Below are positions 1 through 37,454 of a DNA stretch of 37,454 nt, one piece after another. How positions within the stretch are numbered: the first letter of the stretch is position 1; every line of letters begins with the position of its first letter. A program made the translations under genes and the position numbers. The notes under the pieces are model-generated. The model was given only the letters and a program-made list of their open reading frames with translations. It did no database searches and was not told the origin of the DNA. Source of the stretch: Lachnospiraceae bacterium (GTDB taxonomy: Bacteria; Bacillota; Clostridia; Lachnospirales; Lachnospiraceae); NCBI GenBank assembly GCA_022768465.1, contig JALELZ010000027.1, forward strand, positions 1-37,454, in the 5' to 3' direction.

Positions 1-1
1 G

Positions 2-100
2 GAGTCCGTGAGCTTTGACGATAAGCGCAAGGTGGTTGATATACTTATATCACAGATTGACGCTACCAGTGAGAGTGTTACAATCCACTGGAAAATCTAA
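2..100 (+). CDS. C-terminal end of a probable serine-type site-specific recombinase (partial, 5' end outside window)
   Basis: Reading from base 2 gives 33 codons ending in TAA. The peptide contains SFDDKRKVVDILI and ends in SVTIHWKI. This matches my recollection of the C-terminal tail of large serine recombinases of mobile elements (a 'F.dKR.vvd.LI..I..t...i.I.WKI' pattern). Such enzymes excise and integrate conjugative or phage-like elements. The catalytic serine domain and the DNA-binding domains would lie upstream of the window, so the assignment rests on the tail alone. The gene converges on the ABC-F gene. If correct, the window starts at or near one end of an integrated element. Confidence 0.55.
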   Translation, partial: ESVSFDDKRKVVDILISQIDATSESVTIHWKI

Positions 101-163
101 AACCTTTTCACTTGGCATTATGCCCTTGTAAAAAATAGTTATGAAAAATAAATAATAAATAAT

Positions 164-195
164 AAGATGCGGAAGTTTAGTTACTGCCGCATCTT
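164..195 (-). terminator. Rho-independent terminator of the ABC-F gene (possibly bidirectional)
   Basis: AAGATGCGG (164-172) and CCGCATCTT (187-195) form a perfect 9-bp stem with a 14-nt loop. Read on the minus strand, the stem comes shortly after the ABC-F stop codon and is followed by a T-rich tract (complement of the A-rich 121-163). On the plus strand only a short T-run follows, so termination of the recombinase transcript by the same stem is possible but weaker. Confidence 0.7.
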
Positions 196-200
196 TCGAT

Positions 201-2282
201 TCAGAAGTTTTCAAGCGCCTCGGAAAGCTCTTCCCACTTAATATAGAGCTCCTCCAATTTAGCGGAGTGTTCTGCCTGTTTTGTGCTGAGCTCATTTAAT
301 TTTGCTGAGTTTACGGCTGTAGCAGGATCAGCCATCTGAGTATCAATATCTGAAATGGCAGTTTCGTGCTGCTCGATTTCTTTTTCACAGTTGGTAAGCG
401 CTGTGCGAAGCTTTTGCTGCTGCTGTTTTCTTTCCTTTTGCTCCTTAAAGCTTAGCTTTACTTCAGCAGCTGCATTGGTATTATTGCCTGCATTTTGTCC
501 GTTAACATTTACAGAAGCTGAATCACATTCATCGGAGGCGAAATTAGCGTTAAATGCTCCAGTTGAATTAGTATCAGAGACAGCGTTTTTACCATCAAAA
601 GAAGCTGTTTTTCCTAAAGCTTTATTGCCGGAAGCATTAAAGTCTGAGACTATGCCGCTTACAGCCTTTTCCTTATCAAATGAAGCATCGGCTTGCTTTT
701 CAAGATAATAATCGTAATTACCCTGATAGTTTACGAAGTGCTTGTGATCGAGCTCAAGTATTCTTGTTGCAGTACGGTTTATAAAATATCTGTCATGAGA
801 TACATAGATGACAGTTCCTTCATAGTTTTTGACAGCCTCTTCAAGTATTTCCTTTGAAGTGATGTCAAGATGGTTGGTAGGCTCGTCTAAAAGAAGGAGA
901 TTGGCCTTTGAAAGCATTAGTTTTGCAAGGGAAAGTCTGCCCTTTTCACCGCCGGAAAGATCTTTAATAAGCTTGAATACATCATCACCCGTAAAAAGGA
1001 AGGATGCCAGCAGATTGCGGATCTCTGTATTGTTCATATAAGGATAGGCATCGGATATCTCGTCGAATACAGTGTTATCCGGATCAAGCACGTGATGCTC
1101 CTGATCATAATAAGCGATCTCAACTCTGGTTCCGTACTCTATTTCACCGCTGTCGGCTTCCTCTGTTCCGTTAATGATCTTTAAAAGTGTTGTCTTGCCG
1201 GTTCCGTTAGGGCCTATAATGGCGAGCTTTTCACCGCGCTTAACATCAAGCTCCACACCTGAAAAAAGCTCTTTGTCCCCGAAAGCTTTGCCGAGATGCT
1301 CGGCAAATATAACATCCTTTCCGGAAAGCTTTGAAGGTGTAAAATGCAGCTTCATTGCATCGTCAACGTCAAAAGGCTTTGCCACGCGGTCGATCTTTGC
1401 AAGTGCTTTTTCACGGGACTCCGCACGTTTTATGGATTTTTCACGGTTAAACTGTTTGAGCTTATCTATAACTTCCTGCTGATGCTTTATCTCTGCCTGA
1501 TTGTTAAGATATGCTCTCATACGGTCTTTTCTGAGCGCAGCCTTCTTTTCGGCAAAGGCAGTGTAGTTTCCTGTGAACATAGTGGCAGTGCCGTTTTCAA
1601 TGTCCAGGACCTTATTAACGATACGGTCAAGGAAATATCTGTCATGCGAAACGATGATAACGGCGCCCTTCCATGCCTTAAGATAGCCCTCAAGCCATGA
1701 AACGGAAGCTATGTCAAGATGGTTAGTGGGCTCGTCAAGTATAAGAATGTCCGGAGCCTCAAGCAAAAGCCTGCCGAGGGCAAGCCTGGTTTTTTGACCT
1801 CCGGAAAGCAGAGAGACCTTTTTATCGAATTCATCTTCCTTGAAGCCGAGACCTTTAAGGATGCCGGTAACATTGGAACGCACGGCATATCCGTTTTCAA
1901 GCTCAAAACGGTGTGAAAGCTCAGAATAACGTTTCATAAGAGATTCGCTCTGATCAGTTTGCATAGCCTTTTCCAGGCTTCTGAGCTCATTTTCCATATC
2001 AATGACGTCTTGTTTAATGCTTATGACTTCATCGTAAATGCTCTTTTCGGAGTCTGCATCCATATTCTGAGAAAGATATCCTATGCGGGCATCCTTCGGT
2101 ATGGTAATGCTTCCCGAATCAGGATTTTCTTCACCGATTATCTGCTTTAAAAGAGTGGATTTACCTGCACCGTTGATGCCGGTAACAGCAAGCTTGTCAT
2201 GTGCCTCTATGTGAAAGCTGATACCCTTAAGGATATCCTTTCCGTCATATGTTTTTGATAAATTATTAACTGCAAGTATCAT
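201..2282 (-). CDS. ABC-F family ATPase (Uup/YdiF-like ribosome-associated factor)
   Basis: The 693-residue protein has two ABC ATPase domains and no membrane segments, the hallmark of ABC-F proteins, which act on the ribosome rather than in transport. Domain 1 has Walker A GINGAGKST at about 35-43, signature LSGGQ at about 159-163, and Walker B ending in DEPTNHLD near 183-190. Domain 2 has GPNGTGKTT near 357-365, LSGGEKGR near 442-449, and DEPTNHLD near 466-473. A charged interdomain linker (about 240-305) is where ABC-F proteins place the P-site tRNA-interaction motif. Residues about 535-608 are a low-complexity N/S/D/A-rich insert, followed by a Gln/Glu/Lys-rich coiled coil at the C-terminus. 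The ATG at 2280-2282 starts domain 1 directly; no strong ribosome binding site is visible. It is transcribed away from the PBP gene. Whether it is a housekeeping translation factor or a resistance type cannot be told from sequence. Confidence 0.93.
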   Translation of the reverse strand: MILAVNNLSKTYDGKDILKGISFHIEAHDKLAVTGINGAGKSTLLKQIIGEENPDSGSITIPKDARIGYLSQNMDADSEKSIYDEVISIKQDVIDMENELRSLEKAMQTDQSESLMKRYSELSHRFELENGYAVRSNVTGILKGLGFKEDEFDKKVSLLSGGQKTRLALGRLLLEAPDILILDEPTNHLDIASVSWLEGYLKAWKGAVIIVSHDRYFLDRIVNKVLDIENGTATMFTGNYTAFAEKKAALRKDRMRAYLNNQAEIKHQQEVIDKLKQFNREKSIKRAESREKALAKIDRVAKPFDVDDAMKLHFTPSKLSGKDVIFAEHLGKAFGDKELFSGVELDVKRGEKLAIIGPNGTGKTTLLKIINGTEEADSGEIEYGTRVEIAYYDQEHHVLDPDNTVFDEISDAYPYMNNTEIRNLLASFLFTGDDVFKLIKDLSGGEKGRLSLAKLMLSKANLLLLDEPTNHLDITSKEILEEAVKNYEGTVIYVSHDRYFINRTATRILELDHKHFVNYQGNYDYYLEKQADASFDKEKAVSGIVSDFNASGNKALGKTASFDGKNAVSDTNSTGAFNANFASDECDSASVNVNGQNAGNNTNAAAEVKLSFKEQKERKQQQQKLRTALTNCEKEIEQHETAISDIDTQMADPATAVNSAKLNELSTKQAEHSAKLEELYIKWEELSEALENF

Positions 2283-2371
2283 GCCTGATATTTTACTATA
2301 CTTTACTGTTTATGTGAATGGACAATCCAAAAGCCGTAATTTATTTGTAAGGTTCTAAAGCATTTTATAAT

Positions 2372-2400
2372 TTGTACCAAGGTGTATGCTGTGATAAAAT
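2372..2400 (+). promoter_or_regulatory. Predicted sigma-A-type promoter for the class A PBP gene
   Basis: TTGTAC (2372-2377) and TAAAAT (2395-2400) are separated by 17 nt, close to the TTGACA/TATAAT consensus. The site lies in the divergent gap between the ABC-F gene and the PBP gene and would give a leader of about 55 nt. Prediction by eye only. Confidence 0.5.
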
Positions 2401-2463
2401 ATAATAAGCTTTGTGCAAATTTTTACAGATAGTTTTGTTATCCATGTGACATCGGAGGACAGG

Positions 2464-5100
2464 ATGAATTTCACTAAAAAAGCTGTCAATGATCAGCTTG
2501 AAGAAATAACATACGGAGACCAAAAAGAGATAAATCAGCGCATACATAAGATAAAGCTGATTATTGTTACTGTCTTTATGCTTGCAGGCTTAAGTGCGGC
2601 GGCGATGGGTATGGGAATGCTCATAGGCATTATTGATAACGCACCTGATATAGATACTCTTGATTTCTCACCTAAGGGCTATGCAACAACGACCTATGAT
2701 ACTGAAGGTGCTCTTGTAGCTACACTTGTGCAGGAGGGCTCAAACCGAGAAGAGGCCTCCTATGAAGAGATACCTATAAACCTTATTAATGCCTTTGTGG
2801 CTATAGAGGATCAGCGTTTCTGGCAGCATAACGGTATTGATTTCAAATCTATATCAAGAGCAGTTAAGGGAGTCGTTACCGGAGACAGCTCCGCGGGCGG
2901 AGGATCAACTATAACACAGCAGCTTATTAAGAATAATGTCTTTTCAGGCGGAAATGAAAAGGGCTTTATGCTTTATGAAAGAAAGTTTCAGGAGTGGTAT
3001 ATTGCCCTGAGATTAGAGAATCAGCCAGGAAAATCAAAGGAAGACATTAAGAAGAAGATAATTACAGATTATCTTAATACCATCAACCTTGGTAATAATA
3101 CTCTTGGGGTCAAGGTGGCCGCAGAAAGATATTTTGGCAAGAAGCTTAATGAGTTGGATCTTGCAGAATGCAGTGTGCTTGCATCCATCACCAAAAATCC
3201 TTCAAGGCTTAATCCTCTCACACATCCTGAGGATAACCAGGAAAGACGACTTCAGGTATTAAAGAATATGAAGGAGCAGGGATATATTTCGGAAGATGAA
3301 AGAAAGGCTGCATCGAGTACAAGCGTCTATGACAGCATTAAACTGCATGATACCAGCATTTCCGAATCCTCTAAAATATACAGCTATTTCACAGACGCAC
3401 TTATAGATCAGGTTCAGAAGGTATTAAAGGATAAATTAGGCATAACAGAAGCCGAGGCAAAGAATATGCTTTATTCCGGCGGCTTGAGGATCATGACTAC
3501 ACAGGATCCGAAGCTTCAGGAAATCGTTGATACAGAGGTCAATAACCCGGATAACTACGATACCGCAAAATACAGCTTCAAGTGGCGCTGCTCAATTAAG
3601 CACAAGTCTGACGGACTTAAGCATTACAGTGAAAAGGATATTGAAAAGTATTATAAGAATGTCAAGGGCAGCGGCTATGACGGACTTTTCAGATCTGAAG
3701 ATTCCGTTAAGGCAGCTGTAAATGAATACAAGGCCACGATATACAGCGAAGCCGCAGGCGATGAGATAGTTGCGGAAACTCTTGATACAACACTTCAGCC
3801 ACAGGTATCCTTTGTTCTTATGAATCAGAAGACCAAGGAAGTTAAGGCCTTAAGCGGAGGAAGAGGTGAAAAGAAATATTCACTTACCATAAACAGAGCT
3901 ACCAATACATATAAGCAGCCGGGTTCTGTTTTCAAGGTGGTTACAGCATTTGCACCTGCCCTTGAGGAGTTTGGAGCAACTCTTGGCACATGCTACTATG
4001 ATTCGGAGTTCACGCTCGGCAATAAGACATTTAAAAACTGGTGGAAGAAAGGCAATTACTTCGGATATTCAAGTATTCGTGACGGTATCGAATTCTCAAT
4101 GAATATCATTGCCGTAAGATGTATGTATGAGACGGTAACACCTGAGTACGGAGTCGAATTTGCGAAGAAACTCGGTATAAGCTCTCTGACAAAAGAGGAT
4201 AATAATGTTGCTACAGCGCTCGGAGGAATTACAAAGGGCGTCACAAATATAGAGCTTACGGATGCCTTTGCGACTATTGCAGACGGCGGAATGTACGGAC
4301 AGGCAAAGCTGTTCACAAAGATCTATGATCATAAGGGCAACCTTATAATTGATATGGATGAGGATGAGGAAGAGCGTGTCATGAAGGAGACTACGGCTTT
4401 CCTGCTCACAGATGCATTGAAGCGCTCCACAGAGGCTCATACCAAGTGGGCAAGAGGCTTTACTGTCAATAACACCTCAAGCAGAGCTCATCTCGACAAT
4501 ATGACAACTGCCGGTAAATCAGGAACGACCACCAATAATAACGATGTCTGGTTCGTTGGTTACACACCGTACTATACGGCAGGCATATGGGGCGGATGTG
4601 ATGACAACCAGTCACTGAGCGATTCACAGACAGGGGAGTATAACGGCGGAACCTCCTTCCATAAAAATATATGGAAGAAGATAATGACGAAGGTCAACGA
4701 AGGACTCGAGGATACAGGCTTTGAAAAACCGGACGGTATAGTTGAGATCGAAGTCTGCAGAAAGAGCGGAAAGCTTCCTCACAGCGGCTGTTATGCAGAT
4801 GTCAGAGGCGGAAGCAACGCCGTATATACAGAGTATTTTGATATTGACAATGTTCCTACAGAAAAGTGTGACCATCACACCTCAGGAGGAAGGATAATAA
4901 TACCTGAATCCGACAGAGGAACATACACGGATGACGGAGGCTATAATTATTCATCGGAGAACGAAGGAACGATTGCCGAAACACAGCCGGAAACACCATC
5001 CATAAGCGATACACCGCAGGAGTCTTCGCAGGGAGACGGCATTATTTATGCTCCTGGTGTGAATATCGGAGTAAATCCCGGAGGACCGGGAAGCAATTAA
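2464..5100 (+). CDS. Class A penicillin-binding protein (bifunctional transglycosylase/transpeptidase, PBP1A type)
   Basis: The 878-residue protein polymerises and cross-links peptidoglycan outside the membrane. I chose ATG 2464 because GGAGG (2454-2458) lies 5 nt upstream; an in-frame ATG 17 codons earlier has no such site. There is a short cytoplasmic N-terminus and one membrane anchor at about 30-56. The GT51 glycosyltransferase domain has the EDQRFW motif with catalytic Glu115, followed by a GGSTITQQLIKN segment. The transpeptidase domain shows all three penicillin-binding motifs: S488-V-F-K491 (acyl-enzyme serine), S545-M-N547 and K685-S-G-T. The C-terminal tail after about residue 800 is Ser/Gly/Pro-rich and probably disordered. 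A wall hydrolase follows 25 nt later, suggesting joint control of wall growth. Confidence 0.95.
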   Translation: MNFTKKAVNDQLEEITYGDQKEINQRIHKIKLIIVTVFMLAGLSAAAMGMGMLIGIIDNAPDIDTLDFSPKGYATTTYDTEGALVATLVQEGSNREEASYEEIPINLINAFVAIEDQRFWQHNGIDFKSISRAVKGVVTGDSSAGGGSTITQQLIKNNVFSGGNEKGFMLYERKFQEWYIALRLENQPGKSKEDIKKKIITDYLNTINLGNNTLGVKVAAERYFGKKLNELDLAECSVLASITKNPSRLNPLTHPEDNQERRLQVLKNMKEQGYISEDERKAASSTSVYDSIKLHDTSISESSKIYSYFTDALIDQVQKVLKDKLGITEAEAKNMLYSGGLRIMTTQDPKLQEIVDTEVNNPDNYDTAKYSFKWRCSIKHKSDGLKHYSEKDIEKYYKNVKGSGYDGLFRSEDSVKAAVNEYKATIYSEAAGDEIVAETLDTTLQPQVSFVLMNQKTKEVKALSGGRGEKKYSLTINRATNTYKQPGSVFKVVTAFAPALEEFGATLGTCYYDSEFTLGNKTFKNWWKKGNYFGYSSIRDGIEFSMNIIAVRCMYETVTPEYGVEFAKKLGISSLTKEDNNVATALGGITKGVTNIELTDAFATIADGGMYGQAKLFTKIYDHKGNLIIDMDEDEEERVMKETTAFLLTDALKRSTEAHTKWARGFTVNNTSSRAHLDNMTTAGKSGTTTNNNDVWFVGYTPYYTAGIWGGCDDNQSLSDSQTGEYNGGTSFHKNIWKKIMTKVNEGLEDTGFEKPDGIVEIEVCRKSGKLPHSGCYADVRGGSNAVYTEYFDIDNVPTEKCDHHTSGGRIIIPESDRGTYTDDGGYNYSSENEGTIAETQPETPSISDTPQESSQGDGIIYAPGVNIGVNPGGPGSN

Positions 5101-5125
5101 AGCTTTGATAAAAGAAGTATTATAA

Positions 5126-6736
5126 ATGATCAATTTAAATTTCAATGAGCTTAATGAAAAACAAAAACGTGATCTGAAGATAGGCGGATCGCTTGTAATT
5201 ATTCTGCTTATTATTGCAATGGCTGTGACCGTTATTAAGCATCAGGGAACAAAGGTCGGAGACAGCGATGATATAATAGCGGAGATATCTTCTCTTACAC
5301 CGGAAGAAGTAGCCGAGATGAGAAAGGAAGAACAGCTTGACGATGTGTTAAGTGAGTACTCCGAGTTTGGAATAATAAGTACGAGCGGTTATATCAATTT
5401 CAGATCGAAGCCGGACGAAATAGATATGACTAATATTATCGGAAAGCTTACAGACGGTGCGGGAGTTGATGTAATCGAGGATGACGGAAACTGGAGCCTT
5501 ATAAAGTCAGGAGGCATCAGAGGATATTGCAAATCACAGTATATTGTCCGCGGAGACGATGCCCGCAAAAAGGCAGAAGAAAGCCTGGCTGAAAGAGTAT
5601 GCATAAGCACAGATGTTCTGAATATCAGAACAGCTCCGGAAATCGATCCGTCCAATGTTATAGGTAAAGCTCGTTCCGGAGAACGCTATGTATTTATGGG
5701 GCAGGACGGTGACTGGGCTAAAATACAGGCACAGACAGAGGATGGCACACCGGCAGAAGGTTATGTCAATATTGCTGACGGCAATGCCGAAATAGTAGTA
5801 TGCCTTGATGCGGCAAGACGTCTTGATCTCAGAAATATGGCTGTCACTCAGTATGACGAGCTGGTACTTGCTACAACTGACGGATATGTTAATATCAGAA
5901 AAGAGCCTAAGGATGACGGAATCAATAACGTAATAGGTAAATTTGCGGAAGGAAACGGAGGCGAGCTTTTAGATACTGTAACAGGCGAGGACGGAAATAC
6001 CTGGTATAAGATCAAATCAGGTCATGTTACCGGATATGTAAGAGCTGATTACTGCAGTACCGGTAAGGCAGCAAAAAATGCTGCGCTGAATTTCGCAAAG
6101 CTCACGGCATATGTCAATGTTGATTCACTCAACGTTCGATCAGAACCGAGTCTTGATGCAAAGGCATGGACTAACATCACTAAAAATCAGGCCTATGATG
6201 TTATAAATCAGTTGGACGGCTGGGTACAGATAGAGCTGGATGCCGGAGACGGTGAGGATGGGGCAGATAAGGCATATATATCTACAAGAGATAATAATGT
6301 TGAAGTTAGATACGGTCTCGGAGAGGCTATAGAGTACTATCCTGCTGTAGAAGCTGCTAACGCTGCTGCAGCATTCAGAAATAAGGTAGTCAATTTTGCA
6401 TGTAAATACGTGGGTAATCGTTATGTATGGGGCGGAACATCACTCACCAACGGTACCGACTGCTCAGGCTTTACGCTAAGAGTAATGGAACAATTCGGCA
6501 TAGGCCTTCCAAGAACGAGCCGTGAACAGGCAAAGGTAGGTGCAAAGGTCACATCGGCAAACATGAAGCCGGGAGATCTGGTATTTTATGCAAACAGCAG
6601 AGGAACAATAAATCACGTTGCTATATACATAGGTAACGGTCAGGTAATCAGTGCTGCATCAAGAAAGAGCGGCATCAGGATAAGCAGGTGGAATTACAGA
6701 ACACCTGTAGCAATCAGAAATGTTATCGGCTCATAG
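5126..6736 (+). CDS. Membrane-anchored peptidoglycan hydrolase with SH3b repeats and a C-terminal NlpC/P60 domain
   Basis: The 536-residue protein has one N-terminal signal-anchor segment (about 20-37), so the rest should face the cell wall. About four bacterial SH3-like repeats follow (near 85-140, 157-217, 248-308 and 328-390). Three of them carry an 'NIR/NVR/NFR' core, as in wall-binding SH3b domains. The C-terminal NlpC/P60 domain (about 415-536) shows the catalytic Cys446 in DCSGF and His497 in NHVAIYIG. Such enzymes usually cut gamma-D-Glu to diamino-acid bonds in the peptide stem. The start has only a weak ribosome binding site (AGAAG). It sits between a PBP and ftsK, which fits a role in growth or septum remodelling. 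The exact cleavage site is not predictable. Confidence 0.9.
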   Translation: MINLNFNELNEKQKRDLKIGGSLVIILLIIAMAVTVIKHQGTKVGDSDDIIAEISSLTPEEVAEMRKEEQLDDVLSEYSEFGIISTSGYINFRSKPDEIDMTNIIGKLTDGAGVDVIEDDGNWSLIKSGGIRGYCKSQYIVRGDDARKKAEESLAERVCISTDVLNIRTAPEIDPSNVIGKARSGERYVFMGQDGDWAKIQAQTEDGTPAEGYVNIADGNAEIVVCLDAARRLDLRNMAVTQYDELVLATTDGYVNIRKEPKDDGINNVIGKFAEGNGGELLDTVTGEDGNTWYKIKSGHVTGYVRADYCSTGKAAKNAALNFAKLTAYVNVDSLNVRSEPSLDAKAWTNITKNQAYDVINQLDGWVQIELDAGDGEDGADKAYISTRDNNVEVRYGLGEAIEYYPAVEAANAAAAFRNKVVNFACKYVGNRYVWGGTSLTNGTDCSGFTLRVMEQFGIGLPRTSREQAKVGAKVTSANMKPGDLVFYANSRGTINHVAIYIGNGQVISAASRKSGIRISRWNYRTPVAIRNVIGS

Positions 6737-6754
6737 AGCTTAAGATACCTAAGG

Positions 6755-6793
6755 TGCCGCAGCCGCGTCTTATGATGACGCGGTCATGCGGCA
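6755..6793 (+). promoter_or_regulatory. Strong GC-rich stem-loop between the NlpC/P60 gene and ftsK
   Basis: TGCCGC (6755-6760) pairs with GCGGCA (6788-6793), and CCGCGTC (6763-6769) pairs with GACGCGG (6777-6783), giving a 13-bp helix with a small internal loop. No T-tract follows, so it is not a standard intrinsic terminator. It ends 9 nt before the ftsK start codon, where no clear Shine-Dalgarno is visible. It could limit read-through, protect RNA ends or restrict ftsK translation. Confidence 0.5.
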
Positions 6794-6802
6794 TTCGGAC
6801 GT

Positions 6803-9800
6803 ATGAGCCGAAGGACAAATCGGGGGAAGATCTTGGCACAGAGAAAAGCATCAACAGAATCAAAGAGAACAAATACAGCGGCAAAGAGCAAAAAGACCGG
6901 GCAGACATCAAGACAAACTGCACAGTCTTCAAAAACAACCGCTGCAAGAAAGACTCCTAGGAAGGAGAATAAGCGCACGGCTGCAAAGAAAAAGAGCTTT
7001 GTAAAAACAGAAGTAAGTTCAATACTTCTTATTGCTGCGGGTGTGTTTTTTCTGTTGACTGATTTCGGTCTTATGGGTAAGGTCGGAGCTGTAATAATGA
7101 CTTTTCAGAGAGGCCTTTTCGGACAGGCATGCTACCTTTTCGGAATAGCACTTGCATGCTTTGCGGCAGCAAGCTATTTTGAACGCGGAAAATATTTAAG
7201 AGGACTTAAGTTAGTCAGTATAGCGGCAGCATTTTTGTCTCTTACCGCAATCATACAGCTTATGTTTGCAGAGAGAGCAAGCGACGGTTCTGCATTGGTC
7301 AATTCTCTGTCGGAGCTATACATTAACGGTGCTTCGGGAGCTAAAGGCGGCGGTGCTGTAGGCGGCTTTATTGCGAATACACTTCATCAGGTTTTAGGAT
7401 ATGTCGGAGCGTATCTCATACTTATTGTGCTGCTGATCATATGCATTGTTATCATTACTGAAAAGAGTTTTGTAAGTGCAGCCAAGGCCGGAGCTGAGAA
7501 AACTGCAGGTGCTGTCAAGGCAGGAGCAGGAAAAACAATTGAGGCAGCAAAAGAAGGCCATGAAAGATATGTACAGCACCAATCAGAAAGAGAGCGTATA
7601 AGAAAAGAAGAGAGGAGAAGACGTGCGGAAGAAAAAGAGAATGCCGAGCAACGAAGGACAGAGCAGTCACTCAGCAGTCTTACACTTGAGCCGGAAAATC
7701 CTTCTGTTAATGATGCCGAGGATTATATAAGATACGGTAGAGAAATCATAGGCAGCGGACAGCCCGGAATCGATGACCTCGGAACAGTTAAGGAACCTCT
7801 GTTCAGAAAAAAGCATCGTTCTCTGAATGATAATTCAAAAACAAATTTTGATACAGAGGTCATAAATGTCCTGCCTGAGGAGCTGGATGTTAAACAGCGT
7901 CCGGTGAACATAAAAGAAATCAACTATGATGACGATTCGGTTCCTTTTGATGAAACTGAAGAGGAAAAATACAGATCCTACGCGGGAATTATAGATTCAG
8001 GCTGCTTCAATGCAGAAGCGGCAGGTATGGCAGGCTTCGCGGCAGGAAGTACCGTACATAACATCGATGCGGAAAATGGAGCCTCTATCGATGCTCCGCA
8101 GTCATTTGCAGCTTTTCAGGATGTAAAGCCGGAGATAACATTTTCAGGCTTTAACTTTAATGAGGACGGAGAAACAGAAGAAGCTTTATCTGCATCGGAT
8201 CAAACTGAAACTGAAGCTGAACTGACTAAAGATTCAGCCGAACATGCTGCAGAAAGATATTTAAGCAGAGGTCCTTCACCTATAGTCTTTGCCAATGACC
8301 ATGATGGTGATGTATCAGAAGATGCTGCTTTGGAGGAAAGTATACCGGAGGATAGTCTTACTGACGACATTATCTATGCCAAAGACAGTACCGAGGATCT
8401 TGAATACGGACCTGACGGATTTGCAATTTATAATAATTCAGGCTCTCAGGGCCATGATGCAGACGAGAATCAGAGCCCTGTGGCTGATTTAGGCCGGGAC
8501 GTAAGCACTGAACCGGAGACTTACCTTTCAGGTACCGGCAAGGAAATGCAGACCCCTGATTCCTATGAGGCTGAGCTTATCATGAAGGCCAAAAGAGCAA
8601 ACAGGGCTGCTGCCGATGAAATGCATACAGCTGCAGAAAGCAGTGCAGAGGCTATAAGAGCTGCTTCAGAGCGAGCTGAAAATGCTAATGCTGCAGATTC
8701 AGGATCTAAGACAAGCATAAAAGAAGCGCCTAAGCCAAAGCCAAAGCCGAAGCCAAGGCCGTATGTATTCCCGAAGATCGATCTTTTAGAAAAAGGAAAG
8801 AAGGCGGCCTCGGACAGCCGTGAGGAAATCCTGGATAATGCACACAAGCTGGAGCAGCTCTTAAGAGATTTCGGAGTGGGAGCTTCTGTAACAAATGTTA
8901 TCAGAGGTCCGAGAGTGTGCAGATATGAGATAATTCCTGATACCGGAGTGAAGGTTTCAAGGATAACAGGTCTTGCGGATGATATAAAGCTTGCTCTTGC
9001 TGCAGCTGAGCTTCGTATAGAAGCACCTATACCAGGTAAATCTGCAGTAGGAATAGAGGTTCCTAACTCAGCCGGGCAAACCGTAAGATTCAGAGATATT
9101 CTTGAATCAGAGGAATTTAAAAATGCAAAATCAAAGCTTAGCTGGGGTGTAGGACTCGATATCAACGGAAAGCCTGTCATTGCAGATATAGCCAAAATGC
9201 CGCATCTGCTTGTTGCAGGAACTACAGGTTCCGGTAAATCTGTCGGGATCAACTCACTTATTATGTCCATACTTTACAGAGCAACACCTGATGATGTCCG
9301 CATGATACTTGTTGACCCGAAGGTGGTCGAGCTCTCTGTATATAACGGTATACCGCATCTGCTTACGGATGTTGTGACAAAGCCTGACAGAGCATTGAGT
9401 GCATTAAACTGGGCCGTGGCAGAGATGAATAATCGTTATAAGCTGTTCCAGCAGTCGGCTACAAGAAATATTTCCGGATATAATGAAAAGGTTGAAAAGA
9501 CATTGGAAAAGCTTCCGGAGGATACACCTGACGAGGAAAAGCCTAAGAAGCTCCCGTATATACTTATAATCATTGACGAGCTTTCTGAGCTTATGATGCA
9601 TTCAAAAAAGGATGTGGAGTCGGCAATAGTAAGCCTTACACAGCTTGCGAGAGCCGCAGGCCTTCATCTTGTTGTCGCTACACAGCGTCCGTCGGTAGAT
9701 GTTATTACAGGTCTTATCAAATCAAATATACCGAGCCGTATAGCATACAGACTGCCGTCTCAGACAGACTCCAGAACGATACTTGATTCAGGCGGAGCTG

Positions 9801-10258
9801 AAACGTTACTGGGTAACGGAGATATGCTCTATAAACCGGGAGATAAGAATTCTCCGTCACGAGTGCAGGGAGCGTTCTTAAGTGATGATGAGGTCGAGAA
9901 TGTTGTCGAGTACTTGAGAAAGCATAACGGTGAAGCTTTGGATAATGCAGAATTTGATGAAGCTATCAATACACAGATGGAGCTTGATCTTAATGCTGCA
10001 GCAGGCGGTGATAGTGCAGGCGGAGTTTCAGATACGGATGAATACTTTGCTGAAGCAGGAAGACTTATTATCAATACTAAGAAAGCTTCCATAGGTGCGC
10101 TGCAGCGAAAGTTTAAGATAGGCTTTAACAGAGCTGCACGTATAATGGATCAGCTGCATGAGGCAGGAGTTGTAAGTGATTCTGAGGGTACGAAGGAAAG
10201 ACAGATACTTATGGAGCTTTCCGAGTTCGAAGAAATGCTTAACGGACAAGGAAATTAA
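6803..10258 (+). CDS. ftsK: FtsK/SpoIIIE-family DNA translocase
   Basis: The 1151-residue ATP-driven DNA pump moves chromosomes through the closing septum. A very basic, Lys/Arg/Thr-rich cytoplasmic N-terminus (1-68) precedes about four membrane helices (about 70-90, 105-125, 135-155 and 185-217). Then comes a long Glu/Asp/Ala-rich, probably disordered linker (about 225-640) ending in a Lys-Pro repeat (PKPKPKPKP). The motor has Walker A TTGSGKS near 806-813 and the Walker B segment LIIIDELSEL near 918-927. The C-terminal gamma winged helix (about 1077-1145, with ASIGALQRKFKIGFNRAARI) recognises orienting DNA sequences. The ATG at 6803 is the first possible start after an in-frame stop at 6776; its ribosome binding site is weak. 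The linker is long relative to SpoIIIE (about 790 aa) and closer to the FtsK type. Confidence 0.96.
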   Translation: MSRRTNRGKILAQRKASTESKRTNTAAKSKKTGQTSRQTAQSSKTTAARKTPRKENKRTAAKKKSFVKTEVSSILLIAAGVFFLLTDFGLMGKVGAVIMTFQRGLFGQACYLFGIALACFAAASYFERGKYLRGLKLVSIAAAFLSLTAIIQLMFAERASDGSALVNSLSELYINGASGAKGGGAVGGFIANTLHQVLGYVGAYLILIVLLIICIVIITEKSFVSAAKAGAEKTAGAVKAGAGKTIEAAKEGHERYVQHQSERERIRKEERRRRAEEKENAEQRRTEQSLSSLTLEPENPSVNDAEDYIRYGREIIGSGQPGIDDLGTVKEPLFRKKHRSLNDNSKTNFDTEVINVLPEELDVKQRPVNIKEINYDDDSVPFDETEEEKYRSYAGIIDSGCFNAEAAGMAGFAAGSTVHNIDAENGASIDAPQSFAAFQDVKPEITFSGFNFNEDGETEEALSASDQTETEAELTKDSAEHAAERYLSRGPSPIVFANDHDGDVSEDAALEESIPEDSLTDDIIYAKDSTEDLEYGPDGFAIYNNSGSQGHDADENQSPVADLGRDVSTEPETYLSGTGKEMQTPDSYEAELIMKAKRANRAAADEMHTAAESSAEAIRAASERAENANAADSGSKTSIKEAPKPKPKPKPRPYVFPKIDLLEKGKKAASDSREEILDNAHKLEQLLRDFGVGASVTNVIRGPRVCRYEIIPDTGVKVSRITGLADDIKLALAAAELRIEAPIPGKSAVGIEVPNSAGQTVRFRDILESEEFKNAKSKLSWGVGLDINGKPVIADIAKMPHLLVAGTTGSGKSVGINSLIMSILYRATPDDVRMILVDPKVVELSVYNGIPHLLTDVVTKPDRALSALNWAVAEMNNRYKLFQQSATRNISGYNEKVEKTLEKLPEDTPDEEKPKKLPYILIIIDELSELMMHSKKDVESAIVSLTQLARAAGLHLVVATQRPSVDVITGLIKSNIPSRIAYRLPSQTDSRTILDSGGAETLLGNGDMLYKPGDKNSPSRVQGAFLSDDEVENVVEYLRKHNGEALDNAEFDEAINTQMELDLNAAAGGDSAGGVSDTDEYFAEAGRLIINTKKASIGALQRKFKIGFNRAARIMDQLHEAGVVSDSEGTKERQILMELSEFEEMLNGQGN

Positions 10259-10288
10259 AGGCATTTGTATAACGGAGGATAAATCCTT

Positions 10289-11791
10289 ATGGGAAATCTT
10301 AGAGAATGGCTTAACGGAACCGGGTACACGGTTTTAAAGGGCAGTGATGATATTGAGATAAAAGATGTTGTATTTGACTCAAGAAAGGCAGCGCCGGACA
10401 CGGTATTTGTCTGCATGAAGGGCAGTAAAACGGACTCTCACAGCTTTATGCCGGATGTCATAAATAAAGGATGCAGCACCATCATTGTTGAAAAGGAGCT
10501 TGATGAGCTTCCGGTCAATGAAACAGATTCTCTTAATATCATAAAGACGGAAAATGCGAGAGAAACTCTGTCTTATCTTTCAGCCGCAGCATTCGGTCAT
10601 CCTTCAGAAAAAATGCTGATGATAGGTCTTACCGGAACTAAGGGTAAGACCTCTACATCCTATATGATGAAGACTGTGCTTGAGACAGGCGGGAGAAAAG
10701 TAGGAGTTATCGGAACAAACGGCTGCGTTATAGGTGATGAGCATTTCGATACTCTCAATACAACACCTGACAGCTATGAGCTCAACGGATATTTCAAAAA
10801 AATGCTTGATGCAGGCTGTGATACTGTTGTTATGGAGTGCTCATCACAGGGCTTTAAAATGGACAGAACAGCCGGAATAATTTTTGATTACGGTATTTTC
10901 TTAAATATCAGCCCGGATCATATAGGTCCTTTGGAGCATGCAGATTTTGGAGAATATCTGTATTTTAAGTCAAGACTGCTCACACAGTGCAAAACAGCGA
11001 TAGTCAATAAGGATGACGAGCATTTTGATGAGCTTTTAGCTGAGCCGGGCTTAAGCTATGACAGACTTGTAACATTTTCAATAAAAGATCCTTCAGCTGA
11101 CCTTACTGCATACAATATGAGGTTTATGACGGGTGCGGATTTTGCAGGCACTGTCTTTGATACTAAGGGCATTATTTCGGACAACTTCAGTCTTTCCGTT
11201 CCCGGAGAATTTAATGTAAGCAATGTTCTTTCAGTACTTATTACGGCACATGATATGGGTATCAAATACAGTGATATCAATAAAGCACTGTCATCAGTAC
11301 ACATTGAAGGCCGTATGGAAGCTGTATATAAATCCGACCGCTTCATGGTGATAGTCGACTATGCGCATAATGAAGTCAGCATGGTGAATCTGCTTAAAAC
11401 GCTTTCAGCTTATCCTCACAAGAGACTTGTGGTGGTATTCGGCTGCGGAGGAAACCGATCAAAGGAAAGACGTATCGGAATGGGCAAAGCGGCAGCAAAG
11501 GCGGCAGACTTTTGTATCTTCACATCTGATAATTCCAGAAATGAAAAGCCGGAAGATATTATTGCCGATATAGAGAATGCATATCTTGAGGGTGGCGGTA
11601 ATACTGACGGCTATATCAAGATCCCTGACAGAAGAGCGGCTATAGAATATGCCATGAAGCATGCGGAAGACGGAGATATTATAGCTGTCATAGGAAAGGG
11701 ACATGAGAATTATCAGGAAGAAAACGGTGTCCGCAGACATTTCCTTGACAAGGAAGAAATCTTAAAAATTAAAGACGAGCTTGGATTATGA
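10289..11791 (+). CDS. murE: UDP-MurNAc-tripeptide synthetase (MurE; diaminopimelate-adding type likely)
   Basis: The 500-residue cytoplasmic Mur ligase adds the third residue of the peptidoglycan stem peptide. ATP loop G116-T-K-G-K-T121 and the C-terminal GKGHENYQ motif are present. The substrate-selecting loop reads D414-N-S-R417, where meso-diaminopimelate enzymes have DNPR. The Arg that contacts diaminopimelate is kept, so that amino acid is the likely substrate, but the Pro-to-Ser change is unusual. A GGAGG site (10274-10278) sits 10 nt before the ATG. The stop overlaps the murF start by 4 nt (ATGA), so the two are translationally coupled and act in consecutive steps. Confidence 0.95.
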   Translation: MGNLREWLNGTGYTVLKGSDDIEIKDVVFDSRKAAPDTVFVCMKGSKTDSHSFMPDVINKGCSTIIVEKELDELPVNETDSLNIIKTENARETLSYLSAAAFGHPSEKMLMIGLTGTKGKTSTSYMMKTVLETGGRKVGVIGTNGCVIGDEHFDTLNTTPDSYELNGYFKKMLDAGCDTVVMECSSQGFKMDRTAGIIFDYGIFLNISPDHIGPLEHADFGEYLYFKSRLLTQCKTAIVNKDDEHFDELLAEPGLSYDRLVTFSIKDPSADLTAYNMRFMTGADFAGTVFDTKGIISDNFSLSVPGEFNVSNVLSVLITAHDMGIKYSDINKALSSVHIEGRMEAVYKSDRFMVIVDYAHNEVSMVNLLKTLSAYPHKRLVVVFGCGGNRSKERRIGMGKAAAKAADFCIFTSDNSRNEKPEDIIADIENAYLEGGGNTDGYIKIPDRRAAIEYAMKHAEDGDIIAVIGKGHENYQEENGVRRHFLDKEEILKIKDELGL

Positions 11792-13290
11792 TATTAACTG
11801 TAAAGGAAGCGGCCGAAGCCATCGGCGGCAAAGTAATTGTAGGAGAAAACGTTAGCTTCAACAGCGAAAGCATAGCTACGGATTCAAATAAGGCAGCAGA
11901 GGGTGCTTTATTTATTCCGGTAATCGGTGCAAGAGTTGACGGACACAGATTTATCGAAGGAGCCTTTGATAACGGAGCATCCTGTACGCTTACCTCCAAA
12001 GCTCTTTCAAAGGAGCTTTTAGCTAAGGCAAAGGCAGAGCAAAAAGGCATTATCATGACAGAGGATAATGTAGCCGCACTTCAGCGCCTCGGTGCTTTTT
12101 TCAGAGAAAAGTATGTTCACATTCCGTATATCGGAGTCACAGGTTCTGTCGGAAAAACAACTACCAGGGAGATGATTGCCTGTGCAGTCTCGGCAGGATT
12201 TGACACTTACAGTACAAAGGGCAATGCTAATTCACAGACAGGGGTTCCCATAACTGTCATGGCAACTCCTGAATCGGCCGGCATAGGCGTGATAGAGATG
12301 GGCATATCCGAATTTGGAGAAATGCACAGACTTTCTGAGGTAGTTAAATGTGATATGGCTGTCATGACTGTGATAGGCATCAGTCATATTGCAAATCTTG
12401 GTTCTCAGGAAAACATAATGAAGGAAAAGCTGCATATCCTTGACGATATGCCGGACGGAGCAAGGCTTTTCTTAAACGGAGACGATCCGCTGCTTAAGGA
12501 GCTTTCTGAAGAAAAGATACATGCTTACGGAATAGCTGAGGGCAAAAGGATAAAGATTTCTTTTTACGGTACAGGAGATGATGCGGAATATAAAGCTGTA
12601 AATATTAAAGAAAGCTCAGATGGCAGTGAGTTTGATGTATATGTTAACGGCAGAATGGAAACGCATGCCAAGCTTTTTGTTCCCGGCACACATATGATAC
12701 TGAATGCATTGGCAGCAATTGCTTCAGCCTTTGCTGCGGGTGTTGACATTACAAAAGCAGCTGAGGCATTAAGCAGCTTCAAAAGCCTTGACGGCAGAGG
12801 AGAGATCTGTGAAAGCCGAGGCATAAAGGTTATAAATGATGCATACAATGCAGCGCCGCAGTCTGTAAAAGCAGGACTCAGGGTTTTAAACGGTATACAG
12901 TCTGAAGGACATGGAAGACATACGGCTGTGCTTGCAGATATGCTTGAGTTAGGCGATGAGGAAGTATTTTATCATGAGGATATAGGACGATTCATCGTAA
13001 GTGAGACCCCAAAAATTGATAAAGTAATGCTTTACGGAAAGCTTAGCAGTCATATCCTTGAAGGAATACGAAACGAGGCGCTTAAATACGGTGCATCGGT
13101 CAAAGAGGCATCAGAAAGTCTTAATATAGATTTTAATAACGGCAGATGCTTAGATGTACAGCATTTAAGTGACTTTGAGGAGCTTTCAAAAACTGTTAAG
13201 GCTGAAACAAAGGCCGGAGATACAGTGTTCTTTAAAGGCTCCAATTCAATGAAGCTTTGGAGCATGGCAAAGGAATTAATAGGAGAATGA
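11788..13290 (+). CDS. murF: UDP-MurNAc-tripeptide:D-alanyl-D-alanine ligase (MurF)
   Basis: The 500-residue Mur ligase attaches D-Ala-D-Ala to the UDP-MurNAc tripeptide, the last cytoplasmic step of the stem peptide. The N-terminal substrate-binding domain is followed by the ATP loop GSVGKTTT (about 119-126) and by the typical MurF segments STKGNANSQTGVP and NDAYNAAPQS. Length is a little above the usual 450-470. The ATG overlaps the murE TGA as ATGA. Directly downstream, 7 nt past the stop, comes priA. Confidence 0.96.
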   Translation: MILTVKEAAEAIGGKVIVGENVSFNSESIATDSNKAAEGALFIPVIGARVDGHRFIEGAFDNGASCTLTSKALSKELLAKAKAEQKGIIMTEDNVAALQRLGAFFREKYVHIPYIGVTGSVGKTTTREMIACAVSAGFDTYSTKGNANSQTGVPITVMATPESAGIGVIEMGISEFGEMHRLSEVVKCDMAVMTVIGISHIANLGSQENIMKEKLHILDDMPDGARLFLNGDDPLLKELSEEKIHAYGIAEGKRIKISFYGTGDDAEYKAVNIKESSDGSEFDVYVNGRMETHAKLFVPGTHMILNALAAIASAFAAGVDITKAAEALSSFKSLDGRGEICESRGIKVINDAYNAAPQSVKAGLRVLNGIQSEGHGRHTAVLADMLELGDEEVFYHEDIGRFIVSETPKIDKVMLYGKLSSHILEGIRNEALKYGASVKEASESLNIDFNNGRCLDVQHLSDFEELSKTVKAETKAGDTVFFKGSNSMKLWSMAKELIGE

Positions 13291-13297
13291 GTATAGC

Positions 13298-15337
13298 TTG
13301 AGTTATGCAAAGGTTATTATTGATATATCGGCACAGGCGGTAGATAGAGCGTTTACGTACTCGATACCTGAGGAACTGAAAGCGGAGATCTTTCCGGGAG
13401 TAAGGGTCAGAGTGCCTTTTGGTGCGGGCAACAGGAAAAGGGAGGGCTTTGTTATAGGTCTTACCGAGGTGCCCGGCTTTGATATATCAAAAATCAAGCC
13501 TATTGATTCGCTGGCTCACAAAAAGCTTGATGCAAATACAGAGCTTATAGAGCTTGCAGCATTCATGTCGGAAGAATACGGCTGTACAATGAATCAGGCA
13601 CTTATGACTGTTCTTCCGGTAAAAAAGGTCATGAGGAAAAATTCCAAAAGGACAGACCCTGTCAGTGTTATAGAGGGACTCGACGACGGAACAAAAGAGG
13701 AAGAAACGGTTAAGCTTAATGATGCTCAGCAGAAGGTTTTCGAGGATATTCTTTCTGATAAGCGCACATCGCTTCTCTATGGAATTACAGGAAGCGGAAA
13801 GACACGAGTTTACATAGAACTAATACGCCGTATGCAGAGCATGAAAAAGGCGTCTATAGTGCTTATACCGGAGATATCTCTTACATATCAGACTGTAAGA
13901 GAGCTGGCAAGATATTTGGGTGACAGAGTTGCGGTTATGCATTCAAGGCTCAGTGACGGCGAACGCTATGAGCAGTATATGAAGGCTGCAAGAGGCGAGA
14001 TAGATGTTATGGTAGGCCCAAGATCGGCACTGTTTACTCCGTTTTCAAATCTTGGACTGATAATAATAGATGAAGAGCACGAAAGGACCTACAGATCTGA
14101 CACCTCTCCAAGATATGACACCAGGGAGGCGGCTGAAAAAAGAGCATGCATGGCAGGCGCAAAGCTTTTATTAGGCTCTGCAACACCATCAATGGAAAGC
14201 TACAAAAAGGCACTTGACGGCGTATACGCTCTTCATAAGCTGAAGGTAAGAGCCTACAGAGGTGCAATGCTTCCGAAAATACATGTTGCTGATCTCAGAA
14301 AAGAGCTTGCAGAAGGCAACAGAAGTATTTTTTCAAGGGAGCTTGCCGGTCTTATAGCGGATAGACTAGATAAAAAAGAGCAGATAATTTTGTTTTTAAA
14401 TCGCAGAGGCTATGCGAATTTCGTTTCATGCAGAAGCTGCGGAAAAGCAGTCAAATGTCCTCACTGCGATGTTTCTATGACAGCACATAACAGTTGGTAT
14501 AAGGGAAATTATGCAGGAGAAAAGAAGGCTGCGCTGTTATCATGTCATTACTGCGGATATACAGAACCTATGCCTTTAAGATGTCCGGAATGCGGCAGTC
14601 CGTTTATTGCACCGTTCGGAACAGGCACTGAAAAATTGGAGCAGTTTGTCAAAAAAGCATTTCCAAAAGCAAGGGTGCTGAGAATGGATGCAGATACGAC
14701 ATCAAAAAAGGGTTCTTTTGAAAATATACTTTCTTCATTCAGAGCAGGAAAGGCTGATATTCTAATAGGAACTCAGATGATAGTAAAAGGACATGATTTC
14801 CCGAAGGTGACACTTGTAGGCATAGTTGCAGCGGATCTTTCGCTTAATTCACCTGAATATGATGCTTCGGAAAGGACCTTTCAGCTTATTACGCAGGCAG
14901 CGGGAAGAAGCGGGAGAGGAAAAGTACCGGGTGACGTTGTCATACAAACCTATGATCTGTCACATTATGCGGTAAGCTGTGCTGCAAAACAGGATTTTGA
15001 AAGCTTTTATGAAAGAGAGATAAGCTATCGAAGGCTGATGCAGTATCCGCCGGAAATGTGCATGCTGTTTTGCAGAATATCGGGAACAGATGAGGCTGTT
15101 GTATCAGAAGCTGCCGATGCAGCTGCGGCAATGGTTGAAACAGCAGGAACAGAGGGTGTTTATGTAATAGGACCGTGCAGCGAAAACATATATAAAATTA
15201 ATGACAACTACAGAAAGATTTTATATATTAAGCATAGCTCACATGATATAATCAAGAGAATACGCAAAATGCTTTCAGAGTCGCTTACAGAGCGGTTTTC
15301 GGCAAAAAAAATATATATAAGTTTTGATATAAGGTAG
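13298..15337 (+). CDS. priA: Primosomal protein N' (PriA), replication-restart DNA helicase
   Basis: The 679-residue SF2 helicase reloads the replisome at stalled forks. The start is TTG at 13298, with AGGAG at 13281-13285; the nearby ATG (13303) is out of frame, and the protein opens with the typical SYAKVIIDISAQAVDRAFTY segment of the 3'-end-binding domain. Walker A is G162-ITGSGKT169 and the DEEH box is 258-261. Eight cysteines in four CxxC pairs (CRSC from 378, CPHC, CHYC, and CPEC at 429-432) form the two zinc sites. The helicase C lobe carries GTQMIVKGHDFPKVTLVG and AGRSGRG. Length is slightly below the usual 730. Confidence 0.96.
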   Translation: MSYAKVIIDISAQAVDRAFTYSIPEELKAEIFPGVRVRVPFGAGNRKREGFVIGLTEVPGFDISKIKPIDSLAHKKLDANTELIELAAFMSEEYGCTMNQALMTVLPVKKVMRKNSKRTDPVSVIEGLDDGTKEEETVKLNDAQQKVFEDILSDKRTSLLYGITGSGKTRVYIELIRRMQSMKKASIVLIPEISLTYQTVRELARYLGDRVAVMHSRLSDGERYEQYMKAARGEIDVMVGPRSALFTPFSNLGLIIIDEEHERTYRSDTSPRYDTREAAEKRACMAGAKLLLGSATPSMESYKKALDGVYALHKLKVRAYRGAMLPKIHVADLRKELAEGNRSIFSRELAGLIADRLDKKEQIILFLNRRGYANFVSCRSCGKAVKCPHCDVSMTAHNSWYKGNYAGEKKAALLSCHYCGYTEPMPLRCPECGSPFIAPFGTGTEKLEQFVKKAFPKARVLRMDADTTSKKGSFENILSSFRAGKADILIGTQMIVKGHDFPKVTLVGIVAADLSLNSPEYDASERTFQLITQAAGRSGRGKVPGDVVIQTYDLSHYAVSCAAKQDFESFYEREISYRRLMQYPPEMCMLFCRISGTDEAVVSEAADAAAAMVETAGTEGVYVIGPCSENIYKINDNYRKILYIKHSSHDIIKRIRKMLSESLTERFSAKKIYISFDIR

Positions 15338-15345
15338 GTAAAGAA

Positions 15346-15834
15346 ATGGCTATAAGAGAGGTTAGAACAGAAGGTGATCCGGTACTCAGAAAGGAGTGCA
15401 AGCCTGTAAAGGAAATGAATGACAGGCTTATTGAGCTTATAGATGATATGTTTGACACAATGTATGCCGCAAACGGAGTCGGACTTGCAGGGCCGCAGGT
15501 TGGTATCCTTAAGCAGTTATGCGTTATAGACTGCGGCATGGAAGAGCCTGAACCACTCGTCCTTATAAATCCGGTAGTGACACCGCTCGACGGAATACAG
15601 ACCGGAGAAGAAGGCTGCCTTAGCGTACCTGGATATCAGGGAATAGTGACAAGAGTCGAGCATATCAAAGTTAATTTCCTCAATGAGGACATGGAAGAAT
15701 GTGAGCTTGAAGCAGACGGACTTCTTTCACGATGCATACAGCATGAAACAGACCATCTTCACGGAATACTTTATACTGACAAGGTTGAGGGCGGACTTAC
15801 AAAGGTCACAGCTGAAGGAGAGGATGCAGAGTAA
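15346..15834 (+). CDS. def: Peptide deformylase
   Basis: The 162-residue metalloenzyme removes the formyl group from new N-terminal methionines. All three motifs are visible: GVGLAGPQ (44-51; the usual form is GxGLAAPQ, so one Ala is Gly here), EGCLS (89-93, with the metal-binding Cys91) and H133-ETDH137 (two metal-binding His and catalytic Glu). Its stop overlaps the fmt start by one base (TAATG), so the formylating and deformylating enzymes are made together, as in many bacteria. Confidence 0.97.
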   Translation: MAIREVRTEGDPVLRKECKPVKEMNDRLIELIDDMFDTMYAANGVGLAGPQVGILKQLCVIDCGMEEPEPLVLINPVVTPLDGIQTGEEGCLSVPGYQGIVTRVEHIKVNFLNEDMEECELEADGLLSRCIQHETDHLHGILYTDKVEGGLTKVTAEGEDAE

Positions 15835-16772
15835 TGAAGGTAGTATTTATGGGAACACCTGACTTTGCAGTGGCATCTCTGGAAGCACTGTATAAGGCAG
15901 GGTATGAGATAATTGCAGCTGTAAGCCAACCGGATAAGCCGGTAGGACGTCATGCGGAGCTTAAGCCTACTGCAGTTAAGCAGAAAGCAACGGAGTTAGG
16001 CATTCCGGTGCTTCAGCCTGAAAAGGCTTCAGATCCTGAGTTTATAGCTCATATAAAAGAGCTTGCACCTGATGTGATCGTTGTTGCGGCATACGGAAAG
16101 ATCCTTAAAAAGGAGCTGCTTGATATACCCAAATACGGCTGTATCAATGTTCACGGCTCATTGCTTCCCAGATGGAGGGGCGCAGCGCCTATACAGTGGG
16201 CTGTCATTGAAGGTGACAAGGAAGCGGGAGTTACCACAATGCTTATGGAAGAAGGACTCGATACGGGCGATATGCTTATGATGTCAAAGATTCCGGTACT
16301 TCCGAATGAAACCGGAGGCTCACTGTTTGATAAGCTTGCTTACCTCGGAGGAGAGCTTGTAGTTGAGACATTAAGACAGATGTATAACGGAGAGCTGCTG
16401 CCGGTTCCTCAGCCTGAAGAAGGCGTGACCTATGCGCCTATGCTTAAAAAAGAAATGGGACTTATAGACTGGACACAGTCTGCAGAGACTATAGACAGAC
16501 TTATAAGAGGCCTTTATCCTTGGCCGGGTACATTTACATATTCTGACGGAAGAATGATCAAACTGCACAGAGCAGTAGTAGCAGAAACTGACAGTACCTT
16601 TAATCCGGAGGACTGCGGCAATGTGCTTGTATTCAATAACAGGATATATATCGCATGCGGCAAGGGAACTATAGAGCTTACAGAGCTTCAGCCTGAAGGC
16701 AAAAAACGCATGAGTGCAGTAGACTTCTTAAGAGGAAACACTATCACTAAACTTACATCAAAGAAGGGATAA
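15834..16772 (+). CDS. fmt: Methionyl-tRNA formyltransferase
   Basis: The 312-residue protein formylates initiator Met-tRNA using 10-formyl-tetrahydrofolate. The hydrolase/transferase fold shows the catalytic set N105-V-H107 in the NVHGSLLPRWRGAAPIQW segment and D143 in GLDTGD. The C-terminal OB-like tRNA-binding domain starts near residue 208. Length is normal for the family. It is coupled to def upstream and followed after 1 nt by the membrane protease gene. Confidence 0.97.
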   Translation: MKVVFMGTPDFAVASLEALYKAGYEIIAAVSQPDKPVGRHAELKPTAVKQKATELGIPVLQPEKASDPEFIAHIKELAPDVIVVAAYGKILKKELLDIPKYGCINVHGSLLPRWRGAAPIQWAVIEGDKEAGVTTMLMEEGLDTGDMLMMSKIPVLPNETGGSLFDKLAYLGGELVVETLRQMYNGELLPVPQPEEGVTYAPMLKKEMGLIDWTQSAETIDRLIRGLYPWPGTFTYSDGRMIKLHRAVVAETDSTFNPEDCGNVLVFNNRIYIACGKGTIELTELQPEGKKRMSAVDFLRGNTITKLTSKKG

Positions 16773-16773
16773 T

Positions 16774-17463
16774 ATGTTCTATTATTACGATCCGACATAT
16801 ATTTTGGTTATTATAGGCATGTGTCTTTCACTGTGGGCATCCGGCAATGTCAACGGTATGATAAGAAGGTACAGCCAGGTAAGATCAAAGATCGGCATTA
16901 CGGCAGCAGAGGCAGCCGAAAGGATACTTCATTCCAATAATATTTATAATGTTCAGATAAAAATGATAAATAAGGGAGCTTCGGATTATTATAATTCAGC
17001 TACAAAGGAGCTTTGTCTATTATCGTCAAACTATAATTCAACAAGTATTGCGGCGATAGGCATTGCTGCGCATGAGTGCGGACATGCTATTCAGGATGCT
17101 ACCGGCTATACTCCGCTCGTGCTTAAAAACAGTGTTGCACCTGTGTGTTCAGCGGCTTCTAATATCGGTGTTTATATCACTATTGCAGGCATTCTGTTTT
17201 CGATAGAGTCTATTATAAAGATAGGAATTTTTCTATTCACATTAGGCGTGCTTATCTCACTTCTACTGCTTCCGATAGAATATAATGCTTCCAACAGAGC
17301 TCTGGCTATACTTGAACAGGACGGAATGCTTGAAAAGGATGAGCTCTACGGAGCAAAGAAGGTTTTAAGAGCGGCAGGCCTTACATATGTGGCAGCAGCG
17401 GCGGCATCAGTGCTTTCACTGCTCAGACTTATTATCATTTCCAGAAACAGCAGGAGAGATTAA
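16774..17463 (+). CDS. Zinc-dependent membrane protease of the YugP family
   Basis: The 229-residue protein has an N-terminal membrane helix (about 8-24), the zinc site H100-E-C-G-H104, two to three further hydrophobic helices (about 120-145, 150-167 and 205-222) and the conserved IEYNASNRA segment (168-176) expected to give the third zinc ligand. This is the conserved neutral zinc metallopeptidase family (YugP, DUF-type) of Firmicutes, whose substrates are mostly unknown. Its place between fmt and rsmB is a frequent Clostridia arrangement. Confidence 0.9.
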   Translation: MFYYYDPTYILVIIGMCLSLWASGNVNGMIRRYSQVRSKIGITAAEAAERILHSNNIYNVQIKMINKGASDYYNSATKELCLLSSNYNSTSIAAIGIAAHECGHAIQDATGYTPLVLKNSVAPVCSAASNIGVYITIAGILFSIESIIKIGIFLFTLGVLISLLLLPIEYNASNRALAILEQDGMLEKDELYGAKKVLRAAGLTYVAAAAASVLSLLRLIIISRNSRRD

Positions 17464-17468
17464 CGAAG

Positions 17469-18860
17469 GTGTTCAGGAAGGACGGCAGAAAATATAATAT
17501 TAAGGATACGGGAAATGCCAGAGATGTGGCGCTTTTTGTGCTGTTGGAAATTACCGAAAACAGCAGGAAATCCAATACTATCCTCAATGAGACTTTTGAA
17601 GAATCAGAACGCTTTGGCTGGGGTCTTACGACTACAGACAGAGCATTTATTACTAAGATAGTTGTAGGAACTCTTACAAGACTTATCAGCATAGATGCTG
17701 TCCTAAGCCGCTTTTTAAAAAAGTCAATTAAGCTTCAGAAGCCGATTATACGAGGCATACTAAGAATGTCTTTATACCAGCTTATGTATATGGACAGAGT
17801 ACCGCATTCGGCTGTGTGCAACGAAGCTGTCAAGCTTGCCAAGATGCACGGACTTGACGGTCTTTCGGGCTTTGTGAACGGAGTGCTTCGCTCTGCGGCA
17901 AGAGACATAGAAGCAGGCGGAGAAAAAACATCTGTCGAAGGATTTGAGGATGCATATAAGTATTCGCTTCCTAAATGGATGTGGAAGCTTTTCTATGATG
18001 AATTCGGAAAGGAAGCCGCATGCGAGCTTGCTGAAGCATTGCTTTCGGAAAGATGTGATACGGTCAGGCTTAATCTTTCAAGAATAGATGCAGAAGAACC
18101 GGAACGAGCTGCGGCAGAAAGCCTTATGGAGGACGGCTTTGTTATTGAGCCTGTCGACATGGAGGATATCATAAGGAAGAACAATCTCAGCATACCTGAT
18201 GGCAGACTTCCTGTAGTGTATAAGATATCCGGGGGCGATATAAGCCGAGCAAGAGCATTTAAGAAGGGCTGGCTGACAGTTCAGGACCCGGCATCGGCTC
18301 TTGTTGCTTCATATGCTGCACCTAAGGACAGTGACATTATTATTGATGTGTGTGCTGCACCGGGAGGCAAGAGCCTTGCGCTGTCAGACCTTATGAACGG
18401 TAACGGACGCATAGAGGCAAGAGATGTCTCTTCACAGAAGGTGCGATTGATAAATGATAATATTAAGCGCTGCGGCTTTGACAACATTAGAACGCAGATA
18501 CTGGATGCTTTAAAGCATGACGAAGAAAGTCTTTACAGAGCGGATATTGTTATTGCAGATCTTCCGTGCTCAGGACTGGGAGTCATTGCAAAGAAGCCTG
18601 ACATTAAGCTTAACCTTAAGCCATACAGTGTAGAAGAGCTTAAGGATATGCAGAGAGATATACTTGAAAATGTCAGCCGCTATGTAAAACCGAAGGGAAG
18701 ACTTGTTTACAGTACCTGCACAGTATCAAAGGAGGAAAATGAACAGAATGCTGCATGGATAGCTGACGAGCTTGGCTTTAAACTGATAAGCTCGAACAGA
18801 CTGATGCCGTCAACAGATAACGACGGATTCTATATAGCGGTATTTGAGAAGAAATATTGA
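17469..18860 (+). CDS. rsmB: 16S rRNA (cytosine-967 C5)-methyltransferase RsmB
   Basis: The 463-residue protein has an N-terminal NusB-like RNA-binding domain (about 15-150) and a C-terminal Rossmann methyltransferase. The SAM motif DVCAAPGGKS is at about 293-302. Both cysteines of RNA m5C methyltransferases are present: C367 in DLPCSGLG and C417 in YSTCTV (the nucleophile in this family). The predicted start is GTG at 17469, with AGGAG at 17452-17456. The NusB-like region begins about 14 codons later, so the first residues are an extension or the start is slightly off. The end overlaps or abuts rlmN. Confidence 0.94.
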   Translation: MFRKDGRKYNIKDTGNARDVALFVLLEITENSRKSNTILNETFEESERFGWGLTTTDRAFITKIVVGTLTRLISIDAVLSRFLKKSIKLQKPIIRGILRMSLYQLMYMDRVPHSAVCNEAVKLAKMHGLDGLSGFVNGVLRSAARDIEAGGEKTSVEGFEDAYKYSLPKWMWKLFYDEFGKEAACELAEALLSERCDTVRLNLSRIDAEEPERAAAESLMEDGFVIEPVDMEDIIRKNNLSIPDGRLPVVYKISGGDISRARAFKKGWLTVQDPASALVASYAAPKDSDIIIDVCAAPGGKSLALSDLMNGNGRIEARDVSSQKVRLINDNIKRCGFDNIRTQILDALKHDEESLYRADIVIADLPCSGLGVIAKKPDIKLNLKPYSVEELKDMQRDILENVSRYVKPKGRLVYSTCTVSKEENEQNAAWIADELGFKLISSNRLMPSTDNDGFYIAVFEKKY

Positions 18861-18864
18861 TCTT

Positions 18865-19947
18865 ATGAATAAAAAAGAGCTGTGTGAATTAAATACAGAA
18901 GAGCTTGAAGCTGTCATAACAGGACTTAATGAACCTCGTTACAGAGCAGGACAGATTTATACCTGGCTTCATAAGCATGGTGCGAAAAGCTTTGAGGATA
19001 TGAAAAATATTCCTGTCTCATTAAAGGAAAAGCTTTCTGAAAGCTTCAGAATGACTATAGCGGAGCCTGTAGAGGTGCTTATTTCAAAGCTGGACGGAAC
19101 GAGGAAGTATGTATTAGCACTTTATGACGGCAATGTCATCGAGGCGGTACTTATGCGATATAAGCACGGTAATTCTGTATGCATAAGCTCACAGGTAGGC
19201 TGCCGCATGGGCTGCAGATTCTGTGCTTCAACTCTGGACGGATGTGTAAGAAATCTGACAGCTGCAGAAATGCTTTCAGAGATATACAGGATAGAATCAG
19301 ATATCGGAGAAAGAGTTTCAAATATTGTTATAATGGGATCGGGAGAGCCGCTTGATAATTATGATGAGGTCGTCAGATTCCTCAGGATGATAAGTGATAA
19401 GAACGGTCTTAACATATCGGCACGAAACATTACATTAAGCACCTGCGGCATAGTACCTAATATTAAAAGACTTGCCGAGGAAGGGCTGCCTGTAACATTG
19501 GCACTCAGCCTTCACGCTCCTAATCAGAAAAAGCGTGAGGAGATAATGCCGATTGCCAAAAAGTATGAGCTTTCGGATGTGCTTGAAGCCTGCAGATATT
19601 ACTACAATAAGACCGGAAGAAGACTGAGCTTCGAGTATTCCGTAGTTAAGGGTGTGAATGATCATAAAGACGAGGCTGAAGAGCTTTCAAGTCTTTTGTC
19701 AGTTTTCGGCAAAAAGGAAAGAGGCGGAAGAGAAGGTGCTTTCCACATTAATCTGATCCCTGTCAATCCGATAAAGGAAAGAGATTATCAAAGCCCTGAC
19801 AGGACTACACTCTACAGATTTAAGGACGTTTTGGAAAAAAACGGCATAAATGTTACTATCAGACGAGAGATGGGCAGAGACATTAGCTCTGCCTGCGGAC
19901 AATTGCGAAGGAGACACATAGAAAATGCAGGCGCAGGCTCTGACTGA
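18865..19947 (+). CDS. rlmN: Dual-specificity rRNA/tRNA adenine-C2 methyltransferase RlmN
   Basis: The 360-residue radical SAM enzyme methylates 23S rRNA A2503 and some tRNAs at A37. The CxxxCxxC cluster site is C113, C117 and C120 (CRMGCRFC). The C-terminal cysteine that carries the methylene intermediate is C344 in SACGQLR. GSGEPLDNY is the SAM-binding GGE-like segment. I prefer ATG 18865; a TTG at 18844 in the same frame lies inside the end of rsmB and has no ribosome binding site. The last 23 bases overlap the phosphatase gene. Confidence 0.94.
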   Translation: MNKKELCELNTEELEAVITGLNEPRYRAGQIYTWLHKHGAKSFEDMKNIPVSLKEKLSESFRMTIAEPVEVLISKLDGTRKYVLALYDGNVIEAVLMRYKHGNSVCISSQVGCRMGCRFCASTLDGCVRNLTAAEMLSEIYRIESDIGERVSNIVIMGSGEPLDNYDEVVRFLRMISDKNGLNISARNITLSTCGIVPNIKRLAEEGLPVTLALSLHAPNQKKREEIMPIAKKYELSDVLEACRYYYNKTGRRLSFEYSVVKGVNDHKDEAEELSSLLSVFGKKERGGREGAFHINLIPVNPIKERDYQSPDRTTLYRFKDVLEKNGINVTIRREMGRDISSACGQLRRRHIENAGAGSD

Positions 19948-20668
19948 TATAGGTCGTAAAAGACAAGTGAATCAGGATTATATATTTGCCAGCACAAAGC
20001 CGGTAGGCGTTTTTCCAAATCTGTTTATACTTGCAGACGGAATGGGAGGACATAAAGGCGGAGATTTTGCATCAAAGTATCTTACCGAGACTATGGTAGG
20101 ATTTGTTTCAAAATCTCAGAGTCCGGATATTATCAGGGTGCTCAGAAGTGCTATTAATCTGTCCAATACTATGATACTTGAAAAGTCTCATTCAGATAAT
20201 GCGCTTAGAGGCATGGGATCAACTTTGGTTGCCGGTGTGATCAGAGATGACATTCTTACGGTTGCAAATGTCGGAGATTCCAGACTTTATGTGATAAGAG
20301 ACGGAATCACTCAGGTGACCAGAGATCATTCTTATGTAGAAGAGCTCGTTGAATCCGGAAAAATCACAAGAGAATCCGATGAATATTTCAGAAAGAAAAA
20401 TATCATAACAAGAGCTGTAGGCACAGATGATACTGTTTCGGCAGATTTCTTCGAGGTTGATGTTCTTGACGGAGATCATATACTTTTATGCTCTGACGGC
20501 CTGACGAATATGGTGGATGATGACACAATACTTGCTGTGATCTCAGGACACGGAAGCCTGCAGTACAAGGCAAAAACACTTATAGATACAGCGAATGCAA
20601 ACGGTGGAAATGACAATATTGCTGTTATTTTGATCAAATATGATAAGGATGGTGAGAACAATGCTTAA
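19925..20668 (+). CDS. prpC: PP2C-type Ser/Thr protein phosphatase (Stp/PrpC)
   Basis: The 247-residue metal-dependent phosphatase reverses phosphorylation by the neighbouring PASTA kinase. Metal-binding motifs are RQVNQD (Asp18), LADGMGG (Asp38), NVGDSR, LLCSDGL and GGNDN. Length is normal. The AAGGAG site (19908-19913) lies inside rlmN, and the ATG overlaps rlmN by 23 nt. The stop overlaps the kinase start by 8 nt, so kinase and phosphatase are translationally coupled. Confidence 0.95.
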   Translation: MQAQALTDIGRKRQVNQDYIFASTKPVGVFPNLFILADGMGGHKGGDFASKYLTETMVGFVSKSQSPDIIRVLRSAINLSNTMILEKSHSDNALRGMGSTLVAGVIRDDILTVANVGDSRLYVIRDGITQVTRDHSYVEELVESGKITRESDEYFRKKNIITRAVGTDDTVSADFFEVDVLDGDHILLCSDGLTNMVDDDTILAVISGHGSLQYKAKTLIDTANANGGNDNIAVILIKYDKDGENNA

Positions 20669-23120
20669 CATAGGAGATATGCTCGATAACAGATATCAGA
20701 TACTTAGCCGCATAGGACAGGGAGGAATGTCCTATGTTTATCGTGCAGCAGATACCACACTCGGAAGAGAGGTTGCTGTAAAGGTATTAAAGGAAGAATT
20801 TGCAGAGGATGCTGAATTTGTAGAAAGATTCAAAAATGAGGCACGTTCCGCCGCAAAGCTATCGCATCCAAATATAGTTGCCGTATACGATATAGTTGAC
20901 TCCGGCGAGCTTCACTATATTGTTATGGAGCTGGTAGAAGGAATCACTCTTAAAAACTATATAGCAAAAAAAGGTGTCCTCACTAATAAGGAGACCATAG
21001 GCATCGCACTTCAGGCAGCAGAAGGTATCGCCGAGGCACACAGAAACGGAATTATTCATAGAGATATAAAGCCGCAAAATATTATCATTTCTAAGGACGG
21101 CAAGATAAAGGTAGCTGACTTTGGTATAGCAAAGGCAGTTTCAGGAGACACACTCAACAGCCAGTCGGTTATCGGCTCGGCTCATTATATTGCACCGGAG
21201 CAGGCCAAATTAAAGCAGGCAGATCTGAGATCGGATCTTTATTCTCTCGGCATCAGTATGTACGAGATGATAACGGGAAGAGTGCCGTATGACGGAGACA
21301 ATACCGTAAATATAGTACTTGCTCATATTCAGAATGCAATGGTGCCGCCTTCAGTATATAACCATGATATATATCCGGCTCTCAATGATATAATCCTTAA
21401 GGCAACGAAAAAAGATCCTGAAGAAAGATATCAGTCAGCCGAGGAGTTAATAGATGATCTCAGACAGGCTGTAAATGAGCCTGAAGGGCATTTTGTAAAA
21501 CTGTATGATACCGTATCATCAGGAGAAAAGTCTGAGGAAGCTTTCGTTTCAGGCGACAATGCAATTGTTTCTGATGCAGCTTTGACTGAAGGAACGACAG
21601 ATAACGATGCCGAATCAGGCATGACATCAGATATAAATGATGCTGAAACCGGATTTAATGAATCTTCAAATACTGACAGTAATATTACAGAGGCGGATAA
21701 TGATACAAATTCTGCCGGACACACAGGCTTAACGCCGGCAGAAAAGAAAGCTGCAGAGGCGAAAAAGAAAATCGTTATGTTCGGGGGCTTCTTTGCAGTT
21801 GTATTTATTATCGGAGTTACGGCACTCTTCATGATAAAACGCTCAGGAGACAGAAAGGCACAGCTTGCTGAGAGCTTATTAAATGCACAGACTACTGAGC
21901 AAAGCAATGAAGAGAGCGAATCCGAGATGGATTATACCATCAGCATTAAGGGAGAGGATCTTATGCCTGATCTTATCGGAATGAATGTTGATGAGGCCAG
22001 AGCGATTTTATCAAATCAGCAGATGAGCATGGATTCTTCATCAGAGGAATTCTCAGATACCTATGAAAACGGACTCATAATTAAGCAGAGTCCTTCCAGC
22101 GGAGACATTCTCCCTGCGGGCACTACTGTATATGTGACAGTGTCGAAGGGCTCGGTATTTGATGACCTTCAGAATCATACAGCTGAGGAGGCCGGAGATA
22201 TGCTGGCCAAGGCAGGCTATAAGGTGGATAACACAGTAGGCTATGACTTCAGTGATGTGGTTGCAGAAGGGCTTGTATGCAGCTATAAGCTTCTGGATGT
22301 ACACGGCATGGAGATAGATGATACAGCCTTAAGAAGCGGATACTACAGAAACAGTGACAGAGAGACTTCATCAGAATCCTTAAGCAGCGATGATGCAGCA
22401 GAGACTGAGACTACAGCGGCATATAAGAAATCAGTTACGTCAAAGTCACACAATAAAAATGCAGCTGAAATAAGGAAAAAGGCAGCCTCTGTAATGCTTA
22501 TAATCAGTAAGGGAAAACGTGAGGATTACATTCTCATGCCTGTACTTACCGGACTTACAAAAACAGAGGCGGTAAAAGAACTTGAAGAAAACGGACTCTC
22601 TGTAGGAAATGTCACAGCACTTAACACTGATGATTATCTGGAAGGACAGACTGCTGAACAGTCAGTTGCTGCAGGTGATTATGTTAAAAAGGGCTCATCA
22701 GTCGATATAAAGATAAGTGTCGGCAATTCAGGAGAAGTAGCTGACGGAACAGAGCTTTTGATTTCAACTTCTAATAAGGGAAGCGGAAGCAATAACAGGG
22801 AAACAACTTCAAGTGAACTTAATGATGAGTATTACTACGGAAGCATTGATACCTTATGTACTATAGGAAAGCCTATGGGACCGGGCGGAAGTGATCACGT
22901 AAGAGTCGGTGTCAGACTCAGACAGAGAGTAGACGGAGCTGATGAGTATACACAAATAAGCGCACCTATACCGGTAGCACCGGGAACCCGTATACCTATT
23001 ACATTCAAGAATATACGGGGCGCTTACGGTGTAGATAACGGTTATGTAGAAGTGTTCAATGCTGACAGCGGAGAGCTTTATTCTTCATATTCCGTGAGCT
23101 TTAAGTCTGTGTATGACTAA
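20661..23120 (+). CDS. prkC: PASTA-domain Ser/Thr protein kinase (PrkC/Stk1)
   Basis: The 819-residue transmembrane kinase senses wall fragments or lipid II and controls wall synthesis and dormancy. I use ATG 20661 (GGTGAG upstream) rather than an ATG seven codons earlier. The Hanks kinase domain (about 12-275) shows GQGGMSYV (19-26), K41, HRDIKPQN (Asp135), DFGIAK and APEQ. An acidic Ser/Asp-rich juxtamembrane region (about 290-365) comes before one membrane helix (about 371-393). Outside are a clear PASTA repeat (about 434-499), a degenerate one (about 501-570), a Ser/Thr-rich spacer and a third repeat (about 626-694). The last 100 residues form a separate, probably beta-rich domain I do not recognise. 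Confidence 0.95.
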   Translation: MLNIGDMLDNRYQILSRIGQGGMSYVYRAADTTLGREVAVKVLKEEFAEDAEFVERFKNEARSAAKLSHPNIVAVYDIVDSGELHYIVMELVEGITLKNYIAKKGVLTNKETIGIALQAAEGIAEAHRNGIIHRDIKPQNIIISKDGKIKVADFGIAKAVSGDTLNSQSVIGSAHYIAPEQAKLKQADLRSDLYSLGISMYEMITGRVPYDGDNTVNIVLAHIQNAMVPPSVYNHDIYPALNDIILKATKKDPEERYQSAEELIDDLRQAVNEPEGHFVKLYDTVSSGEKSEEAFVSGDNAIVSDAALTEGTTDNDAESGMTSDINDAETGFNESSNTDSNITEADNDTNSAGHTGLTPAEKKAAEAKKKIVMFGGFFAVVFIIGVTALFMIKRSGDRKAQLAESLLNAQTTEQSNEESESEMDYTISIKGEDLMPDLIGMNVDEARAILSNQQMSMDSSSEEFSDTYENGLIIKQSPSSGDILPAGTTVYVTVSKGSVFDDLQNHTAEEAGDMLAKAGYKVDNTVGYDFSDVVAEGLVCSYKLLDVHGMEIDDTALRSGYYRNSDRETSSESLSSDDAAETETTAAYKKSVTSKSHNKNAAEIRKKAASVMLIISKGKREDYILMPVLTGLTKTEAVKELEENGLSVGNVTALNTDDYLEGQTAEQSVAAGDYVKKGSSVDIKISVGNSGEVADGTELLISTSNKGSGSNNRETTSSELNDEYYYGSIDTLCTIGKPMGPGGSDHVRVGVRLRQRVDGADEYTQISAPIPVAPGTRIPITFKNIRGAYGVDNGYVEVFNADSGELYSSYSVSFKSVYD

Positions 23121-23133
23121 GGCGGCTTTGATT

Positions 23134-24018
23134 ATGACAGGAAAGATCATAAAAGGAATAAGCGGATTTTATTATATACACACCGCAGAGGATAAAATAT
23201 ACTCCTGCAGAGCTGTAGGAATATTCAGAAAGCTGGGCATAAAGCCATTAGTAGGTGACAATGTCGACTTCGATGTTATAAGTGAGGAACGTGCAGAGGG
23301 CAGTCTTACAGGAATACATGAAAGAAGAAATGTTCTTATAAGACCGGCAGTATCCAATGTTGATCAGGCGATGATCGTTTTTGCAGTGCGTGAGCCTGAT
23401 CCGAATCTCAATCTTCTGGACAGATTTCTCGTGCATATGGGCATGCAGGATATACCTGTAGTTGTATATTTCAACAAAGCGGATCTGGACAGCGGCAGAC
23501 TTACAGAAAAATATACAAAAATTTATGAGGCTGCAGGATATACTGTTATAAGCGGTTCTACATCGGATGACAGCTGCATAGAGCGCATAAAGGCTGCTTT
23601 GGAAGGCAAAACCACCGTTCTGGCAGGCCCTTCCGGAGTCGGAAAATCATCACTCACAAACAAGCTTTACAGAAAAGAATGTATGGAAGTAGGAGAGCTT
23701 TCGCAGAAAATCAAACGCGGAAAGCAGACAACGAGACATTCTGAGCTTTTTATGATAGATGCAGACAGCTATGTGCTTGATACACCGGGCTTTACATCCT
23801 TGAATCCGAGCAGAGTGGCATCAGTCGATCTGGAATATTATTTTAATGAATTTAAGCCCCATATTTTGAACTGCAAATTTACAGGCTGCAGTCATATATA
23901 TGAGGCTGAGGATATCTGCGGAGTAAAACAGGCAGTATCATCAGGAGATATAAGCTCTGACAGATATGATAATTATTGTCAGATTTTTAGTGAACTGAAG
24001 GAACAGGAGCGAAGATAA
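23134..24018 (+). CDS. rsgA: Ribosome small-subunit-dependent GTPase RsgA
   Basis: The 294-residue circularly permuted GTPase checks maturation of the 30S subunit. The N-terminal OB fold opens with [16 protein letters not shown], the usual RsgA start, so I take ATG 23134 (AGGCGG upstream) and not ATG 23113, which overlaps prkC. The permuted G motifs occur in the order NKAD (114-117), GPSGVGKSS (165-173), DTPGF (216-220). The C-terminal zinc site uses C247, C252, H254 and C262. It lies downstream of prkC, as in many Firmicutes, and is followed by rpe. Confidence 0.96.
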
Positions 24019-24019
24019 G

Positions 24020-24682
24020 ATGAACTATATTATATCACCGTCGATATTATCGGCTGATTTTTCAAAGCTTGGCGAAGAAATCCGTATGTGCGCTGAGGCA
24101 GGGGCTCAGTTTATTCATATAGATGTTATGGACGGAAGCTTTGTTCCTAATATTACCTTCGGACCTCCGGTAATAAAGGCAGTAAGAGGATGCACAGATA
24201 AGATCTTTGATGTTCACTTAATGATAGATGAACCTATACGCTACATTAAGGAATTCAGAGATGCTGGTGCCGATATAATAACAGTTCACTATGAGGCCTG
24301 CAAGCATTTGGACAGAACTGTTCAGGCAATAAAGGAGAGCGGGGCAAAAGCCGGAGTAGTACTCAATCCTGCAACACCGATAGATGTTCTTTATGATATT
24401 ATAGGCGAGCTTGATATGGTACTTCTTATGAGCGTTAACCCGGGCTTCGGAGGACAAAAATATATACCTTACGTTACAGACAAGATAAGACGTTTAAGAG
24501 AGCTTGCCGATAAAAGAAATCCGGGGCTTGATATTGAAGTAGACGGCGGTGTTACTCTTAGCAATGTTAGAGAGCTTATTGAAGCCGGAGCAAATGTCTT
24601 TGTTGCCGGTTCAGCCGTATTTAAGGGAGATGCAGCTGATAATATCAATAAATTCATTACTGTTTTTGAAGAAGCAAAATAA
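24020..24682 (+). CDS. rpe: Ribulose-phosphate 3-epimerase
   Basis: The 220-residue TIM-barrel enzyme interconverts ribulose 5-phosphate and xylulose 5-phosphate in the pentose phosphate pathway. Signature segments are SPSILSADF near the start, [12 protein letters not shown] with metal-binding H33 and D35, DVHLMI (His66), SVNPGFGGQ (phosphate loop) and VDGGV (catalytic Asp). AGGAG at 24005-24009 precedes the ATG. The gene begins right after rsgA. The rsgA-rpe pairing is common in Firmicutes and not specific to this strain. Confidence 0.97.
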
Positions 24683-24694
24683 TAGTATTAAAGA

Positions 24695-25621
24695 ATGAAA
24701 ACTAAAGCATCAATAATAAAGAAAAGCAATGCCAAGGTAGAAATACCGAAAAAAATTGCAGTTATCAATGATCTTTCGGGCTATGGCCATTGCTCACTTG
24801 CAGTTACACTGCCGATAATTTCGGCATTAGGAATTCAGGCATGTCCTGTGCCTACAGCAATACTTTCAAATCATACCGGATTTCCGAGTGAATATAAGTA
24901 TGATTTTACAGATCATATGGAACCGTATATAGATGCCTGGAAGCAGCTAAAGCTCAGTTTTGACGGCATTATAACGGGATATATGAATTATGATTCGCAG
25001 GTAAAGGTAGCAGCTCATTTTATAGAGCATTTCAAAAAGCCTGAAACAGTGGTACTGGTTGACCCGGCTATGGCCGATAATGGAAAGCTGTATCGCGGCT
25101 TTACTGATGACTATGCCGGATTTATAAAGGACAGGCTTGTACGCCAGGCAACAGTTATTAAGCCTAATATTACAGAAGCATGTATGCTTACAGGCTTTGA
25201 CTATGATGAGATAATGTCGGCGGCCAGGGAGCATACAATGAGGAGGCTTAAATCCTATCTCATGCAGATAGTTGATGATTTAAGAAAGCTCGGACCTGAA
25301 AAAATAGTTATTACCGGACTTGACAGAGGCGACAGAATACTCAACACTCTTGCAGATGAAAATGAGGTCAAGTTTATTTCTGTCAGAAAGACAGGGCATA
25401 ACAGATCAGGAACCGGAGATATATTTTCATCTATAGTTATTTCATCGCTTCTTATAAATATGAACCTTGAGCATGCTGTAAGGAAGGCATCGGATTTTAT
25501 AGGAACTGCAATAGCTATAAGTGATGCGGCAGGAGTTCCTATTCCAGAGGGTGTTATTTTTGAAAAAATAATGTCGAGGTTAAGCGCTACTGCAGATCAG
25601 GCAAAATATATAAAGGGCTGA
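24695..25621 (+). CDS. Pyridoxal/pyridoxamine kinase-like enzyme (PdxY type, ribokinase superfamily)
   Basis: The 308-residue protein has the PdxK/PdxY hallmarks: an N-terminal NDLSGYGHCSLAV segment, SNHTGFP in the substrate region and the C-terminal G239-T-G-D242 anion hole with catalytic Asp. It should phosphorylate pyridoxal or pyridoxamine to give the active B6 cofactor, a salvage step. The start has little Shine-Dalgarno signal (12 nt after rpe), suggesting read-through translation. A Lys-rich N-terminal extension (about 1-18) is present. The precise vitamer preference cannot be read from sequence. It closes the long run of tightly packed genes. Confidence 0.85.
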   Translation: MKTKASIIKKSNAKVEIPKKIAVINDLSGYGHCSLAVTLPIISALGIQACPVPTAILSNHTGFPSEYKYDFTDHMEPYIDAWKQLKLSFDGIITGYMNYDSQVKVAAHFIEHFKKPETVVLVDPAMADNGKLYRGFTDDYAGFIKDRLVRQATVIKPNITEACMLTGFDYDEIMSAAREHTMRRLKSYLMQIVDDLRKLGPEKIVITGLDRGDRILNTLADENEVKFISVRKTGHNRSGTGDIFSSIVISSLLINMNLEHAVRKASDFIGTAIAISDAAGVPIPEGVIFEKIMSRLSATADQAKYIKG

Positions 25622-25626
25622 AAAAG

Positions 25627-25692
25627 TTAATAATTCAGCTGAATGGACTTAATAATTCATCTGAGTGAACTTAATAGCTCATCTTAAGTAGA
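25627..25692 (+). repeat. Three imperfect tandem repeats of 22 bp downstream of the PdxY-like gene
   Basis: Copies start at 25627, 25649 and 25671. Each begins with TTAATA and continues as AATTCAnCTGA in copies 1 and 2, with more drift in copy 3. Copy 1 contains a perfect 12-bp palindrome, ATTCAGCTGAAT (25633-25644). The array sits just after the stop codon at 25621 and about 85 bp before the serS promoter. It may be a protein-binding array or just a slippage product. No function is assigned. Confidence 0.65.
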
Positions 25693-25776
25693 TTTTACAA
25701 TTTAGTTGAATATATTGATTTGTTTTAGCTGCAAAGCATATAAGATTTTTTGCAAATAAAGCCGGGCTGCGGTGGC

Positions 25777-25805
25777 TTGAGCTTGAACGGCATTTGTGCT
25801 ATTAT
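25777..25805 (+). promoter_or_regulatory. serS: Predicted sigma-A-type promoter of serS
   Basis: TTGAGC (25777-25782) and TATTAT (25800-25805) are 17 nt apart. Transcription would start near 25812 and leave a leader of about 90 nt. The leader has no T-box consensus (no GGGTGGNACCGCG-like element), unlike many Firmicute serS genes. Confidence 0.5.
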
Positions 25806-25902
25806 GCTTTAGTGTATTCTTATATTAATCATTTTAATTATTATATGTATCTTATAGTCTCAAAGCTAAAGGCTGTAAGCAGATACAATAGGAGAGTATA
25901 AA

Positions 25903-27210
25903 ATGTTAGACATCAGATTTGTAAGAGAAAACCCTGAACTCGTCAAAGAGAATATCAGGAAGAAGTTTCAGGATGAGAAGCTTCCGCTTGTTGATGAATG
26001 CATAAAGCTTGATGCTGAGCTCAGAAAGGTTCAGCAGGAGGCGGATGATCTCAGAGCCAAGAGAAACAAGCTTTCAAAGGAAATCGGCGGTCTCATGGCG
26101 AAGGGACTTAAGGGGGAAGCTGAGCAGGTTAAAGCAGAGGTATCAAAGGACGGAGATCTGCTTAATGAGCTGTCAGCCAAGCAGACTGAACTTACAGATG
26201 AACTTACAAAGAAGATGATGATCATCCCTCAGATGGTTGATCCGTCTGTACCTGTCGGTAAGGATGATTCTGAAAATGTTGAATTACAGCGCTTCGGTGA
26301 GCCTGCAGTACCTGATTTCGAGGTTCCTTATCATACCGATATTATGGAAAGCTTCGGCGGAATCGATATGGATGCAGCAGGAAGAGTTGCCGGCAACGGA
26401 TTCTATTATCTTATAGGAGACATTGCAAGACTTCATGAGGCAGTACTTGCCTATGGAAGAGATTTCATGATCGGCAGAGGCTTTACTTATTGTATTCCTC
26501 CTTTCATGATCCGTTCAAAGGTTGTAAACGGAGTAATGTCATTTGCAGAGATGGATGCAATGATGTACAAGATCGAAGGTGAGGACCTTTACCTTATCGG
26601 TACTTCTGAGCATTCTATGATTGGAAGATACATAGATCAGACAGTGGATGAGTCTCAGCTTCCTATAACTATGACATCTTATTCACCTTGTTTCAGAAAA
26701 GAGAAAGGTGCTCACGGTATAGAAGAAAGAGGCGTATATCGTATACATCAGTTCGAAAAGCAGGAAATGATCGTAGTATGCGAGCCTGAGGACAGTGCAA
26801 AGTGGTATGATGTGCTTTGGAAGAATACAGTTGACTTCTTCCGCTCTCTCGACATTCCGGTAAGACAGCTTGCATGCTGCACCGGAGACCTTGCAGACCT
26901 TAAGGTAAAGTCATGTGATGTTGAAGCCTGGTCACCTAGACAGAAGAAGTATTTTGAGGTTGGATCATGTTCAAATCTCGGAGATGCTCAGGCAAGACGT
27001 CTTAAGATCCGTATTAAGTCAAAGGAAAAGGGCAACCATCTGGCACATACACTTAACAATACCTGTGTTGCACCTCCTCGTATGCTTATAGCATTCCTTG
27101 AGAATAATCTTCAGGCAGATGGTTCTGTAAGAATACCTGAGCCGCTCAGACCATATATGGGAGGAACTGAGGTACTTGTACCGAAGTATAACTCAATAAC
27201 AAAAAAGTGA
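25903..27210 (+). CDS. serS: Seryl-tRNA synthetase
   Basis: The 435-residue class II synthetase charges tRNA-Ser. The N-terminal coiled-coil arm that holds the tRNA spans about 28-105. Motif 2 is the FRKEKGAHG...RVHQFEK-type segment near 262-287 (here RIHQFEKQEM). Motif 3 reads APPRMLIAFLEN with Arg393, preceded by HTLNNTC. This is a sequence subtype I recall from Clostridia and differs from the more common TLNGSGLA version. GGAGAG (25891-25896) precedes the ATG. The gene seems to have its own promoter. pcrA follows 15 nt later. Confidence 0.96.
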   Translation: MLDIRFVRENPELVKENIRKKFQDEKLPLVDECIKLDAELRKVQQEADDLRAKRNKLSKEIGGLMAKGLKGEAEQVKAEVSKDGDLLNELSAKQTELTDELTKKMMIIPQMVDPSVPVGKDDSENVELQRFGEPAVPDFEVPYHTDIMESFGGIDMDAAGRVAGNGFYYLIGDIARLHEAVLAYGRDFMIGRGFTYCIPPFMIRSKVVNGVMSFAEMDAMMYKIEGEDLYLIGTSEHSMIGRYIDQTVDESQLPITMTSYSPCFRKEKGAHGIEERGVYRIHQFEKQEMIVVCEPEDSAKWYDVLWKNTVDFFRSLDIPVRQLACCTGDLADLKVKSCDVEAWSPRQKKYFEVGSCSNLGDAQARRLKIRIKSKEKGNHLAHTLNNTCVAPPRMLIAFLENNLQADGSVRIPEPLRPYMGGTEVLVPKYNSITKK

Positions 27211-27225
27211 TCCTGAGGTAGGAAA

Positions 27226-29763
27226 TTGAATAAAGAAGATCTTTTAAAAGGATTAAATGATAAACAGAAAGAAGCGGTCATATATAAAGAAGGGCCGCTT
27301 CTTATTTTAGCGGGAGCAGGTTCGGGAAAGACCAGAGTGCTGACGCACAGGATAGGCTATCTTATAGAAGAAGGCGTAGCTCCATGGAATATACTGGCGA
27401 TAACATTTACTAATAAAGCTGCCGGAGAGATGAGAGAAAGAGTTGATTCGCTGCTTTATGAACGTGCGGCAGAGCAGGTTTTTGTATCGACATTTCATTC
27501 CATGTGCGTAAGACTTTTAAGACGTGATATTGATAAGCTTGGCTATTCAAGAGATTTTACAATATATGATACAGACGATCAGAAAACATTAATAAGAAGC
27601 TGCATAAAAAAGCTTGATCTTGATACTAAAATGTACAGAGAGCGTTCTATGCTCAGTACAATTTCAGCACAGAAAAATCAGATGATAAGCGCTGAAGAGT
27701 TTGAAAATGAAGCCGCTGATTTTTATGACCGCAATGTCGCAAGAATATACAGAGAATATGAGAATGAACTCAAAGCAAACAATGCTCTGGATTTCGACGA
27801 TCTGCTTATTAAGACGGTTGAGCTATTTGAAAGCTGTCCCGATGTGCTTTTGTACTGGCAGGAAAGATTCAGATACATCATGGTAGATGAGTATCAGGAT
27901 ACTAATAATGTACAGTTTGAAATCGTGAGATTGATCTCCGACAAATACAAGAATCTTTGTGTTGTAGGAGATGATGATCAGTCCATATATAAATTCAGGG
28001 GCGCTAATATTGAAAATATACTGAATTTTGAAAAAGCTTTTCCGGGTGCAAAGCTTATAAAGTTTGAGCAGAATTACAGATCTACGAAAAGTATATTGAA
28101 TGCCGCAAATGAAGTTATTAAAAATAATGAAGGGCGTAAAGATAAGAAACTCTGGACCGATAATGAGGAAGGAAAGCTTCCGGAATACAATGAATATGAT
28201 ACAGCAGCATCCGAAGCCGACAGCATTATAAAGCAGGCAGCCGTAAAGGCCGAAAAAGGCTTTGGATACAGAAATCAGGCAGTGCTGTACAGAACGAATG
28301 CACAGTCAAGACTTCTTGAAGAAAAATGTATATCAAGAAGTGTTCCGTATATCATAGTGGGCGGCGTTAATTTCTATCAGCGTAAAGAAATTAAGGATAT
28401 GCTCTCTTATCTGAGGGTTATAGCAAACAGCGTAGATGATCTTGCCTGCAGAAGGATAATAAATGTACCAAAAAGAGGTATAGGTCAAACCAGTGTTGAC
28501 AGGGTACAGGTTCATGCGGTTCAAAATGATATAGCTTTTTATGAAGCGATGCTTAAGGCTGAAGATATTCCTCATATCGGATCTGCAGCCAAAAAGATAA
28601 AAGGATTTACAGATTTTATAGGTTCCTTAAGAAATCGTCTTATAAACGGTGAGCTTAGCTTAAGAGAGCTGATAGAAGCTATATATAAGGACAGCGGCTA
28701 CGAGGATGAGCTGAAAAAAGAAGACCCGATTTCAGCAGAAACCAGGTTAGAGAATATAGAAGAGCTTATTAATAAGGCTGTCAGCTTTGAGGCAGACAGA
28801 CAGGAAGAGGGACTTTCACTGCTTTCAGCATTTTTAGAAGAGGTTTCTCTTGTTGCAGATATAGACAGAACCAATGAAACAGATGATGTCCTGACTATGA
28901 TGACTCTTCATGCTGCAAAGGGACTTGAGTTTGACACTGTATATCTTGCCGGGATGGAGGATGGTCTTTTCCCATCAGCGGGTGCTATAAATGCAGATGA
29001 TCCTGTAGCTGAGATAGAAGAAGAACGAAGACTTTGCTATGTTGGTATCACAAGAGCAAGAAAAGAACTTTATTTAAGTTCTGCCAGAGAACGAATGGTA
29101 AACGGTGAGATGCATTATATGAAGGTATCAAGATTCATTGATGAGATACCTGATGATGCATGCGATAAGCATTTTCGTTCAAGACGCAGTTCACCAGATA
29201 AACCAAGCTTTGCGGGCTTCGGAGGATATGAAGGCCGCATGGAAAGAGAAAGCGGCTATGGCGGAGGCCCCTGGGGCGGAAATTATAGCTACAGAGATCG
29301 TTACAGCGATAATTACGGGCATGATAATGATGAACGAGGCTTCGGAAATGATTACAGATCAGGAGGAAGACGTTTCGGAGATATCAGCGGCTCATGCTAT
29401 GACGGACGCACAAGAGAAGACAGAGCTTACGGCGCGTATAATTCATTTAATTCCTATACAGGAGGAAGCTTCGGATCACTCGATACTTCAAAAAAAGGAA
29501 AAGGAAGCAAAGGACATGCTGCACTTTCCGGTATTTCAGGTCTCAGTAAGGGATTCGGAAGCAAGGCTTCAGGTGACGGTGTCAAGCAAAAGCCTGATTA
29601 TGCTGAAGGAGACAGGGTCGAGCATATTAAATTCGGTGTCGGCACAGTTAAATCTATAGAAGACGGACCTACAGATTATAAGGTTACTGTGGATTTTGAC
29701 ACTGCAGGAACAAGAAATATGTATGCCGGTTTTGCAAAGCTTAAAAAGGTGAATTGCAATTAA
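27226..29763 (+). CDS. pcrA: UvrD/PcrA-type 3'-5' DNA helicase with a long Gly/Tyr/Ser-rich C-terminal region
   Basis: The 845-residue SF1A helicase acts in repair and clears proteins from DNA. The start is TTG at 27226 with AGGTAGG just upstream. Visible motifs are Walker A AGAGSGKT (29-36), VDEYQDTN (Asp221-Glu222), VVGDDDQSIYKFRGA, QNYRSTK, TLHAAKGLEFD and YVGITRARKELY. Residues about 650-785 form a low-complexity stretch rich in Gly, Tyr, Ser, Arg and Asp. The end (about 791-842, YAEGDRVEHIKFGVGTVKSI) is the Tudor-like fold that PcrA uses to bind RNA polymerase. Typical PcrA is 720-750 residues, so the insert explains the extra length. It follows serS and probably shares its transcript. 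Confidence 0.95.
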   Translation: MNKEDLLKGLNDKQKEAVIYKEGPLLILAGAGSGKTRVLTHRIGYLIEEGVAPWNILAITFTNKAAGEMRERVDSLLYERAAEQVFVSTFHSMCVRLLRRDIDKLGYSRDFTIYDTDDQKTLIRSCIKKLDLDTKMYRERSMLSTISAQKNQMISAEEFENEAADFYDRNVARIYREYENELKANNALDFDDLLIKTVELFESCPDVLLYWQERFRYIMVDEYQDTNNVQFEIVRLISDKYKNLCVVGDDDQSIYKFRGANIENILNFEKAFPGAKLIKFEQNYRSTKSILNAANEVIKNNEGRKDKKLWTDNEEGKLPEYNEYDTAASEADSIIKQAAVKAEKGFGYRNQAVLYRTNAQSRLLEEKCISRSVPYIIVGGVNFYQRKEIKDMLSYLRVIANSVDDLACRRIINVPKRGIGQTSVDRVQVHAVQNDIAFYEAMLKAEDIPHIGSAAKKIKGFTDFIGSLRNRLINGELSLRELIEAIYKDSGYEDELKKEDPISAETRLENIEELINKAVSFEADRQEEGLSLLSAFLEEVSLVADIDRTNETDDVLTMMTLHAAKGLEFDTVYLAGMEDGLFPSAGAINADDPVAEIEEERRLCYVGITRARKELYLSSARERMVNGEMHYMKVSRFIDEIPDDACDKHFRSRRSSPDKPSFAGFGGYEGRMERESGYGGGPWGGNYSYRDRYSDNYGHDNDERGFGNDYRSGGRRFGDISGSCYDGRTREDRAYGAYNSFNSYTGGSFGSLDTSKKGKGSKGHAALSGISGLSKGFGSKASGDGVKQKPDYAEGDRVEHIKFGVGTVKSIEDGPTDYKVTVDFDTAGTRNMYAGFAKLKKVNCN

Positions 29764-29839
29764 ACCCCGTATATGATATTATTTAGCCAAAGATATTTGT
29801 ATAAGTTTACCATTAATCATCTGATATGGAGGTATAAAT

Positions 29840-30145
29840 ATGGATAAGCTTGCAGCTTTAATTTCACTTAATGAAGCAAAAAAGACAATTGATGAACTCA
29901 TCTTAAAAGTAAAGAATAATTATGAGGAGAAGGAGACTGATTCAAGAAAGCTTCTCATAGTTTTACTTTCCATTATAGGTGCGTTTGCAGTCATCGGTGC
30001 TGTGGCTTACGTTGTATACAGACATTTTAGTGCCGATTATATGGAAGACTATGATGATATCGATGATCTCTTTGACGAAGATGACGAAGAGTATGAAGAT
30101 GAAGAACCTGAGGTAATAGTTTCACATGATGACATTGATGACTGA
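29840..30145 (+). CDS. Small single-pass membrane protein with a strongly acidic C-terminal tail, function unknown
   Basis: The 101-residue protein has an amphipathic, Lys/Glu-rich N-terminus (about 1-36), one membrane helix (about 37-62) and a tail from about 68 that is almost entirely Asp, Glu and Tyr. GGAGG (29828-29832) lies 7 nt before the ATG, a good translation signal. I do not recognise a family. The gene overlaps rlmD by 20 nt and follows pcrA, so it appears to belong to this transcript. The acidic tail could bind a basic partner or metal ions, but that is only a guess. Confidence 0.8.
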   Translation: MDKLAALISLNEAKKTIDELILKVKNNYEEKETDSRKLLIVLLSIIGAFAVIGAVAYVVYRHFSADYMEDYDDIDDLFDEDDEEYEDEEPEVIVSHDDIDD

Positions 30146-31454
30146 TAAGGTCTGTCAGGATAACAGCTCAGTTAATAATTGCAGTCTCGGCGGTATATGC
30201 GGAGGCTGTTTTTATGTAGGAGAAACAGTATCCGGACAGCTTGAGAAGAAAAATAACAGAGTTTACGAGCTTTTAAAGGAAGCAACGAAAGAATTTGATT
30301 ATGAATTTGAATATCAGGGAATCATAGAAAGTCCGTTGGTATTCGGATACAGAAATAAAATGGAATACAGCTTCGGAGACTGTATTAAGGGCGGCCAGCT
30401 TACACTTGGGCTTCATAAGAAAAAGAGCTTTTATGATGTAATAGATACGGACTGCTGCAAGCTTGTACATGAAGACTGCAACATTATCGTAAGAGCTGCA
30501 GCGGACTATTTCAGGCGCTCCGGAGTTACTTATAATGATAAAAAATCTCATAAGGGTTATCTCAGATATCTTATTATCAGAAGAGCAGTCAATACCGGAG
30601 AGATGCTTATCGATCTTGTAACAACATCACAAAGACCGGTAAAGGTTGAAAAGCATGCTGATATTTATGCTAAGGATCTTTATCTCGAGAATGGAAATCT
30701 TAATCCGGAGTACAATGCGGCATTTGTTGATGAGCATGCACTTATCGAAGACTTTAAGAAGCTTATGACAGAAGTGGCTGCCAATGACAGCTTTGAAGGA
30801 AAGATAATGGGAATCCTTCATACGGTTGATGATGCACTTGCAGATGCTGTAAGAAATGACGGAACCGAGCTGCTTTACGGACAGGAATATATTACTGAAG
30901 AGCTGTTGGGACTTAAGTTTAATATTACTCCGTTTTCATTTTTCCAGACTAATTCAAAGGGGGCGGAGGTTCTTTATTCTAAGGTCAGAGAGTTTATAAT
31001 CGATGAACTTGATAAGGACATGACTGTGTATGATCTTTATTCCGGAACCGGAACTATCGCACAGATATTAGCTCCATGTGTAAAGCATGTTACTGGTGTT
31101 GAGATAATTGAGGAGGCTGTCGAAGCAGCTAAGATAAATGCGGCAAAGAACGGACTTGATAATTGTGACTTCATTGCCGATGATGTTTTAAAGGCACTGG
31201 ATACACTGCCAGCTCCGGACATGATCGTGATTGATCCGCCGAGAGACGGTGTAAATCCTAAGGCACTCAAAAAGCTTATAGACTACGGAGAGGAATATAT
31301 GCTCTATGTGAGCTGTAAGCCGGAGAGTCTCGCAAGAGATCTGATAATGCTTCAAAGCTCCGGCTATCGCATCGTTAAGTCGGTTGCCGTAGATCAGTTC
31401 CCTTGGACAAATAACGTAGAAACAGTCTGCTTACTAAGAAAAGTATTAGCTTGA
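30126..31454 (+). CDS. rlmD: 23S rRNA (uracil-C5)-methyltransferase of the RlmD/RumA family
   Basis: The 442-residue SAM-dependent enzyme makes 5-methyluridine in 23S rRNA. An iron-sulfur site is seen as C19-x5-C25-x2-C28, with further cysteines near 117-125 (DCCKLVHEDC). The methyltransferase domain has the SAM loop DLYSGTGT, DPPRDG and the nucleophile C397 in SCKPESLARD. The RumA N-terminal TRAM domain is not seen; the cysteine cluster starts at residue 19. Whether the target is U1939, U747 or both cannot be decided. The start codon (ATG 30126, or 30138 in the same frame) overlaps the small membrane protein gene. Confidence 0.9.
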   Translation: MMTLMTDKVCQDNSSVNNCSLGGICGGCFYVGETVSGQLEKKNNRVYELLKEATKEFDYEFEYQGIIESPLVFGYRNKMEYSFGDCIKGGQLTLGLHKKKSFYDVIDTDCCKLVHEDCNIIVRAAADYFRRSGVTYNDKKSHKGYLRYLIIRRAVNTGEMLIDLVTTSQRPVKVEKHADIYAKDLYLENGNLNPEYNAAFVDEHALIEDFKKLMTEVAANDSFEGKIMGILHTVDDALADAVRNDGTELLYGQEYITEELLGLKFNITPFSFFQTNSKGAEVLYSKVREFIIDELDKDMTVYDLYSGTGTIAQILAPCVKHVTGVEIIEEAVEAAKINAAKNGLDNCDFIADDVLKALDTLPAPDMIVIDPPRDGVNPKALKKLIDYGEEYMLYVSCKPESLARDLIMLQSSGYRIVKSVAVDQFPWTNNVETVCLLRKVLA

Positions 31455-31504
31455 TGAGCTTAAAACCTAAGCATTAGTATTTGTTATTAGACAATTAAAG
31501 GTAT

Positions 31505-31732
31505 ATGGCATTAAAAACGATTGTACAGCTTTATCCGATGTTTACAGTAATGTCGACAGCAGTTTTGGCATTGCTTTTAATTGTATTGACTTTTTTAACC
31601 GTTAAAATCAATAACAAAAATGATGAATTGCAGCGTAATCTTGACATAATAAAACGCGATAAGTATGTTCTTGACAAAATGTGCATAGATTACACAGTGG
31701 TATACTATATTGAGCTTAATTCAGGGAATTAG
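31505..31732 (+). pseudogene. Truncated N-terminal fragment of a membrane sensor protein (PAS-linked kinase or GGDEF type)
   Basis: The 75-codon ORF has a membrane helix (about 13-35), a short coiled linker (NKNDELQRNLDIIKRDK) and ends DYTVVYYIELNSGN followed by TAG. That ending resembles the start of a sensor PAS domain in Lachnospiraceae histidine kinases or diguanylate cyclases ('DYt.vYyvdLntg.yee'). In frame after the TAG comes GAA GAA, matching the 'EE' often seen next, so a Tyr-to-amber change is plausible. The frame then closes with TAA at 31778-31780 and no kinase or GGDEF domain follows. Alternatively it is a genuine 75-residue protein. Confidence 0.5.
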
Positions 31733-31780
31733 GAAGAAACTACTAATAAGTATTATGAAGAAAAAATAAGTTCAAGATAA

Positions 31781-32734
31781 ATGAGTTCCATCATTAAAAA
31801 TAAGAATAAAGGCTTTACTCTGGCTGAGCTTTTGATCGTAATAACGATCATTGGCGTTCTTATTGCCTTTATAATACCTGTTATAGCTAACAAAATCGAA
31901 AATAGCCGTGAAGCTGCAGATATTGCAAATGTAAGATCGGCATATGCGGAAGTAATGTCAAATGTCATTACCGAAAATGACGCAGATGCTTCGAGAATTG
32001 TGAAATTAAAACAGAAGAAGGATGATTGGCAGACTGATCCGGTAACTATTGCAGGAATTACTCACCATAAAGGAGATATTGATAGTATAAATTGGAAGGG
32101 AATTCCTGTTGCAAACGGAGAATGCGAGATTTCTTATGATAAAACTGACGGGATATGATTTTATTGGAAGAATTCCGGTGGTTATGAAGGTCGTGGCGGA
32201 GGCTCAAACGCCTCTCCGAATATAAATTTTAAAGTCAATGACCTCCACGAGGCATTAGATAATACGGATCTTATGCAAAATTTAGCAGCTGCAGGTAATA
32301 AACGCTTTGAAATTGATTCAAAATGCTCTTCATCGTCAATGCTTGGTCAGGTTGAGGCACAGATCGGAGATGACAGTTTACTGAAATACGGAACCTGGGC
32401 ATATCTTGGAAGTACAACGGAAGAAACTAAAAGATATTTGTTCTGGACATCAGTTGATACAAATGAAGTAGGTGCAGGCAGTAAAATTCCTATTATAGTA
32501 AGCAGATGCGGAGGCGGCTATTACATAGCAGAGTCCAAAACAGCTGAGCGAACGGATAAAAACGGTGACATATATGTTGCCATTGCCGATCATATATATA
32601 ATGAATATGGATTTTCATCATATACTAACGGTAAAAGATATGATTCCCTGGATGATGCGTATGCAGCATATTCAAAGCTTATCACTGACGGAGCATATAA
32701 TATATATAAAGACACATTACCGGTAAAAAAATGA
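31781..32734 (+). pseudogene. Type IV prepilin-like (pseudopilin) gene interrupted by one in-frame TGA
   Basis: The N-terminus NKGFTLAELLIVITIIGVLIAF has the prepilin-peptidase cleavage site (after Gly, before Phe), Glu at mature position 5 and the hydrophobic pilin helix. The text SREAADIANVRSAYAEV is familiar from Lachnospiraceae pilin-like proteins. A TGA at 32156-32158 stops the frame after 125 codons. The same frame then continues without stops from FYWKNSGGYEG to a second TGA at 32732-32734, giving about 317 codons in total. The second half is Gly/Ser/Asp-rich like a pilin head. A Trp codon (TGG to TGA) mutation is the simplest cause. No good ribosome binding site precedes the ATG. No pilus assembly genes are nearby. 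Confidence 0.75.
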
Positions 32735-32738
32735 GAAC

Positions 32739-32800
32739 ATCGTTCGGATACACTTTAAGTATTATTATACTAAAAAGTGTATCAGGACGATTTTCTATTA
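32739..32800 (+). terminator. Rho-independent terminator after the prepilin-like gene
   Basis: An 18-base arm (32739-32756) pairs with 32774-32791 with one mismatch and one G-U pair; the core is GATACACTTT / AAAGTGTATC. The tract TTTTCTATTA follows at 32791. It marks the end of the transcript that would start upstream in the rlmD region. Confidence 0.8.
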
Positions 32801-33227
32801 TCAATGACAACGCATTGTAGGATATGAACGAGTTTCTTCTTAATATATATAGGAAGTATAATACTGTAGAGCACAAAAGATATTTCTAAATCCACGAAAT
32901 CATGGTGAAAATTACATATTGATCTCATTTAGCAATTTTGTCAATTGAAGAAGCCCCATAATAAGCAATATGCACGATGCATTAAGAAATAAACGTAACT
33001 AAACGCGAGCGTTTAGCATGAATATTGCAAAATTGATATACATGTTTAGTGCACCTTTACAATAAGTTAAGCAAAACTGATGTATAAGCAGGAATCAGGC
33101 GCTTTACAGAATATATAATTATGTTTAGTGAATTTAAGAAGGATTGATAAATATAAAAAAAGTAATCTAAATAATCTTTAACCAAAAATTTGCCTTTTTT
33201 AAGAAGAAAAAACTTGAATTGTTCAGA
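32801..33227. other. AT-rich stretch without a convincing gene
   Basis: About 430 bases hold only short ORFs with no recognisable protein features and no ribosome binding sites. Noted inside it: an 18-bp perfect inverted repeat at 32999-33016 and two copies of ATGTTTAGTG (33042-33051 and 33121-33130). It may be decayed gene sequence; no homology can be named by eye. Confidence 0.6.
32999..33016. repeat. Perfect 18-bp inverted repeat, operator-like
   Basis: CTAAACGC (32999-33006) and GCGTTTAG (33009-33016) are exact inverted repeats separated by GA. The dyad is short with almost no loop, so it suits a dimeric DNA-binding protein better than an RNA hairpin. No regulator gene lies nearby. A role in controlling the downstream module is possible but unproven. 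Confidence 0.45.
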
Positions 33228-33458
33228 ATGACCAATGAGCCTAATAATCTGATGTGCCATTTGTACAAAATTGCAATTTTGGTGTTGACTTTGATCTCAA
33301 ATTGTTTTAACGTAAAGACAACAACAGAACACGAGGTCGATGACATTCTGAGACGTAACACAGGCCGAAGCGTGAAGGTATCATACAATGCGAAGGTGAT
33401 GCTGAAAATGACAGGTAAAAATAAGGATGTCGGACTCAACTTTGGAGAGACCATATAA
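33228..33458 (+). pseudogene. Unrecognised ORF fragment overlapping the riboswitch-like element
   Basis: The frame is open from 33171 and the first ATG is 33228. The first half looks like random AT-rich sequence. From about 33310 it has better coding character (EHEVDDILRRNTGRSVKVSY...GKNKDVGLNFGETI). I do not recognise a family. Its last seven codons lie inside the aptamer (33440-33501), and no ribosome binding site precedes the ATG, so it is more likely a remnant or chance ORF than a working gene. Confidence 0.25.
33285..33313 (+). promoter_or_regulatory. Weak candidate promoter for the riboswitch-controlled module
   Basis: TTGACT (33285-33290) and TAACGT (33308-33313) are 17 nt apart. The -35 is good, the -10 poor (3 of 6). 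It would start a transcript about 120 nt before the aptamer. Another promoter may exist. Confidence 0.25.
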
Positions 33459-33501
33459 TGTGGCGCCAACGAGGCTATAACCAACAGGCAAAAGGACAGA
33501 G
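33440..33501 (+). promoter_or_regulatory. Glycine-riboswitch-like aptamer, variant with a shortened P3 region
   Basis: The order matches a glycine aptamer. P1 is CTTTG (33440-33444) with CAGAG (33497-33501). The conserved GAGAGA (33445-33450) follows, then the P2 hairpin CCATA/TGTGG (33451-33463), then CGCC (33464-33467). The 3' core CAGGCAAAAGGACAGAG (33485-33501) is identical to the one I recall from the Vibrio cholerae gcvT aptamer. The middle is unlike it: instead of CGAAGG, a P3b hairpin and a CTCTC strand, only the 17 bases AACGAGGCTATAACCAA are present. It is a single aptamer, 153 nt before the permease gene. Variants of this class that no longer bind glycine are known, so the ligand is open. 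Degeneration is an alternative. Confidence 0.7.
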
Positions 33502-33541
33502 AACTCATCGCTATATAAATGGGTTCGTATGTCTTTTTTTT
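33501..33541 (+). terminator. Terminator-like expression platform next to the aptamer
   Basis: GAACTCAT (33501-33508) pairs with ATGGGTTC (33519-33526), 8 bp including one G-U. A 7-nt spacer with a C (GTATGTC) then leads into a run of eight T's (33534-33541). The stem shares its first base with the P1 3' strand, so formation of P1 and of this stem may compete. The spacer before the T-run makes it a weaker terminator than usual. Confidence 0.5.
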
Positions 33542-33580
33542 GTGCCCTAAGTGTTCAACACTGCAAAGGCAGTGTACGAA
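33524..33580 (+). other. Possible alternative RNA fold in the leader of the permease gene
   Basis: ACACTGC (33558-33564) and GCAGTGT (33569-33575) form a 7-bp hairpin with an AAAG loop. TTCGTA (33524-33529) can pair with TACGAA (33575-33580) around it, which would use part of the terminator-like 3' arm. Whether these folds take part in control, or stand in for the 'ghost' helix seen beside single glycine aptamers, is unknown. Confidence 0.35.
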
Positions 33581-33653
33581 TAAAAGATAAATCCAAGATG
33601 AAAGGAGTGAAAATAGAGTAGTTTTTTAAGCTTGAATTTATTGGAGGTTTGTT

Positions 33654-35366
33654 ATGGGTGAAGAAAGAGGAACAGAATCCTTAAAGAAAACGAAAATGAC
33701 GACATTTGGTGTTGTCGCATTGATTTATTCCTTCGTTGCGGCTGGTGCTTTCGGTATTGAGGAAGCTATTTCAGCCAGTGGTCCTGGATTAACAATCGCG
33801 ATGCTCCTGATTTTCCCATTCATCTGGTCATTCCCGCTTTGTGAGATGGTCGGTGAGCTGGGTTCAATATTCCCTAACGAAGGCGGTGTATATGCATGGG
33901 GCCGTGCAGCATTCGGAGAGTTCTGGGGTTGGCAGGTTGGCTGGTGGTCAGGTGCAAGTACATGGATATGTCAGGCACAGTACACAGCACTTGTTGCAGG
34001 TTACGCAGCCAAGATCATCGAGCTTACACCTTCACAGGAGTACATGATCAAGATCGGAGTAGTTGTTGTTTTCACAATTATTAATATTATTGGTCTTGAC
34101 TGGCTTGAGAAGCTTGAGACAGTATTCAACGTAGCTGTCTTCGTAGCATTCGCAGCTGTAGCTGTAGTCGGTTTCATGAACTGGCATTACAACCCAATCG
34201 AGCCATTCTGCAATCCGGAAATCGGATTGTTCGGTTCAGCAGGTGAGGGTGTTGCAATCATCATTTGGATGTATTGCGGATATGAGTGTATGTCAAATAT
34301 GGCGGGAGAGATGGAGAATCCACAGATCATCCCGAAGGCAATGAGAATATCTCAGCCGCTTATCGCTCTTACATATGTTCTTCCTACTCTTGCAGCACTT
34401 GCAGCAATCGGTCAGTGGGATGCATGGTCAACAGACCAGGGCGCAGGCATGGTTGGATACGCAGACGTTCTTATTCAGTATGTAGGTCAGTGGGCAGGTG
34501 TGCTCTTCGTAATTATAGCAATTATTTCCAACATGGGAATTTTCTGTTCTTACATAGCACACGGTTCAAGAGCATTCTTCGTTATGGCTGACGATGACAT
34601 GTTCCCTAAGGCACTCTGCAAGGTAGATAAGAGAGGTATTCCAACATTATCAATTTTGATCCTTGCTGTATTTACTGTTATCTGCTGTCAATTTGACTTT
34701 ACAACACTTGTTATGGCTGCTACTCCTATACAGCTTTATCTCTACCTTCTTATGGTAGCTTGTATCTACAAGGTTAGAAAGATGTATCCGGTTGAAGGCA
34801 GAAGAAAGATGGGTCTTACAGTTATGCCGGGAGGCAACATCGGACTCGCATTCCTTTCAGCATGTGTTATCTTAATTTGTATGTTTGCAATCTATGCAAA
34901 TGGTACAGATTACTTTGTAACAGGTTATGTAGTTCTTGGACTTGGCCTTGTAATGTACATTGCTTTCAAGTGGCTCTACAAGGGTGACTTCAAGAAGGAT
35001 CCGGTAGCATTCCCGCTTAACCAGACAACAAAGCTTGGTGTCGGTGATATGAGAGATATCGGAGTATACACTCTTTTAGTAGGACTTATGTCATTAATTG
35101 GTTATGTATTCCTTCTCTTCTACGAGGGTGAGGAAGCATATGAGTACTACCTTGAAGAGTACGGAACAGGTCTTTTCAGTAACTATGGTGCTATGATGCA
35201 CATCGTACTTGGTCTTGGAATTGTACTTACAATAGTAGGTTTCGCACTTTACAAGTATGGTATGAAGACTGAGAGTGCTCAGATTGCTGATCTTGCAAAG
35301 GCAAGAAAGGAAAGACTTGATGAGGAACTTAAAGAGCTTATCGGCGGAGTTCCTGGACAGGATTGA
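33654..35366 (+). CDS. APC-superfamily amino acid/amine permease
   Basis: The 570-residue membrane transporter has about 12-14 hydrophobic helices. The first carries the APC substrate-loop pattern FVAAGAFGIEEAISASGPG, followed by FPFIWSFPLCEMVGELG and FPNEGGVYAWGRAAFG. These segments resemble polyamine/amino-acid carriers of the APC family (plant PUT-like and related bacterial ones). GGAGG (33643-33647) lies 6 nt before the ATG. Two extra hydrophobic segments after about residue 470 and a charged C-terminal tail exceed a standard 12-helix carrier. Codon use is strongly biased (ATC, TTC, AAG, CTT; few ATA), as in highly expressed genes and unlike the upstream housekeeping block. It probably imports the substrate of the two following enzymes. 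The substrate itself is not predictable. Confidence 0.85.
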   Translation: MGEERGTESLKKTKMTTFGVVALIYSFVAAGAFGIEEAISASGPGLTIAMLLIFPFIWSFPLCEMVGELGSIFPNEGGVYAWGRAAFGEFWGWQVGWWSGASTWICQAQYTALVAGYAAKIIELTPSQEYMIKIGVVVVFTIINIIGLDWLEKLETVFNVAVFVAFAAVAVVGFMNWHYNPIEPFCNPEIGLFGSAGEGVAIIIWMYCGYECMSNMAGEMENPQIIPKAMRISQPLIALTYVLPTLAALAAIGQWDAWSTDQGAGMVGYADVLIQYVGQWAGVLFVIIAIISNMGIFCSYIAHGSRAFFVMADDDMFPKALCKVDKRGIPTLSILILAVFTVICCQFDFTTLVMAATPIQLYLYLLMVACIYKVRKMYPVEGRRKMGLTVMPGGNIGLAFLSACVILICMFAIYANGTDYFVTGYVVLGLGLVMYIAFKWLYKGDFKKDPVAFPLNQTTKLGVGDMRDIGVYTLLVGLMSLIGYVFLLFYEGEEAYEYYLEEYGTGLFSNYGAMMHIVLGLGIVLTIVGFALYKYGMKTESAQIADLAKARKERLDEELKELIGGVPGQD

Positions 35367-35461
35367 TGTCAGTGCTTAGGCATTAACATATATACAATTT
35401 AATATGAAACTGTTTTAAAATTTAGCCTGAGAAGGCGTTTAATATCTAAAGGAGGATTTCC

Positions 35462-36733
35462 ATGAAAAAGGTAATGGTTTGCGGTTGTGGTGCACAGGGT
35501 TCTACAATATGCAGAAGACTTGATGAAGAGCCAAACATTGAAGAGGTAGTATGTGCCGATTATAGCCTTGCTGCAGCTGAAGCTGTTTGTAAGCTTATGA
35601 AGAAGGGTACACCTAAGCAGGTTAACGCTGCTAATGTTGATGAGATCGTTAAGGCTGCTGAAGGCTGTGAGCTTATCGTAAACGTTATGCCTCTTGATTT
35701 CGGTGTAAACGTATTACACGCTGCTATACAGAACAAATGCTGCTATCAGGACCTCTCAGCTTGTGAGAACATCACAGAGGTTATGGATGTAGATGAGTAC
35801 GATCGTTGGATCGCTGGTATCAAGTGCATGTATGAGACATACGGTGCAAAGTTCGCTGAGAACAACACAACAGCTCTTATCGGTACCGGATCAGCTCCTG
35901 GTGTTATGTGCATCATGGCTCGTAAGGCTGTTAATGAGCTTGACGAGTGTGATACAATCGCTATGTATGTTTACGAGGGCGTTATCTCTAAGAGATTCAT
36001 CCCATTCTGGTGGTCACCAGTCGTTGCTCTTAGCGACATGGAAGAGGATGCTTACGCATTCGAGAACGGCGAGCAGATCAGAACAACTCCTTTCTCAAGA
36101 CCTGTTACAAAGTGCTGGCCTGAGTATGACTACAAGCCTGTAACACTTGTAGAGCACGCTCATGATGAGCCTGTTTACATTGGATTCAACAGAGAGAAGT
36201 ACTTCAAGGGCTGCAAGAACGCATACTTCAAGTACGGCGGATCAGGAATTGAGTTCGCAAGACCTCTTAAGGATGCCGGACTTCTTCACCACGAGCCAGA
36301 GATGTTCGACGGACACGAGATCGTTCCTTTCGATTTCGTTATGAAGCACATCCCAGCTGCTCCAAAGGATCCTGAGGTTATCAAGGCAATCATCGACGAA
36401 GGCATTATTGAGGACGGCGGAGCATTCGTATGTGAGGCTTATGGTAAGAGAAACGGCAGAGACGTAATGGTTGACCTTCACGTTTCATCTCCTGGACTTG
36501 TCGATTCTTATAACAGAGCAAAGATGACAGGTGAGATGTACCTTACAGGACAGGGCGCATTCCTCTTCACAAAGCTCTTCGTTAACGATATGATCACACA
36601 GAAGGGTCTTATTTCTTCTGATATGATGGATGACAAGCAGGTTGAGCAGTACCTTGAGTGGGCTCACGAGCTTGATATCACATACACAATCGATATCTAT
36701 GAGAACCGTTACTACAAGGAGGACGAGGTTTAA
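35462..36733 (+). CDS. Saccharopine dehydrogenase/lysine 6-dehydrogenase-like NAD-dependent oxidoreductase
   Basis: The 423-residue protein starts with a Rossmann fold, G8-C-G10-A-Q-G13, with Asp33 at the end of the second strand, which suggests NAD rather than NADP. The following VNVMPLDFGVNVLHAAIQNKC-like region and the GTGSAPGVMCIMAR segment (near 141-154) fit the saccharopine dehydrogenase superfamily, which includes lysine 6-dehydrogenase and carboxynorspermidine dehydrogenase. Members form or break C-N bonds by imine reduction or amine oxidation. AAAGGAGG (35448-35455) precedes the ATG. Codon bias is very strong, implying an abundant enzyme. Its place between a permease and an acylating aldehyde dehydrogenase suggests oxidative deamination of an imported amino compound to an aldehyde. 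That role is inferred from context. Confidence 0.8.
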   Translation: MKKVMVCGCGAQGSTICRRLDEEPNIEEVVCADYSLAAAEAVCKLMKKGTPKQVNAANVDEIVKAAEGCELIVNVMPLDFGVNVLHAAIQNKCCYQDLSACENITEVMDVDEYDRWIAGIKCMYETYGAKFAENNTTALIGTGSAPGVMCIMARKAVNELDECDTIAMYVYEGVISKRFIPFWWSPVVALSDMEEDAYAFENGEQIRTTPFSRPVTKCWPEYDYKPVTLVEHAHDEPVYIGFNREKYFKGCKNAYFKYGGSGIEFARPLKDAGLLHHEPEMFDGHEIVPFDFVMKHIPAAPKDPEVIKAIIDEGIIEDGGAFVCEAYGKRNGRDVMVDLHVSSPGLVDSYNRAKMTGEMYLTGQGAFLFTKLFVNDMITQKGLISSDMMDDKQVEQYLEWAHELDITYTIDIYENRYYKEDEV

Positions 36734-36824
36734 TTAATCCGCCTCTAACAATCGAGCAAATTAAGAATCTGAATTGCCATTGCTCTCCAACCTGAAGCAT
36801 AGTACGATTCTTGATTTAAATATA

Positions 36825-36888
36825 AAAGTTATGCGGCTGTCCCATTCTTCCCCTTAACTTGGGGCAGCCGGCATGACATAATAACTTT
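36825..36888 (+). promoter_or_regulatory. Strong nested RNA stem-loop in the gap before the aldehyde dehydrogenase gene
   Basis: CGGCTGTCCC (36834-36843) pairs with GGGGCAGCCG (36861-36870) with one G-U. A competing pairing extends it as ATGC/GCAT with a bulge. AAAGTTAT (36825-36832) can pair with ATAACTTT (36881-36888) outside it. An inner CCCC...GGGG alternative (36850-36864) also exists. No T-run follows, so a simple terminator is unlikely. It may stabilise or process the polycistronic RNA. The rest of the 235-base gap (36734-36968) shows no gene. Confidence 0.55.
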
Positions 36889-36968
36889 CGAATACTTGGT
36901 GTACTGCAGCTGTTATAGGTTACAGTCATCTTATATATATTTCAAAATTCTAAGGAGATAGAAACATC

Positions 36969-37454
36969 ATGACAACTTTAGAAATGATAGAAAGAGCCAG
37001 AAAGGCTTTAGAGCAGATTAAGGATTACAATCAGGAGCAGATCGATAAGATCGTATTCGAGGCTGCAAAGATCATCTACGTTAATGCTAAGCCGCTTGCT
37101 AAGGAAGCAGTTGAAGAGACAAAACTCGGATGCTACGAGGATAAGATCGGCAAGAATACAGATACACCTACAGAGTTCTGGAATTATCTTAAGGACAAGA
37201 AGTCTGTAGGTATCATCGAGGATAACAAGGAGACAGACGTTATCAAGATCGCTCATCCTGTTGGAGTTATCGGATGTATCACACCTGCTACAAACCCTAA
37301 CGTTACACCACTAGGAAACTTCCTTCACGCTGTAAAGGGTAAGAACGCAGTAGTTATCTGTCCTGCACCAAGAGCAGTTAAGTCAAGCTGCCACACTGTA
37401 GCACTTATCAGAGAAGCTCTTAAGGGCATCGGCGCTCCTGAAGATCTTATTCAG
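36969..37454 (+). CDS. CoA-acylating aldehyde dehydrogenase, N-terminal part (runs off window)
   Basis: An open frame of 162 codons from ATG 36969, preceded by AAGGAG (36952-36957), continues to the window edge. The segment HPVGVIGCITPATNPNVTPLGNF followed by AVKGKNAVVICPAPRA is the nucleotide-binding core of the acylating aldehyde dehydrogenases (EutE, PduP, AdhE N-half and sulfoacetaldehyde dehydrogenase relatives). The catalytic cysteine lies beyond the window. These enzymes turn an aldehyde plus CoA and NAD into an acyl-CoA and NADH. Codon bias is as strong as in the two genes before it. Whether it is a single-domain enzyme (about 450-500 residues) or an AdhE-type fusion cannot be seen here. 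Confidence 0.85.
   Translation, partial: MTTLEMIERARKALEQIKDYNQEQIDKIVFEAAKIIYVNAKPLAKEAVEETKLGCYEDKIGKNTDTPTEFWNYLKDKKSVGIIEDNKETDVIKIAHPVGVIGCITPATNPNVTPLGNFLHAVKGKNAVVICPAPRAVKSSCHTVALIREALKGIGAPEDLIQ

Follow-up and report, generated by a model that had tools for sequence, protein, structure and literature searches.

The window, a 37,454-nucleotide stretch of DNA from a Lachnospiraceae bacterium (contig JALELZ010000027.1), carries at the head of its own operon an RNA that, judged by its sequence, is a real and intact new example of glycine-GGAnGA (Rfam RF03166), an orphan riboswitch family that had been catalogued before. This tandem RNA is likely a transcriptional ON switch for genes that import and oxidise an amino compound other than glycine. 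Family membership, the tandem anatomy, a predicted overlap of P1 with a terminator, a constant dehydrogenase partner and three copies in the genome emerge from the analysis itself. An earlier note on the same DNA had described a glycine-riboswitch-derived variant with a terminator upstream of a catabolic-looking module and this much held, but it did not have the existing Rfam family, the tandem build or the dehydrogenase as the constant partner.

The window carries a complete tandem RF03166 riboswitch

The whole window was scanned with the covariance models of Rfam 15 using cmscan. RF03166 was the sole match above cut-off with a score of 124.6 bits against a gathering threshold of 110 (E 2.2e-26), and 177 of the 177 model positions were matched without truncation, covering two tandem aptamers and a leader-linker helix (Table 1). 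The match is far beyond chance, and the covariance-model search that the earlier note had proposed has in this way returned a family. RF03166 was above cut-off in none of 14 control genomes, and two of the 14 gave matches below it.

Table 1. Features of the RNA element and the operon, in positions of the window
Feature	Position	Strand	Basis and details
Complete tandem glycine-GGAnGA riboswitch, RF03166 model positions 1-177	33333..33503	+	cmscan
Outer short helix of the RF03166 model	leader 33333-33341 + linker 33432-33439		RF03166 alignment
Aptamer 1	33342..33431	+	P1 33342-33349 with 33424-33431; RF03166 alignment
Aptamer 2 (the part read in the earlier note)	33440..33501	+	RF03166 alignment, 41-sequence alignment, pair counts
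Variant P3 hairpin of aptamer 2	33465..33489	+	Replaces the ordinary CGAAGG/P3b/CUCUC core; includes the 17-base middle 33468-33484
Predicted intrinsic terminator	33494..33541	+	Folding; 5' arm overlaps the aptamer-2 P1 3' strand 33497-33501
APC-superfamily amino-acid/amine permease, 570 aa	33654..35366	+	PF13520, 140.8 bits
Saccharopine-dehydrogenase-superfamily oxidoreductase (SDHwin), 423 aa	35462..36733	+	PF03435, 43.8 bits
CoA-acylating-type aldehyde dehydrogenase, N-terminal 162 aa, cut by contig end	36969..37454	+	Full-length orthologue in sister operon L130

Every piece that the earlier note listed was found at its place in the second aptamer. P1 pairs CTTTG (33440-33444) with CAGAG (33497-33501), GAGAGA lies within GGAGAGA, the P2 hairpin spans 33449-33464, CGCC (33464-33467) is followed by exactly 17 bases and then by the signature CAGGCAAAAGGACAGAG (33485-33501), and eight T's occupy 33534-33541. 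The extent of 33440..33541 given for the element missed aptamer 1 of the tandem RNA. The 17-base middle was read correctly; the P3 arm is present in the form of a short RF03166-type hairpin, GCC-aacGaGG[cuauaa]CCaaCa-GGC. The general form of this hairpin, GCC-nACGnGG[loop]CCAAC-n-GGC, sets RF03166 apart from ordinary glycine aptamers.

The window RNA shares with the ordinary glycine riboswitch (RF00504) the tandem architecture, the GGAGAG J1/2 of aptamer 2 and the GGCAAAAGGACAG strand. However, aptamer 2 is without CGAAGG, P3b and CUCUCA, and aptamer 1 has AGAC and UGACAGG. In place of the RF00504 combination of CGAAGG, P3b arm and CUCUCAGG strand, aptamer 2 has a ACGAGGCUAUAACCAAC-type hairpin, and in place of glycine catabolism or transport the RNA precedes an APC permease, a saccharopine-dehydrogenase-like enzyme and an aldehyde dehydrogenase, which are not known glycine genes. 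RF03166 was the best model of its clan for the window, an assignment to be read with the facts that cmscan keeps the clan best only and that without cut-offs the longer tandem model also beats RF00504 on the RNA that precedes a glycine-cleavage operon, L139; with cut-offs the two ordinary copies in the genome come out as RF00504. The L139 element itself (1275-1421, genome G599) scored 97.6 bits to RF03166, under the cut-off, before glycine-cleavage genes and is probably an ordinary tandem glycine riboswitch. With other RF03166 members the window RNA shares the full-length match above cut-off, the tandem layout, the variant cores and the variant P3 hairpin. Its score is at the low end (124.6 bits compared to 112-175 bits for the 38 scan loci described below), and it has CCAACG...CAACAGG where most others have CCTACG...CAACTGG.

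A passage of PMC9481103 that does not name GGAnGA reports that glycine is rejected by glycine-riboswitch variants whose cores have changed and that their specificity has likely altered, and in an excerpt of PMC12452182 RF03166 appears once, as an example of a model whose threshold is unusual. The open-access papers searched named no ligand or gene partner for RF03166; we do not claim that these are unpublished, and gene associations are to be expected in the original description of the class.

A predicted terminator overlaps P1 of the second aptamer

A simple terminator scan found none in the window; the scan permits loops of 3-8 bases and the loop in the window has 10. When folded alone the window hairpin was no better than shuffles (z -0.7), and when the P1 strand and the T-run were included it was more stable (z -1.8, equalled or beaten by 8 of 200 shuffles). 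The overlap was evaluated in the 35 of 42 elements that have both the P1 strand and five T's in a row, leaving out six loci without such a run and one element without the P1 strand (L096 dropped). Folding predicted pairing between the P1 3' strand and the downstream arm in 32 of these 35 loci, window included, although for two of the 32 (L092 and L113) the folds are weak and end at a T-run that is apparently internal. In the three failures (L131, L116 and L124) the first T-run seems to lie inside the hairpin.

As the predicted terminator uses the 3' half of P1 of the second aptamer, ligand binding should switch transcription on, and by prediction the terminator is mutually exclusive with the aptamer P1, which is an ON-switch layout. 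The gcvT glycine riboswitch of B. subtilis uses such a P1-terminator ON platform. Without ligand, the P1 3' strand would go into the terminator hairpin and transcription would stop before the permease gene; with ligand present, P1 would form, the terminator would be blocked and the operon would be transcribed, giving the APC permease, the saccharopine-dehydrogenase-type oxidoreductase and the CoA-acylating aldehyde dehydrogenase. The ligand would be an amino compound imported and oxidised by these products and, going by what has been published on such variants, would not be glycine. The abstract of the original variant description (Weinberg, 2017) reportedly likewise says that changed-core glycine variants reject glycine. 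We infer the ON sense, the class of the ligand and that the substrate of the operon is also the ligand.

Two further copies in the genome precede lipoprotein-like hydrolases

The genome carries three glycine-GGAnGA copies, one in the window and one each on contigs C7 and C22, all above the RF03166 cut-off. Ordinary glycine riboswitches are also present at two weaker places (RF00504, 62.8 and 54.2 bits), and from our reading of the translations these appear to precede an AGCS-type symporter and glyA. Identity of the window copy to each of the C7 and C22 copies was 28/31 in the 31-base core, compared to 83/140 and 91/140 outside it. Behind the C7 copy (L128:7957-8141) comes a carboxylesterase (PF00135, 345 bits) and behind the C22 copy (L129:7882-8053) an amidohydrolase (PF07969, 189 bits), and both proteins have a lipobox-like start. 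In these two copies the aptamer-1 GCCGAAG...GACAGG is changed to GACGGACG...CACGU. The P3 helix of the changed aptamer 1 is apparently kept through compensating changes and this further departure could be another shift in specificity. Pilin-like open frames were seen shortly before the window element (31781-32158) and just after the C22 hydrolase (L129:5413-5805), with GFTLAELL and GFTIAELL.

Occurrence of the RNA in other genomes and covariation of its structure

RF03166 was above cut-off in two of 61 relatives and 10 of 397 genomes of the family, own genome included in both, and in one of 391 genomes of the class, which was the own genome; these large searches used stricter filters with which weak matches can be lost. 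A pattern scan of the contigs of one genome per species (84,980 species, the records of the own genome possibly absent) found 38 stretches elsewhere, and all 38 were full-length RF03166 matches above cut-off (112-175 bits). Nine of the 38 contigs agree in length with contigs met through the genome search and were taken as identical to them. The search pattern imposed a 24-base core, so that the invariance of the core is no evidence. Many of the bacteria bearing the RNA come from gut samples according to the record titles of the scan.

To evaluate covariation we aligned 41 aptamer-2 sequences, 37 of them distinct, and L096 was dropped because its element enters a gene piece at the contig end. 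The Rfam-type structure was paired in 99.8% of cells across the 41 sequences, and four of five P2 pairs and one P3 pair showed changes on both sides. The paired fraction and the covariation score were reached by none of 500 shuffles, and the counts of double-change pairs and of further pair types by 11 and 10 of 500. When the structure was slid along the same alignment as a control, pairing dropped to 24-46%. The inner P3 pairs of aptamer 2 were invariant, but they lie within the stretch used for the pattern search and do not count as evidence. In the dropped locus (L096, 5117-5289) the RNA runs directly into the last codons of the dehydrogenase at the contig end, reflecting a deletion or a misassembly.

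The constant partner of the RNA is a dehydrogenase

A saccharopine-dehydrogenase-superfamily gene or gene piece was detected by tblastn downstream of the RNA in all 38 pattern-scan loci. Thirty-six of these belong to a family that we call SDH0 (56-100% identical to the L109 query), with SDH0 pieces at contig ends in L090, L097, L111, L118 and L125 and a C-terminal piece only in L096, and two are of the window type, L108 (59%) and L127. The dehydrogenase starts at most about 310 bases from the core in 37 of 38 loci; in L127 the permease gene lies between the two. SDH0 and the window type are about 24% identical, and finding two dehydrogenase families this distant under the same RNA suggests that the RNA and the chemistry are linked.

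SDH0 relatives at E 1e-20 were present in 80 of 291 genomes of the class, none above 31% identity. In the family, nine of 397 genomes had relatives at E 1e-60 or better, eight of them at 66-81%, and G599 has a 36% relative besides the SDH0 piece behind its own RNA (L118). The RNA was above cut-off in seven of the eight genomes with close SDH0; G530 has SDH0 without the RNA on its 12-kb contig. The window-type dehydrogenase was found in one of 291 class genomes (the own) and in nine of 61 relatives, two of these nine with the RNA. The earlier note had called for conservation of the element in relatives that carry the permease. The sister species G012 does have the RNA, but G008, G021, G011 and G001 have the permease-dehydrogenase pair with no RF03166 match at E 0.1, and no RNA was found with the window-type dehydrogenase of G024 and G016 or its fragment in G013. 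Since these four relatives have the pair without the RNA and 38 of 38 RNAs precede a dehydrogenase, the constant partner is the saccharopine-dehydrogenase-like enzyme and not the permease, on which the earlier note had centred its reading. The enzymes can also do without the switch, as seven of nine same-genus window-type genomes (one a fragment) and G530 are without the RNA.

Among NCBIfam models the permease was closest to those for amino acid and for basic amino acid/polyamine transporters, scoring far under their cut-offs, and it received no usable name from NCBIfam. SDHwin matched the carboxyspermidine dehydrogenase model NF043000 at 57 bits versus a cut-off of 800 and the structure 8deb at E 2.6e-10, and is a distant relative of that enzyme by sequence: its score is far from the cut-off and the His-Glu-Glu triad is absent, with His-Ala-His at the aligned place in a weak alignment. 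The operon is complete in G012, with permease, dehydrogenase (91%) and acylating-type aldehyde dehydrogenase, and the nearest solved structure to the latter is SucD (412 bits versus 290 for the next). According to an excerpt of PMC10249356, Lys70 and Ser243 of SucD hold the substrate carboxyl. By alignment mapping, the third gene's full-length orthologues from G012 and G011 have Thr and Asp at these positions, the window covering the Thr position only, and in this respect the orthologues are without the carboxyl contacts of SucD. Succinate semialdehyde, and hence GABA, was a first guess from the SucD match that was weakened by this residue check.

Of the aldehyde dehydrogenase gene the genome holds two nearly identical copies (98.6% over 486 N-terminal bases), which end at four contig ends (window, L203, L204 and L205). 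The second copy is on contig C1, where genes for a sigma-54 activator, an amidohydrolase, an iron alcohol dehydrogenase and a further APC permease precede it. In L116 and L131 SDH0 has IlvD-like dehydratase and ornithine-cyclodeaminase-like genes nearby, and such genes also occur on the contig that bears a window-type fragment (L196); their recurrence is suggestive of a shared pathway. A few look-alike loci have the same aryl-sulfotransferase-like, FGGY-kinase-like and sugar-type ABC genes as neighbours, which were taken as synteny.

Candidate ligands

Polyamine-type ligands are, weakly, first among the candidates. The ligand may be a polyamine-type cation (spermidine, putrescine, cadaverine, diaminopropane or a conjugate) degraded by the operon, a reading that is possible if on balance unlikely. 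It sharpens the ON-switch explanation and leaves the anatomy of the switch as it is: the dehydrogenase would oxidise the amine to an amino-aldehyde and the acylating aldehyde dehydrogenase would make the CoA ester of the latter. Both dehydrogenases are nearest to carboxynorspermidine/carboxyspermidine dehydrogenase, SDH0 at 143 bits and the window type at the 57 bits given above, both far below the NF043000 cut-off. Carboxyspermidine dehydrogenase as described in an excerpt of PMC10413350 is the closest characterised enzyme to SDH0, and its catalytic residues, the His-Glu-Glu triad and the Glu188 equivalent, are kept in 33 of 33 aligned SDH0 copies, whereas SDHwin has His-Ala-His in the weak alignment and SDH0 has no decarboxylase partner that we could see. 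None of eight SDH0 genomes had a carboxyspermidine decarboxylase above cut-off (there was one weak match, in G497) or a second carboxyspermidine-dehydrogenase-like gene, so that SDH0 probably differs in role from the usual enzyme of biosynthesis, and carboxyspermidine synthesis was dropped as its function. A cationic aldehyde would be compatible with the Thr and Asp that the aldehyde dehydrogenases of the sister species have at the positions taken from the excerpt of PMC10249356.

PotD-like genes within 5 kb of the RNA also point to polyamines and were found in eight of 38 loci in three arrangements (L091, L094, L104, L110, L111, L112, L120/G761 and L124), a raw count over these loci. In G761 the PotD-like gene is some 300 bases from the RNA and divergent, and PotA was above its subfamily cut-off in L091, L111 and L124. 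Each of 10 checked genomes had one PotD-like match, G649 two. However, the PotD matches score 208-244 bits versus an NCBIfam cut-off of 582 and come partly from related loci, no PotD was seen near the other 30 loci (some shortened by contig ends), and PotD relatives carry other amines too. The permease assignment is weak and only distantly polyamine-like, and the C7 esterase and C22 amidohydrolase are left unexplained by a polyamine ligand as such. A spermidine riboswitch built on a SAM aptamer, described in an excerpt of PMC10853860, is a precedent for a polyamine sensor made from the aptamer of another metabolite; its aptamer is unrelated to the window RNA. Put together, and more speculatively, the GGAnGA RNAs might be polyamine-type sensors derived from the glycine aptamer and govern a three-operon regulon that harvests the ligand from conjugates, with the surface esterase and amidohydrolase (C7 and C22) acting before the permease, an NAD(P)-dependent amine dehydrogenase and the CoA-acylating aldehyde dehydrogenase.

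A small omega-amino acid or N-substituted glycine (beta-alanine, GABA, sarcosine, taurine or carboxymethyl-lysine) could be sensed instead, with the aldehyde dehydrogenase acting on a semialdehyde, and we regard this only as a tentative candidate. The origin of the RNA from a glycine aptamer, the APC family of the permease, the SucD match of the aldehyde dehydrogenase and its second copy with an iron alcohol dehydrogenase and another APC permease are all consistent with it, but the carboxyl-binding residues of SucD are lost and the binding strands of aptamer 2 are rebuilt and not point-mutated.

That glycine is still bound in vivo and the second pocket alone has been remodelled is improbable. 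Aptamer 1 of the window does keep GCCGAAG, unlike aptamer 2, but its J1/2 and CUCUC strand are altered too as read from the RF03166 alignment, changed-core variants reject glycine according to the passage of PMC9481103, and the regulated genes are no known glycine genes. The suggestion of the earlier note that the variant aptamer may sense another amino compound is supported as probable. Its main alternative, a functionless degenerate glycine riboswitch, would fit the relatives that keep the permease-dehydrogenase pair without the RNA but is hardly credible given the three genome copies with their conserved core, 38 further full-length examples, P2 covariation, kept terminators and the separate ordinary glycine riboswitches before the AGCS-type symporter and glyA.

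Significance

The dehydrogenase tie in 38 of 38 loci across two distant subfamilies, the compact operon and the two lipoprotein-like hydrolases narrow the ligand search to testable amino compounds. Three leads stand out as the most valuable: the link to the dehydrogenase, the presence of three copies together with the two lipoprotein-like hydrolases, and the further change of aptamer 1 in the C7 and C22 copies. If a polyamine ligand proved true, this would be a second known aptamer fold turned into a polyamine sensor, and polyamine supply in the gut matters to the host.
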